Origin: Solirubrobacterales bacterium
GTDB lineage: Bacteria; Actinomycetota; Thermoleophilia; Solirubrobacterales; 70-9
Direction: 5' to 3'
DNA: 64,000 bases
Assembly: GCA_023958085.1 (NCBI GenBank)
Contig: JAMLGI010000006.1
Coordinates: forward strand, 1-64,000
Shown here in pieces: positions 1 to 64,000 of this stretch. Positions within the stretch are counted from its first letter, which is position 1, and every line of letters starts with the position of its first letter. The position numbers and the translations under genes were made by a program. Below the pieces are notes generated by a model that saw only the letters and a program-made list of their open reading frames with translations, was not told the origin of the DNA and ran no database searches.

Positions 1-128
1 TCCGTGACGGTGCCCCTGACAACATCTCGGTCCTGACCACGGCCGGTACCCTGGCCGACTCGATCCGGCGGATCTTCACCGACGACTCGGTCTCCGAGAT
101 CTTCGCCGGCGAGAACCAGCTGTTCTGA
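1..128 (+). CDS. prs: Ribose-phosphate pyrophosphokinase, C-terminal end (partial)
   Basis: Only the last 41 codons are inside the window; the reading frame begins at base 3 and stops at 126-128. The tail contains TLADSIRRIF followed by DDSVSEIF and ends in GENQLF, which matches the C-terminal helix and final segment of bacterial PRPP synthetases. The enzyme makes 5-phosphoribosyl 1-pyrophosphate from ribose 5-phosphate and ATP in the cytoplasm, feeding nucleotide, His and Trp synthesis. Its position upstream of rplY and pth agrees with the common prs-ctc-pth gene order. Assignment rests on a short tail, so some doubt remains. Confidence 0.7.
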   Translation, partial: RDGAPDNISVLTTAGTLADSIRRIFTDDSVSEIFAGENQLF

Positions 129-158
129 CCCGCCACCGGCAGGGGATAGGATTCGCGC

Positions 159-1013
159 ATGTTCAGGAGGATCAAGAGTGGTTGGCGGCTGACCAAGAAG
201 AGCTGGGGCGTCCTCGCCGGGGATCCCGGGCTGGTCCGGTTTCCGGTGCTGGCCGGACTGGCCGGCCTGCTTTTCGGGGTTCTGTTCCTGATCCCGGGGG
301 CCTACTACATCGAGTCGGGACCGGAGGCGATCGGGATCGTCCTGGTCGCGATCGGCACCTACCTGATCGCCTTCCTCAACTACTACTTTGCGGTGGGACT
401 GGCGGCCTGCGCCGATCTGCGGATGCGAGGCGAGGAGATCTCCTTCTCCCGGGGCATGTCGGTCGCCTCCTCGCGGATGAGCGCGATCGCAGGCTGGGCC
501 TTCGTCGCGACCGTGGTGATGACGATCGTGCGGGCGATCCAGGAGCGGTTCGGAATCGCCGGGGCGATCCTCGGCTCGCTGGCGGCAGCAGCCTGGGGGC
601 TGGTTACCTTCCTTGCGGTGCCGGTGATTGCGCTTGAGGGCACCGGACCGATCGCGACCATCAAACGCTGTGGCTCGTTGCTGAAGAGTCGCTGGGGTGA
701 ACAGATCACCGGGACCGTCGCGATCGGCGGAGCCGTCTTCCTGCTCGGTGTCCTGCCCGGAACCCTGTTCCTGGTCGGTGGCATCTTCCTCTGGGCGACC
801 ACCGGGATCGGTGGTGCCATCCTGATCGCAATCGGGGTGGTGATCCTGATCGTCGCGCTGCTTGTCCAGCAGGCGCTGGCGACCATCTTCGGCGTGGCGC
901 TCTACCGCTACACGGTGGATGGCGAAGCTGTCGCCACATTCACAGCGGACGACCTGGAGAGCGCGGTCCGGCGCAAGGGCGGCATGGCCGGCCCAGCGTC
1001 ATCCACGATCTAA
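159..1013 (+). CDS. DUF6159-type polytopic membrane protein
   Basis: A 284-residue protein with an N-terminal amphipathic segment (RIKSGWRLTKKSWGVL) and about six hydrophobic segments between residues 28 and 245. The start together with the later KRCGSLLKSRWGEQ segment resembles the uncharacterised DUF6159 family. No catalytic motif is visible and no function is known to me. The ATG at 159 lies 30 bases after the prs stop. It sits between prs and rplY, so it is an insertion into an otherwise conserved order rather than an obvious partner. The stop at 1011-1013 is the left edge of an inverted-repeat element. Confidence 0.75.
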   Translation: MFRRIKSGWRLTKKSWGVLAGDPGLVRFPVLAGLAGLLFGVLFLIPGAYYIESGPEAIGIVLVAIGTYLIAFLNYYFAVGLAACADLRMRGEEISFSRGMSVASSRMSAIAGWAFVATVVMTIVRAIQERFGIAGAILGSLAAAAWGLVTFLAVPVIALEGTGPIATIKRCGSLLKSRWGEQITGTVAIGGAVFLLGVLPGTLFLVGGIFLWATTGIGGAILIAIGVVILIVALLVQQALATIFGVALYRYTVDGEAVATFTADDLESAVRRKGGMAGPASSTI

Positions 1014-1175
1014 GAGCTATCCCGGTAGGCAGTGCCTGCCAGCGCACCGCTCGACTCGCCGGGGGCCATCCGGCCGCTCGCACGAGCCACCAGCCCGCGC
1101 TTCGCACCCGGACAACCCGCGGCTTCGCCGAATCGGCACGCTGAGCTACGCCGCCCTACCGGGATGGGCTCTAAG
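1011..1175. repeat. Inverted-repeat element (MITE-like) abutting the DUF6159 stop
   Basis: The left end at 1011-1029 (TAAGAGCTATCCCGGTAGG) reappears inverted at 1155-1175, where the complement reads TTAGAGCCCATCCCGGTAGG. The core CCCGGTAGG is identical in both arms. The DUF6159 stop codon lies inside the left arm. Between the arms are a GC-rich stretch and AGTGCCTGCC (1031-1040). The same AGTGCCTGCC and CCCGGTA words occur on the minus strand inside mfd (10709-10718 and 10728-10734). No ORF of coding character is present. It may be a small non-autonomous mobile repeat or a strong terminator; I cannot decide from one window. Confidence 0.5.
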
Positions 1176-1318
1176 CCTGGATCCGATCTGCGCGGCGTCG
1201 TAACGCCCACGGCTCGGACTTCGACAAGGATCGTGGTACCGGCAACTCAGTGAACGTGAGAAACAGACCGCCCTTGGGAGGGGTCGGGGCAACCTCACCT
1301 TGAGGCCAACTACGGACA
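1176..1318. other. Intergenic spacer without recognisable gene
   Basis: This spacer lies between the two inverted-repeat elements. Short ORFs run through it on both strands, but none has a credible start, ribosome binding site or recognisable product. The stretch from the end of the second element (1438) to the GDPD stop (1574) is equally empty. Confidence 0.6.
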
Positions 1319-1437
1319 CAGCCATCGACAGGAGGGTTTTCAGTCCTATAGACCGTGAAGTCTCCTGTCGATTCCTGCCAGCTTTCGACGGAAGACTTTT
1401 CAGTCGCATAAGCCGAGAAACCTCCTGTCGATGGCTG
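1319..1437. repeat. 119-bp element with perfect 17-bp terminal inverted repeats and an internal 60-bp tandem duplication
   Basis: The ends 1319-1335 (CAGCCATCGACAGGAGG) and 1421-1437 are perfect reverse complements over 17 bases. Inside, 1324-1383 and 1384-1443 are two imperfect tandem copies with exactly 60-base spacing; both carry TTTTCAGTC and CTCCTGTCGAT. Unit 1 alone also forms an 11-bp perfect stem (1324-1334 with 1362-1372). The element sits in non-coding DNA between two genes and lacks coding signals. Its structure suggests a MITE or a structured RNA; other copies would be needed to tell which. Confidence 0.7.
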
Positions 1438-1573
1438 CGCGAGGTGGGCACCTGTACCGCTCCATGTGCCGGGAGAGGTCTCCACCCCAGGGGGGCGGGC
1501 GGACCTCTGGAGTGTTGCTGCTTGGCATTCGGGTAGCCGTGGGGTTCGGTGGCCTAATCTCCGATCTCGGAAG

Positions 1574-2287
1574 TCAGGGCTGGAGCAGCCGGGGATCGTT
1601 CGAGACGATTCCGGCAACCCCCAGATCCCGGAAACGGGCCACGGCATCGGGTTCGTCAACGGTCCACACGTTCAGGTCGACCCCGGCTTCACGGGTGACC
1701 TCGATCAGTTGCTCGGTGACGATCCCGTGGAACGCCCAGACGGCGTCCACCCCGAGCCGGGGGATCCCGGCCCGGACCACCCCGGGCAGGCGCCGCCGGA
1801 GCACTGCCGCCCCGGCAAGAAAGACCGGCCGCAGCCACGGACTCGAGGTCCAGTCGCGGGTCGCCCGGGGGACGGTCCAGCCCAGTCGCAGCCCGGGCTC
1901 CAGCTTCCCGATCCGCTCGATCGTCGGGGTCTCCATGGTCGAGATCGAGGCCCGCTCCAGCAGACCGTGGTCACGGAGCGACCCCACGACCTCCTCTTCC
2001 CGGCCGGGGAGCTTCAGATCGAGGTTGATCCGGATCCGATCGAGCGGAGGCTGGTTGAAGGCGGCGAGGGTCTCCTCCAGGGTGGGTACGACCCCGGCGG
2101 CAGCCTCCCAGTCGTGAGCCACCACCAGCGGTGAACGCTCCCCGGCCGGCAGGTCGGGGTGGCCATCCTCCTTCCAGAGTACGTCGAACTCGATCAGGTC
2201 GACCCCGATCTCGACCGCCGCCTCGAAGCTGGCGGTCGTGTTTCCCGGGACCAGGGCGTCGGCCCCCTTGTGTCCGATCCGGATCAA
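1574..2287 (-). CDS. Glycerophosphodiester phosphodiesterase
   Basis: Hydrolyses glycerophosphodiesters to sn-glycerol 3-phosphate and an alcohol. With the chosen start the protein is 237 residues. Family motifs are H6-K-G, P14-G-N-T, the E33-F-D35 metal pair and the H58-D region, followed by LDLK and a C-terminal VWTVDEPDA segment typical of the GDPD TIM barrel. The TTG start at 2287 overlaps the stop of the upstream ABC1 kinase (TTGA), indicating translational coupling. An upstream ATG at 2353 would add 22 residues that do not look like the family and would overlap the kinase by 70 bases. No signal peptide is visible with the TTG start, so it is probably cytoplasmic. Confidence 0.85.
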   Translation of the reverse strand: MIRIGHKGADALVPGNTTASFEAAVEIGVDLIEFDVLWKEDGHPDLPAGERSPLVVAHDWEAAAGVVPTLEETLAAFNQPPLDRIRINLDLKLPGREEEVVGSLRDHGLLERASISTMETPTIERIGKLEPGLRLGWTVPRATRDWTSSPWLRPVFLAGAAVLRRRLPGVVRAGIPRLGVDAVWAFHGIVTEQLIEVTREAGVDLNVWTVDEPDAVARFRDLGVAGIVSNDPRLLQP

Positions 2288-3711
2288 CCTTCCGGATGCT
2301 CCGACGGGAGCCCGGGAACGTGCTTGACCCCGCGGGACTCGAAGTAGGCCCACTCGGCTTCCCCGAGCGCGGTGGCGGGCGGATCACCGTAAACCCACTC
2401 GCGCATGATCCGGTGCCAGTTTCTCTTTGCCCGCAACTGACCGAGCACCGCCAGGACGCCGATCTCCATGCGGCGTCCCATCAGTTCCTCGGCCGGGATC
2501 GATTCGCGGCGCATCAGGTCGTAGTACTCGGAGCGGGGGTCGTGGGTGGCCTCGATCACCTTCATCACCACATCCGCGGTCACCTCGAGCTCGCGGTCCT
2601 CCATGTACCAGCCGCCGACCGCCTTGACGTGATTCATCAGGCGTTCCGCATCCACCTTCGAGGGTCGCCGGATGAACCCCAGTTCGTTCAGGGCCTGGCT
2701 CAGGTCGGCCGGATTGTTGCGGACCGCGGCGTCAACCGCCCGCTGCTCGAGGATGATCTGCTCACCGTCGAGCTTCTTGGTCATGCCGAAATCGAGGAAG
2801 GCGACCCGCCCGTCGTCCATCAGGATGTAGTTGCCGGGATGGGGATCGGCGTTGAAGTGCTGCAGGTGGTAGATCGATCCGAAGCTGCCCCGGAACAGAA
2901 TCTCACCGAACCGGCTGCGTTCCTCGTGGTCGAGGTTCCGGATCTCTTCGAAACCGATCCCCTCGACCAGTTCCGTGACCAGAACCTTCCTCCGGGAGAG
3001 CCGGGTGAACACGTCCGGCACGTAGATGAAGGGATGGCCGCGGTAGGCCCGGGCGAAAGCCCGCTGGTTCTGGGCCTCGTACTCGTAGTCGAGCTCTTCC
3101 AGGATTCGTTCCCGCAGTTCGCTGGTAACCGCCTTGGCGTCGAGACCGGGAGCGAGGGTCCGGGCGAGCTGCATCAGGACCCCGGCGTTTCGCAGGTCGG
3201 CCTCCAGCGCTTCGGCGATCCCGGGGTACTGGATCTTGACCGCGACCCGGCGGCCGTCATGGAGCCGTCCCCGGTGGACCTGGCCGATCGAGGCTGCCGC
3301 GATCGCCTCCGGTTCGATCGACTCGAACACCGAATCGACCGGTTCGCCGTCGTACTCCTCGATCAGGACCTGTTCCACCTCGGCCCAGGGCATCGCCGGG
3401 GCGTCGTCACGCAGGGAGGCGAGCTGCGTCTGGTAGAGCTCGCGGTACTCCTCGGGGATGAACTCGATGTCGATGAAGGAGGCAAACTGTCCGATCTTCA
3501 TCGCGGCACCCTTCATCTGGCCGAGTACCTGGACCATTTTCGCCGCGGTTTCGAGGTGTCGCTGATCCAGTTTTTCCCGGGAGGAACCCTCCCCGCGGAC
3601 CAGGTTGGTCGCCTTGGTTCCGGCGTACCGGGCGCCCTGCGTCCCGATCGCCGAGCCGAGTTTCGCCGAGCGGCGGATCCGGCCCTTGGGGATCTTCGAC
3701 TCATCCGCCAT
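2284..3711 (-). CDS. ABC1/AarF/UbiB-family atypical protein kinase-like protein
   Basis: A 475-residue protein of the ABC1 atypical kinase family. Visible signatures are the KxGQ motif (K72-I-G-Q75), the Ala-rich loop ending ASIGQVHRG (about residue 140), the VAVKIQYPG lysine, the NADPHPGN catalytic loop (near 285) and LDFG (near 305). In other bacteria such proteins support ubiquinone synthesis or membrane lipid processes; the substrate here is unknown. The ATG at 3711 is followed by a basic N-terminus (KIPKGRIRRSAK). It is the first gene of a minus-strand pair with the GDPD, diverging from rplY with a 38-base spacer. Confidence 0.85.
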   Translation of the reverse strand: MADESKIPKGRIRRSAKLGSAIGTQGARYAGTKATNLVRGEGSSREKLDQRHLETAAKMVQVLGQMKGAAMKIGQFASFIDIEFIPEEYRELYQTQLASLRDDAPAMPWAEVEQVLIEEYDGEPVDSVFESIEPEAIAAASIGQVHRGRLHDGRRVAVKIQYPGIAEALEADLRNAGVLMQLARTLAPGLDAKAVTSELRERILEELDYEYEAQNQRAFARAYRGHPFIYVPDVFTRLSRRKVLVTELVEGIGFEEIRNLDHEERSRFGEILFRGSFGSIYHLQHFNADPHPGNYILMDDGRVAFLDFGMTKKLDGEQIILEQRAVDAAVRNNPADLSQALNELGFIRRPSKVDAERLMNHVKAVGGWYMEDRELEVTADVVMKVIEATHDPRSEYYDLMRRESIPAEELMGRRMEIGVLAVLGQLRAKRNWHRIMREWVYGDPPATALGEAEWAYFESRGVKHVPGLPSEHPEG

Positions 3712-3749
3712 GCCTTAAGCGTATGTCCTTCTCTATCCTCTACAGACCT

Positions 3750-4418
3750 ATGTCTTCAAAGCGACCGACTCTTTCCGCCAGCCCCCGTACCGATTTCGGC
3801 TCCCGTACCTCCCGTCGCCTGCGTCGTGACGGCAGGATCCCCGGGGTCGTCTACTCAAAGGGCGAGGAGACCGTCGCCTTCCAGGTCGAGTCCCGTGAGG
3901 CCCGGAACATCCTGCATGAAGGGCACGCCCTGTTCGACCTCGAGATCGAGGGTTCGAAGGCGGTGCCGGTCGTGGTCAAGGAGCAGCAGCATCACCCGGT
4001 CCGAGGCGACCTGAGTCACCTCGACCTGCAGCAGGTCGATCTCAACCAGGCGATCCAGGCCGAGGTCGCGGTCGAGCTGACAGGCGAGGACGTCGCCCCC
4101 GGCGTCAAGCAGGGTGGCGTACTCGAGCACGTCACCCGTGAGGTCACGGTCGAGGCGCTCCCGACCGACATTCCCGACCTGCTCAGCCTCGATGTTTCCG
4201 CGATGGAGATCCTGGACGTGCTCACGCTCGAGGACCTGTCCGCCCCGGAAGGCGTGGCCCTGATCGCCGACGATCCTTCCGAGATCACGCTGGTGACCCT
4301 CACCCCGCCGCGGGTCGAGGAGGAGCCCGAGGCCGAGGAGCCGGAGGCCGAGCCCGAGGTGGTCGGCGAGGACGAGGCCGGCGAGGAACCGGCCGAAGAG
4401 TCCAGCGACGAGGAGTAG
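3750..4418 (+). CDS. rplY: 50S ribosomal protein L25 / general stress protein Ctc
   Basis: Binds 5S rRNA in the large ribosomal subunit. The 222-residue form has the L25 domain (about residues 5-95, with SRRLRRDGRIPGVVY) and the TL5/CTC C-terminal beta domain (about 95-185). The final 35 residues are a strongly acidic Glu-rich tail, common in actinobacterial L25. An in-frame ATG at 3723 would add nine residues (MSFSILYRP) unlike the family, so the ATG at 3750 was chosen. The gene stops one base before the GTG start of pth, a conserved rplY-pth pair. Confidence 0.92.
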   Translation: MSSKRPTLSASPRTDFGSRTSRRLRRDGRIPGVVYSKGEETVAFQVESREARNILHEGHALFDLEIEGSKAVPVVVKEQQHHPVRGDLSHLDLQQVDLNQAIQAEVAVELTGEDVAPGVKQGGVLEHVTREVTVEALPTDIPDLLSLDVSAMEILDVLTLEDLSAPEGVALIADDPSEITLVTLTPPRVEEEPEAEEPEAEPEVVGEDEAGEEPAEESSDEE

Positions 4419-5024
4419 GTGCTGCCGGTCTTCCGTCGGGGTGGTTCGTCGGAGGACACCGGCGACGGTCCGGTGATGGTCGTCGGCCTGGGTAATCCCG
4501 GCCGGGAGTATGAGAAGAGTCGGCACAACGTCGGCTTCATGGTGGTTGAACGGCTGATCGATCGCTGGGAACTTCCGCGCTCGAAAGAGAAGTATCGGGG
4601 TCTGGTGAATGAGGGCCGGACCAGACCGGGCGGTCCCCGGGTGATTCTGCTTCGGCCACTCACCTACATGAACGAGTCCGGCCGGTCGGCCGGGCCGGCC
4701 GCCGGTTCACGACGCATCCCGCCGGGACGGGTGATCGCCGTCCACGACGAGATCGACCTCGGCTTCGGCGAGATCCGCAGCCGGGAAGGCGGCGGACTGG
4801 CGGGCCACAACGGGCTGAAGAGCCTCAAGGCTGGTTTCGGCACCCCGGACTTCTGGCGGGTGCGGGTCGGTGTGGACCGGCCGGACTCGACCGATCCCGA
4901 ACGGGTGTCGGGGTACGTCCTGGGGAAGTTCTCGGAACCGCGCGACCGGGTGGAGAGCCTGATCGATGCGGCGGCCGACGAGACCGAACGGGTAATCGAG
5001 CGGCTGAACGCCGCAACCGAGTAG
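4419..5024 (+). CDS. pth: Peptidyl-tRNA hydrolase
   Basis: Releases peptidyl groups from tRNAs that drop off ribosomes. Motifs are VVGLGNPG (N26), the catalytic histidine in RHNVGF (H36), LTYMNESG, HDEIDL and GGGLAGHNGLKS. The length (201) is normal apart from about 18 extra residues at the N-terminus. The GTG at 4419 directly follows the rplY stop and is preceded by GAGGAG at good spacing; an ATG at 4476 is the alternative but has no well-placed Shine-Dalgarno sequence. It is cotranscribed with rplY and probably with the following enoyl-CoA hydratase gene. Confidence 0.93.
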   Translation: MLPVFRRGGSSEDTGDGPVMVVGLGNPGREYEKSRHNVGFMVVERLIDRWELPRSKEKYRGLVNEGRTRPGGPRVILLRPLTYMNESGRSAGPAAGSRRIPPGRVIAVHDEIDLGFGEIRSREGGGLAGHNGLKSLKAGFGTPDFWRVRVGVDRPDSTDPERVSGYVLGKFSEPRDRVESLIDAAADETERVIERLNAATE

Positions 5025-5037
5025 AACGGATGGATCA

Positions 5038-5748
5038 ATGAGTCTCAGCACATACGAACTTGATGACCGGGGCGTAGCCCTGATCCGGCTGGATCGTCCC
5101 GGTTCCCTGAACGCGATCAACACCGGGATGCTGGCGGAACTGATCGAGCACGTTGCGGTGGCCCGCGGTGATGATGCCGTCAGGGTGCTGGTCTTCTCCT
5201 CCACCGACTACACCGCTTTCTCGGCCGGGGCCGACATCAAGGAGGACGTCGATCAGGAGGGCAAGGTGCGGAAAATGCAGCTCTTCGCCGATCTCTATGA
5301 CGCGGTGGTTCAGTTCCCCAAGCCGACCGTGGCGGCCTGTCACGGCTACACGGTAGGGGGCGGAGCGGAGATCGCGATCGCCTGCGACATCCGGGTTGGT
5401 GGCTCCAACCTTCAGATGCGTTTTCCGGGAGCGGCGCTCGGGGTTCCGGTCGGACCGGCCCGGCTGGTCACGCTCTGCGGGCTTTCACACGCCAAGTACC
5501 TGCTGCTCAGCTCGAACACGGTCAAGGCCGACGAGGCGCTCCGGATCGGCCTGGTCAACCAGGTCGCCCCGGGTGCAGCCACCGAGAACGCCGCCCTCGA
5601 GCTGGCCGGACGGATCGCCGCCCATGAGCCCGAAGCTGTCGCCACCCTGAAGCGGCTGCTCCACCGTTGGGATGATATCGAGGGACGTTCCGCCGATGAA
5701 GGTCGCGGACAGGTCGAGTGGCAGCGGTCCGGCCCGGGCCTCTACTGA
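5038..5748 (+). CDS. Enoyl-CoA hydratase/isomerase family protein
   Basis: A 236-residue crotonase-fold protein. Oxyanion-hole elements are visible as SAGADIKED and GYTVGGGAEIA. The usual catalytic glutamates in the FPGAALGVPVG helix region are not obvious, so hydratase activity is uncertain and isomerase, thioesterase or other crotonase chemistry is possible. It starts 13 bases after pth, in the same direction, so it may belong to that transcript although its function is unrelated. It ends in a convergent junction with the SARP regulator, with a hairpin between. Confidence 0.8.
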   Translation: MSLSTYELDDRGVALIRLDRPGSLNAINTGMLAELIEHVAVARGDDAVRVLVFSSTDYTAFSAGADIKEDVDQEGKVRKMQLFADLYDAVVQFPKPTVAACHGYTVGGGAEIAIACDIRVGGSNLQMRFPGAALGVPVGPARLVTLCGLSHAKYLLLSSNTVKADEALRIGLVNQVAPGAATENAALELAGRIAAHEPEAVATLKRLLHRWDDIEGRSADEGRGQVEWQRSGPGLY

Positions 5749-5751
5749 AGC

Positions 5752-5783
5752 GCCCGGTCAGGATGGCCCAGGCAGGACCGGGC
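5752..5783. terminator. Hairpin between convergent genes
   Basis: GCCCGGTC (5752-5759) pairs perfectly with GACCGGGC (5776-5783) around a 16-base loop. It lies between the enoyl-CoA hydratase stop and the stop of the minus-strand SARP gene. There is no T-tract on either side, so terminator function is inferred from position. Confidence 0.4.
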
Positions 5784-5788
5784 CTCGG

Positions 5789-8700
5789 TCAGCTGTAGCG
5801 GGCGAGTAACGGGGCCATGCTCAACTCGGTGGCCATGGCGAGACCGGACTCGCGGAGTTGTGCGGTCCGTTCCGCTCCGTCGGGGGAGCCGAGGCGACCC
5901 AGCGCATCGGCCAGAGCCAGGTCGGCGCGGGCGCGGAAGGGCCGGGCTCCCATCCTGCTGCAGGCGACGGTCGCATTCTCGAGGGCGGTTGCCGCCTCCC
6001 GGTCTCGATCCTGGAGCAGGTACATCTCGCCCTTGAGCAGGCTGATCGGGCCGAAGGTGGCGCCGCCCGGCCCGAAAATCGTCCAGAGGTCGTCCATGTC
6101 CACCATCAGATCGGTCAGTCTTCGCGCCAGTTCGACATCCTCCAGCTCGCACGCGAGCATTGCGGCGACCCCGCAGTAGACCGGCCTCAGAAGATCCATC
6201 TGGAGGTCGGGGTCGGGCTCCACCGGCCCGATCCCGTTCAGTTGCTCGCGGGCCCGTCCGGTGTCTCCGGCCTGTCGGTAGCCGAGCGCGAGACCGGTCT
6301 CCCAGGCGGGCCAGGTGTTCCACCGGGCCGTCACATCGGCCTCCGTTTCGAGGATGTCGAGCACCTCTCCGAGCCTTCCCTGGTGGGCCAGCGACATGTA
6401 GTGCATCGCGTCGATCATCGCGATCCTCGCCGACTGTGGCAGGTGCTCGTCGGCCACGCACTCACCGGTCAGCCGTTCCCCTTCGGTCCAGTTCCCATGC
6501 AGGAAGTGCTGAACGGCCCGCAACGAATGGTTCGTGTTCCGGACCTGGGGGAGGGTGGCGCTCAGGGCTGTGTGCCGGGCGATGTCGGCCTCCGCGTCTG
6601 CGCCACGCCCGGCGTTGATCAGCATCACGGCGCGCAGGGCCAGGGCCTCGGCCAGGTCCTCACGGTCGGAAGACCGCTTGGCGATCTGGACCGCCCGGTC
6701 CCCCGCCTTCAGACGTGCCGACGGCTCGGTGCTCTGCAGCAGGTAGAAGTGCGAGGAGATCAACACCTTGAGGACCGTCAGGTCATCGAGCCGTTCGGCC
6801 ATGGCAAGTGCTGCGGCGGTCATTTCGACGGCTCGGGAGGAAGAGCCACCGTTGAAGAAGATCAGGTGTGCGAGATTCGCCATCGTTTCGGCCCGGATCG
6901 GGTTGTCTTCCGTCCCGAGCCGGTCCAGCGACTCTTCCAGCAGGGAGATCGGGGCCTCGCGGGTCGGGTCGAACGTTTCCCAGCTGCCCCAGCTGGTGCC
7001 GTTCGCGGCCCGGGCGAACAGCTCCGGTATTCCCGACTCCCGGGCGACCCCGGTCGCCACCGAGAACGTCGCCACTGCCTGTGGCAGGCGACCGACCCGC
7101 CACTCGGCCTCGGCCCGACTGAGCAGAAGGGTGGCGTGCAACCCGGGATCGACCGGCCGGTCGGCGGTGCAGGCGAGGATCGCGGCCTCGTAGAAGTCGA
7201 CCGCCTCGTCGTAGGCCAAACTGAGTTCGGCCTGCTCAGCCGCCCGGGTTGCGTAGAAGATCGCCCGGTCGGTCTCCCCGGGTCCGGCCAGGCCGAAATG
7301 CCAGGCCAGCTCTCCCAGCCGGCTGTCCGGCCGGTCGCGGACCTGGTGTTCGATCGCCTCGCCGATATCCCGATGGATCCTGGTCCGGCGGGTCAGACCG
7401 ATCCGGTCTGCGAGGGCGCTCCGCAGGAGGGCGTGGACGAAGGAGTAGCGTCCGGGGAGGACGTCCGATTCGTCCAGGAGCCCTGCCGCGACCGTCCTGT
7501 CGAGCAGATCGATGATCGAATCCTCGTCGAGCGGGGTGGTTCGTTTCAGGATGGTCAGGTCGAAGTCCCGGCCGATCAGTGCGGCTCGTTGAAGCAGCTC
7601 GTCGGTCCCCTCGGGGAGCCGCGCAACCCTTCTGGTGATCAGATCGACGGCTTCGGCCGGGAGGGTGTCCGCGATCTGCCCTCCGGCCTCCTCGAGATGC
7701 AGAACCAGCTGTTCGACCAGGAACGGGTTGCCCCCGGTCTGGTCCCGCAGAGTTGTTGCCAGTTCGGGGTCGAGGCGACCATTGATCAAGCGGGCGACCT
7801 CGGCCGTCGTGAGCGGCGGGATCTCCAGTCGGGTGGCCGGGAGCCGACGCTGAAGATTGGCCACCGTCTCGGGCAGCAGACTGTCGTCCGGCAGTTCGTC
7901 GTCCCGGTAGAGCCCGAGCGCCAGGACCCCGCCGGGTGGGTTATCTCCGGCGAGCCCGGCCAGAAGCATCAGGGTGGACCGGTCGGCCCAGTGGAGATCG
8001 TCGAGAATGATCAGCATCGGTTTGAGCGCGGAGAGGCGACCGATCATTCTCATCACCGCATCGAACAGAGCTCGGCGTTCCGATTCCAGGTCTGCGGGCG
8101 GACCGGGAGCCGGCAGGTCAAGCCGCTTCACCAGCTCCGGCAGGATCCGGGCCAGGGTCGGACCGTCGCTGCCGATGATCCGGGTCGTCTCGTTGCCGTC
8201 GACCTGGGTGAGGGCGGATCGGAGCAGTCCGGTCCAAAGCCGCAGCGGACGGACCTCGTCCGGTTCCGCCCGCCCGTAGATGACCGCCATGTCGTCCCGG
8301 CATGCCGCAAGTTCGGCCGCCAGTCGCGTCTTGCCCATGCCGCCCTCGCCGCTGAGCAGGGCGATCCGGATGCCGCCGGAGACCGCGAGGTCAAGCTCCG
8401 CCTTCAGGGCGTTCAGAACTTCGGCCCGACCGACCAGGTCAATCCGGTCCAGCCGGGGGTCGATCAGCCGGCCGATCTCGGCCGGGGTGAGGGCGGATCG
8501 CCGATCGCTCCCGACCGGGTCCGGCCGGGACGCGACTTCGGCGCTCCCACCGACCGAAGCGGAACCTTCGTGGGCGTTGAGCAGCCGGTCGTGAATCGCG
8601 GAGAGTTCGGGCGCCGGGAAGGAACCCAACTCGTCGCGGAGCAACTGGCGGAACTCCTCGTAGGCACGCAGGGCCTCGGCCACGTTCCCCTGGGCTTCCA

Positions 8701-9328
8701 TCACTTCCAGCAGCGCCAGCCGGGCGGACTCCCGGAAGCGCGACAGTTCGATCGCTTCCCGTGCCGCCCGTTCTGCCCGGGCGAGGTGTGAACCGCCAAG
8801 CGCTGCCCCTGCTCGCGCAACAAGTTCCAGGGCTTCCAGGCGAAGGTCGTCGAGTTCGCGCCGCAGTTCGTCGATCCATCCCGCCTCGAGACCGGGAAGC
8901 AGCCCACCGGCCAGGATCGCCTCGGCCGAACCGGCCGCTTCCCAGGCTGCGCTCTCGCGCCTTTCCTCGATCGCGAGTCGGGCCAGGCCGACCTCCTCTC
9001 TGGCGATCTCCCAGTCGATCGAGGCTTCGCCCCCGAGCGCCAGCTCCAGTTCGGTGCGACCCTCGATCCGTCCAGGTCCGAGGGCCTTTCTCAGGCGCGA
9101 AAGTGGAGGGGCGAGCAGACTCTCGCCACCGTTCGGCAGACCCTCGTCCGCCCACAGCGCCTCGATCAGTTCGTCACGTCTCACCGGCCTGCCCCGGTTG
9201 ATCGCGAGGAAAGCGAAAATCAGTCGGCCCTGACGTCCGGGCAGTCTTTCCTCAAGGCGCTCTCCGTCCCATTCGACGGTGAGACGCCCGCAGAGCGTGA
9301 TTTGTGGGTTGGGAGGGGTCTGGTTCAT
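5789..9328 (-). CDS. SARP/AfsR-type transcriptional regulator with BTAD and AAA ATPase domains
   Basis: A 1179-residue regulator. The order is an OmpR-like winged helix (about residues 5-95, CGRLTVEWDGERL to LRKALG), a bacterial transcriptional activation domain (about 100-250), a STAND/AAA-type ATPase with the P-loop GEGGMGKT and Walker B ILDDLHW, and a long C-terminal helical repeat region. There is no C-terminal LuxR helix-turn-helix; it ends PLLARYS. Such proteins integrate signals to activate secondary metabolism or stress genes, but no target is evident here. An ATG at 9397 would add 23 unrelated residues; the ATG at 9328 sits directly before the conserved domain. It is divergent from mfd. 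Confidence 0.85.
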   Translation of the reverse strand: MNQTPPNPQITLCGRLTVEWDGERLEERLPGRQGRLIFAFLAINRGRPVRRDELIEALWADEGLPNGGESLLAPPLSRLRKALGPGRIEGRTELELALGGEASIDWEIAREEVGLARLAIEERRESAAWEAAGSAEAILAGGLLPGLEAGWIDELRRELDDLRLEALELVARAGAALGGSHLARAERAAREAIELSRFRESARLALLEVMEAQGNVAEALRAYEEFRQLLRDELGSFPAPELSAIHDRLLNAHEGSASVGGSAEVASRPDPVGSDRRSALTPAEIGRLIDPRLDRIDLVGRAEVLNALKAELDLAVSGGIRIALLSGEGGMGKTRLAAELAACRDDMAVIYGRAEPDEVRPLRLWTGLLRSALTQVDGNETTRIIGSDGPTLARILPELVKRLDLPAPGPPADLESERRALFDAVMRMIGRLSALKPMLIILDDLHWADRSTLMLLAGLAGDNPPGGVLALGLYRDDELPDDSLLPETVANLQRRLPATRLEIPPLTTAEVARLINGRLDPELATTLRDQTGGNPFLVEQLVLHLEEAGGQIADTLPAEAVDLITRRVARLPEGTDELLQRAALIGRDFDLTILKRTTPLDEDSIIDLLDRTVAAGLLDESDVLPGRYSFVHALLRSALADRIGLTRRTRIHRDIGEAIEHQVRDRPDSRLGELAWHFGLAGPGETDRAIFYATRAAEQAELSLAYDEAVDFYEAAILACTADRPVDPGLHATLLLSRAEAEWRVGRLPQAVATFSVATGVARESGIPELFARAANGTSWGSWETFDPTREAPISLLEESLDRLGTEDNPIRAETMANLAHLIFFNGGSSSRAVEMTAAALAMAERLDDLTVLKVLISSHFYLLQSTEPSARLKAGDRAVQIAKRSSDREDLAEALALRAVMLINAGRGADAEADIARHTALSATLPQVRNTNHSLRAVQHFLHGNWTEGERLTGECVADEHLPQSARIAMIDAMHYMSLAHQGRLGEVLDILETEADVTARWNTWPAWETGLALGYRQAGDTGRAREQLNGIGPVEPDPDLQMDLLRPVYCGVAAMLACELEDVELARRLTDLMVDMDDLWTIFGPGGATFGPISLLKGEMYLLQDRDREAATALENATVACSRMGARPFRARADLALADALGRLGSPDGAERTAQLRESGLAMATELSMAPLLARYS

Positions 9329-9524
9329 CACAGGTGTTCGGCTGCAGGCCGAAGATCCAGGTCGAGTCGGGATCGGGGATTCTTCCAGCCATGTCAACAG
9401 CGATCAAGGGTCCGTCTCGCGGTCTTCCCGGATAGTGCCGATTGGCTGAACTGCATCCGATCCGGACCGGCCGATGGATCGTGTCCGCCCGATGTACGAT
9501 CAGAGATCTGCTGCCATCAGGTTC

Positions 9525-10793
9525 ATGGCGCCCTCGAAACCTCCGATCACCCTGTCGCTCCATCCGATCATCGACCTCCTGCTGGAGGAAAGCGCCGTCG
9601 CCCGTCTCTCGGCGCGGCTCCGTGATGCTGCGGCCGCCGGCGAGGAGGCCGAGCGAGTTGTACGGGTCGGGGTTTCGACTTCGCTGCGCCCGGCACTGCT
9701 GGCAGCCACATTCGAGGACGAGGCCGGACTCGCGGACCGCGCCGCCATGGTGGTCACCCCGGACGACCGTTCGGCCCGGGAACTGACTGCTGCCCTCACC
9801 GCGTTCCTCGGCCCGCGACCGGTGCGGATCTATCCGTCCCGCGGTACCGGATACTCATCGCAGATCTCGCCACCCCCGCACCTGACCGGCCTCAGGATCG
9901 ATGCTCTCGACTCGTTCGGCCGGGACGAAGGCAGGCCGTCGCTGGTGGTTGCCTCGGCGATCGCCCTGGCTGAGGCAGTTCCGGACGCATCACTCCGGCC
10001 GGCCGGATTCTCCCTCCGGCGGGGAGCGGAGTACGACCCGTCGAAGCTCGCCGTGGACCTTGCGGACGCCGGCTACGAGCGGGTTGATCAGGTCACCGAA
10101 CGGGGCCAGTTCGCAGTTCGCGGGGGGATCCTCGACATCTTTGCGGCCACCGAGGACCGGGCTGCCAGAGTCGACTTCTTCGGTGACGAGATCGAGACGA
10201 TCCGCTGGTTTTCAACCTTCACCCAGCGCTCATTGGGGGAAACCGACCGGCTCGATCTCGCTCCCGCCGCCGAGCTGAACGCCGACCACCGGGAGCTCGC
10301 CGAGCTTGCCTTCGCCGAGTCGCGGGAGGACGGCGAACCGGTTGATCTGGCTGAACTGCTGCCGCTGGACGACTTCCGGCCCCCGCTGGACCTCGTTCCC
10401 GCGGATACGGCAGTGATCCTGGTTTCGCCCGAAGAGATCGAGCCCTCGCTGAAGGATCACTGGGAAGACGTGACCACGGCGATGCACGCTGAAGATGCCC
10501 GTCATCTCTACGTGGACGTGAGGGGGCCCCTTCACGATCGGGCGGTCCTCCAGGTAACCCGTCCATCGGATCCCATGACGGAGTCCACCGAGGATTCCTC
10601 CGTGCAGGACCAACCCGGTGATTCCCCCGCGGTCGAACCTGCCACCGCTACTGAAGCGCCGTCGGTGGGGCCCCCCGGCGGAACTCCCGGTGAGAAATTG
10701 CCTGCCGCGGCAGGCACTTCGATAGCTTACCGGGCGGGGGGGGGGGCCCCCCCCCGGCCGCTCCCACCAGCCTCACGAACTTCCGCGCGATGA
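9525..10793 (+). CDS. mfd: Transcription-repair coupling factor Mfd, N-terminal fragment (frameshifted)
   Basis: Mfd removes RNA polymerase stalled at DNA lesions and recruits UvrA. This part carries the UvrB-like damage-recognition region: IYPSRGTGYSSQISPPP, the RGGILDIF motif and FFGDEIETIRWFS. After about residue 360 the frame enters a Pro/Ala-rich linker and then a G11C9 run (10736-10755), beyond which it ends in a non-homologous tail (PPASRTSAR). The native frame resumes at TNFRAMTAETPARNLKEAE in the +2 frame, so this and the next entry are one gene broken by a single indel. The ATG at 9525 was preferred to 9474 because MAPSKPPITLSLHP precedes the family region directly. Confidence 0.85.
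   Translation: MAPSKPPITLSLHPIIDLLLEESAVARLSARLRDAAAAGEEAERVVRVGVSTSLRPALLAATFEDEAGLADRAAMVVTPDDRSARELTAALTAFLGPRPVRIYPSRGTGYSSQISPPPHLTGLRIDALDSFGRDEGRPSLVVASAIALAEAVPDASLRPAGFSLRRGAEYDPSKLAVDLADAGYERVDQVTERGQFAVRGGILDIFAATEDRAARVDFFGDEIETIRWFSTFTQRSLGETDRLDLAPAAELNADHRELAELAFAESREDGEPVDLAELLPLDDFRPPLDLVPADTAVILVSPEEIEPSLKDHWEDVTTAMHAEDARHLYVDVRGPLHDRAVLQVTRPSDPMTESTEDSSVQDQPGDSPAVEPATATEAPSVGPPGGTPGEKLPAAAGTSIAYRAGGGAPPRPLPPASRTSAR
10699..10755. repeat. 18-bp perfect palindrome and G11C9 run inside the mfd linker
   Basis: TGCCTGCCGCGGCAGGCA (10699-10716) is a perfect palindrome. It is followed at 10736-10755 by eleven G then nine C. The frameshift in mfd must lie here, because the upstream frame leaves homology after it and the downstream frame has a stop at 10691-10693. 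Words shared with the 1.0-kb inverted-repeat element (CCCGGTA, AGTGCCTGCC, GGCCGCTC, ACCAGCC) suggest that a repeat element was inserted in the linker. A sequencing or assembly error at this fold-prone site is equally possible. Confidence 0.7.
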
Positions 10794-13123
10794 CCGCCGA
10801 GACCCCGGCCCGGAATCTGAAGGAGGCGGAGGCCGAGCTGGCCAAACTGGTCGAGGCCGGCTACCGCACCGTGGTCGCCTTCGACAGCAGGGGAGAGGCC
10901 GAGCGGGCCCGGTACGGGTTCGAGCGGACCGAGGCGAAGATCCTCGAGCAGGGTCGGGTTCCGGAACGGGCGGCGATCACCCTGATCGAGCAGCGTCTGG
11001 CCGAGGGCTTCGTCTGGCCCGAAGCCAGGGTCGCTGTGATGCCGTATCGGCGTCTCCTGAACCGGCGCCGCCGGGCCGAGGAGCGGGCCCCCGAAGGGGT
11101 ACGCGGGCGGCTGGCGTTTTCGGAGCTCCGGGTCGGTGACCACGTGGTCCACGAGGACCACGGGGTGGCCCGGTTCGCCGGATTCGAGACCCGCGAGGTC
11201 GGCGGGATCACCCGCGACTACCTGCTGCTCGAGTACAAGGGGGAGGACCGGGTCTACGCCCCGACCGACCAGTTCGAGAAGCTCTCTCGATACGCGGGCG
11301 GAGCCGCCACCCCGACTCTTTCGGCCCTTGGTGGCAAGAAGTGGCTGAACATGAAGGCCCGGGCCCGGCGTGCCGCCTCCGAGATCGCCGGGGAGCTGGT
11401 CAACCTGTACGCGGAGCGCCGCACCCGCCGGGGACACGCCTTCAGTCCCGATTCGGAATGGCAGATGACCCTCGAAGCGGCCTTCCCGTGGCGCGAGACC
11501 GCGGATCAGATCGAGGCGATCGAGGCGGTCAAGTCCGACATGGAGTCGCAGCGGCCGATGGACCGGCTGATCTGCGGGGATGTCGGCTACGGCAAGACCG
11601 AGGTGGCGATCCGGGCGGCGGTCAAGGCGGCCGCTGACGGCAAGCAGGTGATGATCCTAGCCCCGACCACGATCCTCGCCCAACAGCATCTCGGCACCTT
11701 CCGTGAACGTCTCGCCGACCTGCCGTTCCGGGTGGACGGAGTTTCCAGACTGCGCAAGCCGGGCGAGGTGAAGCAGGTGGTGGCCGAGTGGGGGGAGGGA
11801 AAGGTGGATGTGCTGATCGGCACCCACCGGCTGCTCTCACGGGATGTCCGGGCGAAGGATCTGGGGCTGGTGGTGGTCGACGAGGAGCAGCGCTTCGGGG
11901 TGAAGCAGAAGGAGCTGCTGCGGCAGTTGAAGCTCAAGGTGGACGTACTCGCCATGTCGGCCACCCCGATTCCCCGCACCCTCCAGATGTCGATGGCCGG
12001 ACTCAGGGACATCTCGGTGATCGAGACTCCGCCCGAGGGCCGCCGTCCGGTCCGCACCTACGTCGGCCCGTGGGACGAAAGCCTGGTCGAGCGTGCGGTC
12101 CGGCGTGAAGTGGCCCGCAAGGGCCAGATCTTCTTCCTCCACAACCGGGTCGAAACCCTCGAGGACGCGGCCGAAAGGCTGCGGGCCCTGGTGCCGGAGG
12201 TCCGGGTGATCATCGCCCACGGCCAGATGGAGGAGCGGGAACTGGAGGCAGCCATGCTCACCTTCATGCGCGGTGATGCCGATGTGCTGGTCGCAACCAC
12301 GATCATCGAGTCGGGCATTGACATTCCGGCGGCGAACACACTGATCGTCGACCGGGCCGATCACCTCGGTCTGGCGCAGGCCTACCAGATCCGGGGTCGG
12401 GTCGGGCGCTCCCGGGACCGAGCCTTCGCGTATCTCCTCTACCCGACCGAGGAGTCCCTCACCGCCGATGCCTCGACCCGGCTCGCCACCCTGGCCGATC
12501 ACACCGAACTCGGTTCCGGATTCCGGATCGCGATGCGAGATCTCGACATCCGCGGGGCGGGCAACCTGCTCGGCGACGAGCAGTCGGGCCACGTTGCCGC
12601 GGTCGGTTTCGAGCTCTACTGCCAGTTGATCGACGAGGCGGTCGCGGCGCTGGCCGGCCGGGACGAGGAGGCCGAGGTCCCGGAGCCGGTCCGGCTCGAT
12701 GTCGGGGTGGACGCCTACCTGCCGGCCTCCTACATCCCGTTCGAGGCGGCCAAGATCGACCTTCACCGGCGGATCGCCGGAGCCAGACGAAGCGGAGAGC
12801 TCCGACAGCTCGGGGACGAGATGATCGACCGGTTCGGGCCGATCCCGGAAGAGGTGGCCAACCTGATCAGCCTCCAGCGCGCCCGGATCCAGCTCGGTAC
12901 GGCCGGCGCTGCCGGGATCCAGTTCCGTGGCGGAAAGCTGACCGTCACCGGGATCGAACTCGATTCCGGGGAGTCAGGCCGTCTCAGCGAGAAGGTGGAA
13001 GGCGCGCTGTATGACTGGCGCCGGAAGGAGGTGTCGGTCCGGGTCCCCGGTGAACCCTCCGCCAGACTCGAGGCCACCTCGACCGTCGCCGCGGCACTCG
13101 CCGATCTCAAGACAAGCGGGTGA
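10790..13123 (+). CDS. mfd: Transcription-repair coupling factor Mfd, helicase portion (frameshifted)
   Basis: The 777-residue C-terminal portion has the CarD-like RNA polymerase interaction domain (GDHVVHEDHGVARFAG, about residues 120-200), the RecG-like SF2 motor with Walker A GDVGYGKTEVA, the DEEQRFGVKQKE Walker B box, SATPIPRTLQMSM, the translocation motif region ending GRVGRSRDRAFAYL, and the C-terminal TRCF domain. The ATG at 10790 is probably an internal methionine: in this frame homologous sequence continues upstream (LTNFRAM) to a TGA at 10691, so the true gene begins at 9525. If the run had one base fewer or two more, a single product of about 1199 residues would result, close to normal Mfd. 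Confidence 0.92.
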   Translation: MTAETPARNLKEAEAELAKLVEAGYRTVVAFDSRGEAERARYGFERTEAKILEQGRVPERAAITLIEQRLAEGFVWPEARVAVMPYRRLLNRRRRAEERAPEGVRGRLAFSELRVGDHVVHEDHGVARFAGFETREVGGITRDYLLLEYKGEDRVYAPTDQFEKLSRYAGGAATPTLSALGGKKWLNMKARARRAASEIAGELVNLYAERRTRRGHAFSPDSEWQMTLEAAFPWRETADQIEAIEAVKSDMESQRPMDRLICGDVGYGKTEVAIRAAVKAAADGKQVMILAPTTILAQQHLGTFRERLADLPFRVDGVSRLRKPGEVKQVVAEWGEGKVDVLIGTHRLLSRDVRAKDLGLVVVDEEQRFGVKQKELLRQLKLKVDVLAMSATPIPRTLQMSMAGLRDISVIETPPEGRRPVRTYVGPWDESLVERAVRREVARKGQIFFLHNRVETLEDAAERLRALVPEVRVIIAHGQMEERELEAAMLTFMRGDADVLVATTIIESGIDIPAANTLIVDRADHLGLAQAYQIRGRVGRSRDRAFAYLLYPTEESLTADASTRLATLADHTELGSGFRIAMRDLDIRGAGNLLGDEQSGHVAAVGFELYCQLIDEAVAALAGRDEEAEVPEPVRLDVGVDAYLPASYIPFEAAKIDLHRRIAGARRSGELRQLGDEMIDRFGPIPEEVANLISLQRARIQLGTAGAAGIQFRGGKLTVTGIELDSGESGRLSEKVEGALYDWRRKEVSVRVPGEPSARLEATSTVAAALADLKTSG

Positions 13124-13204
13124 TCCCTGCACAACCGGCCCATATATGCTGCCCACTCGCAGCCAAGCCGCAACTCGAGAGTTTTCCAGGAGGAGCCACA
13201 GCAC

Positions 13205-14584
13205 ATGACCGGGGCACGCAAGTTCGGGATCGTCACATTCGGGGCGATCCTCATCGCACTTTTCGTCATCATCGGACTCGCGCAGGGGATCGGTCGTCCC
13301 TCGGTGCAGGATGGTGACATCGCACTGGTTCAGGATGTGGAGGGGGCTCCCGACAACCGGATCGACATCTCGCAAAAGCAGTACGACCGGGCCTTCATCC
13401 AGGCCTGGAAGCGGGCCGGTCTCAAGGTCAGCCCGAAGCGGCGTGACGCCCAGTACAAGCAGGTACACGAAGGGGCGATCAGCGACCTTCTCGACCAGGC
13501 CTGGCTCAACGGCGAAGCGGCAGAGCTTGGAATCAACGCCAGCGATCGCGAGATCGAGGCCGAGCTGACCAACATCAGGAACCAGCAGTTCCCGGACGAG
13601 GCGGCCTTCGACAAGTTCCTCAAGGAGAGCGGCTTCAACATGGACGAGGTCAAGGACCGGGTCCGGCTGCAGGTGCTTTCCAACAAGATTCAGGAGAAGA
13701 TCACCGGTTCGATCAAGAAGGCCGACGAGTCCGACATCGAACAGGCCTACGAGGCAAACAAGCAGGCCTTCACCACCCCGGCCACCCGTGACATCCGGCT
13801 GATCGTGACCGACTCCGAGAAACGGGCCGAAGCGGCAAAGCAGGCGCTCGGCGAGAATCCCGACGAGAAGACCTTCGCCAAGGTTGCCAAGGAGTACTCG
13901 ACCCACGCCTCCAAGAGCCAGGGTGGGGAGACGGTGGCCACCGAGGGCGCCTTCCCGGACCCGGCCGGCAGCGACATCATGAAGGCGACCAAGGATCAGC
14001 TCGAAGGTCCGATCAAGGCCGGCGACCAGTTCTACATCTTCAGCGTCACCAAGATCACCGACGAGAAGGTCCAGCCGCTGGAGAAGGTCCGCGACCAGAT
14101 CGAGCAGCAGGTCCTGCCGACCCTCCAGCAGAAGGCGATGCAGGACTTCGTCAGCGACTACAACGCGAAGTGGAAGTCCCGCACGGTCTGCGCCGACGGG
14201 TACGTGATCTCCCGTTGCTCCAACTTCAAGGGCGACGGACGGCCCCAGGATGCCGATCCGGCCTGTTACAAGCCGGGCGCCGGCAAGAAGGCGGCTGCCG
14301 GGAAGCTGGCCTGTCCGGCTCCGGTCGGCCTCTGGAAGCCGCTGGCTCCCGGATCGAACGCGACCGCTTCCGGTCTCGGTCAGCAGGCGCAGGCGCTACC
14401 CCAGGGGCCGATCCCGGCCGGTGACTCAACCAAGGCCCCCGCAGCCGGTGCCGGCGGAGCCGGGGCTCTCGGCGGCGTGACCGGTGGGGCGGCCAGCGGA
14501 GCTGCCGGTGGATCAGCGGCAGCCCAGGCAGCCGCGGCCCAGGCAGCCGCGGCCCAGGCGGCGGCCCAGGCCGGCGGGCAGTAG
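13205..14584 (+). CDS. SurA/PrsA-like peptidyl-prolyl isomerase foldase
   Basis: Extracytoplasmic chaperone and foldase. Residues about 8-28 form a single hydrophobic signal or anchor helix (IVTFGAILIALFVIIGLA). A SurA_N-like helical domain follows (about 55-185), then a parvulin rotamase domain (about 195-285, with RDIRLIVTDS and FAKVAKEYSTHAS). After a Cys-containing segment (CADGYVISRCSNF) the last 80 residues are Ala/Gly/Gln low complexity with AAAAQ repeats. AGGAGG precedes the ATG at good distance. It lies between mfd and mazG, matching the conserved mfd-prsA/surA-mazG order. Confidence 0.85.
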   Translation: MTGARKFGIVTFGAILIALFVIIGLAQGIGRPSVQDGDIALVQDVEGAPDNRIDISQKQYDRAFIQAWKRAGLKVSPKRRDAQYKQVHEGAISDLLDQAWLNGEAAELGINASDREIEAELTNIRNQQFPDEAAFDKFLKESGFNMDEVKDRVRLQVLSNKIQEKITGSIKKADESDIEQAYEANKQAFTTPATRDIRLIVTDSEKRAEAAKQALGENPDEKTFAKVAKEYSTHASKSQGGETVATEGAFPDPAGSDIMKATKDQLEGPIKAGDQFYIFSVTKITDEKVQPLEKVRDQIEQQVLPTLQQKAMQDFVSDYNAKWKSRTVCADGYVISRCSNFKGDGRPQDADPACYKPGAGKKAAAGKLACPAPVGLWKPLAPGSNATASGLGQQAQALPQGPIPAGDSTKAPAAGAGGAGALGGVTGGAASGAAGGSAAAQAAAAQAAAAQAAAQAGGQ

Positions 14585-14589
14585 CCGCC

Positions 14590-15246
14590 ATGGCCGGGGG
14601 CGAGAAACTGCCCGCGGCTCTGGCCCGACTCGATGAGGTGACCCGCAGACTGCGGGTCACCTGTCCGTGGGACATCGCCCAGGACGAAAGGTCGATCGTT
14701 CCTCACACGGTGGAGGAGGCCTACGAACTGGCCGAGGCTGCCCGGCGGAACGATTTCGCAGCGATGCGCGACGAGCTCGGCGACGTGCTCTTCCAGGTGG
14801 TCTTCCTTGCGCTCCTCCTGGAGGAACGCGGGGAGGGGGACCTGCCGTCGGTGGCCGACGGCCTCACCGAGAAGTTGATCCGCCGTCATCCCCACGTGTT
14901 TCCCCCGGAGGGACCCGGGCCGGACGGGTCCGAGGAGATCGAGACAGCGGACGACGTTCGTCGCCAGTGGGACGAGATCAAGCGGGATGTCGAGGGTCGG
15001 ACTTCGGAGGATGACTGGAAGAAACCGGGTCTTCCCGCCCTGATCTTTGCGAACAAGGTCCAGTGGAAGCTGGATCCCGGGAAACGGCCGGCCAACGCCG
15101 GGGCCGAAAGCCCGGACCGGGATCGGGCCGAACGGGAGATCGGGGAGCTGCTCTGGTCCGCGGTCGAACAGGCCCGCAGCCTTGGAGTCGATCCGGAGCT
15201 CGCCCTGCGGACCGTGGCCGAGCGCCACGCCGTCGAGCGGTCCTGA
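14590..15246 (+). CDS. mazG: MazG-family nucleoside triphosphate pyrophosphohydrolase
   Basis: Hydrolyses (d)NTPs to monophosphates and pyrophosphate, housecleaning aberrant nucleotides. The all-alpha MazG motifs are clear: CPWDIAQ, the EEAYELAEA metal-binding helix and DELGDVLFQVVF. LIRRHPHVFP and a second KVQWKLD helix complete the core. At 218 residues it is shorter than two-domain E. coli MazG (263). The ATG is five bases after the foldase stop, so the two are probably cotranscribed and followed by eno. Confidence 0.9.
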   Translation: MAGGEKLPAALARLDEVTRRLRVTCPWDIAQDERSIVPHTVEEAYELAEAARRNDFAAMRDELGDVLFQVVFLALLLEERGEGDLPSVADGLTEKLIRRHPHVFPPEGPGPDGSEEIETADDVRRQWDEIKRDVEGRTSEDDWKKPGLPALIFANKVQWKLDPGKRPANAGAESPDRDRAEREIGELLWSAVEQARSLGVDPELALRTVAERHAVERS

Positions 15247-16635
<1,389 letters not shown>

Positions 16636-16668
16636 AGGAAATGACCATGCGACCCAGAAGGGTCGTGT

Positions 16669-17037
16669 GTGTCAGCGAACGCCCGCGCCCAGGCCGTCGG
16701 CCGTCGTCCCCCGCGGCGACGCCCGGCACCGCGCCGCAACGCCGGTCGACCCGGTGCGGGCCGGATCCGGTGGGACCGTGCCGGCCGGATCGCCTTTGTC
16801 GCCGTCCTCTCGCTGCTGGCCCTTGCCGCGATCAAGCCCGCGGTGAATCTGGTCCAGAACTACCGTCTGGTCAGTCAGACCCGGGTGCGACTCCACGCGG
16901 CCCAGGCCGAGACCGATCGCCTCGAACGCAAGGTGAAGCACCTGCGCGGAGATTCCGTCCTCCGTCTCGAGGCCAGGCGTCAGGGAATGATCGAGCCGAA
17001 CGAACGGGCCTGGGTGGTGAACGGCGCCGGTCGCTGA
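16669..17037 (+). CDS. FtsB/DivIC-type septum formation initiator
   Basis: A 122-residue bitopic division protein. It has an Arg/Pro-rich cytoplasmic N-terminus, one transmembrane helix (about residues 41-60, IAFVAVLSLLALAAIKPA), a coiled coil (about 72-97) and a short C-terminal segment with EARRQGMIEPNE, matching the DivIC/FtsB domain. Such proteins link early and late divisome parts through FtsL and FtsQ. The GTG start at 16669 is preceded by AGAAGGG. It lies 33 bases after eno, as in many Gram-positive genomes. Confidence 0.82.
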   Translation: MSANARAQAVGRRPPRRRPAPRRNAGRPGAGRIRWDRAGRIAFVAVLSLLALAAIKPAVNLVQNYRLVSQTRVRLHAAQAETDRLERKVKHLRGDSVLRLEARRQGMIEPNERAWVVNGAGR

Positions 17038-17059
17038 TTCGGGGATCGGCGGTCAGACG

Positions 17060-19243
17060 TTGAGCCTCTTCCAGTACACATTCGGTACCGCCCTGGTCGC
17101 GGCCTTTGTCGGGTCTGTTGCCTACACGGCCTGGCTCCTCCGGGCCAGGTTTCTGCCGGGCTGGAGCGGGCCGCCGGCCCGCCTGGTTGAAACCGTGGCC
17201 GGTCTCGGAGTCGTGGTGGCGGTCGCCGAGCTCCTGGGTCTCTTCGGACTGATCCACCCCTGGACTCTGGTTCCGGTAGCCGCTGGCCTGGCCCTCCTCG
17301 GACGTTTCGTTCTGCGACGCATCCCGGCAGTCGACAGGGTTGACCCCGAGGTCAGCTCGGTTCCGCCCAGCCCCGGGGTGCCGGGTGGCATCTGGCCCTG
17401 GCTCGCCGCGATCACGGTCGCTTTTCTGCTGGTCGCCCAGTGGGGCTCCTTCGTCGCCCAGAACCTCGATCACGGGATCACCAACTTCGATTCCGTCTGG
17501 TACCACCTGCCCTACGCCGCGGAGATCGCCCGCACCGGCTCGGTCACCTGGTTCACGCATACCGAGACGGTCTTCACCAACTGGTTCTACCCGCAGAACT
17601 CGGAACTGATCCACGGTCTCCTGATCAGTCTCACCGGCCGGGAGTTCCTCTCCGTCTTTGTCAACATGGCCTGGCTCGGACTCGCCCTGCTGGCCGGCTG
17701 GTGCGCCGGACGACCCTACGGCCGCCCTCACCTGACCATGATCGCCGCGGCGGTGGTGCTCTCGGCCCACACGCTCGTTGTCCGGGAGCCCGGCACCGCC
17801 AAGAACGACGTCGTGACCGTGGCCCTGGTTCTCGCCGGGATCGCGATCCTGCTCAACCGCAGTTCGGCGGCCAAGGACGGCTTCGGCCGGGTCTCCCCGG
17901 GCTGGGCGGTCGCCGCCGGCGGCCTGGCGATCGGTCTCGCCGCCGGGACCAAGGTGACCGCACTGGCCGCCGCGGCGATGATGACTCTTGCGGTGGGTTA
18001 TGCCGCGACCGCCGGTCGGCGGGCGAGAACGATCGCCGTCTGGCTGGGTGCGCTGCTGGTCGGGGGAGGCTGGTGGTATCTGCGAAACCTGTTCGCGAGT
18101 GGCAACCCGCTTCCCCAGATTGACCGGCTCGGGCCGTTTGCCCTTCCGGGGCCGGATCGCCTCCAGGCCGGCCGGCCCGACTACACGGTGGCCCACTACC
18201 TGACCGACACCACGATCTGGCGCGAGTACTTCGTCCCCGGTCTCGAACAGGGTTTCGGGCGGCTCTGGCCGGTCCTGGTGGTGATCGCCGTGCTCGGGGT
18301 GACGGCGCTGGTCTTCCGCGGTCCGGGACGGCTGACCCGGGCTCACGGAGCCGTCGCCCTGATCGCTCTGCTGGCATATCTGGTCACCCCGCTGGGGGCG
18401 GCCGGGCCGGCGGGACACCCGACCGCATTCTCGATCAACCTGCGGTTTCTCGCCCCGGCCCTGGCTCTCGCCCTGGTGCTGGTACCGCTCCTGCCCTGGT
18501 TCGACCCCGGACGCCGCCTGCGGACCGCATTCGGGTTGTTGCTCGGACTGCTCTTCCTGATCAGTTGGGCGGAGCATCCGCTCGGCTCGACCCCCGGGAC
18601 CGTTTTCGGGCTCGCACTGGCCTTGCTGTTCGTCGCCCTGCCCGCCTTGGCCTGGCAGCTACGTGACCGCTGGCCCCGGGCGGGTGTCGCGGGGTCAATC
18701 GGTCCGGTCGGCGCGGCGGTGGGTGCCGCCACCGTCCTGCTGGTTCTCGTCGGCTGGCCGCTGTCCCAACGGTACTTCGAGTACCGGTACGCCGAGTTCG
18801 AACCGGACTCGGGGCTGACCGAGGCCTACGACTGGGCGAACGGGACTCGGGGAAAGCGGATCGGCCTGGCCGGGACCACCGCCGGGTTCAGGGCTTTCGG
18901 CTTCTACGGGCCCGACCTCACAAACCGGGTGATCTACATCGGCGCCCCGGGTCCGGCCGGTGCCTTCAACGCGATCGGGAGTTGCCGCCGGTTCGTCCGT
19001 GTGGTGAACGAATCCCGGCTCGATTATCTGGTCACTTCGCCCTACCTCAACTTCCTCGATCCGGCACGGCCGGTTCGCTCACCCGAGACGAGCTGGGTTC
19101 GCGAAGAACCCGCCCTCGTCCCGGTTGTGGTCAACGGCCCGGTCCGGATCTGGGGGGTGCGTGGCCGGCTTGATCCGGAGCGGTGCCCCTCTCGGGGCGG
19201 AGGTGATTTCATCCCCGGACGGGTCGAGCCGACATCGCGGTGA
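17060..19243 (+). CDS. Polytopic membrane protein, GT-C glycosyltransferase-like
   Basis: A 727-residue protein with about 13 hydrophobic segments. The first extracytoplasmic loop carries NFDSVWYHLPYAAEIA, resembling the acidic-residue loop of GT-C (ArnT/PMT-like) transferases that use polyprenyl-linked sugars. FYPQNSELIHGLL follows, as in related actinobacterial membrane proteins. The last 150 residues are mostly extracytoplasmic. Donor and acceptor are unknown. TTG is the most upstream start that keeps the first transmembrane helix. The stop overlaps the next start by four bases (GTGA). Confidence 0.6.
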   Translation: MSLFQYTFGTALVAAFVGSVAYTAWLLRARFLPGWSGPPARLVETVAGLGVVVAVAELLGLFGLIHPWTLVPVAAGLALLGRFVLRRIPAVDRVDPEVSSVPPSPGVPGGIWPWLAAITVAFLLVAQWGSFVAQNLDHGITNFDSVWYHLPYAAEIARTGSVTWFTHTETVFTNWFYPQNSELIHGLLISLTGREFLSVFVNMAWLGLALLAGWCAGRPYGRPHLTMIAAAVVLSAHTLVVREPGTAKNDVVTVALVLAGIAILLNRSSAAKDGFGRVSPGWAVAAGGLAIGLAAGTKVTALAAAAMMTLAVGYAATAGRRARTIAVWLGALLVGGGWWYLRNLFASGNPLPQIDRLGPFALPGPDRLQAGRPDYTVAHYLTDTTIWREYFVPGLEQGFGRLWPVLVVIAVLGVTALVFRGPGRLTRAHGAVALIALLAYLVTPLGAAGPAGHPTAFSINLRFLAPALALALVLVPLLPWFDPGRRLRTAFGLLLGLLFLISWAEHPLGSTPGTVFGLALALLFVALPALAWQLRDRWPRAGVAGSIGPVGAAVGAATVLLVLVGWPLSQRYFEYRYAEFEPDSGLTEAYDWANGTRGKRIGLAGTTAGFRAFGFYGPDLTNRVIYIGAPGPAGAFNAIGSCRRFVRVVNESRLDYLVTSPYLNFLDPARPVRSPETSWVREEPALVPVVVNGPVRIWGVRGRLDPERCPSRGGGDFIPGRVEPTSR

Positions 19244-19557
19244 GCTACCCGCTGGAGAACGCCCTGTTTGCCTGGGAGTCCGGGATCGAGTCGTTGCGGA
19301 GTCTGGAACGGGACGGGACGCTCCGCGGTGACGCGGTCACGGTTCCGGTCCGTAACGAGCTTCGTCGTCGCCTCGGGGCCACCTTCACCGCCGCCGAACT
19401 GGCGGACCTCTACGGCTCCGGCACCGACTGGGTGCTGCAACTTCCCGGGATCGACCCCGGCCTGGCCGACCTGCAGGAACTGGTCGATGCAGCCTTCTGG
19501 CTCCACCTCCAGGCTGCGGCCGACTTCGCCGGCGGGCGTCGGATCATCCCCGACTGA
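19240..19557 (+). CDS. Small conserved-looking protein of unknown function
   Basis: A 105-residue soluble acidic protein starting at the GTG that overlaps the stop of the membrane protein, so it is translationally coupled. Predicted mostly helical; ELADLYGSGTDWVLQ and a hydrophobic C-terminal helix (AFWLHLQAAADF) stand out. I do not recognise the family. Reading frame, third-position GC and coupling all support a real gene. Confidence 0.65.
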   Translation: MSYPLENALFAWESGIESLRSLERDGTLRGDAVTVPVRNELRRRLGATFTAAELADLYGSGTDWVLQLPGIDPGLADLQELVDAAFWLHLQAAADFAGGRRIIPD

Positions 19558-19565
19558 AGCGGCGG

Positions 19566-20159
19566 CTACCGGTCGCCGGACTCGGCGGAGTCGCCGACCC
19601 GGCGGATCACGATCTGGTCGCGCTCCACCGTGACCGTCACCTCACGCTGGTCGGCCCAGTGTTCGGTGTAGTTCTGGATGTCCTGAATCGCCGGATCCAG
19701 CCAGAGGCCGAACCCGTCTTCACCATGGTCGAAAGTGCCTTCGAGCTGGTTGCGGCGACCGCGCCGTCCCCGGCGACGACGTGAGCGCGGCCGGGCTTCG
19801 GCCTCCCCGCCGTCGGCTTCTTCGCCGGAGCTGTCGGAGTCCTCCTGCGGCGAGTCCGCCTCGGACTTCCGCCGGGAATCCTCTTCCGCTTTCCGCTTTG
19901 CGGCTTCCTCCTCCTCGGCCTTCTGTCGGGCTTCGTCGGCTGCTGCCGCAGCCTCGATCTCGGCCTCGATCTCGTCCCGGAGGTCGTGCCCGGGGCTGCT
20001 GTCGTCCCCGCTGTCGGGGGACAGTTCGTGCTGTCGCCGGAACTCCCTCAGTTCGGAGGCGCTGACCTCAAGCTGATGGGCGATCCAGGCATCGGTGCGA
20101 CCCTGCTGGACCCAGATCCTGATCTGGTTGAGTTGGGGGCGAAGTGATCGGCGTGACAT
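19566..20159 (-). CDS. Uncharacterised protein with charged low-complexity centre
   Basis: A 197-residue protein. The N-terminal 45 residues (LNQIRIWVQQGRTDAWIAHQLEVS) look like a helix-turn-helix or similar small helical domain. Residues about 65-140 are Glu/Lys/Ala-rich coiled coil and acidic low complexity, followed by an Arg run (RSRRRRGRRGRRNQ). The C-terminal 60 residues form a compact domain ending in TVTVERDQIVIRRVG. It may bind nucleic acid, by composition only. The ATG at 20159 was chosen because the upstream extension is unlike coding sequence. Confidence 0.65.
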   Translation of the reverse strand: MSRRSLRPQLNQIRIWVQQGRTDAWIAHQLEVSASELREFRRQHELSPDSGDDSSPGHDLRDEIEAEIEAAAAADEARQKAEEEEAAKRKAEEDSRRKSEADSPQEDSDSSGEEADGGEAEARPRSRRRRGRRGRRNQLEGTFDHGEDGFGLWLDPAIQDIQNYTEHWADQREVTVTVERDQIVIRRVGDSAESGDR

Positions 20160-20363
20160 AGCGGGGACCGAGTCTATTCGACTGTTGCCTGAGGTTGCGA
20201 TCCGGTGTTTGGGGGCGGATGCAGTGGAGGGCAGGGTTGAGCCCGGGCGGGCCGGGTATATCCTGTGTTCCCCGTGAAGGCCAGGCTTCAACGGGTCGGA
20301 AGACGCGGAGCAGTAAGCTACGCAAAATTCGGTATAAATCGAAGCCCCTCCGAATGGAGTCCC

Positions 20364-20540
20364 ATGCTGGTCCTCACACGCAAGAAAGAACAGAGCATCA
20401 TCATCGGGGATAACGTCGAGATCATGGTTCTCGGGGTTTCCGGTGACAAGGTCCGTCTCGGCATTACCGCGCCCCGCGAGGTGGATGTCTTCCGCAAGGA
20501 AGTCATCGCTGAACGTGGTGGCAGCAGCAGCGGACAGTAG
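20364..20540 (+). CDS. csrA: Carbon storage regulator CsrA
   Basis: A 58-residue RNA-binding translational regulator that binds GGA-containing hairpins near ribosome binding sites. The family sequence is intact: [29 protein letters not shown] and the [12 protein letters not shown] strand with the RNA-contacting Arg. The ATG at 20364 is preceded by GGAG. CsrA is rare in Actinobacteria and usually sits with fliW or flagellar genes; none is visible nearby, so its partner and targets lie elsewhere. Confidence 0.95.
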
Positions 20541-20553
20541 GGCCGGGTCCAGG

Positions 20554-20576
20554 CCGGCAGAAACTGCAGTTTCCGG
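20554..20576. terminator. Small hairpin after csrA
   Basis: GAAACT pairs with AGTTTC across a two-base loop, extended by CCGG/CCGG. It sits between the convergent csrA and the minus-strand 79-residue gene. No T-tract is present, so terminator function is only inferred. Confidence 0.3.
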
Positions 20577-20610
20577 GCGCTGGGGGCGTCCGGAAGAGGC
20601 ACCGTCCGAA

Positions 20611-20850
20611 TCAGGACATGAACAGTGTCAGCGCCTCGAACATCGCCACGGTCACCACGACCACGGTGATTGTAAGGCAGACTGCGAGCACGCTGAAACG
20701 CACCTTGCCCTGCTGCTGGGAGCGGGACACCCGGCGGGCCCTGGAGCGGTTGACCGCACGTGAACGAAGCTGCTCGCGTCGGCGCTGCTCGAGCACCTTC
20801 TGCTGCTCGAAGGCGGACTCGAACTGGGTGAGGGTCTGGCGCATTTTCAT
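20611..20850 (-). CDS. Small single-pass membrane protein
   Basis: A 79-residue protein with a Gln/Arg/Glu-rich coiled-coil-like N-terminus (residues 1-45, with RRREQLRSRAVNRSRARR) and one transmembrane helix near the C-terminus (about 51-76, FSVLAVCLTITVVVVTVAMF). The positive-inside pattern puts the N-terminus in the cytoplasm. The family is not recognised; LTQFESAFEQQKVLEQRRRE looks like a conserved adaptor segment. It is short but has coding-like composition. Confidence 0.6.
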   Translation of the reverse strand: MKMRQTLTQFESAFEQQKVLEQRRREQLRSRAVNRSRARRVSRSQQQGKVRFSVLAVCLTITVVVVTVAMFEALTLFMS

Positions 20851-20980
20851 GAGGAAGGCCCGCGACCGGGCCGTTCACGACCGTATCAGAGTGAGCGCGA
20901 GAGTCAATCCGAGCCTAAGGGACTGTGAGCAACCGCACACACTGGAACCGGCGGCTCCGACCGGCTTCCCGCATGAAAAC

Positions 20981-21015
20981 GGCCCTCGCCGCCAGACCGG
21001 CGGTGAGGGCCGTTT
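20981..21015. terminator. Strong hairpin terminator of the aldolase gene
   Basis: A long stem pairs AAACGGCCCTC plus CCGCC with GGCGG plus GAGGGCCGTTT around a short loop. It lies 30 bases beyond the minus-strand aldolase stop, with A/T-rich flanks on both sides. Placement between two minus-strand genes makes it the probable terminator for the aldolase. Confidence 0.8.
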
Positions 21016-21044
21016 CGGGAACTGAATCCCCGGCGGGTTGAGCT

Positions 21045-21965
21045 CTACGGAGTCCGCTTCACGTTGGCGAGCAGGGTCTCCTTGATCTGCCCGATGATCT
21101 CGAGCGCCTCGCTCCATTCACGCTGCCACACGTTGCGGCCGAAGATCACGCCCGAGCCGCCGGCGTTCATCACCGACTTGGTGTTCTCCAGCACGGTGGC
21201 GTCGTCGGTCTTCGATCCGCCCGAGAGCACGACCAGGGAGCGACCGGCCGATTCGACGCAGGCCTGCATCGCTTCGTCGGCGGTGACGCTCATCTCGTTG
21301 TAGGGGGCCTGGGTCGCCTTGTCCTTCTCCGGATCGATCTTCGGGTAGTTCAGCTTGACCACGTCGGCGCCCATCTCCATGGCGAGCCGGGCCGCGTAAT
21401 CGATCGCGTAAAACGAACCGGCTCCGCCCTTGGCGTCGATCGCCTCGCCCCGCGGGTAGGACCAGATCACCAGCGGCATTCCGAACCGGTCGCAGTCCTG
21501 GCGAACCTGACGGAGCTGGATCAGATCCTCATCCTGCCGCGGTGACCCGACGTACAGGGTGTAGCCGATCGCGTCGGCACCGAGGCGCACCCCGTCCTCG
21601 ACGGTCGCGTTGCAGGCCGAGAACGCCTTGTCGGAGGAAGGAATGTCGGTCTTGCCGTTCACCTTGAGGATCAGCGGCACCTCACCCGCGTAGTCGGGGT
21701 AGTACTTCTCGGCCATGCCGATCTGGCAGGCGAGAGCCGAGTAGCCGGCCTCGGCGGCCAGCTTGAACTGGTACTCCGGATCCTTCGAAGCGGGGTTGGG
21801 AAAGAAGTCACGGGGACCGTGCTCAATGCCCTGATCGATCGGCAGCAACATCAGGGTGCCGTTTCCGGGACCGAACTCGTAAAGCAGGCGACGCAAGCGG
21901 GCACGCTTGCCCGGGGCAAGGGTGGCGAGCAGGGAGTTCTGCTCGGACCGGGAGCTGGCTTCCAT
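21045..21965 (-). CDS. Class I fructose-bisphosphate aldolase (DhnA type)
   Basis: Cleaves fructose 1,6-bisphosphate to dihydroxyacetone phosphate and glyceraldehyde 3-phosphate through a Schiff-base lysine. A 306-residue DeoC/DhnA-fold protein: LLPIDQGIEHGPRDFF at the N-terminus, DAIGYTLYVGS, the YPRGEAI segment, DVVKLNYP with the likely Schiff-base lysine, VVLSGGSKTD and GVIFGRNVWQRE in the phosphate-binding region. The ATG at 21965 is preceded by AGGAGG, so the longer upstream reading is rejected. It is divergent from the rhomboid-like gene. Confidence 0.9.
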   Translation of the reverse strand: MEASSRSEQNSLLATLAPGKRARLRRLLYEFGPGNGTLMLLPIDQGIEHGPRDFFPNPASKDPEYQFKLAAEAGYSALACQIGMAEKYYPDYAGEVPLILKVNGKTDIPSSDKAFSACNATVEDGVRLGADAIGYTLYVGSPRQDEDLIQLRQVRQDCDRFGMPLVIWSYPRGEAIDAKGGAGSFYAIDYAARLAMEMGADVVKLNYPKIDPEKDKATQAPYNEMSVTADEAMQACVESAGRSLVVLSGGSKTDDATVLENTKSVMNAGGSGVIFGRNVWQREWSEALEIIGQIKETLLANVKRTP

Positions 21966-22098
21966 AATGCGGTCAATCCTCCTGGGAGAAGTTGGTGAAA
22001 GGCCAGTATGGCAACTGGGAGGCCCTTTCCGGCTCCCGCCGAAGTTGAGAGCCGGACGGAGCGGGTACCGGGAAGTATCCTGCCGAAGCGGAAGCCGT

Positions 22099-22911
22099 AT
22101 GAACGAGACCGAACTGAGCGTTGTCTGCAAGTCATGCGGGGCCGAGGTGAGCCCCTACGTGACCGAGTGCCCGTACTGCGGAACCCGGTTGAGGAAGCGG
22201 GCCCCGGAGCTCGAACGGCGGGACGGCGGCCTCGAACCGAAGCGCTCCCGCCGGGAGCGGCGCCGGGAACGCAAACGTGCTGCCCGGGCCCGGCGTCGCA
22301 ACTCCCCGACCCCGGACTCCCGGGCCGAACGATTCAGCGGCACGTACTCCCTGGCGGCTCTGATCCTGCTGGCGGTTCCGGCGATCGCCCTGGTGGTCCG
22401 GATCGCGTTCGGCTGGTCCCCGATCGATTTCGGCGCCCTGGTCGTCCCGATCGAGCAGAGCTGGTGGCGGTTTCTCGCTACCCCGTTCGTCTACGGGTCG
22501 ATCGGGTACGCCTTCGTGGTCGGCCTCGTCCTGGCCGTTTTCGTGCCGGGCATCGAACGTCGGCTCGGAACGGTTCCGACCCTGCTCCTCCTTGTCGCCT
22601 GCGGCGTGCTCGGTGCAGTTGCTGCCTACGGGATCGGGACAGCGGTCGGGGGAGTGACCGTGATCAGCGGCGGCAACGGAATCGCCCTGGGTGCGATCGC
22701 CGCCTGGTACTTCACGTCCCGAACCGGAATCCGGTCGTCGGGCGAGGCCCCGGACCTGGCCGGCCTCGCGGTCTGCGCCGCGGTTGTCCTGCTCCTGCCG
22801 CTCGTGGTCGACGGGGTGTCTGCCTGGGCGGGACTGGTCGGCGGGCTGACCGGCGCCCTGGGCGGGCTGCTCGCGGACCGGGCCGGCAGACGGTCGGGCC
22901 GGGGACTGTAG
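22099..22911 (+). CDS. Zinc-ribbon protein with catalytically dead rhomboid-like membrane domain
   Basis: A 270-residue protein. Residues 10-32 hold a CxxC...CxxC zinc ribbon (CKSCG, CPYCG), followed by a very basic linker (about 50-80) and six hydrophobic segments. The layout matches rhomboids, but the serine motif GxSG is replaced by SGGNGIALG and the TM6 His is missing (SAWAGLVGGLTGALGG). It is therefore predicted to be a pseudoprotease that binds or holds membrane proteins rather than cutting them. The ATG at 22099 starts just before the zinc ribbon. The next gene starts ten bases after its stop. Confidence 0.65.
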   Translation: MNETELSVVCKSCGAEVSPYVTECPYCGTRLRKRAPELERRDGGLEPKRSRRERRRERKRAARARRRNSPTPDSRAERFSGTYSLAALILLAVPAIALVVRIAFGWSPIDFGALVVPIEQSWWRFLATPFVYGSIGYAFVVGLVLAVFVPGIERRLGTVPTLLLLVACGVLGAVAAYGIGTAVGGVTVISGGNGIALGAIAAWYFTSRTGIRSSGEAPDLAGLAVCAAVVLLLPLVVDGVSAWAGLVGGLTGALGGLLADRAGRRSGRGL

Positions 22912-22920
22912 GCTCCGGGC

Positions 22921-23307
22921 GTGGCTGAACCGACCTTTTCCGAGGAAGAACTGAGGGCGGCGGTCGAGCGGCTGGGAGATCCCGAGAGATTTCGTGAAGC
23001 CGAGGCCGTGGTTGCCTCCGCCGCCCCGGAACTTCAGACGGTGCTGGTCACCGCGCTGGGCAGCGGGGGGTGGTTCGGCGAGTCTCACCAGACCGAGACC
23101 CTGAAAGCGGCCACCATCCCGGACGAGGACCAGCGCCTCACCGCGGTCCGGGCGCTTCTGACCGAGGAGACGCATCTCGGGATGATGGTCGGAGTAGCGG
23201 TCGGCTGGGCCTTGAGAAAGGAGCTGACAGCCGCGACCGGATCCGGCCCGGGTTCGGACGAAACCCTGGAAATCGGCGGCGAACCCGCCCCCATCGAGGA
23301 GAGCTGA
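22921..23307 (+). CDS. Conserved-looking protein of unknown function
   Basis: A 128-residue acidic, mostly helical protein starting at GTG. Visible segments are LGDPERFREAEAVVASAAPELQ and LGMMVGVAVGWALRKEL. Spacing of three bases before the next ATG indicates cotranscription with the UPF0173 hydrolase. I do not recognise a functional domain. Confidence 0.6.
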   Translation: MAEPTFSEEELRAAVERLGDPERFREAEAVVASAAPELQTVLVTALGSGGWFGESHQTETLKAATIPDEDQRLTAVRALLTEETHLGMMVGVAVGWALRKELTAATGSGPGSDETLEIGGEPAPIEES

Positions 23308-23309
23308 TC

Positions 23310-24026
23310 ATGGAGATCAAGTACCACGGACATTCCTGTTTCGAGCTGTCGGACGGAACAGCCACCCTGCTGATCGACCCTTTCCTGGCCCCGAACAACC
23401 CGGCGGCCACCGCTACCGCCGATCAGGTTGAGCCGACCCATGTGGCAATCACCCACGGGCACGCCGATCACGTCGCCGACGCGGTCGCGGTAGCCACCCG
23501 AACCGGGGCGCACTGCGTGGCGATCGTCGAGCTCGCCAACTGGCTGGTCTCACGCGGAGTGGAGGAGGAAAAGGTCTCCGACCCCAACCTCGGCGGTACC
23601 GTCAGCTTCGACTGGGGTTCGGTCAAGCTGGTCCCCGCCTGGCACACCAACACCCTGCCCGGCTCGGCCAAGCAGCCGTTCAGCGCCGAACACGGCGTCC
23701 CGATCGGAACTCCGGCGGGTCTGATCATCGAGATTGGCGGCCTGACCATCTACGACGCGGGCGACACCTGCCTCTTCGGTGACATGGAACTGATCGGTCG
23801 CCGGCATCACGTAGATGTGGCGCTGCTTCCGATCGGCGGCCACTACACGATGGATCGCCATGACGCCGTCTACGCCGCCGAACTGATCGGGGCCAAACGG
23901 GTGATCCCGATTCATTACGACACCTTCCCGCTGATCGAGACCGACGTCGAGGAGTTCAGCCGGGACCTCTCCGGGAGCGGAATCGAGACCCTGGCCCTGA
24001 AGCCGGGCGAGACCGCAACCCTCTGA
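23310..24026 (+). CDS. UPF0173-family metal-dependent hydrolase (MBL fold)
   Basis: A 238-residue metallo-beta-lactamase-fold protein. The metal motif is HGHADHV, with a first histidine pair in YHGHSCFEL, further ligands in YDAGDT and a late His in PIHYDTFPLI. It matches the YtkL/UPF0173 group, a broadly conserved single-domain hydrolase without established substrate. The ATG at 23310 follows the previous stop by two bases. A bidirectional hairpin lies downstream. Confidence 0.88.
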   Translation: MEIKYHGHSCFELSDGTATLLIDPFLAPNNPAATATADQVEPTHVAITHGHADHVADAVAVATRTGAHCVAIVELANWLVSRGVEEEKVSDPNLGGTVSFDWGSVKLVPAWHTNTLPGSAKQPFSAEHGVPIGTPAGLIIEIGGLTIYDAGDTCLFGDMELIGRRHHVDVALLPIGGHYTMDRHDAVYAAELIGAKRVIPIHYDTFPLIETDVEEFSRDLSGSGIETLALKPGETATL

Positions 24027-24047
24027 GCTGCCCGCCACCGGTCAGGA

Positions 24048-24093
24048 AAAGCGCGAGCCCCCGGGTTTGAAACCGGAGGCTCGTCGTTTTCTG
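24048..24093. terminator. Bidirectional hairpin between convergent genes
   Basis: GAGCC and CGG(G)TTT pair with AAACCG and GGCTC; A-rich sequence precedes the stem (GGAAAAGC) and TTTT follows it (CGTCGTTTTCTG). It serves the UPF0173 gene on the plus strand and the sigma factor gene on the minus strand. Confidence 0.75.
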
Positions 24094-24109
24094 AATGTCT
24101 GCCGGCTGG

Positions 24110-25669
24110 CTAGCGGTTGGGGCCGGTCGGAGTGCCGCTGCCACCCGGGCTCGGGGCACCCGGGGCGATCGGCGGGGCCGGCTCGCTGACCGGCGGGGTG
24201 CTGGTTCCGGGAGCCTGGGGTGCGCTGGGCTGGGCGGGCGCGGTTGCCGGAACCGAGGGGTCCACCGGGGGAGCGGCCGGGTCGGTCGGAACGTTCACGA
24301 CCTCACCGTCAAACCCTGCGTCACCGCCGTTGTGGCTGGTGTCACTGGCGGGGGTGCCGGTCGTGGTTGAAGGCTGCGAGTCGATCGCCGGGCTGCCGTT
24401 CTCGGCCAGTGCGGGCGGCGGGGTCGGAGCCGGGGCCGGGGCCGGTTCGGCCGGCGGGGCCGGAACCGGTTCGGTGGCCGGTTCGGCGGCGGCCGGATCG
24501 ATTGCCGGGTCGGCGGGCGGAGTGGCGGACTGAACCGTCCGGATCGGGTCCGCCATCGGCTTGGGCAGGTCGGCGGCCACCGTCTTCGTGGTCGGGCTGA
24601 CTCCTTCGTTGGCGCCGCTGGAAACCACCTTGCGCTTGACCTCGACCGCACCGGCGGTGATCACCGCGGCGGTCACCACCCCGGCCAGGGCCTTGGCCCC
24701 GACCGCGCCGGTGACGGCGCTGATCCCGGATGCGGCGGCGCCACCTGCTCCGGCACCGACCGCTCCGGCACCGGCGGCTCCGGCCGCGGTGGAAGCTCCT
24801 CCGGCGGCTCCGGCTCCGGCACCTGTGCCGGCGGTTGCCCCCGCTCCGGCGCCACCACCGAATCCGAGCTTGCCGGCGATCGCGGCCTTGAGGGCCAGGA
24901 TCGGCCCGACCGGGCTGAGCATCGCCAGCACCTTGGTGTCGCTTCGAAGCTGTTTGCGGAAGGCCGCGCACTCCTCACAGTCCCGGACGTGCTTGCGGAC
25001 CGGGCCGGATGCCTTGGCGAGACCCTCGGCCGCCTCGGCCAGCTCCACCCGGACCTCGCCGCAGGTGAGCATCCGGGCCTGGCTGGCCTCGGCCAGCGAG
25101 ATCCGGGCCCGGACCAGCAGTGACTTGACCGAGGGGACCGTGGTGTCCATCGCTTCCGCGATCTCCTCGTAGGAAAGTTCGTCGATCTCCCTCAGCAACA
25201 GGGCGACCCGCTGGGTCTCCGGCAGCTTGGTCACGTCCTGGAGCAGCTGGCGGAACTCCTCCCGGTTGTGCACCTTCTCCGCGGTAGAGGCGGCCTCGGT
25301 CATCGGGACCAGGTCCATCGATTCCTGGGCGACCGCGCGAGGCTTGCGCAGATGGTTGAGCGACCGGTTGCGGGCGATCCGGTACAGCCAGGGGCGAAGG
25401 TTGATCTCGCGATTGTCGGCGAGGATCGCCTTGTGGGCGTTCACGAAGACTTCCTGGAGGACATCCTCGGCGTCCTCGGTCGATCCGACCATCTGGCGGC
25501 AGAAACCGAGCAGCCGGGCCTGGTAGCGATCGACGATGATGTCGAAAGCACCGGAGTTGCCGCTTCGCACGAGGGCCACCAGACGCTCGTCGCCCTGCAT
25601 CTTGAGCAGGGGAGACTTGCGGGTGAGCAGTCCTCGTCGGGCTGCGTGACTGAGTGCTGATGCTTCCAA
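24110..25669 (-). CDS. ECF-type sigma factor fused to a zinc-binding anti-sigma-like domain, membrane helix and Pro-rich tail
   Basis: A 519-residue protein. Sigma region 2 (AFDIIVDRYQARLL, EDAEDVLQEVFVNAH) covers about residues 30-95 and region 4 (LPETQRVALLLREID, YEEIAEAMDTTVPSVKSLL) about 130-185. Next comes H-x3-C-x2-C (HVRDCEEC) with an upstream Cys, the zinc-finger signature of ZAS anti-sigma factors. An Ala/Gly-rich stretch, one likely transmembrane helix (ALAGVVTAAVITAGAVEV) and about 170 Pro/Ala residues end it. This implies a membrane-held sigma factor under built-in control. The TTG at 25669 is chosen because AAGGAG lies correctly upstream. Confidence 0.8.
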   Translation of the reverse strand: MEASALSHAARRGLLTRKSPLLKMQGDERLVALVRSGNSGAFDIIVDRYQARLLGFCRQMVGSTEDAEDVLQEVFVNAHKAILADNREINLRPWLYRIARNRSLNHLRKPRAVAQESMDLVPMTEAASTAEKVHNREEFRQLLQDVTKLPETQRVALLLREIDELSYEEIAEAMDTTVPSVKSLLVRARISLAEASQARMLTCGEVRVELAEAAEGLAKASGPVRKHVRDCEECAAFRKQLRSDTKVLAMLSPVGPILALKAAIAGKLGFGGGAGAGATAGTGAGAGAAGGASTAAGAAGAGAVGAGAGGAAASGISAVTGAVGAKALAGVVTAAVITAGAVEVKRKVVSSGANEGVSPTTKTVAADLPKPMADPIRTVQSATPPADPAIDPAAAEPATEPVPAPPAEPAPAPAPTPPPALAENGSPAIDSQPSTTTGTPASDTSHNGGDAGFDGEVVNVPTDPAAPPVDPSVPATAPAQPSAPQAPGTSTPPVSEPAPPIAPGAPSPGGSGTPTGPNR

Positions 25670-25711
25670 CGGTTCTCCTTCGACTGGTTCCCAGACCGAA
25701 CCTGGAACTCT

Positions 25712-25734
25712 CTTACGGACAACAACACCGTAAG
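25712..25734. promoter_or_regulatory. Perfect 7-bp inverted repeat upstream of the sigma gene
   Basis: CTTACGG (25712-25718) and CCGTAAG (25728-25734) are separated by nine bases, about 43 bases upstream of the chosen TTG. The surrounding 80 bases are much more AT-rich than the genome around them. Position and symmetry suggest an operator or part of the promoter; the protein that binds is unknown. Confidence 0.5.
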
Positions 25735-25909
25735 TGGCACGATGTAGCGCTTTATAAACGGTTTTCTCGCCGTTTCCTAAAGACGAATTCCGGCCCGGAA
25801 CGAACCTGCCCACTGATAATGGCAGGTCGGGACGTCCGGTTGGGGAGAATTCCCGATTCGGGCGCGGAAATGGCCCGGTAAATCGCAGCCAATGATCTAG
25901 GCTTGATCT

Positions 25910-25994
25910 GCCCGGATGGCGGAACGGTAGACGCCGCGGCCTTAAAAGCCGCTGCCTCGCAAGGGGCGTGCGGGTTCGAATCCCGCTCCGGGTA
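25910..25994 (+). tRNA. tRNA-Leu (anticodon UAA)
   Basis: An 85-nt cloverleaf with a long variable arm of class II type. Acceptor GCCCGGA pairs with TCCGGGT, the anticodon stem-loop reads CGGCC-TTAAAA-GCCG with TAA as anticodon, and the T-arm is GCGGGTTCGAATCCCGC. The discriminator is A and no CCA is encoded. It sits between the divergent sigma and SHOCT protein genes. Confidence 0.93.
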
Positions 25995-26082
25995 TGACCG
26001 ACCTGCCGGTGGGCACTGCGGCGCGGGTCCGGGCCTACCCCGCGTTTTCTGTCTGGGGCGCCGGGGCGAATAGGATGCCCGC

Positions 26083-27546
26083 ATGGAAGCCGAACGCCCC
26101 CACCGTGGCTGGGTCAATCTCCTGACCGTACTGGTCGGGATCCTGACCGTACTTGCAATCCTTTCGACCTGGGTCGACCGTCAGGTCTTCAACACCGACC
26201 AGTGGGGCGAGACCTCGGTCAAGCTCCTGAAGGACCCTCAGGTCCAGTCCGCGGTCGCCACCTACGCAGTGGACGAGCTCTACGCGAACGTGGACGTCAA
26301 CGCGGAGTTGAAGAAGCTGCTGCCCGGGGACCTGAAGGAACTTTCCGGTGTGGCCGCCGGCGGACTGCGCCAGGTGGCCGACAAGGGCGCGAAGAAGGCG
26401 CTGGAGAACAGTCGGGTCCAGGCGCTCTGGCAGAAGGCAAACGAGGCCGCCCACAAGACCCTGATCGATGTGCTCGAGGATCGCAGCGCGGTACTCAGTA
26501 CGACCGGTGGCCAGGTGGACCTCGAGCTGCGCCCGTTGATCGTCGAGATCGCCACCCAGGTGGGGCTCGGGTCACAGGCGGAGAAGAACATTCCCCCCGC
26601 GGTCGGCAACATCCACATCGTTGATTCGGAGGAGCTGGCCACCGCCCAGCGGGTGACCAAGCTGATTCACGGCCTGGCCCTGATCAGCGCCCTGCTGGCA
26701 ATGGTTCTCCTGGCGGTGGCGGTGTGGCTCTCCCGCGGATACCGCTGGATCACCCTGATCTGGCTCGGGGTGGCGATGATCGTTGCCGCCGTGATCGTTC
26801 TGATCATCCGGCCGGTGGTCGGCGGAATTGTCGTGGACAGCGTTGCCGACCCCGATATCCAGCCGGCTGCCCAGGCCGCCTGGAACATCGCGACCGATCT
26901 GCTCCACTCGATCTCCTGGACCGTGATCTGGTCCTCGCTGGTCCTGTTCGTGATCGCCTGGCTGATCTCCCCGTCCCGTGCTGCCGGCCACACCCGTCGT
27001 TTTCTGGCGGTACCGCTCGGCCACTACCCGGTGCCGGTCTATCTCCTGCTCGGCCTGGCCGCATTCATCTTTCTGATCACCGGGGCCGGTGACGCCCGGG
27101 GGTTCTACCTGCGTCTGGCGGTCGTGGTGCTCGCCGGTATCGGTGCCTGGGCCTTCCGCCGCCAGCTCCTGCTCGAGTATCCGGACGCGAACATCGATGG
27201 CCTGAAGGAGTTCGGGGCCAGAACCGCGGACTCCGCCAGCCAGGCCTGGTCCGGCGCGCTCGGCGGTGTCACCCGGATCTTCGGTTCCCGTGACCGCGGC
27301 GAGGAGGCACCCGCCGCTGGTGTCGGGCCGAAAGTGGCTCCGGGTGGAGAACCCTCGGAGGCGACGACCGGGAAGCTGGATGCGACTGGAGCCTCAAGGC
27401 AGACGGAGGTGCCGACCGAGGTGTTGCCGGCCGATGCCGGGGGTCGGTTCGAGCTGCTCGAGCGGCTGGGTCGGTTGCACGAGTCCGGGGTGCTCTCGGA
27501 CGAGGAGTTCGCCGCGGAGAAGCGGAAGATCCTCGGCGACGGGTAA
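26083..27546 (+). CDS. Membrane protein with C-terminal SHOCT domain
   Basis: A 487-residue protein. One transmembrane helix (about residues 12-30) is followed by an extracytoplasmic helical domain (to about 190), then four or more helices (about 195-380), a disordered Gly/Ala/Pro linker and a C-terminal SHOCT motif (LERLGRLHESGVLSDEEFAAEKRKIL). SHOCT segments are oligomerisation or attachment modules. Function unknown; no enzyme motif is visible. Confidence 0.7.
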   Translation: MEAERPHRGWVNLLTVLVGILTVLAILSTWVDRQVFNTDQWGETSVKLLKDPQVQSAVATYAVDELYANVDVNAELKKLLPGDLKELSGVAAGGLRQVADKGAKKALENSRVQALWQKANEAAHKTLIDVLEDRSAVLSTTGGQVDLELRPLIVEIATQVGLGSQAEKNIPPAVGNIHIVDSEELATAQRVTKLIHGLALISALLAMVLLAVAVWLSRGYRWITLIWLGVAMIVAAVIVLIIRPVVGGIVVDSVADPDIQPAAQAAWNIATDLLHSISWTVIWSSLVLFVIAWLISPSRAAGHTRRFLAVPLGHYPVPVYLLLGLAAFIFLITGAGDARGFYLRLAVVVLAGIGAWAFRRQLLLEYPDANIDGLKEFGARTADSASQAWSGALGGVTRIFGSRDRGEEAPAAGVGPKVAPGGEPSEATTGKLDATGASRQTEVPTEVLPADAGGRFELLERLGRLHESGVLSDEEFAAEKRKILGDG

Positions 27547-27592
27547 GGGCCGGGTGTTTGGGACCGACGCGCGGCGCGGCCCCGTCCGGGGG

Positions 27593-28507
27593 TCAGGCGG
27601 AAAGCTGCCCGGCCGCCAGCCGGATCGCCGTGCCGTAGAGGATGTCGTGCTCGGAGACTTCGATCTCGACGAGGTCGAAGGTGCGCATCACCTCGATCAG
27701 GATGACCAGTCCGGCCACGATCGCCCGGGCCCGGTCCGGGTGCAGCCCGACCACCTGCTGGCGTTCAACCAGAGGCATCGAGGCCAGCCGTGAAAGCCAC
27801 CACTGGATCTTCCTGAGCGGCAGCCGGTAGCCCTCCACCGCGGTGGCGTCGAACGGTTCCAGCTCAAGGTCGATCGCCGCGGTGGATGAAGGGGTGCCGG
27901 CAACCGCGATACCGGTATCGATCACGGTCGGGTCCCGCCCGTCGAGGGCAACGGCGATCAGGTCGGCGATGTCCCGGGCCAGGTTCTCGAGATCGGAGGT
28001 GGATGGCGGATCGTTGGTCAGGAAGCGCTCGGTGTGACGAACGACACCGGCCTGGAGCGAGACGTTGAAATCCGGGGTCGACCCGGTCCCGGTGATGATC
28101 TCGGTGGAACCACCGCCGATGTCGGCGACCAGCAGCCGCTCGCGGTCGGGACGTTTCGCCGAGGCACCGGTATAGGTGAGCCGGGCCTCCTCGTCACCGT
28201 CGATCACCCGCGCGTTGACCGCGAAACGTTCCCGGAGTTCCGCCGCAAACGCACCGCCATTCTCCGCGTCCCGGACCGCAGAGGTGGCGATCACCGCCCG
28301 CTCCTCGGTCCCGAGATCGTCGATCAGCGCGATGTATCCGCCGACCGTTTCGCAGACCAGTTCGATCGCCTCCGCCGAAAGCTGCCCCGAGTGATCGACC
28401 CCGCGGCCAAGCCGGGTCACCCGGCTCTGCCGCTCGACCACGGACACCTGATTCCCGTGCACATCGGCGACCAGCAGACGGGTCGAGTTGGTGCCGATGT
28501 CGATCAC
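27593..28507 (-). CDS. Exopolyphosphatase / pppGpp phosphohydrolase family (Ppx/GppA)
   Basis: Degrades polyphosphate or converts pppGpp to ppGpp. ASKHA-fold motifs: IDIGTNSTRLL (phosphate 1), the catalytic Glu region AVRDAENG, ADIGGGSTEI (phosphate 2) and VAGTPSSTAAI. At 304 residues it is the short form common in Actinobacteria. The start is uncertain: the frame is open to an ATG at 28720, but the extra 71 residues are non-family, and the GTG at 28507 places Met directly before IDIG. No good Shine-Dalgarno sequence precedes either. Confidence 0.87.
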   Translation of the reverse strand: MIDIGTNSTRLLVADVHGNQVSVVERQSRVTRLGRGVDHSGQLSAEAIELVCETVGGYIALIDDLGTEERAVIATSAVRDAENGGAFAAELRERFAVNARVIDGDEEARLTYTGASAKRPDRERLLVADIGGGSTEIITGTGSTPDFNVSLQAGVVRHTERFLTNDPPSTSDLENLARDIADLIAVALDGRDPTVIDTGIAVAGTPSSTAAIDLELEPFDATAVEGYRLPLRKIQWWLSRLASMPLVERQQVVGLHPDRARAIVAGLVILIEVMRTFDLVEIEVSEHDILYGTAIRLAAGQLSA

Positions 28508-28744
28508 GGCGACCCGCTTGGTCCCGGTTGATGTGAAAGGTGAGGAGGCCAGAGCCCAAGAATATTCGCCCGGACACCCGGAAACGTCCCGGACCCGTGG
28601 ACGCTGGCAGGTTTCTTTCGAAACGACCGTCAGGTCTCCCCGGATGGCCGCACCAGGAGCCAGACGGATCATCGCTGCCACCGTCCGTTCATCCCTCGCC
28701 GTCAAACGACGTCCCGGCATGGAGTGCTAGAATCGACGGTCCGC

Positions 28745-28818
<74 letters not shown>

Positions 28819-28821
28819 TTC

Positions 28822-28855
28822 GAAAACCCCCTCTCCACAGGGGGTTTTCGTTTTT
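28822..28855 (+). terminator. Intrinsic terminator of tRNA-fMet
   Basis: GAAAACCCCCT pairs with AGGGGGTTTTC around a short loop and is followed by GTTTTT. It directly abuts the tRNA. The same hairpin is copied nearly exactly at 30261-30288 and, degenerately, at 38886-38911. Confidence 0.9.
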
Positions 28856-28888
28856 AAGGGGATGAGTGCCGGAGCGGGCGATCCGTGA

Positions 28889-29002
28889 TCTATCCGTTAC
28901 TGGATCGAAGCGAAATACAACCGAAGACGCCGCCAACGCGCCCTCGGGAAACTCACCCCGGTCGAGTTTGAAATGATCGTTCAGCCCACCATGGTGGGCT
29001 GA
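28889..29002 (+). pseudogene. IS3-type transposase (OrfB) C-terminal remnant
   Basis: The open frame after a TGA at 28886 reads RYWIEAKYNRRRRQRALGKL and then TPVEFEMIV, ending at TGA 29000-29002. This is the signature end of the rve/DDE integrase domain of IS3-family OrfB (normally WIE-FYN-RRR-ALG-L-P-FE). Nothing of the upstream 250 residues remains. Just after the stop, GGTGACAGCCAAACTCGGGG (29018-29037) resembles an IS3-family terminal end. It lies immediately downstream of the tRNA terminator. Confidence 0.75.
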
Positions 29003-29093
29003 AAACCACTAACCCCCGGTGACAGCCAAACTCGGGGCAGACCCTGGTCTCGTCGTCTGTACGAGGGGTCGGGCAGGCGCAGAGGAGCGTGGC

Positions 29094-30002
29094 ATGAAGG
29101 TTGGGATTTTGGGAGTGATCGCGGCGATCGCGATGATCGGGGGGCTAGCTTCTACCGCTGGCGCCGCCTATTCCGGAGCGAACGGCAAGATCGTCTACGA
29201 ACGCAAGCCCAGTCAGTTCGAGATCAACTATGACCCGTGGACCGTTTCCGCCGGCAAGCCCAGTACGGCGAGGAGACTCGTCCGTTTCCGAGAGCGCGCG
29301 TACGACTTCGTGTACTCGCCGAATAGTCGGATGATCGCCTTCACGGCTGAGCTGCCTGCCCTGGAAATCGTCGTGATGAAAGCAAATGGAACCAAGCCGA
29401 GGGTGGTCACCCGCAAGATCCGCAAGTGCATCGGCAAGCGTCGTCCCACCTGGTCGCCCAACGGCAAGAAGATCGCCTTCACCTGCCTCAACGCGAAGGG
29501 TTTCAACCATCAGGACGTGTGGTCAGTGAACCTGAACGGAACGGGCGTCAGGCAGATCTCGAGGACTCACGATGCCTATTTCCCGGTGTGGTCACCTCGC
29601 GGCAACAAGATCGCCTACACCACATACGGGGGCATCATCTACACGGTCCCCGCGCGTGGGGGCAAGAGCAAGATGATCAGTGAGGACGCCCCCGGCGGCT
29701 TCCTGGGCGGGACGTGGAACCGGATCGACTGGGCACCAGACGGCAAGACTCTGGTCGCGGACTCCAGCGGAGACGGGATCTACACCGTCAACGCTGCGAC
29801 GGGAGCCACTTCGAGCAAGCTGGCACACATCGGCCTGGAACCGGTCTTCTCGCCCAATGGGAAGAAGATTCTCTTCGTCAATATCGAGAAGGCCTCGGGT
29901 GGCAAGGTCGACCTGTGGATGATGGACGTGAACGGCGCCAACAAGAAGCGGGTCACGCGAAACGGCTACAACCGCACACCAAACTGGGGTCCCGCCCGCT
30001 GA
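29094..30002 (+). CDS. Secreted TolB-like beta-propeller protein
   Basis: A 302-residue protein with a Sec signal peptide (residues 1-24, AAIAMIGGLASTAGA). WD40/TolB-type propeller repeats follow, marked by recurring WSPNGKKIAFT, WSPRGNKIAYT, WAPDGKTLVA and FSPNGKKILFV, and ending at NRTPNWGPAR. It probably acts outside the membrane as a binding protein; the ligand is unknown. AGAGGAG precedes the ATG. Third-position GC is lower than in flanking core genes, in keeping with its place between tRNA-end repeats. Confidence 0.78.
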   Translation: MKVGILGVIAAIAMIGGLASTAGAAYSGANGKIVYERKPSQFEINYDPWTVSAGKPSTARRLVRFRERAYDFVYSPNSRMIAFTAELPALEIVVMKANGTKPRVVTRKIRKCIGKRRPTWSPNGKKIAFTCLNAKGFNHQDVWSVNLNGTGVRQISRTHDAYFPVWSPRGNKIAYTTYGGIIYTVPARGGKSKMISEDAPGGFLGGTWNRIDWAPDGKTLVADSSGDGIYTVNAATGATSSKLAHIGLEPVFSPNGKKILFVNIEKASGGKVDLWMMDVNGANKKRVTRNGYNRTPNWGPAR

Positions 30003-30034
30003 GCGGGCCGAAGGGGATTGCGGAACCGTTAGCG

Positions 30035-30163
30035 CTACTCCCCGGCCTGGTGCCGGGCGGACTCGAGGACGGCGGTCAGGGTCTCACCGAGCAAGTCGAC
30101 CAGGAGTTCGGGTGGGGTGCCGGTGCCGCGGGCTTCGTCGAGGACGGTTCCGGGAAGGGTCAT
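30035..30163 (-). CDS. Possible small ORF (42 residues)
   Basis: An ATG at 30163 on the minus strand leads to TAG at 30035, encoding a 42-residue acidic helical peptide (TLPGTVLDEARGTGTPPELL and beyond). Third-position GC is high, unlike random sequence. It could be a small gene or the degraded 3' end of a larger one. No ribosome binding site stands out. The rest of the 30.0-30.33 kb gap contains only the tRNA-end repeat. Confidence 0.3.
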   Translation of the reverse strand: MTLPGTVLDEARGTGTPPELLVDLLGETLTAVLESARHQAGE

Positions 30164-30223
30164 GGTCGTCGTGAGCGAGGCAGAGTGCCTTGGTCAGGTG
30201 GCTACTCGCTCCCGTATTCGTGC

Positions 30224-30290
30224 GTCACCCCGAGAAACGAATCCTGTCCCCGCTATTCGAGAACCCCCTCTCCACAGGGGGTTTTCGTGT
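30224..30290. repeat. tRNA-fMet 3'-end plus terminator duplicate (att-like, copy B)
   Basis: From 30238 the sequence repeats the last 17 bases of tRNA-fMet, CGAATCCTGTCCCCGCT, then ATTCG and the GAACCCCCT/AGGGGGTTTTC hairpin with one substitution. The upstream arm GTCACCCCGAGAAACG is not in the tRNA but is shared with copies C, D and, in part, E. A near-perfect tRNA 3' end as direct repeat is what site-specific integrases leave behind. Confidence 0.8.
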
Positions 30291-30331
30291 TTGGGGGGCG
30301 CAGTGTCAGCCGACCATCCGGGAGTTGCCTC

Positions 30332-30985
30332 CTACAGGGCGGCGAGTAGCTCCCGGGCGTCGGTTTCCTGGTCGCCTTGCTCTTCCAGCTCGATTGCTCG
30401 CTGGAAGGCCCTCCTGGCTTCCTCGGTTTCACCGACCCCCCGGGCGGCTACCCCGTACCAGCGGTGGTTCCAGCTTCCGTGCGGGGCGATTTCGGCGTAG
30501 AAGCGAAGGTGCCGGTAGGCCTCCGTGTGGCGGCCCAGCTCGTAGAGCGTGCAGCCGAGACCGAAGTGGGCCATGAAGTCCCCGGTCTGTAGGCAGGCGA
30601 TCCAGAGCGGGAGAGCTTCTCTTGGCTTGCTGCCGGATGCCGAGTTGAAGTAGATCCGGTTGATGGTGTTGATGTTCCCGAAGAGCTTTCGGGCTGCGAG
30701 AGTGATCTCTCCTGCGGTTGATCCAGTGAGACCGAGCACTGGGGCATCGAAGCGAGGACCGTCCCAAAGCTCCCCCAGATCGGAGGTTTCCGGATTGAAC
30801 CGGGAGAACTCCAGGATCTTGAAGCCGACCTCCCGGCCTCCCGGTTTTTCGCACAGGAACCCGAACTGCTGACTGACCCCACGCCAGTTCTCGGGTGGCT
30901 GGGCGTCATCGACCCGACCGAACTCCAGGGCGATCAGCCAGTCGAGTTCGGTAATGAAGTTCAGGTAGAGGCGCGGTGGGTTCAT
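30332..30985 (-). CDS. TPR-type protein of unknown function
   Basis: A 217-residue protein. The N-terminal half (NFITELDWLIALEFGRV, GREVGFKILEFSRFN) is unrecognised. The C-terminal half is helical with tetratricopeptide-like repeats: FMAHFGLGCTLYELGRHTEA, NHRWYGVAARGVGETEEARR and AFQRAIELEEQG. It is probably a protein-interaction scaffold. The ATG at 30985 was chosen as the first Met before the structured region; an ATG at 31102 would add 39 Arg-rich residues. Cargo between tRNA-end copies B and C. Confidence 0.65.
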   Translation of the reverse strand: MNPPRLYLNFITELDWLIALEFGRVDDAQPPENWRGVSQQFGFLCEKPGGREVGFKILEFSRFNPETSDLGELWDGPRFDAPVLGLTGSTAGEITLAARKLFGNINTINRIYFNSASGSKPREALPLWIACLQTGDFMAHFGLGCTLYELGRHTEAYRHLRFYAEIAPHGSWNHRWYGVAARGVGETEEARRAFQRAIELEEQGDQETDARELLAAL

Positions 30986-31205
30986 GGGGACAGAGTCGCT
31001 GCCGCACGACCGTTTCTGACGGAAGGGGCCTGCTCCGAGGGGAGCGCCGGTTCGGATCGCTGTCAGGTTTGAACCCCTGGCCCGACACCAGCCTTGAGAC
31101 ATCTATCAGGAGCGGTGGAGGGTTCCGGCCCTGTGGAGCCGCAGCAACCGATCGGGAGTGATCTCCCGCAAACGGTGCTAACGCCGGATCCGATGGAGGT
31201 AAAGC

Positions 31206-31712
31206 ATGGAACGGGATGATGACCGGGAGGAAATCAGGAGCGCGGAGGAGAAAGCTTCTGGCCGGGACCTGCGCCGGGACGTGCTCGGGTACGCGTTGGC
31301 CAACGCTCCCCGGGAACCTCGGCGTCACGGCATCCATGCTTTCGAGGTCTGTCAGCAGTGTGGTGAAATTGGTACGTACAGCGGACTCTGGGGGGCGATC
31401 GGGTCCCACGGGACCAACGGCCTTCGAAAGAAAGACCATCCGCTCCCGCCGGGAGCGTTCGTAGCCGGAGGCCACGATCACAGCGACACGCCCCTTCATG
31501 CCGGCAGGCGGTTCTGCGAGATCTGCCGGGACGTCGTCCACTCGAGTGACGCGGACGAGATCGGCTGCTTCGTTCTTTGCCGGGCCTGCTCGCGTGCTGT
31601 CAGAAAGCATGGAACCGGGGATCGGATGTTGGCCATGCTCCATCGGTTCACCAGGTACCGCTGGCGCTACCACGGCCTGATCGAAGACGAGATCTGGAAG
31701 CGGGGCAGGTGA
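31206..31712 (+). CDS. Uncharacterised protein with three CxxC pairs
   Basis: A 168-residue protein. An acidic N-terminus is followed by CQQC (about residue 50), CEIC (about 104) and CRAC (about 125), together with several His (GGHDHSDTPLH), so metal binding is likely. The C-terminus is basic and aromatic (HRFTRYRWRYHGL). GGAGGT at correct spacing precedes the ATG, which favours this frame over a 296-residue opposite-strand ORF across the same DNA. Family unknown to me. It lies just upstream of the next unknown gene in the same direction. Confidence 0.6.
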   Translation: MERDDDREEIRSAEEKASGRDLRRDVLGYALANAPREPRRHGIHAFEVCQQCGEIGTYSGLWGAIGSHGTNGLRKKDHPLPPGAFVAGGHDHSDTPLHAGRRFCEICRDVVHSSDADEIGCFVLCRACSRAVRKHGTGDRMLAMLHRFTRYRWRYHGLIEDEIWKRGR

Positions 31713-31811
31713 TCCCGAGGAAGCGGCGCATCTGACCGGTTCGCGAACGTCAGGAACCGGAGTCTGCCGCCGACTCTCCCAGTGACCGGGAATCAACCGA
31801 GGAGGGTGCCG

Positions 31812-32147
31812 ATGTGGATAGTGACTGACCGTGGATTCTTTTCAGTCGTGGACAAGGGCAAGCCGGAAGGCTGCCTCTGTATCCGTGCCAGGGTGCGAGA
31901 GGATCTCGAGAACCTCTGCCGGCTTGACTCGCTGAGGTCCTATGTCGACACGATCGAGGATTCGGCGCTCAGCGACTACCGGTTCCGGATCTATCCAAAA
32001 CGCGAATACTGGAGCGAGGCGGCGGCCGACCTCTCGGAGCAGATCGACTACGACAACTTCAAGAACGCTGTGGCCCGGCGCCAGGGCAGCGAACGTGCAG
32101 GCACTTACCACAGGGTCTGGGACATCCTCTACGGGCTGCAGAGGTGA
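31812..32147 (+). CDS. Small conserved-type protein of unknown function
   Basis: A 111-residue protein beginning MWIVTDRGFFSVV, with an RARVREDLENL helix and IDYDNFKNAVARRQG near the end. The pattern (WI-T-GF-S and DYDNFKNAV) recalls a small protein family seen widely in actinobacterial accessory regions; its role is not known. GGAGGG precedes the ATG at 31812; an ATG 30 bases upstream lacks such a signal. Transcribed with the CxxC protein 99 bases upstream. Confidence 0.65.
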   Translation: MWIVTDRGFFSVVDKGKPEGCLCIRARVREDLENLCRLDSLRSYVDTIEDSALSDYRFRIYPKREYWSEAAADLSEQIDYDNFKNAVARRQGSERAGTYHRVWDILYGLQR

Positions 32148-32263
32148 GACGGGTGGATTGACGCCACGAACCCAATACTGCATCGCATCCAGGAATTGAA
32201 AAGTGCGCCGCTTTGGGTGGCGATCTGATCCCAGCAGTAAGACTGCTGGGCAAAGGAGAAGCG

Positions 32264-32332
32264 CATGTCGAGAGCAGGAAAGCGTTACCCGGGCCAGATC
32301 AGCGAGATGATCGATGACGCGGTCCCAGAGTA
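32264..32332 (+). pseudogene. Possible truncated transposase-type N-terminus
   Basis: An ATG at 32264 with AAGGAG upstream opens a 22-codon frame (MSRAGKRYPGQISEMIDD) ending at TAA. The first eight residues resemble the start of IS3-type OrfA proteins, then similarity ends. A CCCAGCAG/CTGCTGGG hairpin precedes it. It could equally be chance; listed as a weak hint of a second IS remnant. The remaining 32148-32428 sequence shows nothing else recognisable. Confidence 0.25.
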
Positions 32333-32402
32333 AGCGGAAATCAGCAGATACCTGGGATGCGAAGATCAGGCGCCAAGGAGCGCCATTTACGGATACACGA
32401 AC

Positions 32403-32410
32403 GTGTACAC
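32403..32410. promoter_or_regulatory. Palindrome GTGTACAC next to a -10-like box of the toxin-antitoxin operon
   Basis: A perfect 8-base palindrome within ACGTGTACACAT, seven bases before TATCCT (32417-32422), a fair -10 match. The antitoxin ATG is only six bases after this box, so transcription is likely to start at or near the ATG (leaderless mRNA). Phd/YefM antitoxins commonly repress their own promoter through such palindromes. Confidence 0.5.
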
Positions 32411-32428
32411 ATTTGGTATCCTTCGGTT

Positions 32429-32740
32429 ATGGTGACCAAACCCCACGACGTGCTCGCTACTCGCGAGGCTCGCGCTCAGCTTCCGGCAATGCTTGAGCGA
32501 TTTCGCAGAGCTGGCTCTGATGCCGAGCCGGTGGTGATCGGTGCGCGGCGGAAGCCCGAGGCAGTCGTTCTCTCGTACGAGCGGTACCTGGAGCTTGCTG
32601 GCGGCCGGGAAAAGGTTCGGGCTGCCCTGGAACGTCAGGTTGAGACGATCGGCCGCGAGCCGAGCGAAGAGGAGGCCATGAAGCTGGCCAACGAGGCGCT
32701 CCACGAGGTACGCCGGAATCGCGACGCCAGTTCCCGCTAA
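32429..32740 (+). CDS. Phd/YefM-family antitoxin
   Basis: A 103-residue DNA-binding antitoxin. The N-terminal fold matches the family: VLATREARAQLPAMLERF, then EPVVIGARRKPEAVVLSYERYLEL. The C-terminal 45 residues are charged and helical, the part that usually wraps and blocks the toxin. The ATG at 32429 lies at the promoter; a longer frame upstream is not conserved in type. It is followed after six bases by the PIN toxin gene. Confidence 0.85.
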   Translation: MVTKPHDVLATREARAQLPAMLERFRRAGSDAEPVVIGARRKPEAVVLSYERYLELAGGREKVRAALERQVETIGREPSEEEAMKLANEALHEVRRNRDASSR

Positions 32741-32746
32741 GCGCAG

Positions 32747-33154
32747 ATGCGGGTTGTCTGCGACGCGAATGTCCTGATCTCTGCGCTGATCTCATCCAGC
32801 GGTGCCCCTGCCCGAATTGTCGACGCCTGGACGTCTGGAGCTTTCGAGCTGATCGTCTGTCCGAAGCTGCTTGGTGAGCTGAGAGATGTCTTCACTCGTT
32901 CGAAGCTGCGGAACCTCGTGAATCCCGAGGCAGCTGCGGAATATGTGAACGGTCTGGAAGAAGGTGCGTTGGCGCTGCCCGATCCGAAGGTTGAGCGATC
33001 GGTTGCGCCGGATCCCGACGACGATTATCTGGTTGCCTTGGCATCTGCGGGAGACGCCGACTATCTGGTCTCAGGAGACCGGCATCTGACCGATCTCGTG
33101 GACCTGAAACCGCCGGTTCTCACACCACGGCAGTTCGTCGATCGCCACCTGTGA
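32747..33154 (+). CDS. PIN-domain toxin (VapC-like ribonuclease)
   Basis: A 135-residue putative Mg-dependent endoribonuclease. PIN acidic residues are visible: D6 in VVCDANVLISAL, E in LLGELRDVF, and the PDPDDDYLVALA and YLVSGDRHLTDL segments. Paired with the Phd-type antitoxin immediately upstream, a mixed Phd/PIN pairing seen in bacterial TA loci. Target RNA unknown. The stop is followed by tRNA-end copy C. Confidence 0.87.
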   Translation: MRVVCDANVLISALISSSGAPARIVDAWTSGAFELIVCPKLLGELRDVFTRSKLRNLVNPEAAAEYVNGLEEGALALPDPKVERSVAPDPDDDYLVALASAGDADYLVSGDRHLTDLVDLKPPVLTPRQFVDRHL

Positions 33155-33181
33155 TCCGCTGCCTACTGCGGATGCGTCGAC

Positions 33182-33250
33182 GGTCACCCTGGAAAACGGA
33201 TCGGGCCTCCGCTATTCCGGTGAAGCCCGCTCACAGAGCGGGTTTCATGG
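33182..33250. repeat. tRNA-fMet 3'-end/terminator degenerate duplicate (copy C)
   Basis: GTCACCCT, GGAAAACGGATC and CCGCTATTC align with copy B, but the hairpin has changed to GAAGCCCGCT/AGCGGGTTTC (33222-33245), which keeps pairing through compensatory changes. Lies directly after the toxin gene, where it can act as terminator. Confidence 0.65.
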
Positions 33251-33414
33251 TTAACGCGGGAGGCTGACCCTCACCGTCGTCGTCCCTGGATGGACCAACT
33301 GGCTGTCGGACCCGTAATTGACCGCATCCAATGCCACCGTCAGAGGCTAGTATCCGGCAGATCGACCAGTCCGCTTTCCCCCCGACCTCACAATCCTCCG
33401 TGGTGGAGGGCGAG

Positions 33415-34278
33415 ATGACCACCACTGTTCGAGTGGTCAGGCTCCTGATCACCGGACTCGTATTGGCCGCCGTGGTCGCGGGCATCGTGCGCGGTCTCAC
33501 CACCCCGGATTCAGGCGAGGGGGCCGTGGTCAGCGGTCTCTACCTGACCCAGGTGGTGCTGGCCGCGATCCTGATTCTGCTCGGCAGCTTCGTCGAGGGT
33601 TTGGGCTTCGGGCTTTCACTCGGCACCAATTGGCCGTATACCGACAATATCGGGGTGCTCTTGATCAAGGGCGACCCTGAGGCGGCCCACCGGATCGTCG
33701 CCACATTGGTCGGCGTGATTGGTCTCGTGCTGGTGACCCTGGCCCCGAACTCGGCAACGATGACCGGCCTGGCCTTGATCGTGTTGACGGCTGCGCTGGG
33801 GATAGGGACGCTCCATGTGCTCTCCGGCCGGCTTCCCTCCCTTGTGCACGGTGTTCACGGCCTTCTCGCCTACGGCGTGTTCGTCAGTTACCTGATGACC
33901 ATCTATCAGCCCGGAGTCGACTTCTGGTCCTACCTGAGTGATACGCCTCCGCTCTGTGTGGTGCTCTTCGCTGTGCTTCTGGGTGGCATGACCACTGGCC
34001 ATCGCGGCTTCGGCGAGCCGATCGGAGCCTTTTCCTGGCCGCAGCGTGCCCCGCAGGTCGTGATGATCATCCACCTGTTCGCCGCCTTGATGGTGGTGGC
34101 TGCCCTGGGGAGCGCGATGCCGGATTACCCGTTGGCGTTCTACCTGGCCGTCGCCCAGGTAGTTGTCGGTTTCTTGCTCTTTCACGCGGTGAATCTCAAG
34201 CCGAAGACCCCCGGCGTTCTCGTTGCCATTCACCAATCCGTGGTACTCGCCATAACCGTGGCCATCGTGGCCGCATAG
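33415..34278 (+). CDS. Polytopic membrane protein resembling CtaA/COX15
   Basis: A 287-residue protein with eight hydrophobic segments. His residues sit at the starts of four helices: AAHRIVATL, LVHGVHGLL, MIIHLFAAL and AIHQSVVLA. This spacing resembles the paired four-helix bundles of heme A synthase, but the typical Cys-containing loop is missing. It could be a divergent CtaA/COX15 relative or another b-type heme protein. The ATG at 33415 was picked before the first helix; an ATG at 33331 adds 28 hydrophilic residues. Cargo between tRNA-end copies C and D. Confidence 0.55.
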   Translation: MTTTVRVVRLLITGLVLAAVVAGIVRGLTTPDSGEGAVVSGLYLTQVVLAAILILLGSFVEGLGFGLSLGTNWPYTDNIGVLLIKGDPEAAHRIVATLVGVIGLVLVTLAPNSATMTGLALIVLTAALGIGTLHVLSGRLPSLVHGVHGLLAYGVFVSYLMTIYQPGVDFWSYLSDTPPLCVVLFAVLLGGMTTGHRGFGEPIGAFSWPQRAPQVVMIIHLFAALMVVAALGSAMPDYPLAFYLAVAQVVVGFLLFHAVNLKPKTPGVLVAIHQSVVLAITVAIVAA

Positions 34279-34583
34279 CGTCGATTGCCACATCGTTGCT
34301 GCGACCGTGAGGAGACCCTCTCTCGGCATGAGATCTTTTCTGTTGACAGACCTGGCTGTGGCGTGACCACGAGTGCCCTCGATTCACCTGTTCTAACGCC
34401 GCCGACTCGTACCCAGACCTCGAAGCTGGCTCCTGATTCAGGCAGCAACTCGCTCGAGAATTCGCGTGCCACCTAGAGAGACCGACCGGGCCCGCTACTA
34501 GCTGAGGTTGCGCGGAGGTGGCCTGAGCGCATGACTTGGGCGCGTCGGCGTGGTTGGCATGGACGAGCCTGGTCGCGGCGCAG
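34279..34583. other. Gene-free stretch
   Basis: About 305 bases between convergent genes. I see no ORF with coding character, no clear hairpin terminator and no repeat. Base composition is slightly lower in GC than the surroundings. Confidence 0.5.
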
Positions 34584-35177
34584 TTAGATCGAACTGTGCA
34601 TCGCGGTGGCCGCTACGCCGTCGGCGAGGGCATCGAAACGAATCACCCCAACCATCAGCAGTGTGCGGGCGGGCTCCGGCACATCACCGATGATGTGCAC
34701 CTCGTACTTTCGTGCGCGCTTTAGGAACCCGAGCTTGACCGTCTCCACGGTCATCGTGCCGACCGTGGTGTCACCCACCTTGAGCGCGTACGAATCTGAC
34801 GATCCTTCCTCGGGTTCAATAGTCGCGACTACGTCACCAGCAGCATCGAGGACCGCAAAGGTGAACGACTTGCTGCGCCCGGCGAAACGGTACTTGGCGA
34901 CACGTATCTTGCCGATCGGCTGACCCGCCGCATCGTTGATATCGACCATCGTCTTGGAGCTGAATGCGTCCTTGTAGCTCTTGAGCCCACCCTCCTGGAT
35001 GACGGGTGCCTCCCACAACACGCTGTCCGCCGCACGCACGAAACCCGCGCCATCCGTTGTAGCCAGCGTGGTACCTGAGGTGTCAGCTACCTCGGCGGTG
35101 TGACTTTTCAGGGCGCCGGTCGCCGTGACACGCATGGCCGAGAGTGAGGAGATCTCTGCGGTCGTTGTCATGCGCAC
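34584..35177 (-). CDS. LURP-one/phospholipid scramblase-like protein
   Basis: A 197-residue protein. From about residue 75 it has the LURP-one beta-barrel pattern: VDINDAAGQPIGKIRVAKYR, FAVLDAAGDVVATIEPE, YALKVGDTTVGTM and ending with a hydrophobic helix (RTLLMVGVIRFDALAD) typical of tubby/LURP-one proteins. No enzyme function is established for bacterial members; lipid or phosphoinositide binding is suggested for the fold. The start is either the Met at 35177 or that at 35171. A hairpin lies upstream. Confidence 0.65.
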   Translation of the reverse strand: MRMTTTAEISSLSAMRVTATGALKSHTAEVADTSGTTLATTDGAGFVRAADSVLWEAPVIQEGGLKSYKDAFSSKTMVDINDAAGQPIGKIRVAKYRFAGRSKSFTFAVLDAAGDVVATIEPEEGSSDSYALKVGDTTVGTMTVETVKLGFLKRARKYEVHIIGDVPEPARTLLMVGVIRFDALADGVAATAMHSSI

Positions 35178-35218
35178 AAACTATTCGACGGTCAGGATGC
35201 GATCGCTCTCGCGACCAC

Positions 35219-35243
35219 AACCGGGCATGTCATGCCCTCGGTT
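35219..35243 (-). terminator. Hairpin after the GMC oxidoreductase gene
   Basis: AACCG plus GGCATG pairs with CATGCC plus CGGTT, with a two-base bulge. Located about 150 bases beyond the minus-strand GMC gene stop and upstream of the LURP-one gene. No long T-tract is present. Confidence 0.35.
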
Positions 35244-35330
35244 TGGGCCTCGCCAGGTAAACGGTTCTTGCTCGGCGACGGTTCGTCAATCTCCACCTCT
35301 AATCGGCTGCCTGGTGCAGATTCGTGACGG

Positions 35331-35378
35331 GTCACTCCGAGAAACGGATCGGGCCCCCGCGATTTCTGGGACATCGCG
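35331..35378. repeat. tRNA-fMet 3'-end degenerate duplicate (copy D)
   Basis: GTCACTCCGAGAAACGGATC and then GGGCCCCCGC match copies B, C and E. After that the hairpin differs: GCGAT/ATCGC at 35359-35377. The copy ends 12 bases before the GMC oxidoreductase stop. Confidence 0.6.
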
Positions 35379-35389
35379 AAGAACGCCGC

Positions 35390-37057
35390 TTACGCCAGTG
35401 GCGTTTCCTGCATCGGATCTGCCTTGGATGAACCAGACGGTCTTGCCACCGGGTCTTCGCTGCGTCTGGGGATGCGGGTCATGGCGCGTTCGGTCAGGGC
35501 GGTGATGGTGAGGGAGGGGTTGACCCCGAGGTTGGTGGGGAGGACCGATCCGTCGCAGACCATCAGGTTCTTGTAGCCGTGGACCTTGAGGTCGGCGTCG
35601 ACCACTCCCTCGTCTGCGGTGGCTCCGATCACGGCGCCACCGAGAAAGTGGGCGGTGACCGGGGTGCACATCGTCGCCTCGAAGAGCGAGGACTGGGCCG
35701 TGCCGCCCATCTTTTCGGCCAGTCGGCGGGCGACGTCGTATGCCGCCGGGATCGGCTTCGGGCGGGGCGAGCCGGGTTCGGGATCGGTCTGGAGAACAAC
35801 GGTGCCGTCACGCAGCCGTTTCCAGGGGCGCAGCCGGATCGAAGAGTCGAGCGACTGCATCACGATGAACAGCAGGGTCCGTCGTGACCAGTTGCGCGGG
35901 TTGCTCGCACGCAGCAGGGACCGTGGGTCGCGGAGGGCCGCGGCGGCGAACCGCAGGGGCTGCACCCGCCTCGTTCCGGGGTCGACCAGCAGCGAGAACA
36001 TGGAGGAGTTGAAGTCCCCGCCGGTCCCGTAGATCACCGGCTCCACATGCGTGTTCTCGTCGAGCCAGATACTGGAGGAGATGCACACCGAGTCGGAGAG
36101 ATCGAAGCGGTCATCCGGGGCGGTCACGGCAAGCACCGACTCGGAGTTGGTCCGGACCTTCTCGCCCAGGCGGGGGGAGAGAACGTTGAGCGAGCCGTTG
36201 AGCCGTGAACGCTGCAGCAGCTTGTTCGTCCCGAGGGTCCCGGCCGCCACGGCCACGGCGCGGGCGGTCATGGTCCGCTGGCCCCGCATCACCGCCTTGC
36301 CCGGGGTGACAGTTGTGACCGCGAACCCTTCGCTGCCGTCGCCGCTGCGGCCGAGCGGCCGGATGTCGGTGGCGAGACGTTCCGGCAGGATCTTCACCCC
36401 GTGGCGTTCCGCGAAGTAGAGGTAGTTCTTGGTGAGGATGTTCTTCGCGCCCACCTGGCAGCCGACCATGCAGTTGCCACAGTTGGTGCAGCCGGTGCGG
36501 GGTGGTCCGGCGCCGCCGAAGTAAGGGTCGGGAACCGTCTCACCGGCCTTGCCGAGGAAGGCACCGACGGTGGGTTTTGTATAGGTGTCGGCGACCTCGA
36601 GATCCTCGGCGACCTCCTTGAGCAGACGGTCGCCGACGGTTTCACGGCTGTAACGCATCACACCGAGCATGCGTTCCGCCTCGGTGTAGTGGTCCGGCAG
36701 CTCCGTTCGCCAATCGGCAAGCCCGGCCCACTGGGGATCATCAAAGGTGCGATCCGGTGCACGCAGGAGAACCATCGAGTAGACCAGTGAGCCGCCGCCG
36801 ACGCCGGAGCCGGACAGCACCGTGATGTCCTTGAACGGCGAGACCCGCAACATGCCGCGCAGCTTCAGCATCGGCATCCAGATCGACCGGTTGATCTGCG
36901 CGGTCCGATCCGGCATGTCGACATCTTCATACCGGCGGCCGCACTCCAGCACGGCCACGCTGTAACCCTTCTCGGCCAGGCGCAGGGCGGCGGTGCTGCC
37001 GCCGAAACCGGACCCGACGACGACGTAGTCGTAGTCGTACCGGGCCACCGGACTCAC
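35390..37057 (-). CDS. GMC-family FAD-dependent oxidoreductase (cholesterol oxidase-like)
   Basis: Oxidises alcohols with FAD. The Rossmann motif is VVVGSGFGGSTAALRLAEKG (residues 12-31). GSGVGGGSLVY, a CTNCGNCMVGC cysteine cluster (about 195), AVAAGTLGTNKLL and the C-terminal GVNPSLTITALTERA complete the fold. The Cys cluster is typical of the bacterial subgroup near cholesterol oxidase and of long-chain alcohol oxidases. The start is the GTG overlapping the stop of the upstream aldehyde dehydrogenase by four bases, so alcohol and aldehyde oxidation are made together. Confidence 0.88.
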   Translation of the reverse strand: MSPVARYDYDYVVVGSGFGGSTAALRLAEKGYSVAVLECGRRYEDVDMPDRTAQINRSIWMPMLKLRGMLRVSPFKDITVLSGSGVGGGSLVYSMVLLRAPDRTFDDPQWAGLADWRTELPDHYTEAERMLGVMRYSRETVGDRLLKEVAEDLEVADTYTKPTVGAFLGKAGETVPDPYFGGAGPPRTGCTNCGNCMVGCQVGAKNILTKNYLYFAERHGVKILPERLATDIRPLGRSGDGSEGFAVTTVTPGKAVMRGQRTMTARAVAVAAGTLGTNKLLQRSRLNGSLNVLSPRLGEKVRTNSESVLAVTAPDDRFDLSDSVCISSSIWLDENTHVEPVIYGTGGDFNSSMFSLLVDPGTRRVQPLRFAAAALRDPRSLLRASNPRNWSRRTLLFIVMQSLDSSIRLRPWKRLRDGTVVLQTDPEPGSPRPKPIPAAYDVARRLAEKMGGTAQSSLFEATMCTPVTAHFLGGAVIGATADEGVVDADLKVHGYKNLMVCDGSVLPTNLGVNPSLTITALTERAMTRIPRRSEDPVARPSGSSKADPMQETPLA

Positions 37058-38655
37058 ACCCGGGGGATTCGGCGCAGGATTCTGAGGCCCAGAGTCATCA
37101 CTCTGGCGTAGGGCTCGGCCGGGGTTCCGGCGTGTGGTGTCAGCGGCATCAGTCGCTGGGCGGAGACGGTCTGGGCCTCGGTGTACTTGAGGATCCCCTG
37201 TGCACCATGCCGGCGTCCCACCCCGGACTGTTTCATCCCGCCCATCGGAGCGGAGATCGAACCGAACGCGGCCGCGTACGGCTCGTTGATGTTCACCGTG
37301 CCCGCCTTGATCCGGGCCGCGACCCGGCGTGCCTTCGCGATGCTCCCGGAAAAGATGCTGGCGTTGAGCCCGTAGTCGGAATCGTTGATCTGCTCAAGCG
37401 CCTCATCCACGTCGTCGTACGGGTAGACCTCGATCAGCGGGCCGAAGGTCTCGTTCGCGTGGCAGGTCATGTCCGGGGTGACGCCGGTGAGCACGGTCGG
37501 CTCGAAAAACATGGGACCGGCTTCCGGCCGGGTCTTGCCACCGGCCGCGACCGTGGCACCCTTGGCGACGGCATCATCGAGATGGGCGATCGTCGTCTCA
37601 AGCTGTTTCTGCGAGATCATCGAGCCGATGTCGGCGCTCCAGTCGAGGCGGCCACCGAGCTTCAACCGGCCGATCCGTTCGGCCATGCGCTTGACGAACT
37701 CGTCGTACATGGAGCGATGGACGTAGATGCGTTCCATCGCGATGCAGAGCTGGCCGGCGTTGCCGTAGGAGCCGGTGATCGCCCCCTTGACCGTACGCTC
37801 CAGTTTGGCGTCGGGCAGAACCAGCATCGCGTTCTTGCCGCCCAGCTCCATCGAGCAGCCGATCAGGCGTTCACCGCAGCGGGCTGCCAGTTTGCGGCCG
37901 GTCGCGGTCGAGCCGGTGAACATGAGGAAGTCCACCTGCTCCACGATCGCGCCGCCGACCAGGGGGCCATCCCCGGTGACGACCTGGGCCAACCCCGGCG
38001 GCAGTCCGGCTTGCTCCAGCAGCTCGAAAGCCCAGAGTGCCGAAAGCGGCGTCTGAGCGTCCGGTTTGACGACCACCCCGTTACCGGCAACCAGGGCCGC
38101 AAGGGCGTCGGTGGCACCCATCGTGAGCGGATAGTTCCAAGGGGTGATGAAACCGCAGACGCCGACCGGGACGTGGCGCTCCCAGGTGCTCGTGAGCGCC
38201 GGGGTGGCCCCGGCCCGACGGCGGGAGCGCAGGTGTGTCGGCGCGTGCTTGCCGTAGTAGCGGGCGGTCGAGGCGGTCGCCATCACCTCCTCGAACGCAT
38301 TCAGACGTGACTTGCCGCTCTCAAGCTGGATCAGGTCCAGGACCTCGCGTTGACGGGAGAGCAGCAACGCATGAAAACGAAGCAGAACACGGGCACGTTT
38401 CCGTGCCGACCAGCCGGTCCATTCGACCTGAGCCTCCCGTGAGCGCCGGATTGCCGCCTCAACGTCCGGTGACTCACAGGACGGCAGCGATGCCACAAGC
38501 TCACCCGTCACCGGCGAGCGAACCTCGATCCGCTCCGCAGTACCGTCAGCCACACCGATGCGTCGAACGAGACGTCCGATCTGTTCGGCCCGCTCCCCGG
38601 TGAGCAGCCGGTCGGTGGACTCATCAAGCGGGACGGAGAGGGCACTTGCGTCCAT
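37054..38655 (-). CDS. NAD(P)-dependent aldehyde dehydrogenase (succinate-semialdehyde dehydrogenase-like)
   Basis: A 533-residue ALDH-superfamily enzyme. Motifs: VGVCGFITPWNYPL, cofactor-binding FTGSTATGRKLA, general-base Glu in SMELGGKNAM, the catalytic Cys in GNAGQLCIAMERI and ETFGPLIEVYPYDD. PMGGMKQSGVGRRHG near the end is the subgroup pattern of GabD2-like enzymes. It has an N-terminal extension of about 35 residues. Coupled with the GMC oxidoreductase, suggesting alcohol to aldehyde to acid conversion of an unknown substrate. First gene of the pair; no terminator between. Confidence 0.9.
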   Translation of the reverse strand: MDASALSVPLDESTDRLLTGERAEQIGRLVRRIGVADGTAERIEVRSPVTGELVASLPSCESPDVEAAIRRSREAQVEWTGWSARKRARVLLRFHALLLSRQREVLDLIQLESGKSRLNAFEEVMATASTARYYGKHAPTHLRSRRRAGATPALTSTWERHVPVGVCGFITPWNYPLTMGATDALAALVAGNGVVVKPDAQTPLSALWAFELLEQAGLPPGLAQVVTGDGPLVGGAIVEQVDFLMFTGSTATGRKLAARCGERLIGCSMELGGKNAMLVLPDAKLERTVKGAITGSYGNAGQLCIAMERIYVHRSMYDEFVKRMAERIGRLKLGGRLDWSADIGSMISQKQLETTIAHLDDAVAKGATVAAGGKTRPEAGPMFFEPTVLTGVTPDMTCHANETFGPLIEVYPYDDVDEALEQINDSDYGLNASIFSGSIAKARRVAARIKAGTVNINEPYAAAFGSISAPMGGMKQSGVGRRHGAQGILKYTEAQTVSAQRLMPLTPHAGTPAEPYARVMTLGLRILRRIPRV

Positions 38656-38850
38656 GGGTCAAGTTTACCCAACGATCCGGTATCGCCAGATCACGCATGG
38701 GACCGTGAACAACGCTTGGTTTCGGGACTCCGGATCGGTCGCTGGCGCCCCGGGATTGAGACCCGTGGAAGGCAACCTCTGCCTGTACGCAATCGATCGG
38801 CTACCGCGCGCCGTTTCAGCGATGTCATCTGGCGATTGTGGATCCCGCCG
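38656..38850. other. Gene-free stretch upstream of the ALDH/GMC pair
   Basis: This holds the promoter side of the aldehyde dehydrogenase gene. No ORF with coding character, no structured repeat. The stretch after copy E (38915-39101) is also empty apart from a tandem GGTGATTCGAT at 39084-39113 that overlaps the next start. Confidence 0.4.
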
Positions 38851-38914
38851 CCCCCCGGGAAACGGATCGGGCCCCGCTATTCAAGAATCTCCTCTCCACA
38901 GGGGGTTTCCTGTT
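38851..38914. repeat. tRNA-fMet 3'-end/terminator duplicate (copy E)
   Basis: GGGAAACGGATCGGGCCCCG and CTATTCAAGAAT are followed by CTCCTCTCCACAGGGGGTTT, close to copies A and B including the hairpin loop. It lies in a 446-base gap (38656-39101) that holds no credible gene, and is the last copy I can see before chromosomal-type genes resume. Confidence 0.7.
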
Positions 38915-39101
38915 TGAGGTGCCTCCGCCGACGCTCGGAGAGGGGCCGAGCAGGTACTCATCCATCCCGCTGCTGCGTCAGTACTTGCTCGGGCTGGCGC
39001 CCGATGCGTTCAAGCCGAGTTGGCGTCCTGCCCGGCCAGACCCGCCTGGCGACCATCGGTCCGGCAATGAACCGGTCTCGCCGCGGTGATTCGATACCGG
39101 G

Positions 39102-39494
39102 GTGATTCGATTTCTCCCTCCCCTTGCCCTGATGGTGGTGATCTTCCTGCTGTCGGCGCAACCCGACCTGTCCACCGGGCTCGGAACCTGGGATCTGATC
39201 CTGCGCAAACTGGCCCACATGGGGGTGTTCGGCCTGTTGGCAGTGCTCTGGTACCGGGCTCTGGCACCGACCACCGACCGGGCGCTGGTCCTTGCGGTCC
39301 TGTTCACCCTGCTCTACGCGATCAGCGATGAGTACCACCAGACCTTTGTGGCCGGCCGAAGCGGCAGCCCGGTTGATGTCGGGATCGATGTGGTGGGGAT
39401 CGGGTTGGCGGTACTGCTGATCAGGTCGGGGCGGATGGTGTGGCTCGCCGGTCCGGGGGAGACGGATGTTCGGGATCAAGGCAGGTCGCGGTAG
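39102..39494 (+). CDS. VanZ-like membrane protein
   Basis: A 130-residue protein with three to four membrane helices. The VanZ family pattern is visible: IFLLSAQPD, KLAHMGVFGLLAVL, and ISDEYHQTFVAGRSGSPVDV, the most conserved segment. VanZ domains are linked to low-level teicoplanin resistance or simple membrane roles; the exact function is unknown. GTG start at 39102. A convergent GST gene follows. Confidence 0.8.
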   Translation: MIRFLPPLALMVVIFLLSAQPDLSTGLGTWDLILRKLAHMGVFGLLAVLWYRALAPTTDRALVLAVLFTLLYAISDEYHQTFVAGRSGSPVDVGIDVVGIGLAVLLIRSGRMVWLAGPGETDVRDQGRSR

Positions 39495-39515
39495 TCGCGG
39501 GATCCCGGTCTCGGT

Positions 39516-40175
39516 TCAGTTGGCGTACTCGGGCCAGGGCAGGGGGAAGAGCTTGCGGTAGGGACGCGCCTGTTCCACCACGAGGGCGACCGCGGGCCTT
39601 GCCATCAGCCGCTCGAAGTAGGCGGTCAGGTTCCGGAGCTCGCTCTCGTTCCAGCGGTGAACGACCCGCGCGTAGTGGAGCGACGGAACGGCCGAGCAGT
39701 CGGCGATCGTGAACTCGGGGCCGGCCGCCCACTCGTCCGTGATCAGTCGGTCGAGGACCCCGTAGGCGTGATCCAGGTCCTCGCGGGCCTCGGCCACCCC
39801 GAAGGTGTCGTTCTCACCCTCGGGTCGGAGATTGTCGAGGACGATCTTCTGCATCGGGGCCATCACGTACCCGTCGAACAACCGGTCTCGCAACCGCGCC
39901 AGAATCGCACCGTCCCGGTCCGCCGGAATCATTGGTGGAGCCTCGCCGAACCGGTCGAGGTACTCGATCACCAGGCTCGACTCGTACAGGGTGACCCCGG
40001 CCTCGCCGTCGACCAGCGCCGGCATCTTGCTCATCGGTGAAAACTCGGCCAGGCGCGTCCAGTCATCCTCGCTTTCGACCGTGACGGCTTCAAACGAGAC
40101 TCCCCGTTCGTGAAGCGCGATCAGGGCCTTCCAGCAGTAGGAAGCGAAAGGGTGCTGGTAGAGGGTGAGGGTCAT
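39516..40175 (-). CDS. Glutathione S-transferase family protein
   Basis: A 219-residue protein with an N-terminal thioredoxin fold (LYQHPFASYCWKALIAL, residues 4-20, then MSKMPALVDGEAGVTLYESS with the cis-Pro and the glutathione gamma-Glu binding SS) and a C-terminal all-helical domain (FTIADCSAVPSL). Actinobacteria generally use mycothiol, so the thiol partner may not be glutathione. Probably detoxification; substrate unknown. Confidence 0.85.
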   Translation of the reverse strand: MTLTLYQHPFASYCWKALIALHERGVSFEAVTVESEDDWTRLAEFSPMSKMPALVDGEAGVTLYESSLVIEYLDRFGEAPPMIPADRDGAILARLRDRLFDGYVMAPMQKIVLDNLRPEGENDTFGVAEAREDLDHAYGVLDRLITDEWAAGPEFTIADCSAVPSLHYARVVHRWNESELRNLTAYFERLMARPAVALVVEQARPYRKLFPLPWPEYAN

Positions 40176-40247
40176 GTCTCAGGTCTCGCGCGGTGCTGAC
40201 ACACGCTTTTGACGGCCCCGGTCAGGGCGGGCCGGGGCGGTCGAGGG

Positions 40248-40862
40248 CTACGGGGGTCCGCCGGTGCCGCCTGTTCCACCTGTCGGTCCGGTCGCTCCGG
40301 TCACTCCGGTCGCCCCGGTCGGGCCGGGTGGTTGCGGTCCGGTTGGGCCGGTGGATCCCACGAACCCTGCTGGGCCGGTCGGGCCTACCGGACCCGGGAG
40401 TCCGGTCGCGCCGGTAGCTCCGGTCGGTCCGACCGGCCCCGGAGGACCGATCGCACCTGGAGCTCCAGCCGGACCAGTGGCACCTGCCGTTCCAGCGGCC
40501 CCGGCCGTGCCGGTAGCACCGCGTGACCCGGTGGCACCGACCTCACCGGGCAGTCCGGCGGGACCCCGGCGCCCATCTGCGCCCGCCCGTCCACGGTGTC
40601 CCATCGGGCCGCGAAGCCCACGCGGGCCCTGCATGTTCCAGCTGATCTTGCGCTGACCATGCGGGCACCGGGCGTCCGCCGAACTGAGATTGAGAGTCTT
40701 GAAACGCTTGGTGACGCAGGCATAGATCCGGTCGCCGCCGTTCGAAACCGTGGCGGCCCGCTCGGTGGTCACCGCGTAGGAGGTTCCGCCCAAGGCGATG
40801 AAGAGAGCCAGATACCCCACGAGGTTGGACCGGATATGCCGTCCCAGATTCCGAACCATCAC
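40248..40862 (-). CDS. Collagen-like repeat protein
   Basis: A 204-residue protein. A signal or anchor segment ([18 protein letters not shown], residues 13-30) is followed by a short two-Cys domain ([18 protein letters not shown]) and from about residue 80 roughly 40 Gly-X-Y triplets rich in Pro, Ala and Thr ([17 protein letters not shown]). It is expected to form a triple helix at the cell surface. The Cys domain plus G-X-Y layout is common in Thermoleophilia-type actinobacteria. Its antisense strand also reads as Pro/Gly triplets, an unavoidable shadow. Confidence 0.82.
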
Positions 40863-40968
40863 CCCTTGAAACTAGTGCTGCGGTATCTCCGCGTCAAGGG
40901 TACGGGTTTTTTACGGAGTCAAACACGGCCCCGGGGCGACCCGGGCCTGCTGGCGGAGGGCGCTCCGG

Positions 40969-41517
40969 TCAGCCGGTGACCTTGGTGTTCAGGGTGATCG
41001 GGTTCTTGATGCAGTATGCGCCGGGGCAGTTGTTGTCGGAGAGCTGCTTTAGCTCATCAAGCTGTTCCGGGGTGGCGTCGGCATCCACCTCAAGCGTCCA
41101 GTTGATTCCCTCGACCGGCGGCCGGTCGCTGACCCCGAGGGCGCGGCTCATGTCGACCTCGGCCCGAACCTCGGCTCGCAGGGCGCGTAGCTCGATCCCC
41201 TTAAGCGCGGCCTCCTGGGCGAAGGTCATCGCGTAACAGGCGAGGCCGCCCCAGAAGCAGTAGGCCAGCGGGTTCGGCGCGGCGCCGGATCCACCCATCG
41301 GCGGCGGGAAGTCACACTCGAAAACGGTTTCCCCACCGGGGAAGGGGATGGTGCCACGGAACTGGGGCATTCCGTCGGCGGTCTGGAACTCGCCGGTGAA
41401 GCTCACCGGGTTGACCACCGCAGCGGGGTTCTCGGTTGCCTTGGCGGCGGACTGCCTGACGGCTTCGACGTTGACGTTATGCACTCGGGTCTCCTCGGTG
41501 GTGGTGGCAGACGGCAA
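40969..41517 (-). CDS. OsmC-family protein
   Basis: A 182-residue OsmC/Ohr-fold protein. The first Cys is in a helix (LACYAMTFAQEAALKG) and a second is close to the end (DNNCPGAYCIKN). The family reduces organic hydroperoxides with two redox Cys, but the spacing and sequence fit the divergent OsmC-like group rather than Ohr. The AT-rich sequence just upstream (ACTATACCGTTACATAGTGG) may hold its promoter. Confidence 0.75.
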   Translation of the reverse strand: MPSATTTEETRVHNVNVEAVRQSAAKATENPAAVVNPVSFTGEFQTADGMPQFRGTIPFPGGETVFECDFPPPMGGSGAAPNPLAYCFWGGLACYAMTFAQEAALKGIELRALRAEVRAEVDMSRALGVSDRPPVEGINWTLEVDADATPEQLDELKQLSDNNCPGAYCIKNPITLNTKVTG

Positions 41518-41581
41518 AGGCGTGATCAGTTCACAACTATACCGTTACATAGTGGGGTTATTGTCCGGGTCGGGCCAGAGA

Positions 41582-43915
41582 TCAGTCCGCCAGGGCTCGC
41601 TCGAGCGCGGAGGTCACGATCGGGGCGTGTTCGACGGTGAAGGCAAGTGGCGGGCGGATCTTCAGGACGTTTCCGTGGCGGCCGGTCGTCCCGGTCAGGA
41701 TCCCGGACCGACGCATCTCGTCCCGCAGCCGGACGGCCGTCGCCGGATCCGGCTCGCGGGTGTCCCGATCACGTACCAACTCGACCCCCCAGGCAAGGCC
41801 GACACCCCTCACGTCCCCGATCGCCGGATGGCTCGTCGCGATCCCGGTCAGACCCTCTCCCAGAGCGTCACCGGCCTGCCGGGTGCGAGCCAGCACCCTT
41901 TCGTCCTCGATCACGTCGAGGACCGCGAGCGCGGCGGCTGCGCTGACCGGATTGCCGCCGAAGGTGCTGAAAAGCGAGGTGCGCTCCGCGATCGGCTCGG
42001 CCAGGTCGCGCCGGGTGATCACTGCCGCAACCGGGTGGCCGTTGCCCATCGGCTTGCCGAGGGTCACGAAGTCGGGAACCACGTCGAATCGTTCGAAGCA
42101 CCACATCGCCTCCCCGGTGCGTCCGTGACCGGCCTGAACCTCGTCGGCGATCCAGAGTCCACCCGCGCCTCTGGTTGCCCGGACCAGGTTCTGGACGTAG
42201 GCCGGATCGAGATCCTCGATCCCGTCGCTGAGGACCAGGCCGTCGAGGATCGTTGCCGCCGGAGTCAGGTTCTGCTCCGCGAGACGGCCGATAGCGGCGG
42301 TGATCCCGGTCGCGTCGAGATGCTCTTTGCGGTAACTGTCGGCGACGGGGAAGGTCTCCACATGCCCCGGGCAGACGCTGTCGAACCAGACCTCGGGGGA
42401 GAGGGCGGCGGTGGCCTCGGTCACCCCGTGGTAGGCGTGGTCGGAGCAGAGTGCCCCCCGGTTGCCGGTCGCCGCGGCCGCCAGGCGCCAGGCCCAGTCG
42501 TTGGCCTCGGAGCCGGAGTTGACCAGCAGCACCGTGTCGAGTTCCGGCGGACAGGTGGCCGCCAGCCGTTCGGCCAGTTCGATTGCCGCCGGGTGGAGGT
42601 AGCGGGTGTGGGTGTTGAGCGTTCGGCTCTGTCGGGCGATCGCCTCGGTCACCCGGGGATGGCCGTGGCCGACGCAGGGCACGTTGTTGTAGGCATCCAG
42701 ATAGCGGCGACCGTCTGTCGCGGTGATCCAGACCCCCGCTGCCGACGCAACCTCGACCGGCTCCTCGTAGAAGAGCGGTTCGATCGCCGGCCCGAAAACG
42801 GCAGCCCGTCTGGTCGCCAGTACGACCGGTTCATCCTTCACCGTCCCCGATGCGCCGAGGCTCCGGGCCAGTTCATCCCAGCCGACCGACTCCAGGCGCT
42901 CGAGAATGCGGCGTCGGCTCTCGTTGTACCGCTCGGCGAAATCCGCCTCCTCAAGCCCCTCCGCCACCCGCCACGAACTGATCGCGATCGTGATCGCGGA
43001 ACGTGCCGCCCAGGCAACCCCGAGCGCCTCCAGTTCGATCTCCTCCAGCGGCACCCGCCGCTGGTATCCGTCGAGGACGAGTCGGGCGCGGCGCAGCATC
43101 TCGGTCGACTCATCCGGTGGGACGACCGAGTCGAGCACCGACGCGAGGTCGGTCACCAGCGCGGTGTGGCTCATGTCACCGAAGTCGATGATCCCGGTGA
43201 TCAACCCTTCACGGTCGGTGATCGTGTTGTCAACGGTGAGGTCGGCGTGCAGCACCTGTGCCCGGAGCCTCGGCCAGGCCGGTGCGGCCCGTTCCGCAAA
43301 TGCATCGAGGGTCCGTCCGACCAGGGCGCGGGTGTCCCGGTCAACGATCTGTCCGAGCAGCTCGCGGGACCGGAGCGCGTGCTGGACGTCCCACAGCATC
43401 ACCCGGTGGGCCTCTGGATGAAAGAAGCCGCGCATCGCCTGGCCCAGGCGGGCCGCCGTGTCACCCCAGGCGCCGAGCGCGGCATCGGAAAGGGACTCCG
43501 GCTCGATCCGGCTGGCGCCGGGCAGCGGGTCGTAGAGCCGCGCCTGACAGATTCGCCCCACGGCGTCCGGCCACGGGGCACGCAGGGTGGACGGATCTTC
43601 CCCCGGTCCGTCCGGACCGGTCTCCGCGGCCGAGATCGGGCGATGCGGCAGGGCGACGACCAGTTCCGGATCGACCGCGGCCACATGCAGGGCCGCGGCC
43701 GCCTCCATGTCGAGCACGGCCGGATCCTCCGACGGATTTGAAACCTTGAGGATCGCAACCGGAACCCCGTCCGTGTCGTCGAGGGCAAAGGTGCGATCGC
43801 GTTCGCTGCCGAGATCCCGGGCTGCATGCGCCCCGACCCCGAAGAGATCAACCCCGGCCCTCACCGCGTCGATCGCATCCATCCGCGGTCGGTTGGCGGT
43901 CAACACCTCGTCCAT
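41582..43915 (-). CDS. Aminoglycoside phosphotransferase-like kinase fused to class III aminotransferase
   Basis: A 777-residue bifunctional protein. Residues about 25-330 are an APH/choline kinase-like domain with the catalytic HADLTVDNT and metal-binding IIDFGDMSH. Residues about 350-777 are a class III PLP-dependent aminotransferase with DEVQAGHGRTG and the Schiff-base Lys in TLGKPMGNGHP. Related fusions are compared with hydroxylysine kinase and ethanolamine-phosphate phospholyase (AGXT2L); a kinase followed by a phospho-lyase is plausible. Some homologues carry a peptidase domain between the two; here it is absent. It stands alone on its strand. Confidence 0.88.
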   Translation of the reverse strand: MDEVLTANRPRMDAIDAVRAGVDLFGVGAHAARDLGSERDRTFALDDTDGVPVAILKVSNPSEDPAVLDMEAAAALHVAAVDPELVVALPHRPISAAETGPDGPGEDPSTLRAPWPDAVGRICQARLYDPLPGASRIEPESLSDAALGAWGDTAARLGQAMRGFFHPEAHRVMLWDVQHALRSRELLGQIVDRDTRALVGRTLDAFAERAAPAWPRLRAQVLHADLTVDNTITDREGLITGIIDFGDMSHTALVTDLASVLDSVVPPDESTEMLRRARLVLDGYQRRVPLEEIELEALGVAWAARSAITIAISSWRVAEGLEEADFAERYNESRRRILERLESVGWDELARSLGASGTVKDEPVVLATRRAAVFGPAIEPLFYEEPVEVASAAGVWITATDGRRYLDAYNNVPCVGHGHPRVTEAIARQSRTLNTHTRYLHPAAIELAERLAATCPPELDTVLLVNSGSEANDWAWRLAAAATGNRGALCSDHAYHGVTEATAALSPEVWFDSVCPGHVETFPVADSYRKEHLDATGITAAIGRLAEQNLTPAATILDGLVLSDGIEDLDPAYVQNLVRATRGAGGLWIADEVQAGHGRTGEAMWCFERFDVVPDFVTLGKPMGNGHPVAAVITRRDLAEPIAERTSLFSTFGGNPVSAAAALAVLDVIEDERVLARTRQAGDALGEGLTGIATSHPAIGDVRGVGLAWGVELVRDRDTREPDPATAVRLRDEMRRSGILTGTTGRHGNVLKIRPPLAFTVEHAPIVTSALERALAD

Positions 43916-43982
43916 ACAGCCATGTTAAGACCAGCGGGACGGGCCGGTGAATCCTGCCCGGTCCAGCCGGAATGCGCGGCAG

Positions 43983-45068
43983 CTATCGCCTCAACCGGAC
44001 CGGGACGGTGTGGAAGCCGCCGTATGGGGGTTGCTCCCGGGTGGCCTCCCGGGCGGGATCGAGCTCGATCCCCTCGGTGGCGGCCAGAAGTTCCTCGATC
44101 ATCACGCGGAGTTCCAGGGTCGAAAGTGCCCGTCCGGGACATACATGCGGCCCGATTCCATAGACGACGTTACGGGAGGCGTTCTCGCGGGGTCGGAACG
44201 CGTCCGGATCACCGATTGCCTCCGGATCACGATTGGCTCGGGTCCAGTTCAGCAGGACCCGTTCCCCGGCCGGGATCAGCTCGCCGCCGACCTCGACCCC
44301 GGTCGTGGTGATCCGCTTGTTGAAGGTGAAGGGATCGTCAATCCGGAGGATCTCGTCGATGCCGGCATCGATCCCGGCGGTCCCGGGGCCCTGTCGCCAC
44401 TTCTCCTGAAGCCCCGGGTCGGTGGCCAGCCGGTGGACGACGACCCCGACGCAGAGGGCGATCGAGCCGAGATCTCCGGCGGTCCAGTTGCGGAGGATGC
44501 TGACGATCTCCTCTGTCGTCAGATTTCTTCCGTCGATCTGCTCCCCGAGCAGCGAGGTGGTGACGTCGGCCGGAGCTTCCGAGCCTGCCGCCAGACGGGC
44601 TTCGACCTGGGTACGGACGATCGCATCGAACCGCTCAGCCACCTCCCGGGTCCGGTCGGGATCGCGCGAACGGGTGGCCCTGCGGTTGGCGTCCATCCAC
44701 TCCAGCAGGGTGTCCTCGATGTCGGTCGGCCAGCCGAGCCAGGCGCTCTGGGCGCGGACCGCGAAGCGGGCCCCGATCTCGTCCACGGCATCGACCGTCC
44801 GTTCGAACGGAACTGAACGGACAAGGTCCGCGGCAATCTCACGGAATACCGGTTCCAGCGGCGCGATTGCTTCCGGTTCGAGGTAACGATCGACCAGAGC
44901 CCGGTATCGGCGATGCTGTTCGCCGTCCATCCCGTTCGGCACGTTCAGATAGCGCGAAGCCGCACTGGAGAAGGTTTCCGGGTCGCGGGCAGCGGCGACC
45001 ACCTCGGCGTGGCCGGAGAGCACCCAGGTACCGCTTTCATCTCGGCTGACCGGGCAGCTTCGACTCAA
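43983..45068 (-). CDS. Cytochrome P450
   Basis: A 361-residue soluble monooxygenase. The heme-ligand motif is YGIGPHVCPGRALS, the ExxR helix reads DEILRID, and the I-helix has AGDLGS in place of the usual (A/G)Gx(D/E)T(T/S), so the proton-relay Thr may be missing. Electron-transfer partners are not encoded nearby. The TTG at 45068 is the only start I can support; some P450s have 30-40 more N-terminal residues. Its start lies 11 bases after the short CtaA stop, so the two may be cotranscribed. Confidence 0.85.
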   Translation of the reverse strand: MSRSCPVSRDESGTWVLSGHAEVVAAARDPETFSSAASRYLNVPNGMDGEQHRRYRALVDRYLEPEAIAPLEPVFREIAADLVRSVPFERTVDAVDEIGARFAVRAQSAWLGWPTDIEDTLLEWMDANRRATRSRDPDRTREVAERFDAIVRTQVEARLAAGSEAPADVTTSLLGEQIDGRNLTTEEIVSILRNWTAGDLGSIALCVGVVVHRLATDPGLQEKWRQGPGTAGIDAGIDEILRIDDPFTFNKRITTTGVEVGGELIPAGERVLLNWTRANRDPEAIGDPDAFRPRENASRNVVYGIGPHVCPGRALSTLELRVMIEELLAATEGIELDPAREATREQPPYGGFHTVPVRLRR

Positions 45069-45079
45069 GGCAGCACCGC

Positions 45080-45526
45080 TCAGGCCGGGGCCGGGGCGAG
45101 CGTGGCGGAGCGCTCACGTTCCGGAATCTGCACGTAGGTCAAGCCGGCCCAGAAAACCACCGCCCAGACCAGGGTGCCGAGGGTGAGGTGGCCGACGATC
45201 AGACCCGCATGCTTGCCCATCCACACGTTGAGCGCCCCGAGCAGAACCTGGAGCAGGACCAGGCTCAGAACGGCCACCAGACCGGCCACCAGCCGGTGGG
45301 TGAACTCGACCATGGTGCTGCCACCGACCAGCGGGATCACCTTGCCGGTGCAGAGCGGCCAGCCGTGGGTGCCACTGCCGGCCGGCCCGCAGCCGAGCCC
45401 GGAATCGCTGACCCGCACCACTCCACCGATCACGATCAGGACGAAGGTCGCGATCGCGGTCACGGCAGTCAACTGCCGGAACCTGGTCAGATCAACGGAA
45501 CTGGATTCGGACTTCACGGACGTCAT
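45080..45526 (-). CDS. Short CtaA/COX15 heme A synthase-like protein (internally deleted)
   Basis: A 148-residue protein with the N-terminal half features of CtaA: first helix (LTAVTAIATFVLIVIGGVV), the SGLGCGP and GWPLC cysteine loop, and the FTHRLVAGL heme ligand. It then runs without the usual loop into LQVLLGALNV and the VGHLTLGTLV helix, as though TM2 and TM3 were joined by an in-frame deletion, and stops after this half. It could be a compact heme A synthase variant or a decayed copy. ATG at 45526 chosen; an ATG at 45547 is an alternative. Confidence 0.7.
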   Translation of the reverse strand: MTSVKSESSSVDLTRFRQLTAVTAIATFVLIVIGGVVRVSDSGLGCGPAGSGTHGWPLCTGKVIPLVGGSTMVEFTHRLVAGLVAVLSLVLLQVLLGALNVWMGKHAGLIVGHLTLGTLVWAVVFWAGLTYVQIPERERSATLAPAPA

Positions 45527-45726
45527 CACCCCGGGGAATACTGCCACCGCCGTCCACCCGGTCGGACCGGATCGGCCACAGGCTCCCTGCGGGTTTCACG
45601 CCACGAGTCCTGCGGGTTTCTGCCCTTGGTCTGACGCCCCGATACCCGTAACGTTGCCGAATTCCGGCTGGGGGAGAGGCGGTGATGGTGCCCGGACCCC
45701 ATAAATCCGCCAAAAGAGGGATTCCG

Positions 45727-46542
45727 ATGGCAGACGCTCCCAACGTGCAGGACTACGTCAATCCGGACCAGGTGACCGCCGGGATGGTGGCCAAGGGTGC
45801 GGCCAAGGCCCGACTCTCGGTCAAGGACATGCTGATCCGCGGGTTCATGTCGGGGATGCTGCTCGGCTTTGCGACCTCGGTGGCGCTCACCGCGGTCGCG
45901 GATGGATCGCCGCCCTGGGTCGGCGCCCTGCTCTTCCCGCTCGGGTTCGTGATTCTGATGCTGCTCGGGTTCGAGCTGGTCACCAGCTACTTCGTCCTGA
46001 TCCCGACCGCGCAGTTCGACGGGCAGGCAACCGTATCCCAGATGGCCCGTGCCTGGGGCTGGGTGTTCCTCGCCAACCTGATCGGCTCGCTCACCTACGC
46101 GGTCCTGCTCTACTGGGCGGTCACCAAGTTCGGCCACGTTGACGCCGGTGCGCTCGGCCAGGTGATCGTCGAGAAGGCCGAATCGAAGACCCTGGCCTAC
46201 AAAGAGGTTGGCGCCACGGCCGGGGTGGCAACCGCTTTCGTCAAGGCGATCCTCTGCAACTGGATGGTGGCCACCGGGGCGATCATGCTGCTGGTATCCA
46301 CCAGCGTGATCGGCAAGATCGTCGGAATCTGGCTGCCGATCTTCGCCTTCTTCGCGATGGGTTTCGAACACTCGGTGGTCAACATGTTCCTGATCCCGGC
46401 CGGGATCCTGTTCGGGGACACGATCACGATCGCCGACTGGTGGCAGTGGAACCAGATCACGGTCACGCTCGGCAACATCGTCGGGGCGATTCTGTTCGGG
46501 GCGATGGTGATGTACTACACCCACTCGGTCCGCGAAAAGTAG
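45727..46542 (+). CDS. Formate/nitrite transporter family channel
   Basis: A 271-residue pentameric-type channel of the FocA/NirC fold with six membrane helices. Family signatures: the helix-break region LVTSYFVLI, the FLANLIGSLTYAV Omega-loop region and CNWMVATGAIMLL. ALCNW and GFEHSVVNM form the second half. It moves formate, nitrite or a related monovalent anion across the membrane; the substrate is not deducible. The ATG at 45727 has AGAGGG upstream; the GTG at 45682 is less likely. Confidence 0.87.
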   Translation: MADAPNVQDYVNPDQVTAGMVAKGAAKARLSVKDMLIRGFMSGMLLGFATSVALTAVADGSPPWVGALLFPLGFVILMLLGFELVTSYFVLIPTAQFDGQATVSQMARAWGWVFLANLIGSLTYAVLLYWAVTKFGHVDAGALGQVIVEKAESKTLAYKEVGATAGVATAFVKAILCNWMVATGAIMLLVSTSVIGKIVGIWLPIFAFFAMGFEHSVVNMFLIPAGILFGDTITIADWWQWNQITVTLGNIVGAILFGAMVMYYTHSVREK

Positions 46543-46547
46543 GCCAT

Positions 46548-46581
46548 CCGGACCCGCCCCGGGCCGGGGATTCCGGTCCGG
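46548..46581 (+). terminator. Hairpin after the FNT gene
   Basis: CCGGACC (46548-46554) pairs with GGTCCGG (46575-46581), enclosing a GC-rich loop (CCCCGGGCCGGGG) that can itself fold. It lies six bases after the stop. There is no T-tract, so it is placed by position. Confidence 0.45.
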
Positions 46582-46722
46582 TTGAAATCCGATCGTGGCG
46601 GTCGGCTTGCATTTTCGGAGCGCACCGGCTACGTTGATTAGCGGTCGTTTCTCGGAACGGCACCTTCGGTGGCCAGGAACCGGATTCAGGCAACTTCCCC
46701 GCGATGCTTGAGGAGACGGACG

Positions 46723-47703
46723 ATGGAGACCGAAACACGCAGACCCCGGTGGACGGCAATCGGGATTTTCCTGGCCTTGGTTCTCGGAATGGCCCTGCTG
46801 CCGAGCGCAGCCGGAGCGTCACCGAACCACTTTCTGAAGATCTACAAGGTCGAGGTCCAGGTGGACCTCAACGGTGGCCAGTCCGCCCACGAGCACGTCT
46901 ACTGCAACGCCGGCGACTACGCCGTTGACGGGATGTGGCGGGTCGATCATGTCGACCAGGCGAATCCCCAGATCGGGGTGTTCGGGGACATGCGTGACGT
47001 TTCGGTCAACCGCTCCTACAGCGACCTGCAACAAGGCGGGAACGGCGCCAAGTGGCATTTCGAGATGGTCAACAACGCGGACGGCCGGGCCCAGCTCAAG
47101 ATCTTCGCCGTATGCCTCGGGAGCAAGACGGTCGAGAACAGCCATCAGCACCGGATCTACGTCAGGCCACTTAAAACCACGGCCTGGTTCCCGGGAAGCG
47201 ACTTCTCCAGTCCGGCCCTCCGGTGTGGTTCCGGCGAAATCACGGTCGGACCCGGCTTCAAGCGTCTTTCGGGCGGTGACCTCTGGCTGAAGAGCTCCTA
47301 CCCCGGCTCCCCGCTGAACGCATCGTGGAACTGGAACTTCACGGTCTCGACTCCGACCTCGATGGAGATGAGTGTGCTCTGTCTGAGGAAGACCACCGGC
47401 TGGACCTGGGGCCACAGGCACAATCTCCTGACCTACCTGAAACCGGGCTACTGGCCGCTCGGTGCCCAGGCGGTCAAGAAGAAGGCGGTTCAGGAGAAGC
47501 GGGTTTCCTGTGCCGACGGCTACAAGGCGATCGTCGGTGCGGTCGGGATCGCACCGTGGAACCATGGCTGGATTCACTTCCTCGGCATGGACCCCCGGCC
47601 GAAGACCCGGGCCTTCAAGTTCTGGAACACCTATCCGTACAGTGATCTGCCGGTCTACCTGGCGACAATCTGTCTCAGGGTCAGAACCGGCAACCAGTAC
47701 TGA
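46723..47703 (+). CDS. Secreted protein with three Cys-paired internal repeats
   Basis: A 326-residue exported protein with a signal peptide (about 12-32, IFLALVLGMALLPSAAGA). The mature part shows three units of about 75-100 residues, each starting with a Cys (VYCNAGDYAVDGMW, LRCGSGEITVGPGF, VSCADGYKAIVGAVG) and ending with Cys in a strand (FAVCLGSKT, SVLCLRKTT, ATICLRVRT). Each pair probably forms a disulfide. His and Trp are frequent (GWTWGHRH, NHGWIHFLG). The family is not recognised. GAGGAG precedes the ATG at 46723. Confidence 0.72.
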   Translation: METETRRPRWTAIGIFLALVLGMALLPSAAGASPNHFLKIYKVEVQVDLNGGQSAHEHVYCNAGDYAVDGMWRVDHVDQANPQIGVFGDMRDVSVNRSYSDLQQGGNGAKWHFEMVNNADGRAQLKIFAVCLGSKTVENSHQHRIYVRPLKTTAWFPGSDFSSPALRCGSGEITVGPGFKRLSGGDLWLKSSYPGSPLNASWNWNFTVSTPTSMEMSVLCLRKTTGWTWGHRHNLLTYLKPGYWPLGAQAVKKKAVQEKRVSCADGYKAIVGAVGIAPWNHGWIHFLGMDPRPKTRAFKFWNTYPYSDLPVYLATICLRVRTGNQY

Positions 47704-47721
47704 CCCGCCCCCGGGCCCGAA

Positions 47722-47758
47722 CGGGTATCGATACGCCACCGTGGTGTGTCGATACCCG
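47722..47758. terminator. Bidirectional hairpin between convergent genes
   Basis: A long near-perfect stem pairs CGGGTATCGATAC with GTGTCGATACCCG and continues through CCAC/GTGG. Located between the secreted-repeat gene (plus) and the Nramp gene (minus). No T-tract. Confidence 0.7.
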
Positions 47759-47792
47759 GTCGGCCCCATCCTGGACGCGGGTGAAGTCAGGC

Positions 47793-49151
47793 TCAGAGGA
47801 TCGCGTCGGCCAGCAGGAAGACGTTCAACGCGGTGATGATCGCGGTCACCGCACCCATCGTGACTGTGGTCAGCCTGCGGTTGACCATCTCGCCCATCAG
47901 GTCGGCCCGACGGGTGATCATCAAGAGAGGGAATAGAGCGAACGGGATGCCGAACGAGAGCAGGATCTGGGAGTAGATCAGGGCGTCGGTGGTGTTGACC
48001 GAGAGGGCGAGGACGGTCAGGGCGGGGGCCATGGTCACCGCCCGGCGGACCAGCAGCGGGATCTTCCAGTTCATAAAGCCGTTCATCACGATCTGGCCGG
48101 CGTAGGTTCCGACGCTGGAGCTGGAGAAGCCGGAGGCCATCAGGGCGACCCCGAAGGCCAGGGCGGCACCGCCCCCGACCAGGACGGAGAGTTCACTGTG
48201 GATCGGGCCGAGATCCTCGATTCCGGTCATGCCGGAGCTGTGAAAGAGCGCCGCGGCGATGCAGAGCATCGCGAGGTTGACCACCCCGGCGATTCCGAGT
48301 CCGACCACCACATCGAGCCGGTTGTACTTGAGCAGGGTCTGTCGTTCTCTCCTGTCGACCGCCCGAATTCGACTCTTCTGGAGGGCCGAATGCAGGTAGA
48401 TGGCGTGGGGCATGACGGTCGCGCCGATGATTCCGACTGCCAGCGACAGCTGACTGGTGCCACCGAGCGAGGGAATCAAGCCTCGCGCCATCGCCTCGTA
48501 ATCCTGGTCTCCCACGGCGAAGAACATGTAGATGAACCCCGCCGCAACCAGCCCGAGCAGGGCGATGATCGCCAGCTCGAACTTGCGGTAACCGCGCTGC
48601 TCGAGCGCGAGAATTCCGAAGGCGACCACCGCGGTGATCAGGCCGGCCGGGAACAGGGGAATGCCGAAGATCAGATGAAGCCCCAGCGCCGCCCCGACGA
48701 ACTCGGCCAGGTCGGTTGCCATCGCGACGACCTCGGCCTGAACCCAGAGGACCCCGTTTGCCCGGCGCGGATACGCCTTGCGGCAGAGCTCGGGCAGGCT
48801 CCGGCCGGTGGCGAGCCCCGCCTTGGAGGTCAGGTACTGGACCAGCATCGCCATCAGGTTTGCCATCACGATCACCCAGACCAGCTGGTAGCCGTGCTTG
48901 GCCCCGGCGGCGAAGTTGGTGGCGAAATTGCCCGGGTCCACATAGGCCACCGAGGCCACGAAACCCGGGCCGAGGATCGCCAGGGTGCCGCGAACCCGGC
49001 CACGGGAGAGGATCCGTTTCAGTTCACTGGGCGTTCTTGCCACCGGGCTGAACTCGCCGGTGCGGCCCACCGCGGGCATGGTAGGTGCGTCCGAATCCGC
49101 ATCCGCTGAGTCCGGGAGGTCGGAGAGTTCCGGAGGTTCAGACGGAACCAC
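47793..49151 (-). CDS. mntH: Nramp-family divalent metal transporter
   Basis: Imports Mn2+ or Fe2+ with protons. Eleven transmembrane helices after a disordered acidic N-terminus (about 45 residues). Nramp signatures: helix 1 metal site DPGN in VAYVDPGNFATN and helix 6 MPHAIYLHSALQ. GRSLPELCRKAYP and YAGQIVMNGFM also fit. GTG start at 49151; a start nearer residue 25 is possible. Located next to a DtxR-type regulator, separated by three palindromic repeats, so Mn- or Fe-dependent repression is likely. Confidence 0.9.
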   Translation of the reverse strand: MVPSEPPELSDLPDSADADSDAPTMPAVGRTGEFSPVARTPSELKRILSRGRVRGTLAILGPGFVASVAYVDPGNFATNFAAGAKHGYQLVWVIVMANLMAMLVQYLTSKAGLATGRSLPELCRKAYPRRANGVLWVQAEVVAMATDLAEFVGAALGLHLIFGIPLFPAGLITAVVAFGILALEQRGYRKFELAIIALLGLVAAGFIYMFFAVGDQDYEAMARGLIPSLGGTSQLSLAVGIIGATVMPHAIYLHSALQKSRIRAVDRRERQTLLKYNRLDVVVGLGIAGVVNLAMLCIAAALFHSSGMTGIEDLGPIHSELSVLVGGGAALAFGVALMASGFSSSSVGTYAGQIVMNGFMNWKIPLLVRRAVTMAPALTVLALSVNTTDALIYSQILLSFGIPFALFPLLMITRRADLMGEMVNRRLTTVTMGAVTAIITALNVFLLADAIL

Positions 49152-49217
49152 GGTGCCACATTTCCGCGCCGACGGACTCCGGTGTGAATGAGGAGGAACT
49201 CAACTCATCGAAAGAGT

Positions 49218-49248
49218 AACAAAAGTCAACAGAGGCAAAACTTTCAAT
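49218..49248. promoter_or_regulatory. AT-rich direct-repeat region upstream of the Nramp gene
   Basis: AACAAAAGTCAAC and GCAAAACTTTCAA form an imperfect direct repeat in a markedly AT-rich stretch 67-97 bases upstream of the transporter start. On the minus strand TTGACT and AAAGTTTTG fall here. It is a candidate promoter or MntR/DtxR operator. The match to known DtxR boxes is poor, so this rests on position. Confidence 0.35.
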
Positions 49249-49271
49249 TTGGCATAGGGACCACCTAACTG

Positions 49272-49606
49272 TTCCGGAGCCGATAGTGGCGGCCATGCCG
49301 CCTAGACCGGCTCCAGAAGGAGCAGTCGGTCACCTGGCCCCGTCCTTTCATCTTCAAACACAACGCCTCACCCGGTGGGTGGTCGGGTCTCTTGCTTTTC
49401 GCACCGAGCGGGAGCGAATGCCAAAAGAAAAAACGTGGTCAGGACACGCCGGCCACGAAGTCTGGCCCTTCCCCGTCAACCCCAAACCATTCTGGAGCCG
49501 AAAGTGGAGCCTATGTGGCCCAAACCGGCTCCAGAATGTTTCTGCGCTGCCCCGATCCATTCTGGAGCCGATAGTGGCGGCCATGCCGCCTAAACCGGCT
49601 CCAGAA
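49272..49606. repeat. Three copies of a 47-bp palindromic REP-like repeat
   Basis: Copies at 49272-49318, 49490-49536 and 49560-49606. Each starts TTC(T/C)GGAGCCG and ends CCGGCTCCAGAA, which are reverse complements. Copies 1 and 3 contain a second, perfect inner stem GGCGGC-CAT-GCCGCC; the middle copy has diverged there but keeps the outer stem. All three are 47 bases. Spacing is 171 and 23 bases, unlike CRISPR. No ORF is likely here. Confidence 0.85.
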
Positions 49607-49632
49607 GGACTTGCCTGCCTTAGAATGGCTGC

Positions 49633-50304
49633 GTGCAAGGTAGCGAGGAGAATGCCCAGTCGGCCTCGGTCGAGGACTACCTGAAGGCGATCTACTCGCT
49701 GACCACCCGGGAGCGAACCAGCGCCTCCACCAGCGACCTCGCCCAGCTCCTCGGACTCTCAGCGGGATCGGTCTCAACCATGCTCGGCCGGATGGATGGT
49801 TCCGGACTGGTCGAGCACACCCCGTATCGCGGGGTTGAACTGACCGAGAAAGGCCAGCGGCTCGCCCTGGGGGTGATTCGCCGTCATCGCCTGCTCGAGT
49901 CGTTCCTCGCCACGAGTCTCGATATCCCCTGGGACGACGTGCATCGCTTCGCGGACGCGCTGGAGCACTCGGTCAGCGAGGAGCTGATCGACATCATCGC
50001 CCGGAAACTCGGAGACCCGGTTGCCGATCCGCACGGAGATCCCATCCCCACCCGGGACCTCGAGATCGTCTCTCCGGAAACCCGCAGCCTCGCCGACCTG
50101 ACCCCCGGAGAGGAGGGTGAGCTGATGCGGGTCTCGGACTCGGACCCAGCCATGCTGCGCTACCTGGCCGAGTGCGGTATCTCGATCGGGGATCGGGTCG
50201 AGATGGTCGCCCGCCAGCCCTTCGAGGGACCGTGCGACGTCCGGATCGGCGGGCGGGACCACTCGCTCGGTCTCGCCCTCGCCCGGGCGATCCGGATCGG
50301 TTGA
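49633..50304 (+). CDS. DtxR-family metal-dependent transcriptional regulator
   Basis: A 223-residue repressor. It has an N-terminal winged helix-turn-helix (VEDYLKAIYSL, TSDLAQLLGLSAGSVSTMLGR, GLVEHTPYRGVELTEKG), the metal-binding dimerisation domain (RRHRLLESFLA, HRFADALEHSVSEELID) and a C-terminal SH3-like FeoA domain (GDRVEMVARQPFEGP). Without structural alignment it could be MntR or IdeR type; adjacency to the Nramp gene favours Mn control. GTG start at 49633, which lies 27 bases after the third palindromic repeat. Confidence 0.88.
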   Translation: MQGSEENAQSASVEDYLKAIYSLTTRERTSASTSDLAQLLGLSAGSVSTMLGRMDGSGLVEHTPYRGVELTEKGQRLALGVIRRHRLLESFLATSLDIPWDDVHRFADALEHSVSEELIDIIARKLGDPVADPHGDPIPTRDLEIVSPETRSLADLTPGEEGELMRVSDSDPAMLRYLAECGISIGDRVEMVARQPFEGPCDVRIGGRDHSLGLALARAIRIG

Positions 50305-50326
50305 CGGCGGTCCGGGGGGTCGCCGA

Positions 50327-51283
50327 TCAGGCGGTGGTTTCGACCCGCCCGCGTGCCATCTTCTGGCAGATCTCGACGACCCAGCGGCCAACCTCGGGCT
50401 CCGGCAGGATCGAGTCCGGCCGGTACAGCACCCGGTCCGGTTCGGCGCAGCGGGTGGCGGCCCGGCCGATGATCTTCTCCTGGAACATCTGGTCGTAGGC
50501 AATCAGGATCGGCAGCAGAATCACCCGGTCGGTCTTTTCCAGCACCGACTCGATCGCATCCATGGTCGGCTGGCGGCTGTAGCTGACCAGATGGCCGCAC
50601 CAGGCATGAGCCGTCTCGGTGATCCCCAGTTCCTGCTCGGCGTGGGAACGGATCTGGGCAAAGAAGCGATCCCAGTCGTCGTTGAACTCGGCGCTGCCGT
50701 AGCCGACCAGGACCAGTCCGTAGCTGATCTCGCTGGACTCGTCCCGGCGTCCGAGGATCGCGTTCACCCGGCGGGCGGTGTTGCGCTGGACCAACCCGGA
50801 GAAATCGAGCAGCGGGGCGAAGTCGAGGGTGGCTTTCGGCGCGTACACCTCGATCTTCTCGTCGGCCAGTTCGGCCAGCACGTCGGCGTCGTCCGACATG
50901 CCACAGATCGCCGGGATGTCGTCGAAGCTGTGATCGGAGATCGTCAAGAGCAGCGGCACCACGATCACCCGCTCGATCCCGTCCTCGTCGAAGGCCCTCA
51001 GCTGGGTCGCGATCGAGGGTTCGGTGTACTCCATGAAAGCGGTCCGGACCTGGGCCACACCCGGGATTTCCAGCAGTTCACCGCTGATCTCCCGCTGGAC
51101 GTCCAGCAGCAGCTTCCGCCAGGTGGCGGAGCGGGAGCCGTGATTGATCAGCAGGATCCCGGTTCTGGCGGCAGGATCGGCCGGCTTCCGTACCGACAGG
51201 GCCAGGGCGGTCTCGTCGATCGAAGGGGTGGCGTTCTGGCCGGCGGCGTGAGCCGCGAGCATTTCGGAGATGTCTGGGTCCAC
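50327..51283 (-). CDS. CbiX/SirB-type chelatase (two tandem domains)
   Basis: A 318-residue cytoplasmic metal chelatase for tetrapyrroles (Co or Fe into sirohydrochlorin or a related porphyrin). The first domain has GILLINHGSRSATWRK with the catalytic His. The second starts LVLVGYGSAEFNDDW, where this His is replaced by Tyr. Later segments are HAWCGHLVSYSRQPTMDA and AYDQMFQEKIIG. Two-domain forms are known from the CbiX/CfbA group. It is preceded by an iron box, suggesting iron-regulated heme or siroheme synthesis. Confidence 0.7.
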   Translation of the reverse strand: MDPDISEMLAAHAAGQNATPSIDETALALSVRKPADPAARTGILLINHGSRSATWRKLLLDVQREISGELLEIPGVAQVRTAFMEYTEPSIATQLRAFDEDGIERVIVVPLLLTISDHSFDDIPAICGMSDDADVLAELADEKIEVYAPKATLDFAPLLDFSGLVQRNTARRVNAILGRRDESSEISYGLVLVGYGSAEFNDDWDRFFAQIRSHAEQELGITETAHAWCGHLVSYSRQPTMDAIESVLEKTDRVILLPILIAYDQMFQEKIIGRAATRCAEPDRVLYRPDSILPEPEVGRWVVEICQKMARGRVETTA

Positions 51284-51338
51284 CGTCGAAAACCTTTCTT
51301 CCGCAGCCCGCCGGAAAGTCGTGTTCAGGGCTGCTACA

Positions 51339-51357
51339 GGAAGTTAGCCTAACCTAA
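51339..51357. promoter_or_regulatory. IdeR/DtxR-type iron box
   Basis: On the minus strand the site reads TTAGGTTAGGCTAACTTCC, matching 16 of 19 positions of the IdeR/DtxR consensus TTAGGTTAGGCTAACCTAA. It lies 56 bases upstream of the chelatase start. The first 15 bases are identical to consensus, including the inverted AGGTTAG-type core. Confidence 0.85.
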
Positions 51358-51408
51358 GCCGCGCGTCTCGCGCTCCGGGGTTACTACGGAGGCAGGTCGG
51401 CTGTGAGG

Positions 51409-52419
51409 TCAGGCTGCGTCTGACGGGTCAACCGCTTCGGCCAGCAGCTCGACCGACCGAAGCCGGTGCTCGACCGTGTTCGACTGGTGAACCACGATCA
51501 GCTCGTCGGCCCGGCTGAGTTCCCGAAACCGCTCCAGGTACCCGCCTGCTTCGCCCGGAGTGCCGACCGCGTTGTAGGTCAGCATCTCGTCCACGGCGGA
51601 ACCTTGGGGGGAAGCGAGGATCGCGTCGATGTCGTTCTCGCTCAGTCTTCTGCCGGCGCCGCTGAAGAGGGCCCGGGCCCGCAGCCGACGAGCCGCCTCA
51701 AGCTGCTCGGCGGCCGAAGCGGCCGTATCGGCGACGATTGCCCCGACCCCGGCAATCACGTAGGGCTCGGCCAGCACCCCGGACGGCCGGAAGGTGTCTC
51801 GATAGATCCGGACCGCATCGGTCAGCGCCCGCGGCGCGAAATGCGAGGCGAAGGCGTAGGGCAGGCCGAGCCGCGCCGCCAGCTGGGCCCCGAAAAGCGA
51901 CGATCCGAGGATGTAGAGCGGCACCCGGGTGCCCTGCCCCGGGATCGCCCGGACTCCCGCGATCGGACTTTCATCACCGAGAAACCCCTGAAGTTCAAGC
52001 ACATCCTCGGGGAAGGTCTCGGCCGAGGACGGATCGCGACGCAGAGCTACCGTGGTCGCCCCGTCGGTACCGGGTGCCCGACCCAGCCCCAGGTCGATCC
52101 GGCCGGGGTGGAGTGTGGCCAGGGTGCCGAACTGTTCGGCGATCTGGAGCGGCGAGTGGTTCGGCAGCATGATCCCGCCGGCCCCGAGCCGGATGGTCTC
52201 CGTCTGGCAGGCGATGTGGGCGATCAGGACCGAGGTCGCCGAAGACGCGATCGAGGAGATGTTGTGATGCTCGGCGTACCAGACCCGGCGGTAGCCGGCA
52301 AGTTCCGCCAGCCGGGCGAGCGCGACACTCCCTTGGAAGCTCTCGCCGATCGTCTCTTCCCGGCCGACCGCGGCCAGATCGAGAATCGAGATCGGGATGC
52401 CGGGGCGGGAAGAACTCAT
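51409..52419 (-). CDS. Luciferase-like (LLM class) flavin-dependent oxidoreductase
   Basis: A 336-residue TIM-barrel flavoenzyme of the bacterial luciferase superfamily. Group signature segments: VWYAEHHNISSIASSATSV, IRLGAGGIMLPNHSPL, HPGRIDLGLGRAPGTD and ILGSSLFGAQLAARLGLPYAFASHF. The arrangement matches MsnO8-like/FMNH2-dependent monooxygenases. Substrate unknown. Starts with ATG at 52419, divergent from the P1 peptidase gene. Confidence 0.87.
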   Translation of the reverse strand: MSSSRPGIPISILDLAAVGREETIGESFQGSVALARLAELAGYRRVWYAEHHNISSIASSATSVLIAHIACQTETIRLGAGGIMLPNHSPLQIAEQFGTLATLHPGRIDLGLGRAPGTDGATTVALRRDPSSAETFPEDVLELQGFLGDESPIAGVRAIPGQGTRVPLYILGSSLFGAQLAARLGLPYAFASHFAPRALTDAVRIYRDTFRPSGVLAEPYVIAGVGAIVADTAASAAEQLEAARRLRARALFSGAGRRLSENDIDAILASPQGSAVDEMLTYNAVGTPGEAGGYLERFRELSRADELIVVHQSNTVEHRLRSVELLAEAVDPSDAA

Positions 52420-52476
52420 CGTCGGCCGAGCCTACCTGTTCCGGGCGACCGCCCCCGCTGCCCGTAGGCTCTTCCC

Positions 52477-53463
52477 ATGAGCGAACGGAAGCAGCTGATC
52501 GAGCCGGACGTGAGCCTTCCCGAGGGTGTGACGGTGGGCCACTCTTCTGACCGGGAGGGATGGACCGGCTGCACCGTGATCCTCGGACCGGAGGACTCGG
52601 TCTCGGCCGGCGAGATCCGGGGTGGCGGTCCGGCGACCCACGAGTTCGGGCTGCTCTCACCGGCGACCTCGACCCCGGGCGCCCATGCCGTGCTGCTCTC
52701 CGGCGGAAGTGCCTTCGGTCTCGGAGCGACGGCCGGAGTGGTCGAGTGGATGCGCGAACGCGGTCGCGGCTATCCGACCCCCGCCGGACCGGTGCCACTG
52801 GTCTCCGGGGCGGCCTGCTTCGACCTGCCGGTCGGCTCTGCGGAAGCATGGCCCGGACCGGAGGACGCAAGGGAGGCCTGTGACTCGGCCTCGGAACGGT
52901 TTGAGCGCGGTTCGGTTGGCGCGGGGACCGGTTGCAGCGCCGGAAAGGTGCTGCCCGACGGCGGCTGGACCAAGACCGGGCTGGGGGCCGCGACGATTCG
53001 GGTCGGCGAAGCCGTTATGACCGCGATCGCGGTGGTCAACCCGTTCGGCGAGGTGATCGGTGCCGACGGCGAGGTGATCGCCGGCTACTGGCGACAGGAC
53101 GGGGCCGGCGGTGGCTGGAAGCGCACGGTCGAGGTGCTGGCCGAGGAGCAGGCGCGGATGCCTCTGGGAGAGGCGACCACCCTGGTCTGCCTGGTCACGG
53201 ACGCGAAACTGACCAAGGCCGAAGCCTGGCAGGTGGCCCGGTCGGCGGCCCCGGGGTTCGCCCGGGCGCTCTCACCTGCCTCGACCGCGGTCGACGGGGA
53301 CCTGACCATCTGCCTCACCACCGGCAGGGTGGAGAGCGACCCGTTCCTGCTGACCATCTTTGCTGCCGAGGTGGTCGGGGAAGCGATCCGGGACGGGGCC
53401 CTCCGGGCAACCGATGGAGCCGGGATCCCGTCCGCCCGGACAAGGACCGCCGAACCGGGCTGA
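52477..53463 (+). CDS. P1 family peptidase (DmpA/beta-aminopeptidase type)
   Basis: A 328-residue self-processing Ntn-hydrolase-fold aminopeptidase. Visible family segments are VTVGHSSDREGWTGCTV, HAVLLSGGSAFGLGATAGVV, GSVGAGTGCSAGK and the EATTLVCLVTDA region where cleavage would release the nucleophile. DGDLTICLTTG closes the fold. Acts on N-terminal D- or beta-amino acids in known members. Cytoplasmic by composition. Confidence 0.85.
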   Translation: MSERKQLIEPDVSLPEGVTVGHSSDREGWTGCTVILGPEDSVSAGEIRGGGPATHEFGLLSPATSTPGAHAVLLSGGSAFGLGATAGVVEWMRERGRGYPTPAGPVPLVSGAACFDLPVGSAEAWPGPEDAREACDSASERFERGSVGAGTGCSAGKVLPDGGWTKTGLGAATIRVGEAVMTAIAVVNPFGEVIGADGEVIAGYWRQDGAGGGWKRTVEVLAEEQARMPLGEATTLVCLVTDAKLTKAEAWQVARSAAPGFARALSPASTAVDGDLTICLTTGRVESDPFLLTIFAAEVVGEAIRDGALRATDGAGIPSARTRTAEPG

Positions 53464-53492
53464 TCCACCGCCACGGGTGGAAGAATGCCCCC

Positions 53493-54203
53493 ATGGCACA
53501 GGCTCTGCTCTTCGCCGTGATCGCCTCGAGTGCGCTGGTGATCGGCGCCGGAATCGGCCTCAGATGGTCACTGCCGGCCACCGTAACCGCCTGGCTGATG
53601 GGTTTTGCCTCGGGGGCCCTGATCACCGCGGTGGCGTTCGAGCTTTTCCTCGTGGCCTACGAACACGGTGGGATCTGGCGTGCCGGACTCGCCTTCTTCG
53701 CCGGCGCGACGGCGTTCATCGTCGTCGATTCCTGGCTGGCGCGACGGAACCGGGCCCGCCACGCTCGTGGGTCCGCGGTCGGCCTCGGCCTGCTTGCCGC
53801 GGTGACGCTGGACGGAATCCCGGAGAACCTGGCGCTCGGGGTGGGACTGATCGAGCAGGCCGCGCCCGCTCTGCTGGTCGCGATCTTCGTCTCCAATCTC
53901 CCGGAAGCGATCGTCGGTGCCCGCAAGATGAAGGAGGCGGGGATGTCGGATCGTTTCACCGGCGCAATCTGGATCGCCGCGGCGATCCTGCTGGCGGCGG
54001 CGGTGATCGCCGGCTACGTGCTGCTCGAAGGCGTACCGCCACGCAACCTCTCCTGGCCGCTCGGTTTCGCAGCCGGGGCCGTCCTGGCCTCGCTGGCCGA
54101 CACTCTGATGCCGGAGGCCTACTCCGAAGGTGGACCGTGCGTGGCCTACGCCACCGCCCTCGGGTTCCTACTCTCCTTCATGCTGGCCGCGGTGAGTCAC
54201 TGA
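53493..54203 (+). CDS. ZIP-family metal transporter
   Basis: A 236-residue protein with eight predicted helices. The ZIP metal-binding helices are seen in TLDGIPENLALGVGL (helix 4) and VSNLPEAIVGARKM (helix 5). The His-rich loop is limited to RARHARG. It transports Zn2+ or a related cation. The ATG at 53493 is the first Met; the frame upstream belongs to the P1 peptidase's shadow. Located 30 bases after the peptidase gene. Confidence 0.87.
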   Translation: MAQALLFAVIASSALVIGAGIGLRWSLPATVTAWLMGFASGALITAVAFELFLVAYEHGGIWRAGLAFFAGATAFIVVDSWLARRNRARHARGSAVGLGLLAAVTLDGIPENLALGVGLIEQAAPALLVAIFVSNLPEAIVGARKMKEAGMSDRFTGAIWIAAAILLAAAVIAGYVLLEGVPPRNLSWPLGFAAGAVLASLADTLMPEAYSEGGPCVAYATALGFLLSFMLAAVSH

Positions 54204-54252
54204 CCGTCGCGGGGGTCGGGCCGATCGCCCCGCCTTCAGCCTGGATCCGGGT

Positions 54253-54513
54253 TCAGTTCCAGTCTTCGTCGGGGGTCTCGGAAGACTCGATCCCGTCGGC
54301 TTCGCCGTAGATTCCGACCGGGGGTTCTGCCTCGGGGCGGCCGACGTCGTACTTCGGGTTGCGTCCGCTCGGAGTGTCCTCGGCCTGTTCCCGGAGCGCT
54401 TCCTCGGACTCCTCGAAACCCTCGGCGACGCCCTCCCCGGATTCGCGCAGGGGCCGCTCGGCTTCCCGTTTCATCTCTTCACGATCACGGCGCTGGAGCA
54501 TCGGCCCACTCAC
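54253..54513 (-). CDS. Small hydrophilic protein of unknown function
   Basis: An 86-residue, strongly acidic and probably disordered protein (REEMKREAERPLRESGEGVA, then EESEEALREQAED) ending PDEDWN. Starts are GTG at 54513 or ATG at 54501. It lies on its own between the ZIP and carbonic anhydrase genes. The family is not recognised. Confidence 0.5.
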   Translation of the reverse strand: MSGPMLQRRDREEMKREAERPLRESGEGVAEGFEESEEALREQAEDTPSGRNPKYDVGRPEAEPPVGIYGEADGIESSETPDEDWN

Positions 54514-54599
54514 TTCCCTTGGTGCCCGGAAACCCGGGTCTGCCCCGTTTCTACCCGATTCGGGGCCGGCTGCCCACAGTCACCGGTCTGGTGGGGCCG

Positions 54600-55097
54600 T
54601 CAGTCCGCGGCGATCTCGGCGAGCCGACCGGTGTCCACGTCGTAGACGAAACCCCTGACCTGATCGGTGTGGGGGATGAACGGGGAGTTCCTGACCCGAC
54701 GGATCGACTGCCTCACGTCGGCCTCGATGTCGGTGAAGGACTCGATCGCAAAGGACGGAGCGACGCCGGTTGCTTCCCGCAGTTCGGCCCGGAAGCCGTC
54801 GTCGGTGATCAACTGCCCGCCGCATTTCGTGTGGTGAATCAGCATCACCGCCTCGGTGCCCAGCTTCCGCTGCGAGATCGCGATCGAGCGGACCACGTCG
54901 TCGGTGATCACGCCTCCGGCGTTGCGCAACATGTGGGCGTCACCGTCGTGGAGCCCGAGCAGCTGGAACAGGTCGAGCCGGGAGTCCATGCACGTCACGA
55001 TCACAAGCTTCAGGCCCGGACGAACGTCCAGGCCGCTCTCGGTGAAGGAAGCGGCGTACCGCTCGTTGTTCGCGACCAGGTCGTCGATCACACTCAC
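54600..55097 (-). CDS. Beta-class carbonic anhydrase
   Basis: Hydrates CO2 to bicarbonate with a zinc ion. A 165-residue form with ligands C36 in VTCMDSR (D38 adjacent), and H89 and C92 in HHTKCG, plus AGGVITDDVVRSI. This short type is frequent in Actinobacteria. Starts ATG at 55097, six bases after the FKBP stop on the same strand, so probably cotranscribed with it. Confidence 0.92.
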   Translation of the reverse strand: MSVIDDLVANNERYAASFTESGLDVRPGLKLVIVTCMDSRLDLFQLLGLHDGDAHMLRNAGGVITDDVVRSIAISQRKLGTEAVMLIHHTKCGGQLITDDGFRAELREATGVAPSFAIESFTDIEADVRQSIRRVRNSPFIPHTDQVRGFVYDVDTGRLAEIAAD

Positions 55098-55102
55098 GGG
55101 CG

Positions 55103-55594
55103 TCAGCTGCCGATCTTTTCCAGATCGACCACGAAGGTCAGGGTGGCGTTGGCCGGAATCGTCGGGGGCTGGCCGGTCTCGCCGTAGGCGAGGTCAGGCG
55201 GGATCACCAGCTTGCGCCTTCCCCCGACCTTCATGCCGGCAACACCCTCGTCCCAGCCCTTGATCACCTGGCCGGAACCGAGCGTGAACTCGAACGGCTC
55301 GCCCCGATCCCAGGATGCATCGAACTCCTTGCCGGAGTCGTAAAGCGCGCCGACGTACTGGACCGAAACCTTGTCCCCGGCCTTCGCTTCGGGGCCGGTT
55401 CCCTCCTTGATGTCCTCGACCTCGAGCTTGGTCGGCGGGGGCGCATCCGACCCCTCGATCACCGGCTTGACCGAGGTGTCGGAAAGCGAGGCCGACTCCT
55501 TCTCACCATCGCCGCCACGGCCGATCACGATCACCACCACCAGCGCAGCGATCAGGACGGCAAAGCCAGCGAGAACTCCGATTCGACGATCCAT
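55103..55594 (-). CDS. FKBP-type peptidyl-prolyl isomerase (membrane-anchored or secreted)
   Basis: A 163-residue protein. Residues 6-26 are a hydrophobic signal or anchor ([19 protein letters not shown]). A disordered stretch leads to the FKBP domain (about 58-163): [49 protein letters not shown] and the final strand [11 protein letters not shown]. It folds exported proteins. Starts ATG at 55594, divergent from osmC. Confidence 0.92.
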
Positions 55595-55692
55595 GGCGGG
55601 GATCCTAAACGGACCGGACCCTTCCGGGGATGGTTCAGGGTTCGGCTACCGTGGGTAATGAACTGCAAACAACCAATGAAGGAGTGACTCAA

Positions 55693-56124
55693 TTGGCAGC
55701 AAAAGGATCCGCTGAGTGGAATGGAGACCTCAAGTCCGGCAGCGGGAAGTTCACCGCCGGTGACTCGATCGGCGGCGAGTACTCGTTCGGGACCCGTTTC
55801 GAGGACGCCCCCGGGGCGAACCCGGAGCAACTGATCGCCGCCGCTCATTCGAGCTGCTTCTCGATGGCGCTCTCGCTGATTCTCGGGGAGGACGGAGTCG
55901 TTCCGGACTCGATCAAGACCGACGCGTCGGTGCAGATCCGGATGCTCGAGGATCAGGGCCCGACCATCACCAGAATCGACCTGACCTGCCGGGCCGTGGT
56001 CCCCGGTATCGACGCGGCGGCATTCCAGCAGGCGGCCGAAGCCGCCAAGGGGGGCTGCCCGGTAAGCAAGGCACTGGCCGGTGTGCCGGAGATCAACCTC
56101 GACGCAAGTTTGGTTCCAGCCTGA
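55693..56124 (+). CDS. osmC: OsmC peroxiredoxin
   Basis: Reduces organic hydroperoxides. The 143-residue product has the OsmC core: GSAEWNGDLKSGSGKF, YSFGTRFEDAPGANPEQLIAAAHSSCFSMALS with the peroxidatic Cys, and KGGCPVSKAL with the resolving Cys. The TTG at 55693 is chosen because AAGGAG lies eight bases upstream; an ATG at 55630 would add 21 residues. Confidence 0.9.
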   Translation: MAAKGSAEWNGDLKSGSGKFTAGDSIGGEYSFGTRFEDAPGANPEQLIAAAHSSCFSMALSLILGEDGVVPDSIKTDASVQIRMLEDQGPTITRIDLTCRAVVPGIDAAAFQQAAEAAKGGCPVSKALAGVPEINLDASLVPA

Positions 56125-56173
56125 GGTGACCTTCCGCAGCCGGACGGCTGCCAAATTACCTTTCCTAACGGTC

Positions 56174-58540
56174 GTGGGGGAACCAGAAGAAAACGCAGGC
56201 AGGATCGTCCGGCTGGTGCCGGGCCCGGTCATCGCCGCCGATGGCGGAGGCCGGGTCCTCGACCTGAGCTCCGAAGCAGCCAGGATCCTGGGACGGGAAC
56301 CGGTTGTACCCGGGTCCGGCGGGCCTTCGCTGGGCGACCTGCTGCCCGGGCTCGACCTCCCCGAAACCCCGGGAGTCGACCACCACGGAGAACTCGAGCT
56401 CACCCGGGACGGCGGCGGCACGGTGGCGGTGCGGGTCACTGCCCGACGAACCGGGACCGGGCCGGAGTCTCTGATCACCGTTCTGCTGGAGGACCGGACG
56501 AACGAACTCGCCGCCCTGGAGGATGCCAGGACCAGTCGCTGGTTTCTTGAGGAAACCGGGGAGATCACCGGCCTCGGAATCTTCGACTGGGACCTCAAGC
56601 GGGACCGTTCAGTCTGGTCGGACGAGGTCTACCGGGTGTTCGGCTACGAGCCCGGGGCATTCACCCCGACCTTCAGGCGATTCCTCGATCTCTTCCACCC
56701 GGAGGACCGGCACCTGACGAACGCCCGGGTGCTGCGGGTCCTCTCCGGCAAGGCTCCCGCCAACTATCACGGCCGGGCGATCCGTGAGGACGGATCCATC
56801 GTCCGGATCGAGATCGAGGCCAGAGTCATTCGAGGTCGATCCGGTCGGGTTGAACGAGCCTACGGTGTGATCGCGGACGTCACCGCGCGCCGCGAGACCG
56901 AGCTGGACCGGGCCAGGCTGAAAGCTCTGTTCCGCTGCTCGCTTGACGGTCTGGTGATCAAGGACGAAGAGGGCCGGGTGACCGCACTCAGCCCTGCCGG
57001 GGAACAGGTCTACGGCCAGAGCGAGGCCGAGGCCATGGGCCGGCTGCCGGAAGAGCTGATGCCGGCGCCGGAGGCCCGGGAGAACCAGATGATCATGGAC
57101 CGGCTGGAAGCCGGAGAGTCAGATCAGATCCTGTTCGAGGCCACCAGAACCCGTCCCGACGGTAGTCGTCGGCCATTTGCGATTTCGGTCGCGACGTTCC
57201 AGGACAGCCAGGGTCGGATGGCGGGAACCGTGGCTTCAATGCGGGATCTCTCAAAGATTGAATCGGCCAGGGCACTCCCCTCCGATCGCGATCCGCTGAC
57301 CGGACTTCATGGCGGGCTCGGTTTCACGAAATTCCTCGACGACGCGATCGCGGCCGGTGGAGGTGCGCTGCTGTTCGTCGATCTCGACAACATGAAGCTG
57401 ATCAACGAGTTCCACGGCTACCAGACCGGAGACTCGATGCTGCGGGGCGTGGCCCAGACCCTTGACCGGGAGTGTGGCGAGAAATGGCCCCTGGCCCGGG
57501 TTGGTGGTGACGAGTTCGCGGTGCTGCTTCCGGGGGTCGATCCGCCGACCGCCGAGCGGGCCGCCGAGCGGGCACTTCGCCTGGTCCGGGGATACGTCGA
57601 GCCGGCCGGGGAGCATCCCGTTACCGTGACCGCCTCGATCGGGGTTGCCACCTTTCGGGCCGGAGGCAACGAGAATCCGACCGAGGTGATCTCCAGGGCA
57701 AGCCGCGCGGCAGACCGGGCCAAGCAGCGGGGACGCGACTCCTGGGTGCTGGCCGATCCCGACTCGATCGGCCCGGGAAGGATCGGACCCGGCGAGCGAG
57801 CCTGGGGCGAACGGGTGCGGCGGATCCTGGCCGACGGCCGGATCGACCTTCACCTGCAACCGATTACCGATGTGGCGTCGGGCGAGATCCTGATGCACGA
57901 AGTCCTCCTGCGGATCATCGAGGGAGATGAACCCCGGGCGCCCGGTCCCTATCTCGAGATGGCGGAACGGCTCGGTCTGGTTCACGCGATCGATCGCGCA
58001 GTCATGCGCAAGGCGATCGACCTGCTCGAGGCAAATCCGGGCCTGACCCTTTCGGTGAACGTTTCCGGCGGATCGATCGGGGACGACCAGCTGCTTGAAC
58101 TGATTCGGGAGGCGGTCGAACTTCACCGTTTCGACCCGACCGGGTTGGTGATCGAGCTGACCGAAACCGCAACCGTGATCGATGCGGGACGGGCGTACCA
58201 CTTCGCCTCGGCCCTCGAAGAGATCGGCTGCAGCTTCGCGATCGATGATTTCGGAACCGGGTACGGGTCCTACGACTACCTGAGAAATATGCCGGCCGAC
58301 TACGTCAAGATCGACGGCCAGTTCATCCGGGAGTGGACCGAGGTCGATCAGGCGGTGATCGCTTCGCTGGTCGGGCTCGCCCGCGGACTCGGGAAACGGA
58401 CCGTGGCCGAATGTGTGGAATCCCAGGAGATCCTGGAGCGGGTGGCGGACGCCGGGATCGACCTCGCCCAGGGCTACCACCTCGGCCGACCGGCACCGGT
58501 GTCAAGTGTCCTTGGGGAGTCCGGTGAACGACAGACCTGA
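56174..58540 (+). CDS. PAS-GGDEF-EAL cyclic-di-GMP signalling protein
   Basis: A 788-residue protein. It has three PAS-like sensor segments (about 10-110, 130-250 with GIFDWDLKRDRSVWSDEVYRV, 255-380), a GGDEF diguanylate cyclase domain with intact active site RVGGDEF, and an EAL phosphodiesterase domain in which the name motif is EVL (HEVLLR); NVSG, ELTE, IDDFGTGY, KIDG and QGYHLG are present. There is no membrane helix, so it is cytoplasmic. The start is uncertain (GTG at 56174; the frame opens at 56081 inside osmC). The next gene overlaps its end. Confidence 0.87.
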   Translation: MGEPEENAGRIVRLVPGPVIAADGGGRVLDLSSEAARILGREPVVPGSGGPSLGDLLPGLDLPETPGVDHHGELELTRDGGGTVAVRVTARRTGTGPESLITVLLEDRTNELAALEDARTSRWFLEETGEITGLGIFDWDLKRDRSVWSDEVYRVFGYEPGAFTPTFRRFLDLFHPEDRHLTNARVLRVLSGKAPANYHGRAIREDGSIVRIEIEARVIRGRSGRVERAYGVIADVTARRETELDRARLKALFRCSLDGLVIKDEEGRVTALSPAGEQVYGQSEAEAMGRLPEELMPAPEARENQMIMDRLEAGESDQILFEATRTRPDGSRRPFAISVATFQDSQGRMAGTVASMRDLSKIESARALPSDRDPLTGLHGGLGFTKFLDDAIAAGGGALLFVDLDNMKLINEFHGYQTGDSMLRGVAQTLDRECGEKWPLARVGGDEFAVLLPGVDPPTAERAAERALRLVRGYVEPAGEHPVTVTASIGVATFRAGGNENPTEVISRASRAADRAKQRGRDSWVLADPDSIGPGRIGPGERAWGERVRRILADGRIDLHLQPITDVASGEILMHEVLLRIIEGDEPRAPGPYLEMAERLGLVHAIDRAVMRKAIDLLEANPGLTLSVNVSGGSIGDDQLLELIREAVELHRFDPTGLVIELTETATVIDAGRAYHFASALEEIGCSFAIDDFGTGYGSYDYLRNMPADYVKIDGQFIREWTEVDQAVIASLVGLARGLGKRTVAECVESQEILERVADAGIDLAQGYHLGRPAPVSSVLGESGERQT

Positions 58541-59249
58541 GACGGGCGGCGGTGGAAACAGGGAACGAATCAAGGCGGCGAGGGCCGCGGCGGACGGGGT
58601 GCCGGGCAGTCGACTGAGTGCCCGGCTCTACGACCCCGTGCTGTGGCTGGGCGAACGAACCGGCCTCGGCCGATGGCGCAGCAGGGTGGTGGGGGCGGTC
58701 ACCGGTTCGGTGCTGGAGATCGGGGCCGGAACCGGCCTCAACCTCGCTCACTATCCATCCGGGCTTGAGCGACTGGTGCTGACCGAGCCGGACCGTCACA
58801 AGACGGCCAGGCTGAGGAAACGGGTGGTGCCCGGCGTCCGGCCGGAGGTTGTCCGGGCGCCGGCCGAGATCATCCCCTTCGACGACGGCGAGTTCGACAC
58901 AGTGCTCGCCACCCTGGTCTTCTGCACGGTGTCGGATCCCGCCGCCGCGATCAGCGAGGTGGTCCGGGTGCTGAAACCGGGTGGCCGGCTGCTCTTCCTC
59001 GAACACATCCGGTCCGACGGCCGGTTGGGTCGATTCCAGGACCGTTGTGAGCGCCCGTGGGCCTGGCTGGCGGACGGCTGTCACTGCAACCGTCGCACCC
59101 TCGAACTCTTCGATCAGGCCGGTCTGGAGGTCGAGGTGAAGGCGCGGCAGGATCGGTTTCCGATGCCTCCTGTGGTCCGCCCGGTGGTCAGCGGAATCGC
59201 CCGACCAAGACCGGATTCCGGAGCTGCAGATCGGCCGGAAGGCGACTGA
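58524..59249 (+). CDS. SAM-dependent methyltransferase
   Basis: A 241-residue class I methyltransferase. The SAM-binding motif I is VLEIGAGTGLNLAHY, motif II TEPDRH, motif IV FDTVLATLVFCTV and a post-motif EVVRVLKPGGRLLFLEHIR. RFQDRCERPWAWLADGCHCNR is typical of the UbiE/COQ5-like phospholipid or small-molecule methyltransferases. GTG at 58524 (GGGGAG upstream) overlaps the end of the GGDEF-EAL gene by 17 bases, which suggests coupling. Substrate unknown. Confidence 0.87.
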   Translation: MNDRPETGGGGNRERIKAARAAADGVPGSRLSARLYDPVLWLGERTGLGRWRSRVVGAVTGSVLEIGAGTGLNLAHYPSGLERLVLTEPDRHKTARLRKRVVPGVRPEVVRAPAEIIPFDDGEFDTVLATLVFCTVSDPAAAISEVVRVLKPGGRLLFLEHIRSDGRLGRFQDRCERPWAWLADGCHCNRRTLELFDQAGLEVEVKARQDRFPMPPVVRPVVSGIARPRPDSGAADRPEGD

Positions 59250-59340
59250 GCGAGCGCCGGAAGCCTGAGCTTGACCGGCTTCATTATCAGGTCCGGATCG
59301 GCCCGCGTCGTGACCGGACCGGGCCGTAATCTGGCCTGCC

Positions 59341-61089
59341 TTGAGCCAGTTCCAGACCGACCAACCAACCGAGCCGGGGCGCGGTGTCCGCCTGCCGGAC
59401 TGGCCCGGTGACCGGCCGCTCAGAGCCTGGCAGCTGGCGGCGCTCGAGGCTCTGCGACATCACCCCGAGACGAGTTTTCTCGCTTCGGCGACCCCGGCCG
59501 CGGGCAAGACCACCTTCGGCCTCAGGATCGCCCACGAGATGCTCTCCACCGGTCGGGTCGAACGGATCGTCGTGCTCGGGCCGACCACCCACATCTGTCG
59601 GCAGTGGGCTGCCGCCGCAGCCGGCATCGGGATCGACCTCGAACCGAACCGCCCGAACGCGGACGGGCCGGAGAGCACCGACTTCCACGGGATCGCGGTC
59701 ACCTACCAGACGGTGGCGGCCGACCCGGGAATCCACGCCCGGGCCGCGGTCCGCCCGACCCTGGTGATCGCCGATGAACCGCACCACATGGGCGAACAGG
59801 CGAGTTGGGGCGTTACCGCCCGCCAGGCCTTCGATCGGGCCACATATCGCCTGCTGCTCTCGGGCACCCCGTTCAGATCCGACAACGAGGCGATCCCCTG
59901 GGTTTCCTACGACCGGGACGGCCTGAGCAGCGCCGACTACACCTACGGCTACCCGGAGGCCCTGGTCGACCGGGTCTGCCGGCCGATCACCTTCCTCCCG
60001 TATGACGGCGAGATGGAGTGGCTGAGCGACGGGGAGGTGAAAAGTGCCGACTTCGACCTGGTCCTGCCCGCAATGGAGTCCGCCCGGCGGCTGAGGACCG
60101 CGCTGGAGGCCGACGGTGAGTGGATGGGTGAGGTGCTGCGCGACGCAGATCTGAAACTCACCGAGGTGAGGGCGGCCGGTCACCCCGATGCCGGGGGGCT
60201 GGTGGTCGCATCCGACCAGGAGCACGCCCGGGCGATCGCCCGACGGCTCAACCTGATCGGCGACGAGCAGCCGGAGATCGTGATGAGCGACGAGCCGGGG
60301 GCTTCCGCCCGGATCGCCGCTTTCGCGGCCTCCGACCGGCGCTGGCTGGTTTCGGTGCTGATGGTCTCCGAGGGAGTGGACATCCCCCGGCTGCGGGTCG
60401 GCGTGTACGCGACCGCCGCCCGGACCGAGCTGTTCTTCCGCCAGGTCGTGGGACGCTTCATCCGGACCACCCCGGAACCGCGCCGCCAGATGAGCTACCT
60501 GCTGCTCCCGGCCGACAGCCGGTTGAAGCAGCTCGCCTTCGAGATCGAGCGCGAACGCCGACACGCGATCGAACTGGTCCCCGCCCTCGAAGAGGAACTG
60601 GCCGAGCTGGATCGGGAACCGCCGGAGCGGGCGACCGGCGACGGTTTTGCGGCCCTCAGCTCCACGGCAGCAGAACTCGACGACGCGATTCTGGCCCAGA
60701 CAACCATGCAGCTCTTTGCCACCGAGGAGTCCGACCACCGGGTCGAGACGATCTCGGCGGTCACCGGAGAGGTCACCCGGACCACGATCGTGAAGCCTAA
60801 GCCGGAGCGAACCTCCACCTCGACGCGCACCGTCCGGCCGGGGCGCGGCAGCCGCGGGACCCCGGACGGGGTCGATGCGGAACCGAAACGGGAGACCGCC
60901 TTTCAGGCCCGGGAACGACTGCGGGAGGAGCGCCGGACCCTGGTCACGGACGTTTCACGACGCACCGGTGAGGGCCATCGTGCGGTCCACGCGAGGATCA
61001 ACCGAGCGGTCGGAATCACCTCGGTCGCCAAGGCAACCATCAGCCAGCTCGAAAAGGGCAACCAGATGCTCCTCCGCGAACTGAGCTGA
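59341..61089 (+). CDS. DEAD/DEAH-box SF2 helicase
   Basis: A 582-residue ATP-dependent nucleic-acid motor of the type III restriction-helicase (ResIII) group. Walker A TPAAGKTTFG, Walker B ADEPHHMG, motif III SGTPFRSD, motif V MVSEGVDIPRL and motif VI FFRQVVGRFIRT are all present. The C-terminal 130 residues are basic and helical (RTVRPGRGSRG, VTDVSRRTGEGHRAVH), perhaps for nucleic-acid binding. No nuclease or methylase gene lies beside it. TTG start at 59341; no ATG is in frame near it. Confidence 0.83.
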   Translation: MSQFQTDQPTEPGRGVRLPDWPGDRPLRAWQLAALEALRHHPETSFLASATPAAGKTTFGLRIAHEMLSTGRVERIVVLGPTTHICRQWAAAAAGIGIDLEPNRPNADGPESTDFHGIAVTYQTVAADPGIHARAAVRPTLVIADEPHHMGEQASWGVTARQAFDRATYRLLLSGTPFRSDNEAIPWVSYDRDGLSSADYTYGYPEALVDRVCRPITFLPYDGEMEWLSDGEVKSADFDLVLPAMESARRLRTALEADGEWMGEVLRDADLKLTEVRAAGHPDAGGLVVASDQEHARAIARRLNLIGDEQPEIVMSDEPGASARIAAFAASDRRWLVSVLMVSEGVDIPRLRVGVYATAARTELFFRQVVGRFIRTTPEPRRQMSYLLLPADSRLKQLAFEIERERRHAIELVPALEEELAELDREPPERATGDGFAALSSTAAELDDAILAQTTMQLFATEESDHRVETISAVTGEVTRTTIVKPKPERTSTSTRTVRPGRGSRGTPDGVDAEPKRETAFQARERLREERRTLVTDVSRRTGEGHRAVHARINRAVGITSVAKATISQLEKGNQMLLRELS

Positions 61090-61120
61090 TTCCTATCCGA
61101 CCCCACCACCCCTGATCGGG

Positions 61121-61894
61121 TCAGCGGCCGGTGTATCTCGCCTTGCCGGGGCCTTCGTCGAGGAAGCTGCGGACCGCGTTGATCAGGTCCTCGGTCGCGA
61201 ACAGATCGGCGGCGTCGTGACGGGTGACCCGGTCCGCGTCGGCGACCCCGCCTTCGCGGTATGCGCGGATGATCCGTTTGGTCATCGCGTGGGCCCGGGT
61301 CGGGCCGTGGGCGAGGCGCAACGCCAGCTTCCGGCAGTGGTCCTCGAGTTCGGCATCCGGCACCACTTCGTTGATCACGTTCCAGCGTTCCAGGGTGGTT
61401 GCGTCGAACAGGTCGCCGGTCATCACCAGTTGCCGGGCCCTGCCCGATCCGGCCCGTTCGGCCAGCCGCTGAGGTCCACCCATCGAAGGGGTCAGCCCGA
61501 CCACCACCTCGACCAGACCGAAACGGGCCGACTCGGAGGCGACGATCAGGTCGCAGGCGAGCGAGAGCTCGAACGCCGCGGTCAGGGTCAGCCCGTGAGC
61601 CGAGAAGACGATCGGTAGCGGCAGGGTTTCGATTCGCTCGACCAGGCCGAGCAGGTCCGACCAGAGGCGTGAACCCTGGGCGGGGGTGAGGCCGGAGAAC
61701 TCCTCCACGTTGACCCCGCCTGAGACGACCCTGCCCTCGGCCCGGATCAGCAGACCCCGCGGCGGCTCGGCGTGCATCGCCTCGATCGCTTCGGTCAGTT
61801 CCCCGATCAGGTTGCGGTCGAACAGGTTGAGCGGAGGGCTGTTCAGGGTTACGACAGCCAGAGGCCCGTCGCGTTCGGTCTTGACCAGGTTCAT
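61121..61894 (-). CDS. Enoyl-CoA hydratase/isomerase family protein
   Basis: A 257-residue crotonase-fold enzyme. VVSGGVNVEEFSG and AHGLTLTAAFELSLACD form the oxyanion hole and LVEVVVGLTPSMGGPQRL lies where the catalytic residues are expected. Likely role in fatty-acid or aromatic-acid degradation; substrate unknown. It is distinct in sequence from the shorter paralogue at 5.0-5.7 kb. Confidence 0.85.
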   Translation of the reverse strand: MNLVKTERDGPLAVVTLNSPPLNLFDRNLIGELTEAIEAMHAEPPRGLLIRAEGRVVSGGVNVEEFSGLTPAQGSRLWSDLLGLVERIETLPLPIVFSAHGLTLTAAFELSLACDLIVASESARFGLVEVVVGLTPSMGGPQRLAERAGSGRARQLVMTGDLFDATTLERWNVINEVVPDAELEDHCRKLALRLAHGPTRAHAMTKRIIRAYREGGVADADRVTRHDAADLFATEDLINAVRSFLDEGPGKARYTGR

Positions 61895-61924
61895 GGGGCG
61901 ATTCTACGCTCGCCGCGGGGCCGC

Positions 61925-62203
61925 CTATTTCGGGCCGGAAAACGCCTTGGTCACCAGTTCGACCACCCGCGGGCGGTCCTCCCGCGAGATGAATCGGGAG
62001 CTCCTGGTCGGAACCACGATCTCGAGGAACTCACGGCGTTCCTCCTCGGTCAGGTTGTTGTAGAGCCGCTGGGTGTGATGTGAAAGCCACCTTGCCCGCA
62101 GCCAGACCGCCGGCCAGTCAACCTGTCTCGCGTACCGGACCGAACGGGCGACGAGCCCGGCGGCCACACCGGCCTGGGTCGCGCGGGATTTCTTCGCGGC
62201 CAT
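61925..62203 (-). CDS. Small basic protein of unknown function
   Basis: A 92-residue basic, mainly helical protein (AVWLRARWLSHHTQRLYNN, LTEEERREFLEIVVPTRSS, SREDRPRVVELVTKAF). No domain is recognised. Located 12 bases beyond greA on the same strand, so cotranscribed. Confidence 0.6.
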   Translation of the reverse strand: MAAKKSRATQAGVAAGLVARSVRYARQVDWPAVWLRARWLSHHTQRLYNNLTEEERREFLEIVVPTRSSRFISREDRPRVVELVTKAFSGPK

Positions 62204-62215
62204 CGCTTCGCCCCC

Positions 62216-62695
62216 TCAGAGGATCCGTTCGATCCTGAACACGCGGTCCCCCTTCGGCGCGGCTACCGTCACCTCGTCACCGGTTCTCCGGTCACGCAGG
62301 GCCTTGCCGATCGGCGACTCGGCGGAGAGCAGTCCCCGGCTCAGGTCGGCCTCGGTCGAGCCGACCAGGGTCCAACGGTGGCTCTGGTCGCGATCGTCGG
62401 TCAGTTCGGCGGTCCGGCCAAAAGCGAAGACGTCCCCTTCGGCCCCGTCGGGGTTGCTCACAACCGCGTTGTCCAGCCGCGTCCGGAGGCGCTTGATCCT
62501 GGTCTCGAGGTGAGCCTGATCCTCCTTGGCGATGTGGTACTCCGCGTTTTCCTTGAGGTCGCCGAGCTCGCGGGCGGCCTTCAGCCGCACCGCCAGTCGC
62601 TGACGCGCCGGGCCTTCGAGTTCGGTCAGCTCCTCCTTGAGCTTCGCCATTCCGTCGGCGGTGATCGACTCTTCGGACTCTCTCGGATCGGCCAT
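62216..62695 (-). CDS. greA: Transcription elongation factor GreA
   Basis: Rescues backtracked RNA polymerase by stimulating transcript cleavage. The 159-residue form has the N-terminal coiled coil (GMAKLKEELTELEGPARQRL, AARELGDLKENAEYHIAKED, including the acidic tip) and the C-terminal FKBP-like domain (VGSTEADLSRGLLSAESPIGKAL). ATG at 62695. The longer frame upstream is not part of the protein. Confidence 0.95.
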   Translation of the reverse strand: MADPRESEESITADGMAKLKEELTELEGPARQRLAVRLKAARELGDLKENAEYHIAKEDQAHLETRIKRLRTRLDNAVVSNPDGAEGDVFAFGRTAELTDDRDQSHRWTLVGSTEADLSRGLLSAESPIGKALRDRRTGDEVTVAAPKGDRVFRIERIL

Positions 62696-62715
62696 GAGAC
62701 TGAATCCTAGAAGAC

Positions 62716-63450
62716 TCAGCTCGGCAGCCAGGCCGAAGGAAAGGCTCCCGCCGGGACCTTTCCTGCGTACTCGGGGAAGTTCGTCATGGCGATCCGTTCG
62801 GCGGCGGACCCGGCCAGAAGCGGTTCGAGGTCGCCGAGGGTCAGCAGGACCCGGAAGGTCGAGCCGATCTGGAGGTCGGCGGCGGTCGGCCGGTCTCCGC
62901 CAACCAGACCCTCCTCGGCGAAACGCTCGACCGTAGCGATCAAGCCGGGCAGGGCGGCGATGTCCTCGGCCAGGCGCACCGCGGTGATCCGGTGGTACTT
63001 CCAGGTGGCCCGGACGAGCTTGATCGCGTAGTCGGTTCCGGCCGGGTCGAGCTCGCCGCCGCCCCCGAAGGTCCCGAGGGACTCGGGTCGGAAATGCATC
63101 GCACCCCACGGGAGACGGCGGCCGAGGTCCTGAAGTTCCCGATCGCCCCAGAGCTCGGCCTCCCGAACCGCGTCGGCAGCGCCTTCCGGGTAGAGCGGAG
63201 GCTCGGGTGCCAACGCCTCCAGCCGCGGGAAGATATCGGTCGAGCCGTGGACTCGCTCCGAACCGATCGTGAGCCCGGGAACGGTGGTTCGACCGGTCCC
63301 GTAGAGGGCCTCCATCTGTTCGCCATGACGGCCGATCTCGAGGTTCTCCCACTCGTACTCGATCCCCTTCAGGTCGAGCGCCGCGGCGACCGCCAGGCAG
63401 GGGTGGGAGGGTGGCAGGGCGTGGAGCGTGACCTTCTCGGGGATCGGCAT
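62716..63450 (-). CDS. Glutathione S-transferase-like protein
   Basis: A 244-residue protein with a thioredoxin-like N-terminal domain (LHALPPSHPCLAVAAAL, TTVPGLTIGSERVHGSTDI) and an extended helical C-terminal domain. The Ser/Cys position of the active site is SHPC. Actinobacterial homologues with mycothiol or no thiol are known; role not deducible. Divergent from the last gene. Confidence 0.75.
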   Translation of the reverse strand: MPIPEKVTLHALPPSHPCLAVAAALDLKGIEYEWENLEIGRHGEQMEALYGTGRTTVPGLTIGSERVHGSTDIFPRLEALAPEPPLYPEGAADAVREAELWGDRELQDLGRRLPWGAMHFRPESLGTFGGGGELDPAGTDYAIKLVRATWKYHRITAVRLAEDIAALPGLIATVERFAEEGLVGGDRPTAADLQIGSTFRVLLTLGDLEPLLAGSAAERIAMTNFPEYAGKVPAGAFPSAWLPS

Positions 63451-63507
63451 CGGCCGGACTCTACGGCCGGAGCGTTCCCCGGTCAATCACGGCGGTACGG
63501 TTTCGGC

Positions 63508-64000
63508 ATGGATCAACCAGGGCGGACCGGTCCGGGACCGGTGGCGATATCGCTCGGCAGCGAGGAGGGGGACGGGCGGCTGAGCGAGCAGTTCCGGCTC
63601 ACTCCCGAGGCCCGGGGGCCGTGGGTCGAGCATGCGGCTCACGGCGGAGCGCCGGTCGGACTGATCGCCCGGGCCGCGGAGAGTTTCGGCAAGGCGGACG
63701 GGATGCGACTGGCCGGACTCTCGGTTGCCTTCTTCGGCCCGGTTCCACTTGGTGAGGTGACGATCGAGTCCGAACTGGTCAAACCGGGCCGCAAGCAGCG
63801 AATCGTTCTGGTTCGGCTGTCGAGTGGCGGAAGGGTGCTGCTGGACGCCCGGGCGGTGCTGCTCCGGCGGGGGTCGGTCGACCTCCCCGGCCAGGTGCTC
63901 GATCCGGATCGAGGGCGGCCGATGCCGGGTCCGGAACGGGGCCGGGAGGTCGATCAGGCCCGGTGGGCGGGTGGCGAGGGCCCGGCCTTTCATCGCACCG
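63508..64000 (+). CDS. Acyl-CoA thioesterase-like (hotdog) protein, partial
   Basis: 164 codons are present; the frame is open at the window end. HAAHGGAPVGLIARAAE and VAFFGPVPLGEVTIESEL fit the TesB-like/DUF4442 hotdog fold that hydrolyses acyl-CoA thioesters. Starts ATG at 63508. The last part of the protein is missing, so the domain count cannot be stated. Confidence 0.7.
   Translation, partial: MDQPGRTGPGPVAISLGSEEGDGRLSEQFRLTPEARGPWVEHAAHGGAPVGLIARAAESFGKADGMRLAGLSVAFFGPVPLGEVTIESELVKPGRKQRIVLVRLSSGGRVLLDARAVLLRRGSVDLPGQVLDPDRGRPMPGPERGREVDQARWAGGEGPAFHRT

What the first reader, a model, noticed from the sequence alone, without database searches (positions are those of the whole stretch)
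24110..25734. Sigma factor carrying its own anti-sigma zinc finger, membrane helix and Pro-rich outer tail
ECF sigma regions 2 and 4 are followed in one polypeptide by the H-x3-C-x2-C signature of ZAS anti-sigma factors, then a likely transmembrane helix and 170 Pro/Ala-rich residues. Normally sigma and anti-sigma are separate proteins. This implies control by proteolysis or by a redox or metal switch in cis. A perfect CTTACGG/CCGTAAG inverted repeat lies upstream.
Basis: partly seen in the sequence, partly recalled or inferred. Interest (0 to 1): 0.6.

Follow-up and report, generated by a model that had tools for sequence, protein, structure and literature searches.

The report
Sigma factor fused to its anti-sigma
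This gene makes a transcription-switching protein that carries its own off-switch and possibly its own membrane anchor in one chain, a design already described in other Actinobacteria; here it is shared by nearly a whole bacterial order and seems to switch on its own gene.

Summary
Minus-strand gene 24110-25669 (519 aa; start is a TTG at 25669, not 25734) encodes ECF sigma regions 2 and 4, then directly a C203-x23-H227-x3-C231-x2-C234 zinc-binding anti-sigma (ZAS) domain, a charge-free Gly/Ala linker, an Ala/Val-rich hydrophobic helix and a Pro/Ala/Thr-rich tail. The quartet holds in essentially all of 46 orthologue sequences; 59 of 61 sampled genomes of the order (Solirubrobacterales) have a homologue. 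Profile comparison supports the ZAS assignment. The membrane helix is only marginal by hydrophobicity, so export of the tail is not established. The 'inverted repeat' is not a conserved palindrome: one arm overlaps the -10 of a strongly conserved ECF-type promoter (SCGCWACWT - fixed spacer - TACSGTGTY). Of 25 strict matches in 61 genomes, 21 lie directly upstream of this gene, which indicates autoregulation. A family of small secreted proteins in sister genera carries a similar promoter and is a regulon candidate. Sigma/ZAS/TM/Pro-rich fusions are already known (ECF48, ECF52, ECF53; SCO4117), and regulated proteolysis was already proposed for them. So this is a new member of a known kind, with a useful order-wide promoter footprint.

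The parts
24110..25669 (-). fused ECF sigma factor / anti-sigma gene, 519 aa, TTG start
   Evidence: ORF and conserved start with AAGGAG at 25680-25675; homologue in 59 of 61 genomes of the order
25601..25669 (-). conserved 23-residue N-terminal extension MEASALSHAARRGLLTRKSPLLK
   Evidence: present in orthologues across the order
25100..25534 (-). ECF sigma regions 2 and 4 (residues 46-190 from the TTG start)
   Evidence: Pfam PF04542 at 23-86 and PF08281 at 123-167 in P0001 numbering; AlphaFold2 model matches SigW, sigma-E, AlgU
24968..25063 (-). ZAS-type anti-sigma zinc domain core, C203-x23-H227-x3-C231-x2-C234
   Evidence: quartet at least 95% conserved in 46 rows; hhalign 97.2% to zf-HC2 paralogues; zf-HC2 matched in 14 of 28 members, best 0.0027
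24638..24694 (-). hydrophobic Ala/Val-rich helix, candidate transmembrane segment, after a charge-free Gly/Ala linker
   Evidence: KD 1.77, predicted helix 317-347, K326 near-invariant; marginal, not proven
24113..24630 (-). Pro/Ala/Thr-rich low-complexity acidic tail, no recognised domain
   Evidence: composition kept in orthologues, sequence not; no Pfam match
25724..25749 (-). ECF-type promoter: -35 CGCTAC (25749-25744), -10 TACGGTGTT (25732-25724)
   Evidence: two-block motif with the same gap in 36 of 42 orthologues and one base less in 3; only exact match in own genome; 21 of 25 strict matches in 61 genomes lie upstream of the orthologue
   Evidence: not conserved as a palindrome beyond close relatives

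Best explanation
The protein is a cis-inhibited ECF sigma factor. The ZAS domain fused to region 4 folds back on regions 2 and 4 and keeps the sigma inactive. The hydrophobic helix probably tethers the complex to the membrane, with the Pro-rich tail in or beyond the cell wall. A signal leads to proteolysis (site-1 and site-2 type) and removal of the ZAS part. The freed sigma then transcribes from -35 CGCWAC / -10 TACSGTGTY promoters, first of all its own gene, giving positive feedback. Shown here: the domain order, the zinc quartet, order-wide conservation, the promoter footprint and its near-exclusive link to this gene. Inferred: cis-inhibition, membrane tethering, proteolytic release, that the sigma itself reads this promoter, and positive feedback.
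For: ECF sigma domains. ZAS homology and a CHCC quartet kept across the order. Constant spacing from sigma to ZAS: H at the same residue number in all aligned orthologues. Order-wide presence with a shared tRNA-Leu(UAA) neighbour. ECF promoter motif, mean site score 18.3 versus 8.0 +/- 0.3 in shuffles, 21 of 25 strict matches upstream of the gene. No separate anti-sigma gene among the neighbours scanned. Two site-2-type M50 peptidase genes in the genome. For the ECF52 relative SCO4117, a version cut down to the sigma domain activated expression of its own gene (PMC5826349), and proteolytic release is the published proposal (PMC8999054).
Against: The transmembrane segment is weak in this clade, and charge bias does not fix the topology. 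The ZAS fold could not be matched on its own: structural hits covered only the sigma parts, and the full-length model was unusable. M50 peptidases occur in all 14 control genomes, so their presence says little. No cleavage, binding or expression data exist.
Confidence: 0.6

Rival explanations
1. Redox or metal switch in cis (RsrA/ChrR-like): oxidation or zinc loss at C203/H227/C231/C234 unfolds the ZAS domain and frees the sigma without proteolysis; the helix and tail only tether or position it.
For: All four zinc ligands are conserved, and C203/C234 fall where, from general knowledge, RsrA has its redox-active cysteines. The helix is weakly hydrophobic, which suits a cytoplasmic sensor.
Against: A conserved Pro-rich tail and charge-free linker have no role in this reading. 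The survey of class I anti-sigmas found the zinc motif in about half of the membrane-bound ones and argues for a structural role there (PMC7406223).
Confidence: 0.2
2. The fused domain is not inhibitory: the sigma is constitutively active or works while attached, and the extension only places it at the membrane or serves as a docking platform.
For: In ECF41, ECF42 and ECF238 proteins the extension is partly needed for activity (PMC8999054). The sigma-only SCO4117 strain did not show a simple gain of function (PMC5826349).
Against: The extension is homologous to inhibitory ZAS domains and sits at a fixed distance from region 4.
Confidence: 0.12
3. The conserved upstream element is read by another ECF sigma or is an operator for a repressor, so there is no autoregulation.
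For: AAC-type -35 elements are shared by many ECF sigmas (general knowledge), and the genome has several other ECF genes.
Against: The two blocks and spacing look like an ECF promoter and not a palindrome. The strict element tracks this one gene in 21 genomes. Close fused paralogues L140 and L141 show a similar -35 but another -10, as expected if each reads its own promoter.
Confidence: 0.15

Closest known systems
ECF52 group, SCO4117 of Streptomyces coelicolor (PMC5826349)
   Same: ECF regions 2 and 4, zinc-finger domain, transmembrane region and Pro-rich C-terminal part in one protein; evidence of autoregulation
   Different: SCO4117 ends in a carbohydrate-binding domain, absent here; its proposed motif CSGYN-17-SRHA differs from CGCWAC-N11-TACSGTGTY; here the transmembrane segment is weaker and a conserved 23-residue N-terminal extension is present
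ECF48 and ECF53 groups of Actinobacteria (PMC8999054)
   Same: described as fused ZAS plus one or two transmembrane helices in extensions of up to 400 residues, expected to be released by proteolysis
IutY of Pseudomonas putida (ECF243; PMC8999054)
   Same: sigma and membrane anti-sigma in one polypeptide; shown to be released by Prc and RseP
   Different: iron-starvation sigma of a cell-surface signalling system; no sequence comparison was made here
RsiW, RslA, RsrA, ChrR (class I anti-sigma factors with ZAS domain)
   Same: CHCC/HHCC zinc motif; zf-HC2 paralogues of this family match RslA and RsiW
   Different: separate proteins that act in trans

Membership tests
ECF (group IV) sigma factor | sigma-70 regions 2 and 4 without region 3 | tested here: met
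   Pfam and NCBIfam TIGR02937 (87.4 bits, cut-off 42.9); fold match to SigW, sigma-E, AlgU
class I anti-sigma (ZAS) domain | H-x3-C-x2-C with upstream fourth zinc ligand | tested here: met
   C203/H227/C231/C234 at least 95% conserved in 46 rows
class I anti-sigma (ZAS) domain | sequence-profile relation to known ZAS domains | tested here: met
   hhalign 97.2%, E 4.2e-11 to zf-HC2 paralogues, which match PDB RslA and RsiW; the window sequence alone has no zf-HC2 match
class I anti-sigma (ZAS) domain | ZAS fold match to a solved structure | tested here: inconclusive
   model predicts helices at 180-191, 199-207, 209-228 (P0001 numbering) with pLDDT 81-87, but structural matches covered only the sigma parts
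class I anti-sigma (ZAS) domain | binds and inhibits the sigma | not testable with these tools
   needs binding or transcription assay
ECF52 | zinc finger and Pro-rich extension after the sigma | tested here: met
ECF52 | transmembrane helix | tested here: inconclusive
   KD 1.77, but poor on a translocon-type scale
ECF52 | C-terminal carbohydrate-binding domain | tested here: not met
   no Pfam match in the tail; tail is low complexity
ECF48 / ECF53 | falls in the group by sigma phylogeny or group model | not testable with these tools
   no ECF group models on hand
sigma regulated by intramembrane proteolysis | cleavage and release of the sigma part | not testable with these tools
   two M50 peptidase genes present, but these are near-universal

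The most novel reading that the evidence does not exclude
A one-protein feedback switch kept by a whole bacterial order: the fused sigma/anti-sigma drives almost only its own gene through a private promoter conserved across many genera, plus in some genera a family of small secreted Lys-rich proteins, so one polypeptide is sensor, inhibitor, transcription factor and its own main target.
Probability: 0.25. Interest if true: 0.5.

Novelty: new member of a known kind. Interest (0 to 1): 0.32.

Why it matters
Fused sigma/anti-sigma proteins are known, but few have been studied in any depth (SCO4117, IutY). This clade offers a near-universal, syntenic orthologue set in a little-studied order (Solirubrobacterales), with an unusually clear promoter footprint. 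That makes cis-regulation and autoregulation of such fusions directly testable with a reporter, and gives a promoter sequence to search with. It does not overturn existing ideas.

Tried and rejected
Inverted repeat as a conserved operator: rejected, since close relatives keep only TACGGTGTTTCCGTAAG and most of the order keeps only the -10 half. Wider regulon in the window's own genome: with two mismatches, 18 matches versus 12 for the control pattern, i.e. near background. AlphaFold2 on 12 close orthologues including linker: pLDDT 38.9, discarded; second model with 42 sequences usable but without a separate ZAS hit. PDB search with the ZAS profile of this clade: only weak unrelated hits such as cytochrome b562. 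A conserved short motif in the tail: score 7.7 versus 6.1-6.4 shuffled, carried by close relatives, not claimed. Two class-wide genome searches with n=200-300 failed and were replaced by n=60. Phage collection: only generic sigma matches, none covering the fusion.

Full report
What is there. The window lies in a genome of the order Solirubrobacterales, judged from the closest records. On the minus strand an ORF ends at 24110. The ATG at 25600 is not the likely start: a TTG at 25669, preceded by AAGGAG, gives an N-terminus, (M/V/L)EASAL...(R)SPLL(K/R), that orthologues across the order also have. The protein is then 519 residues. Residue numbers below count from that TTG; P0001 numbering is 23 lower.

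Domains. Pfam finds sigma-70 region 2 and region 4 with strong scores, and PDB sequence searches return ECF sigmas. Immediately after region 4 comes LTCGEVRVELAEAAEGLAKASGPVRKHVRDCEECAAF. In 46 aligned rows, C203, H227, C231 and C234 are each conserved in at least 95%, and the H-x3-C-x2-C sits at the same residue number in every aligned orthologue. Pfam zf-HC2 does not reach E<1 with the window protein alone but is matched by 14 of 28 clade members (best 0.0027) and by all 7 more distant fused paralogues (best 1.3e-11). The two sets align by hhalign with 97.2% probability, E 4e-11, and the paralogue profile matches the anti-sigma domains RslA and RsiW in the PDB. The paralogues were picked because they carry H-x3-C-x2-C after the sigma part, a mild selection bias. 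I take the ZAS assignment as well supported by sequence; the fold itself was not matched separately.

Membrane part and tail. A Gly/Ala linker without charges leads to GAVGAKALAGVVTAAVITAGAVEVK, a predicted helix. Its Kyte-Doolittle mean is 1.77 (clade range about 1.3-2.0), but a simple translocon-scale sum is about +4 (scale values from memory), whereas some paralogues in other families score near or below zero. So the transmembrane claim is plausible, not shown. The tail is Pro/Ala/Thr/Glu-rich, varies in sequence, and matches no Pfam family.

Distribution. 59 of 61 sampled genomes of the order have a match, many with several relatives; class-wide 28 of 61 at E 1e-20, with weaker and more divergent fused forms outside the order. 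Across the phylum the best matches are mostly ordinary, unfused ECF sigmas, and three are fused to a hydrophobic helix without the zinc motif. The orthologue lies next to a tRNA-Leu(UAA) gene in nearly all loci examined, and in closer relatives beside the same metallo-hydrolase, rhomboid-like and aldolase genes.

Promoter. A seeded two-block search gives a mean site score of 18.3 against 8.0 +/- 0.3 when retrained on shuffled sequences; 36 of 42 orthologues have the same gap and 3 have one base less. This has the look of an ECF promoter (AAC-type -35). In the window it reads CGCTAC (25749-25744) and TACGGTGTT (25732-25724); one arm of the repeat is this -10. The full motif occurs once without mismatch in the genome, here. 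In 61 genomes of the order the strict pattern has 25 matches, 21 of them 77-154 bases upstream of the matched sigma reading frame on its strand; the reversed control pattern has 2 matches. The orthologues are related, so these are not independent events, but their proteins are as little as 46% identical to the window's.

Possible targets. Of the four other matches, two (G015, G007) lie 44-95 bases before start codons of proteins with signal peptides. Homologues of the G007 protein, a 265-residue Lys-rich secreted protein of no known family, occur in 21 of 31 genomes of the family, though not in the window's genus. About 15 of 22 distinct upstream regions score above 6.3 with the sigma motif, against 2.7% of 220 upstream regions of other ORFs. 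An unseeded search in these regions alone recovers the same GCGCAACTTC-like block (7.24 versus 5.7-6.3 in shuffles). Whether this sigma or a paralogue reads them is open.

How it most likely works. The ZAS domain inhibits in cis; a signal, most likely via proteolysis as proposed for ECF48/52/53 (PMC8999054) and SCO4117 (PMC5826349), removes it; the sigma then activates its own promoter. The zinc site could be structural or a redox sensor; PMC7406223 argues for a structural role in many membrane-bound class I anti-sigmas. Only architecture, conservation and promoter footprint are shown here.

Novelty. The architecture is already described; ECF52 has a carbohydrate-binding end that this protein lacks, and ECF48/53 membership could not be tested. 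New here, as far as the held library shows, is the order-wide set with its conserved start extension and promoter (library searches returned no description of it; absence from the library is not proof).

Noticed in passing
22096-22908 (+): Zinc-ribbon plus rhomboid-domain membrane protein (PF01694 2.1e-9) in which the usual GxSG catalytic motif appears to read GGNG, so possibly an inactive rhomboid; neighbours the sigma gene in close relatives too.
   Followed up: partly
L214-L243 (sister genera): Family of small secreted Lys-rich proteins with ECF-type promoters resembling the sigma's own.
   Followed up: partly
L140, L141: Close fused paralogues share the N-terminal extension and have a similar -35 but a different -10 upstream (GGTTAGAGT), suggesting separate autoregulated promoters.
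   Followed up: partly
G005 and other genomes of the order: Up to ten relatives per genome at E 1e-20, an expansion of this design within the order.
   Followed up: no
22921-23304 (+): Conserved 128-residue protein with no Pfam match, kept near the sigma gene in many genomes of the order.
   Followed up: no
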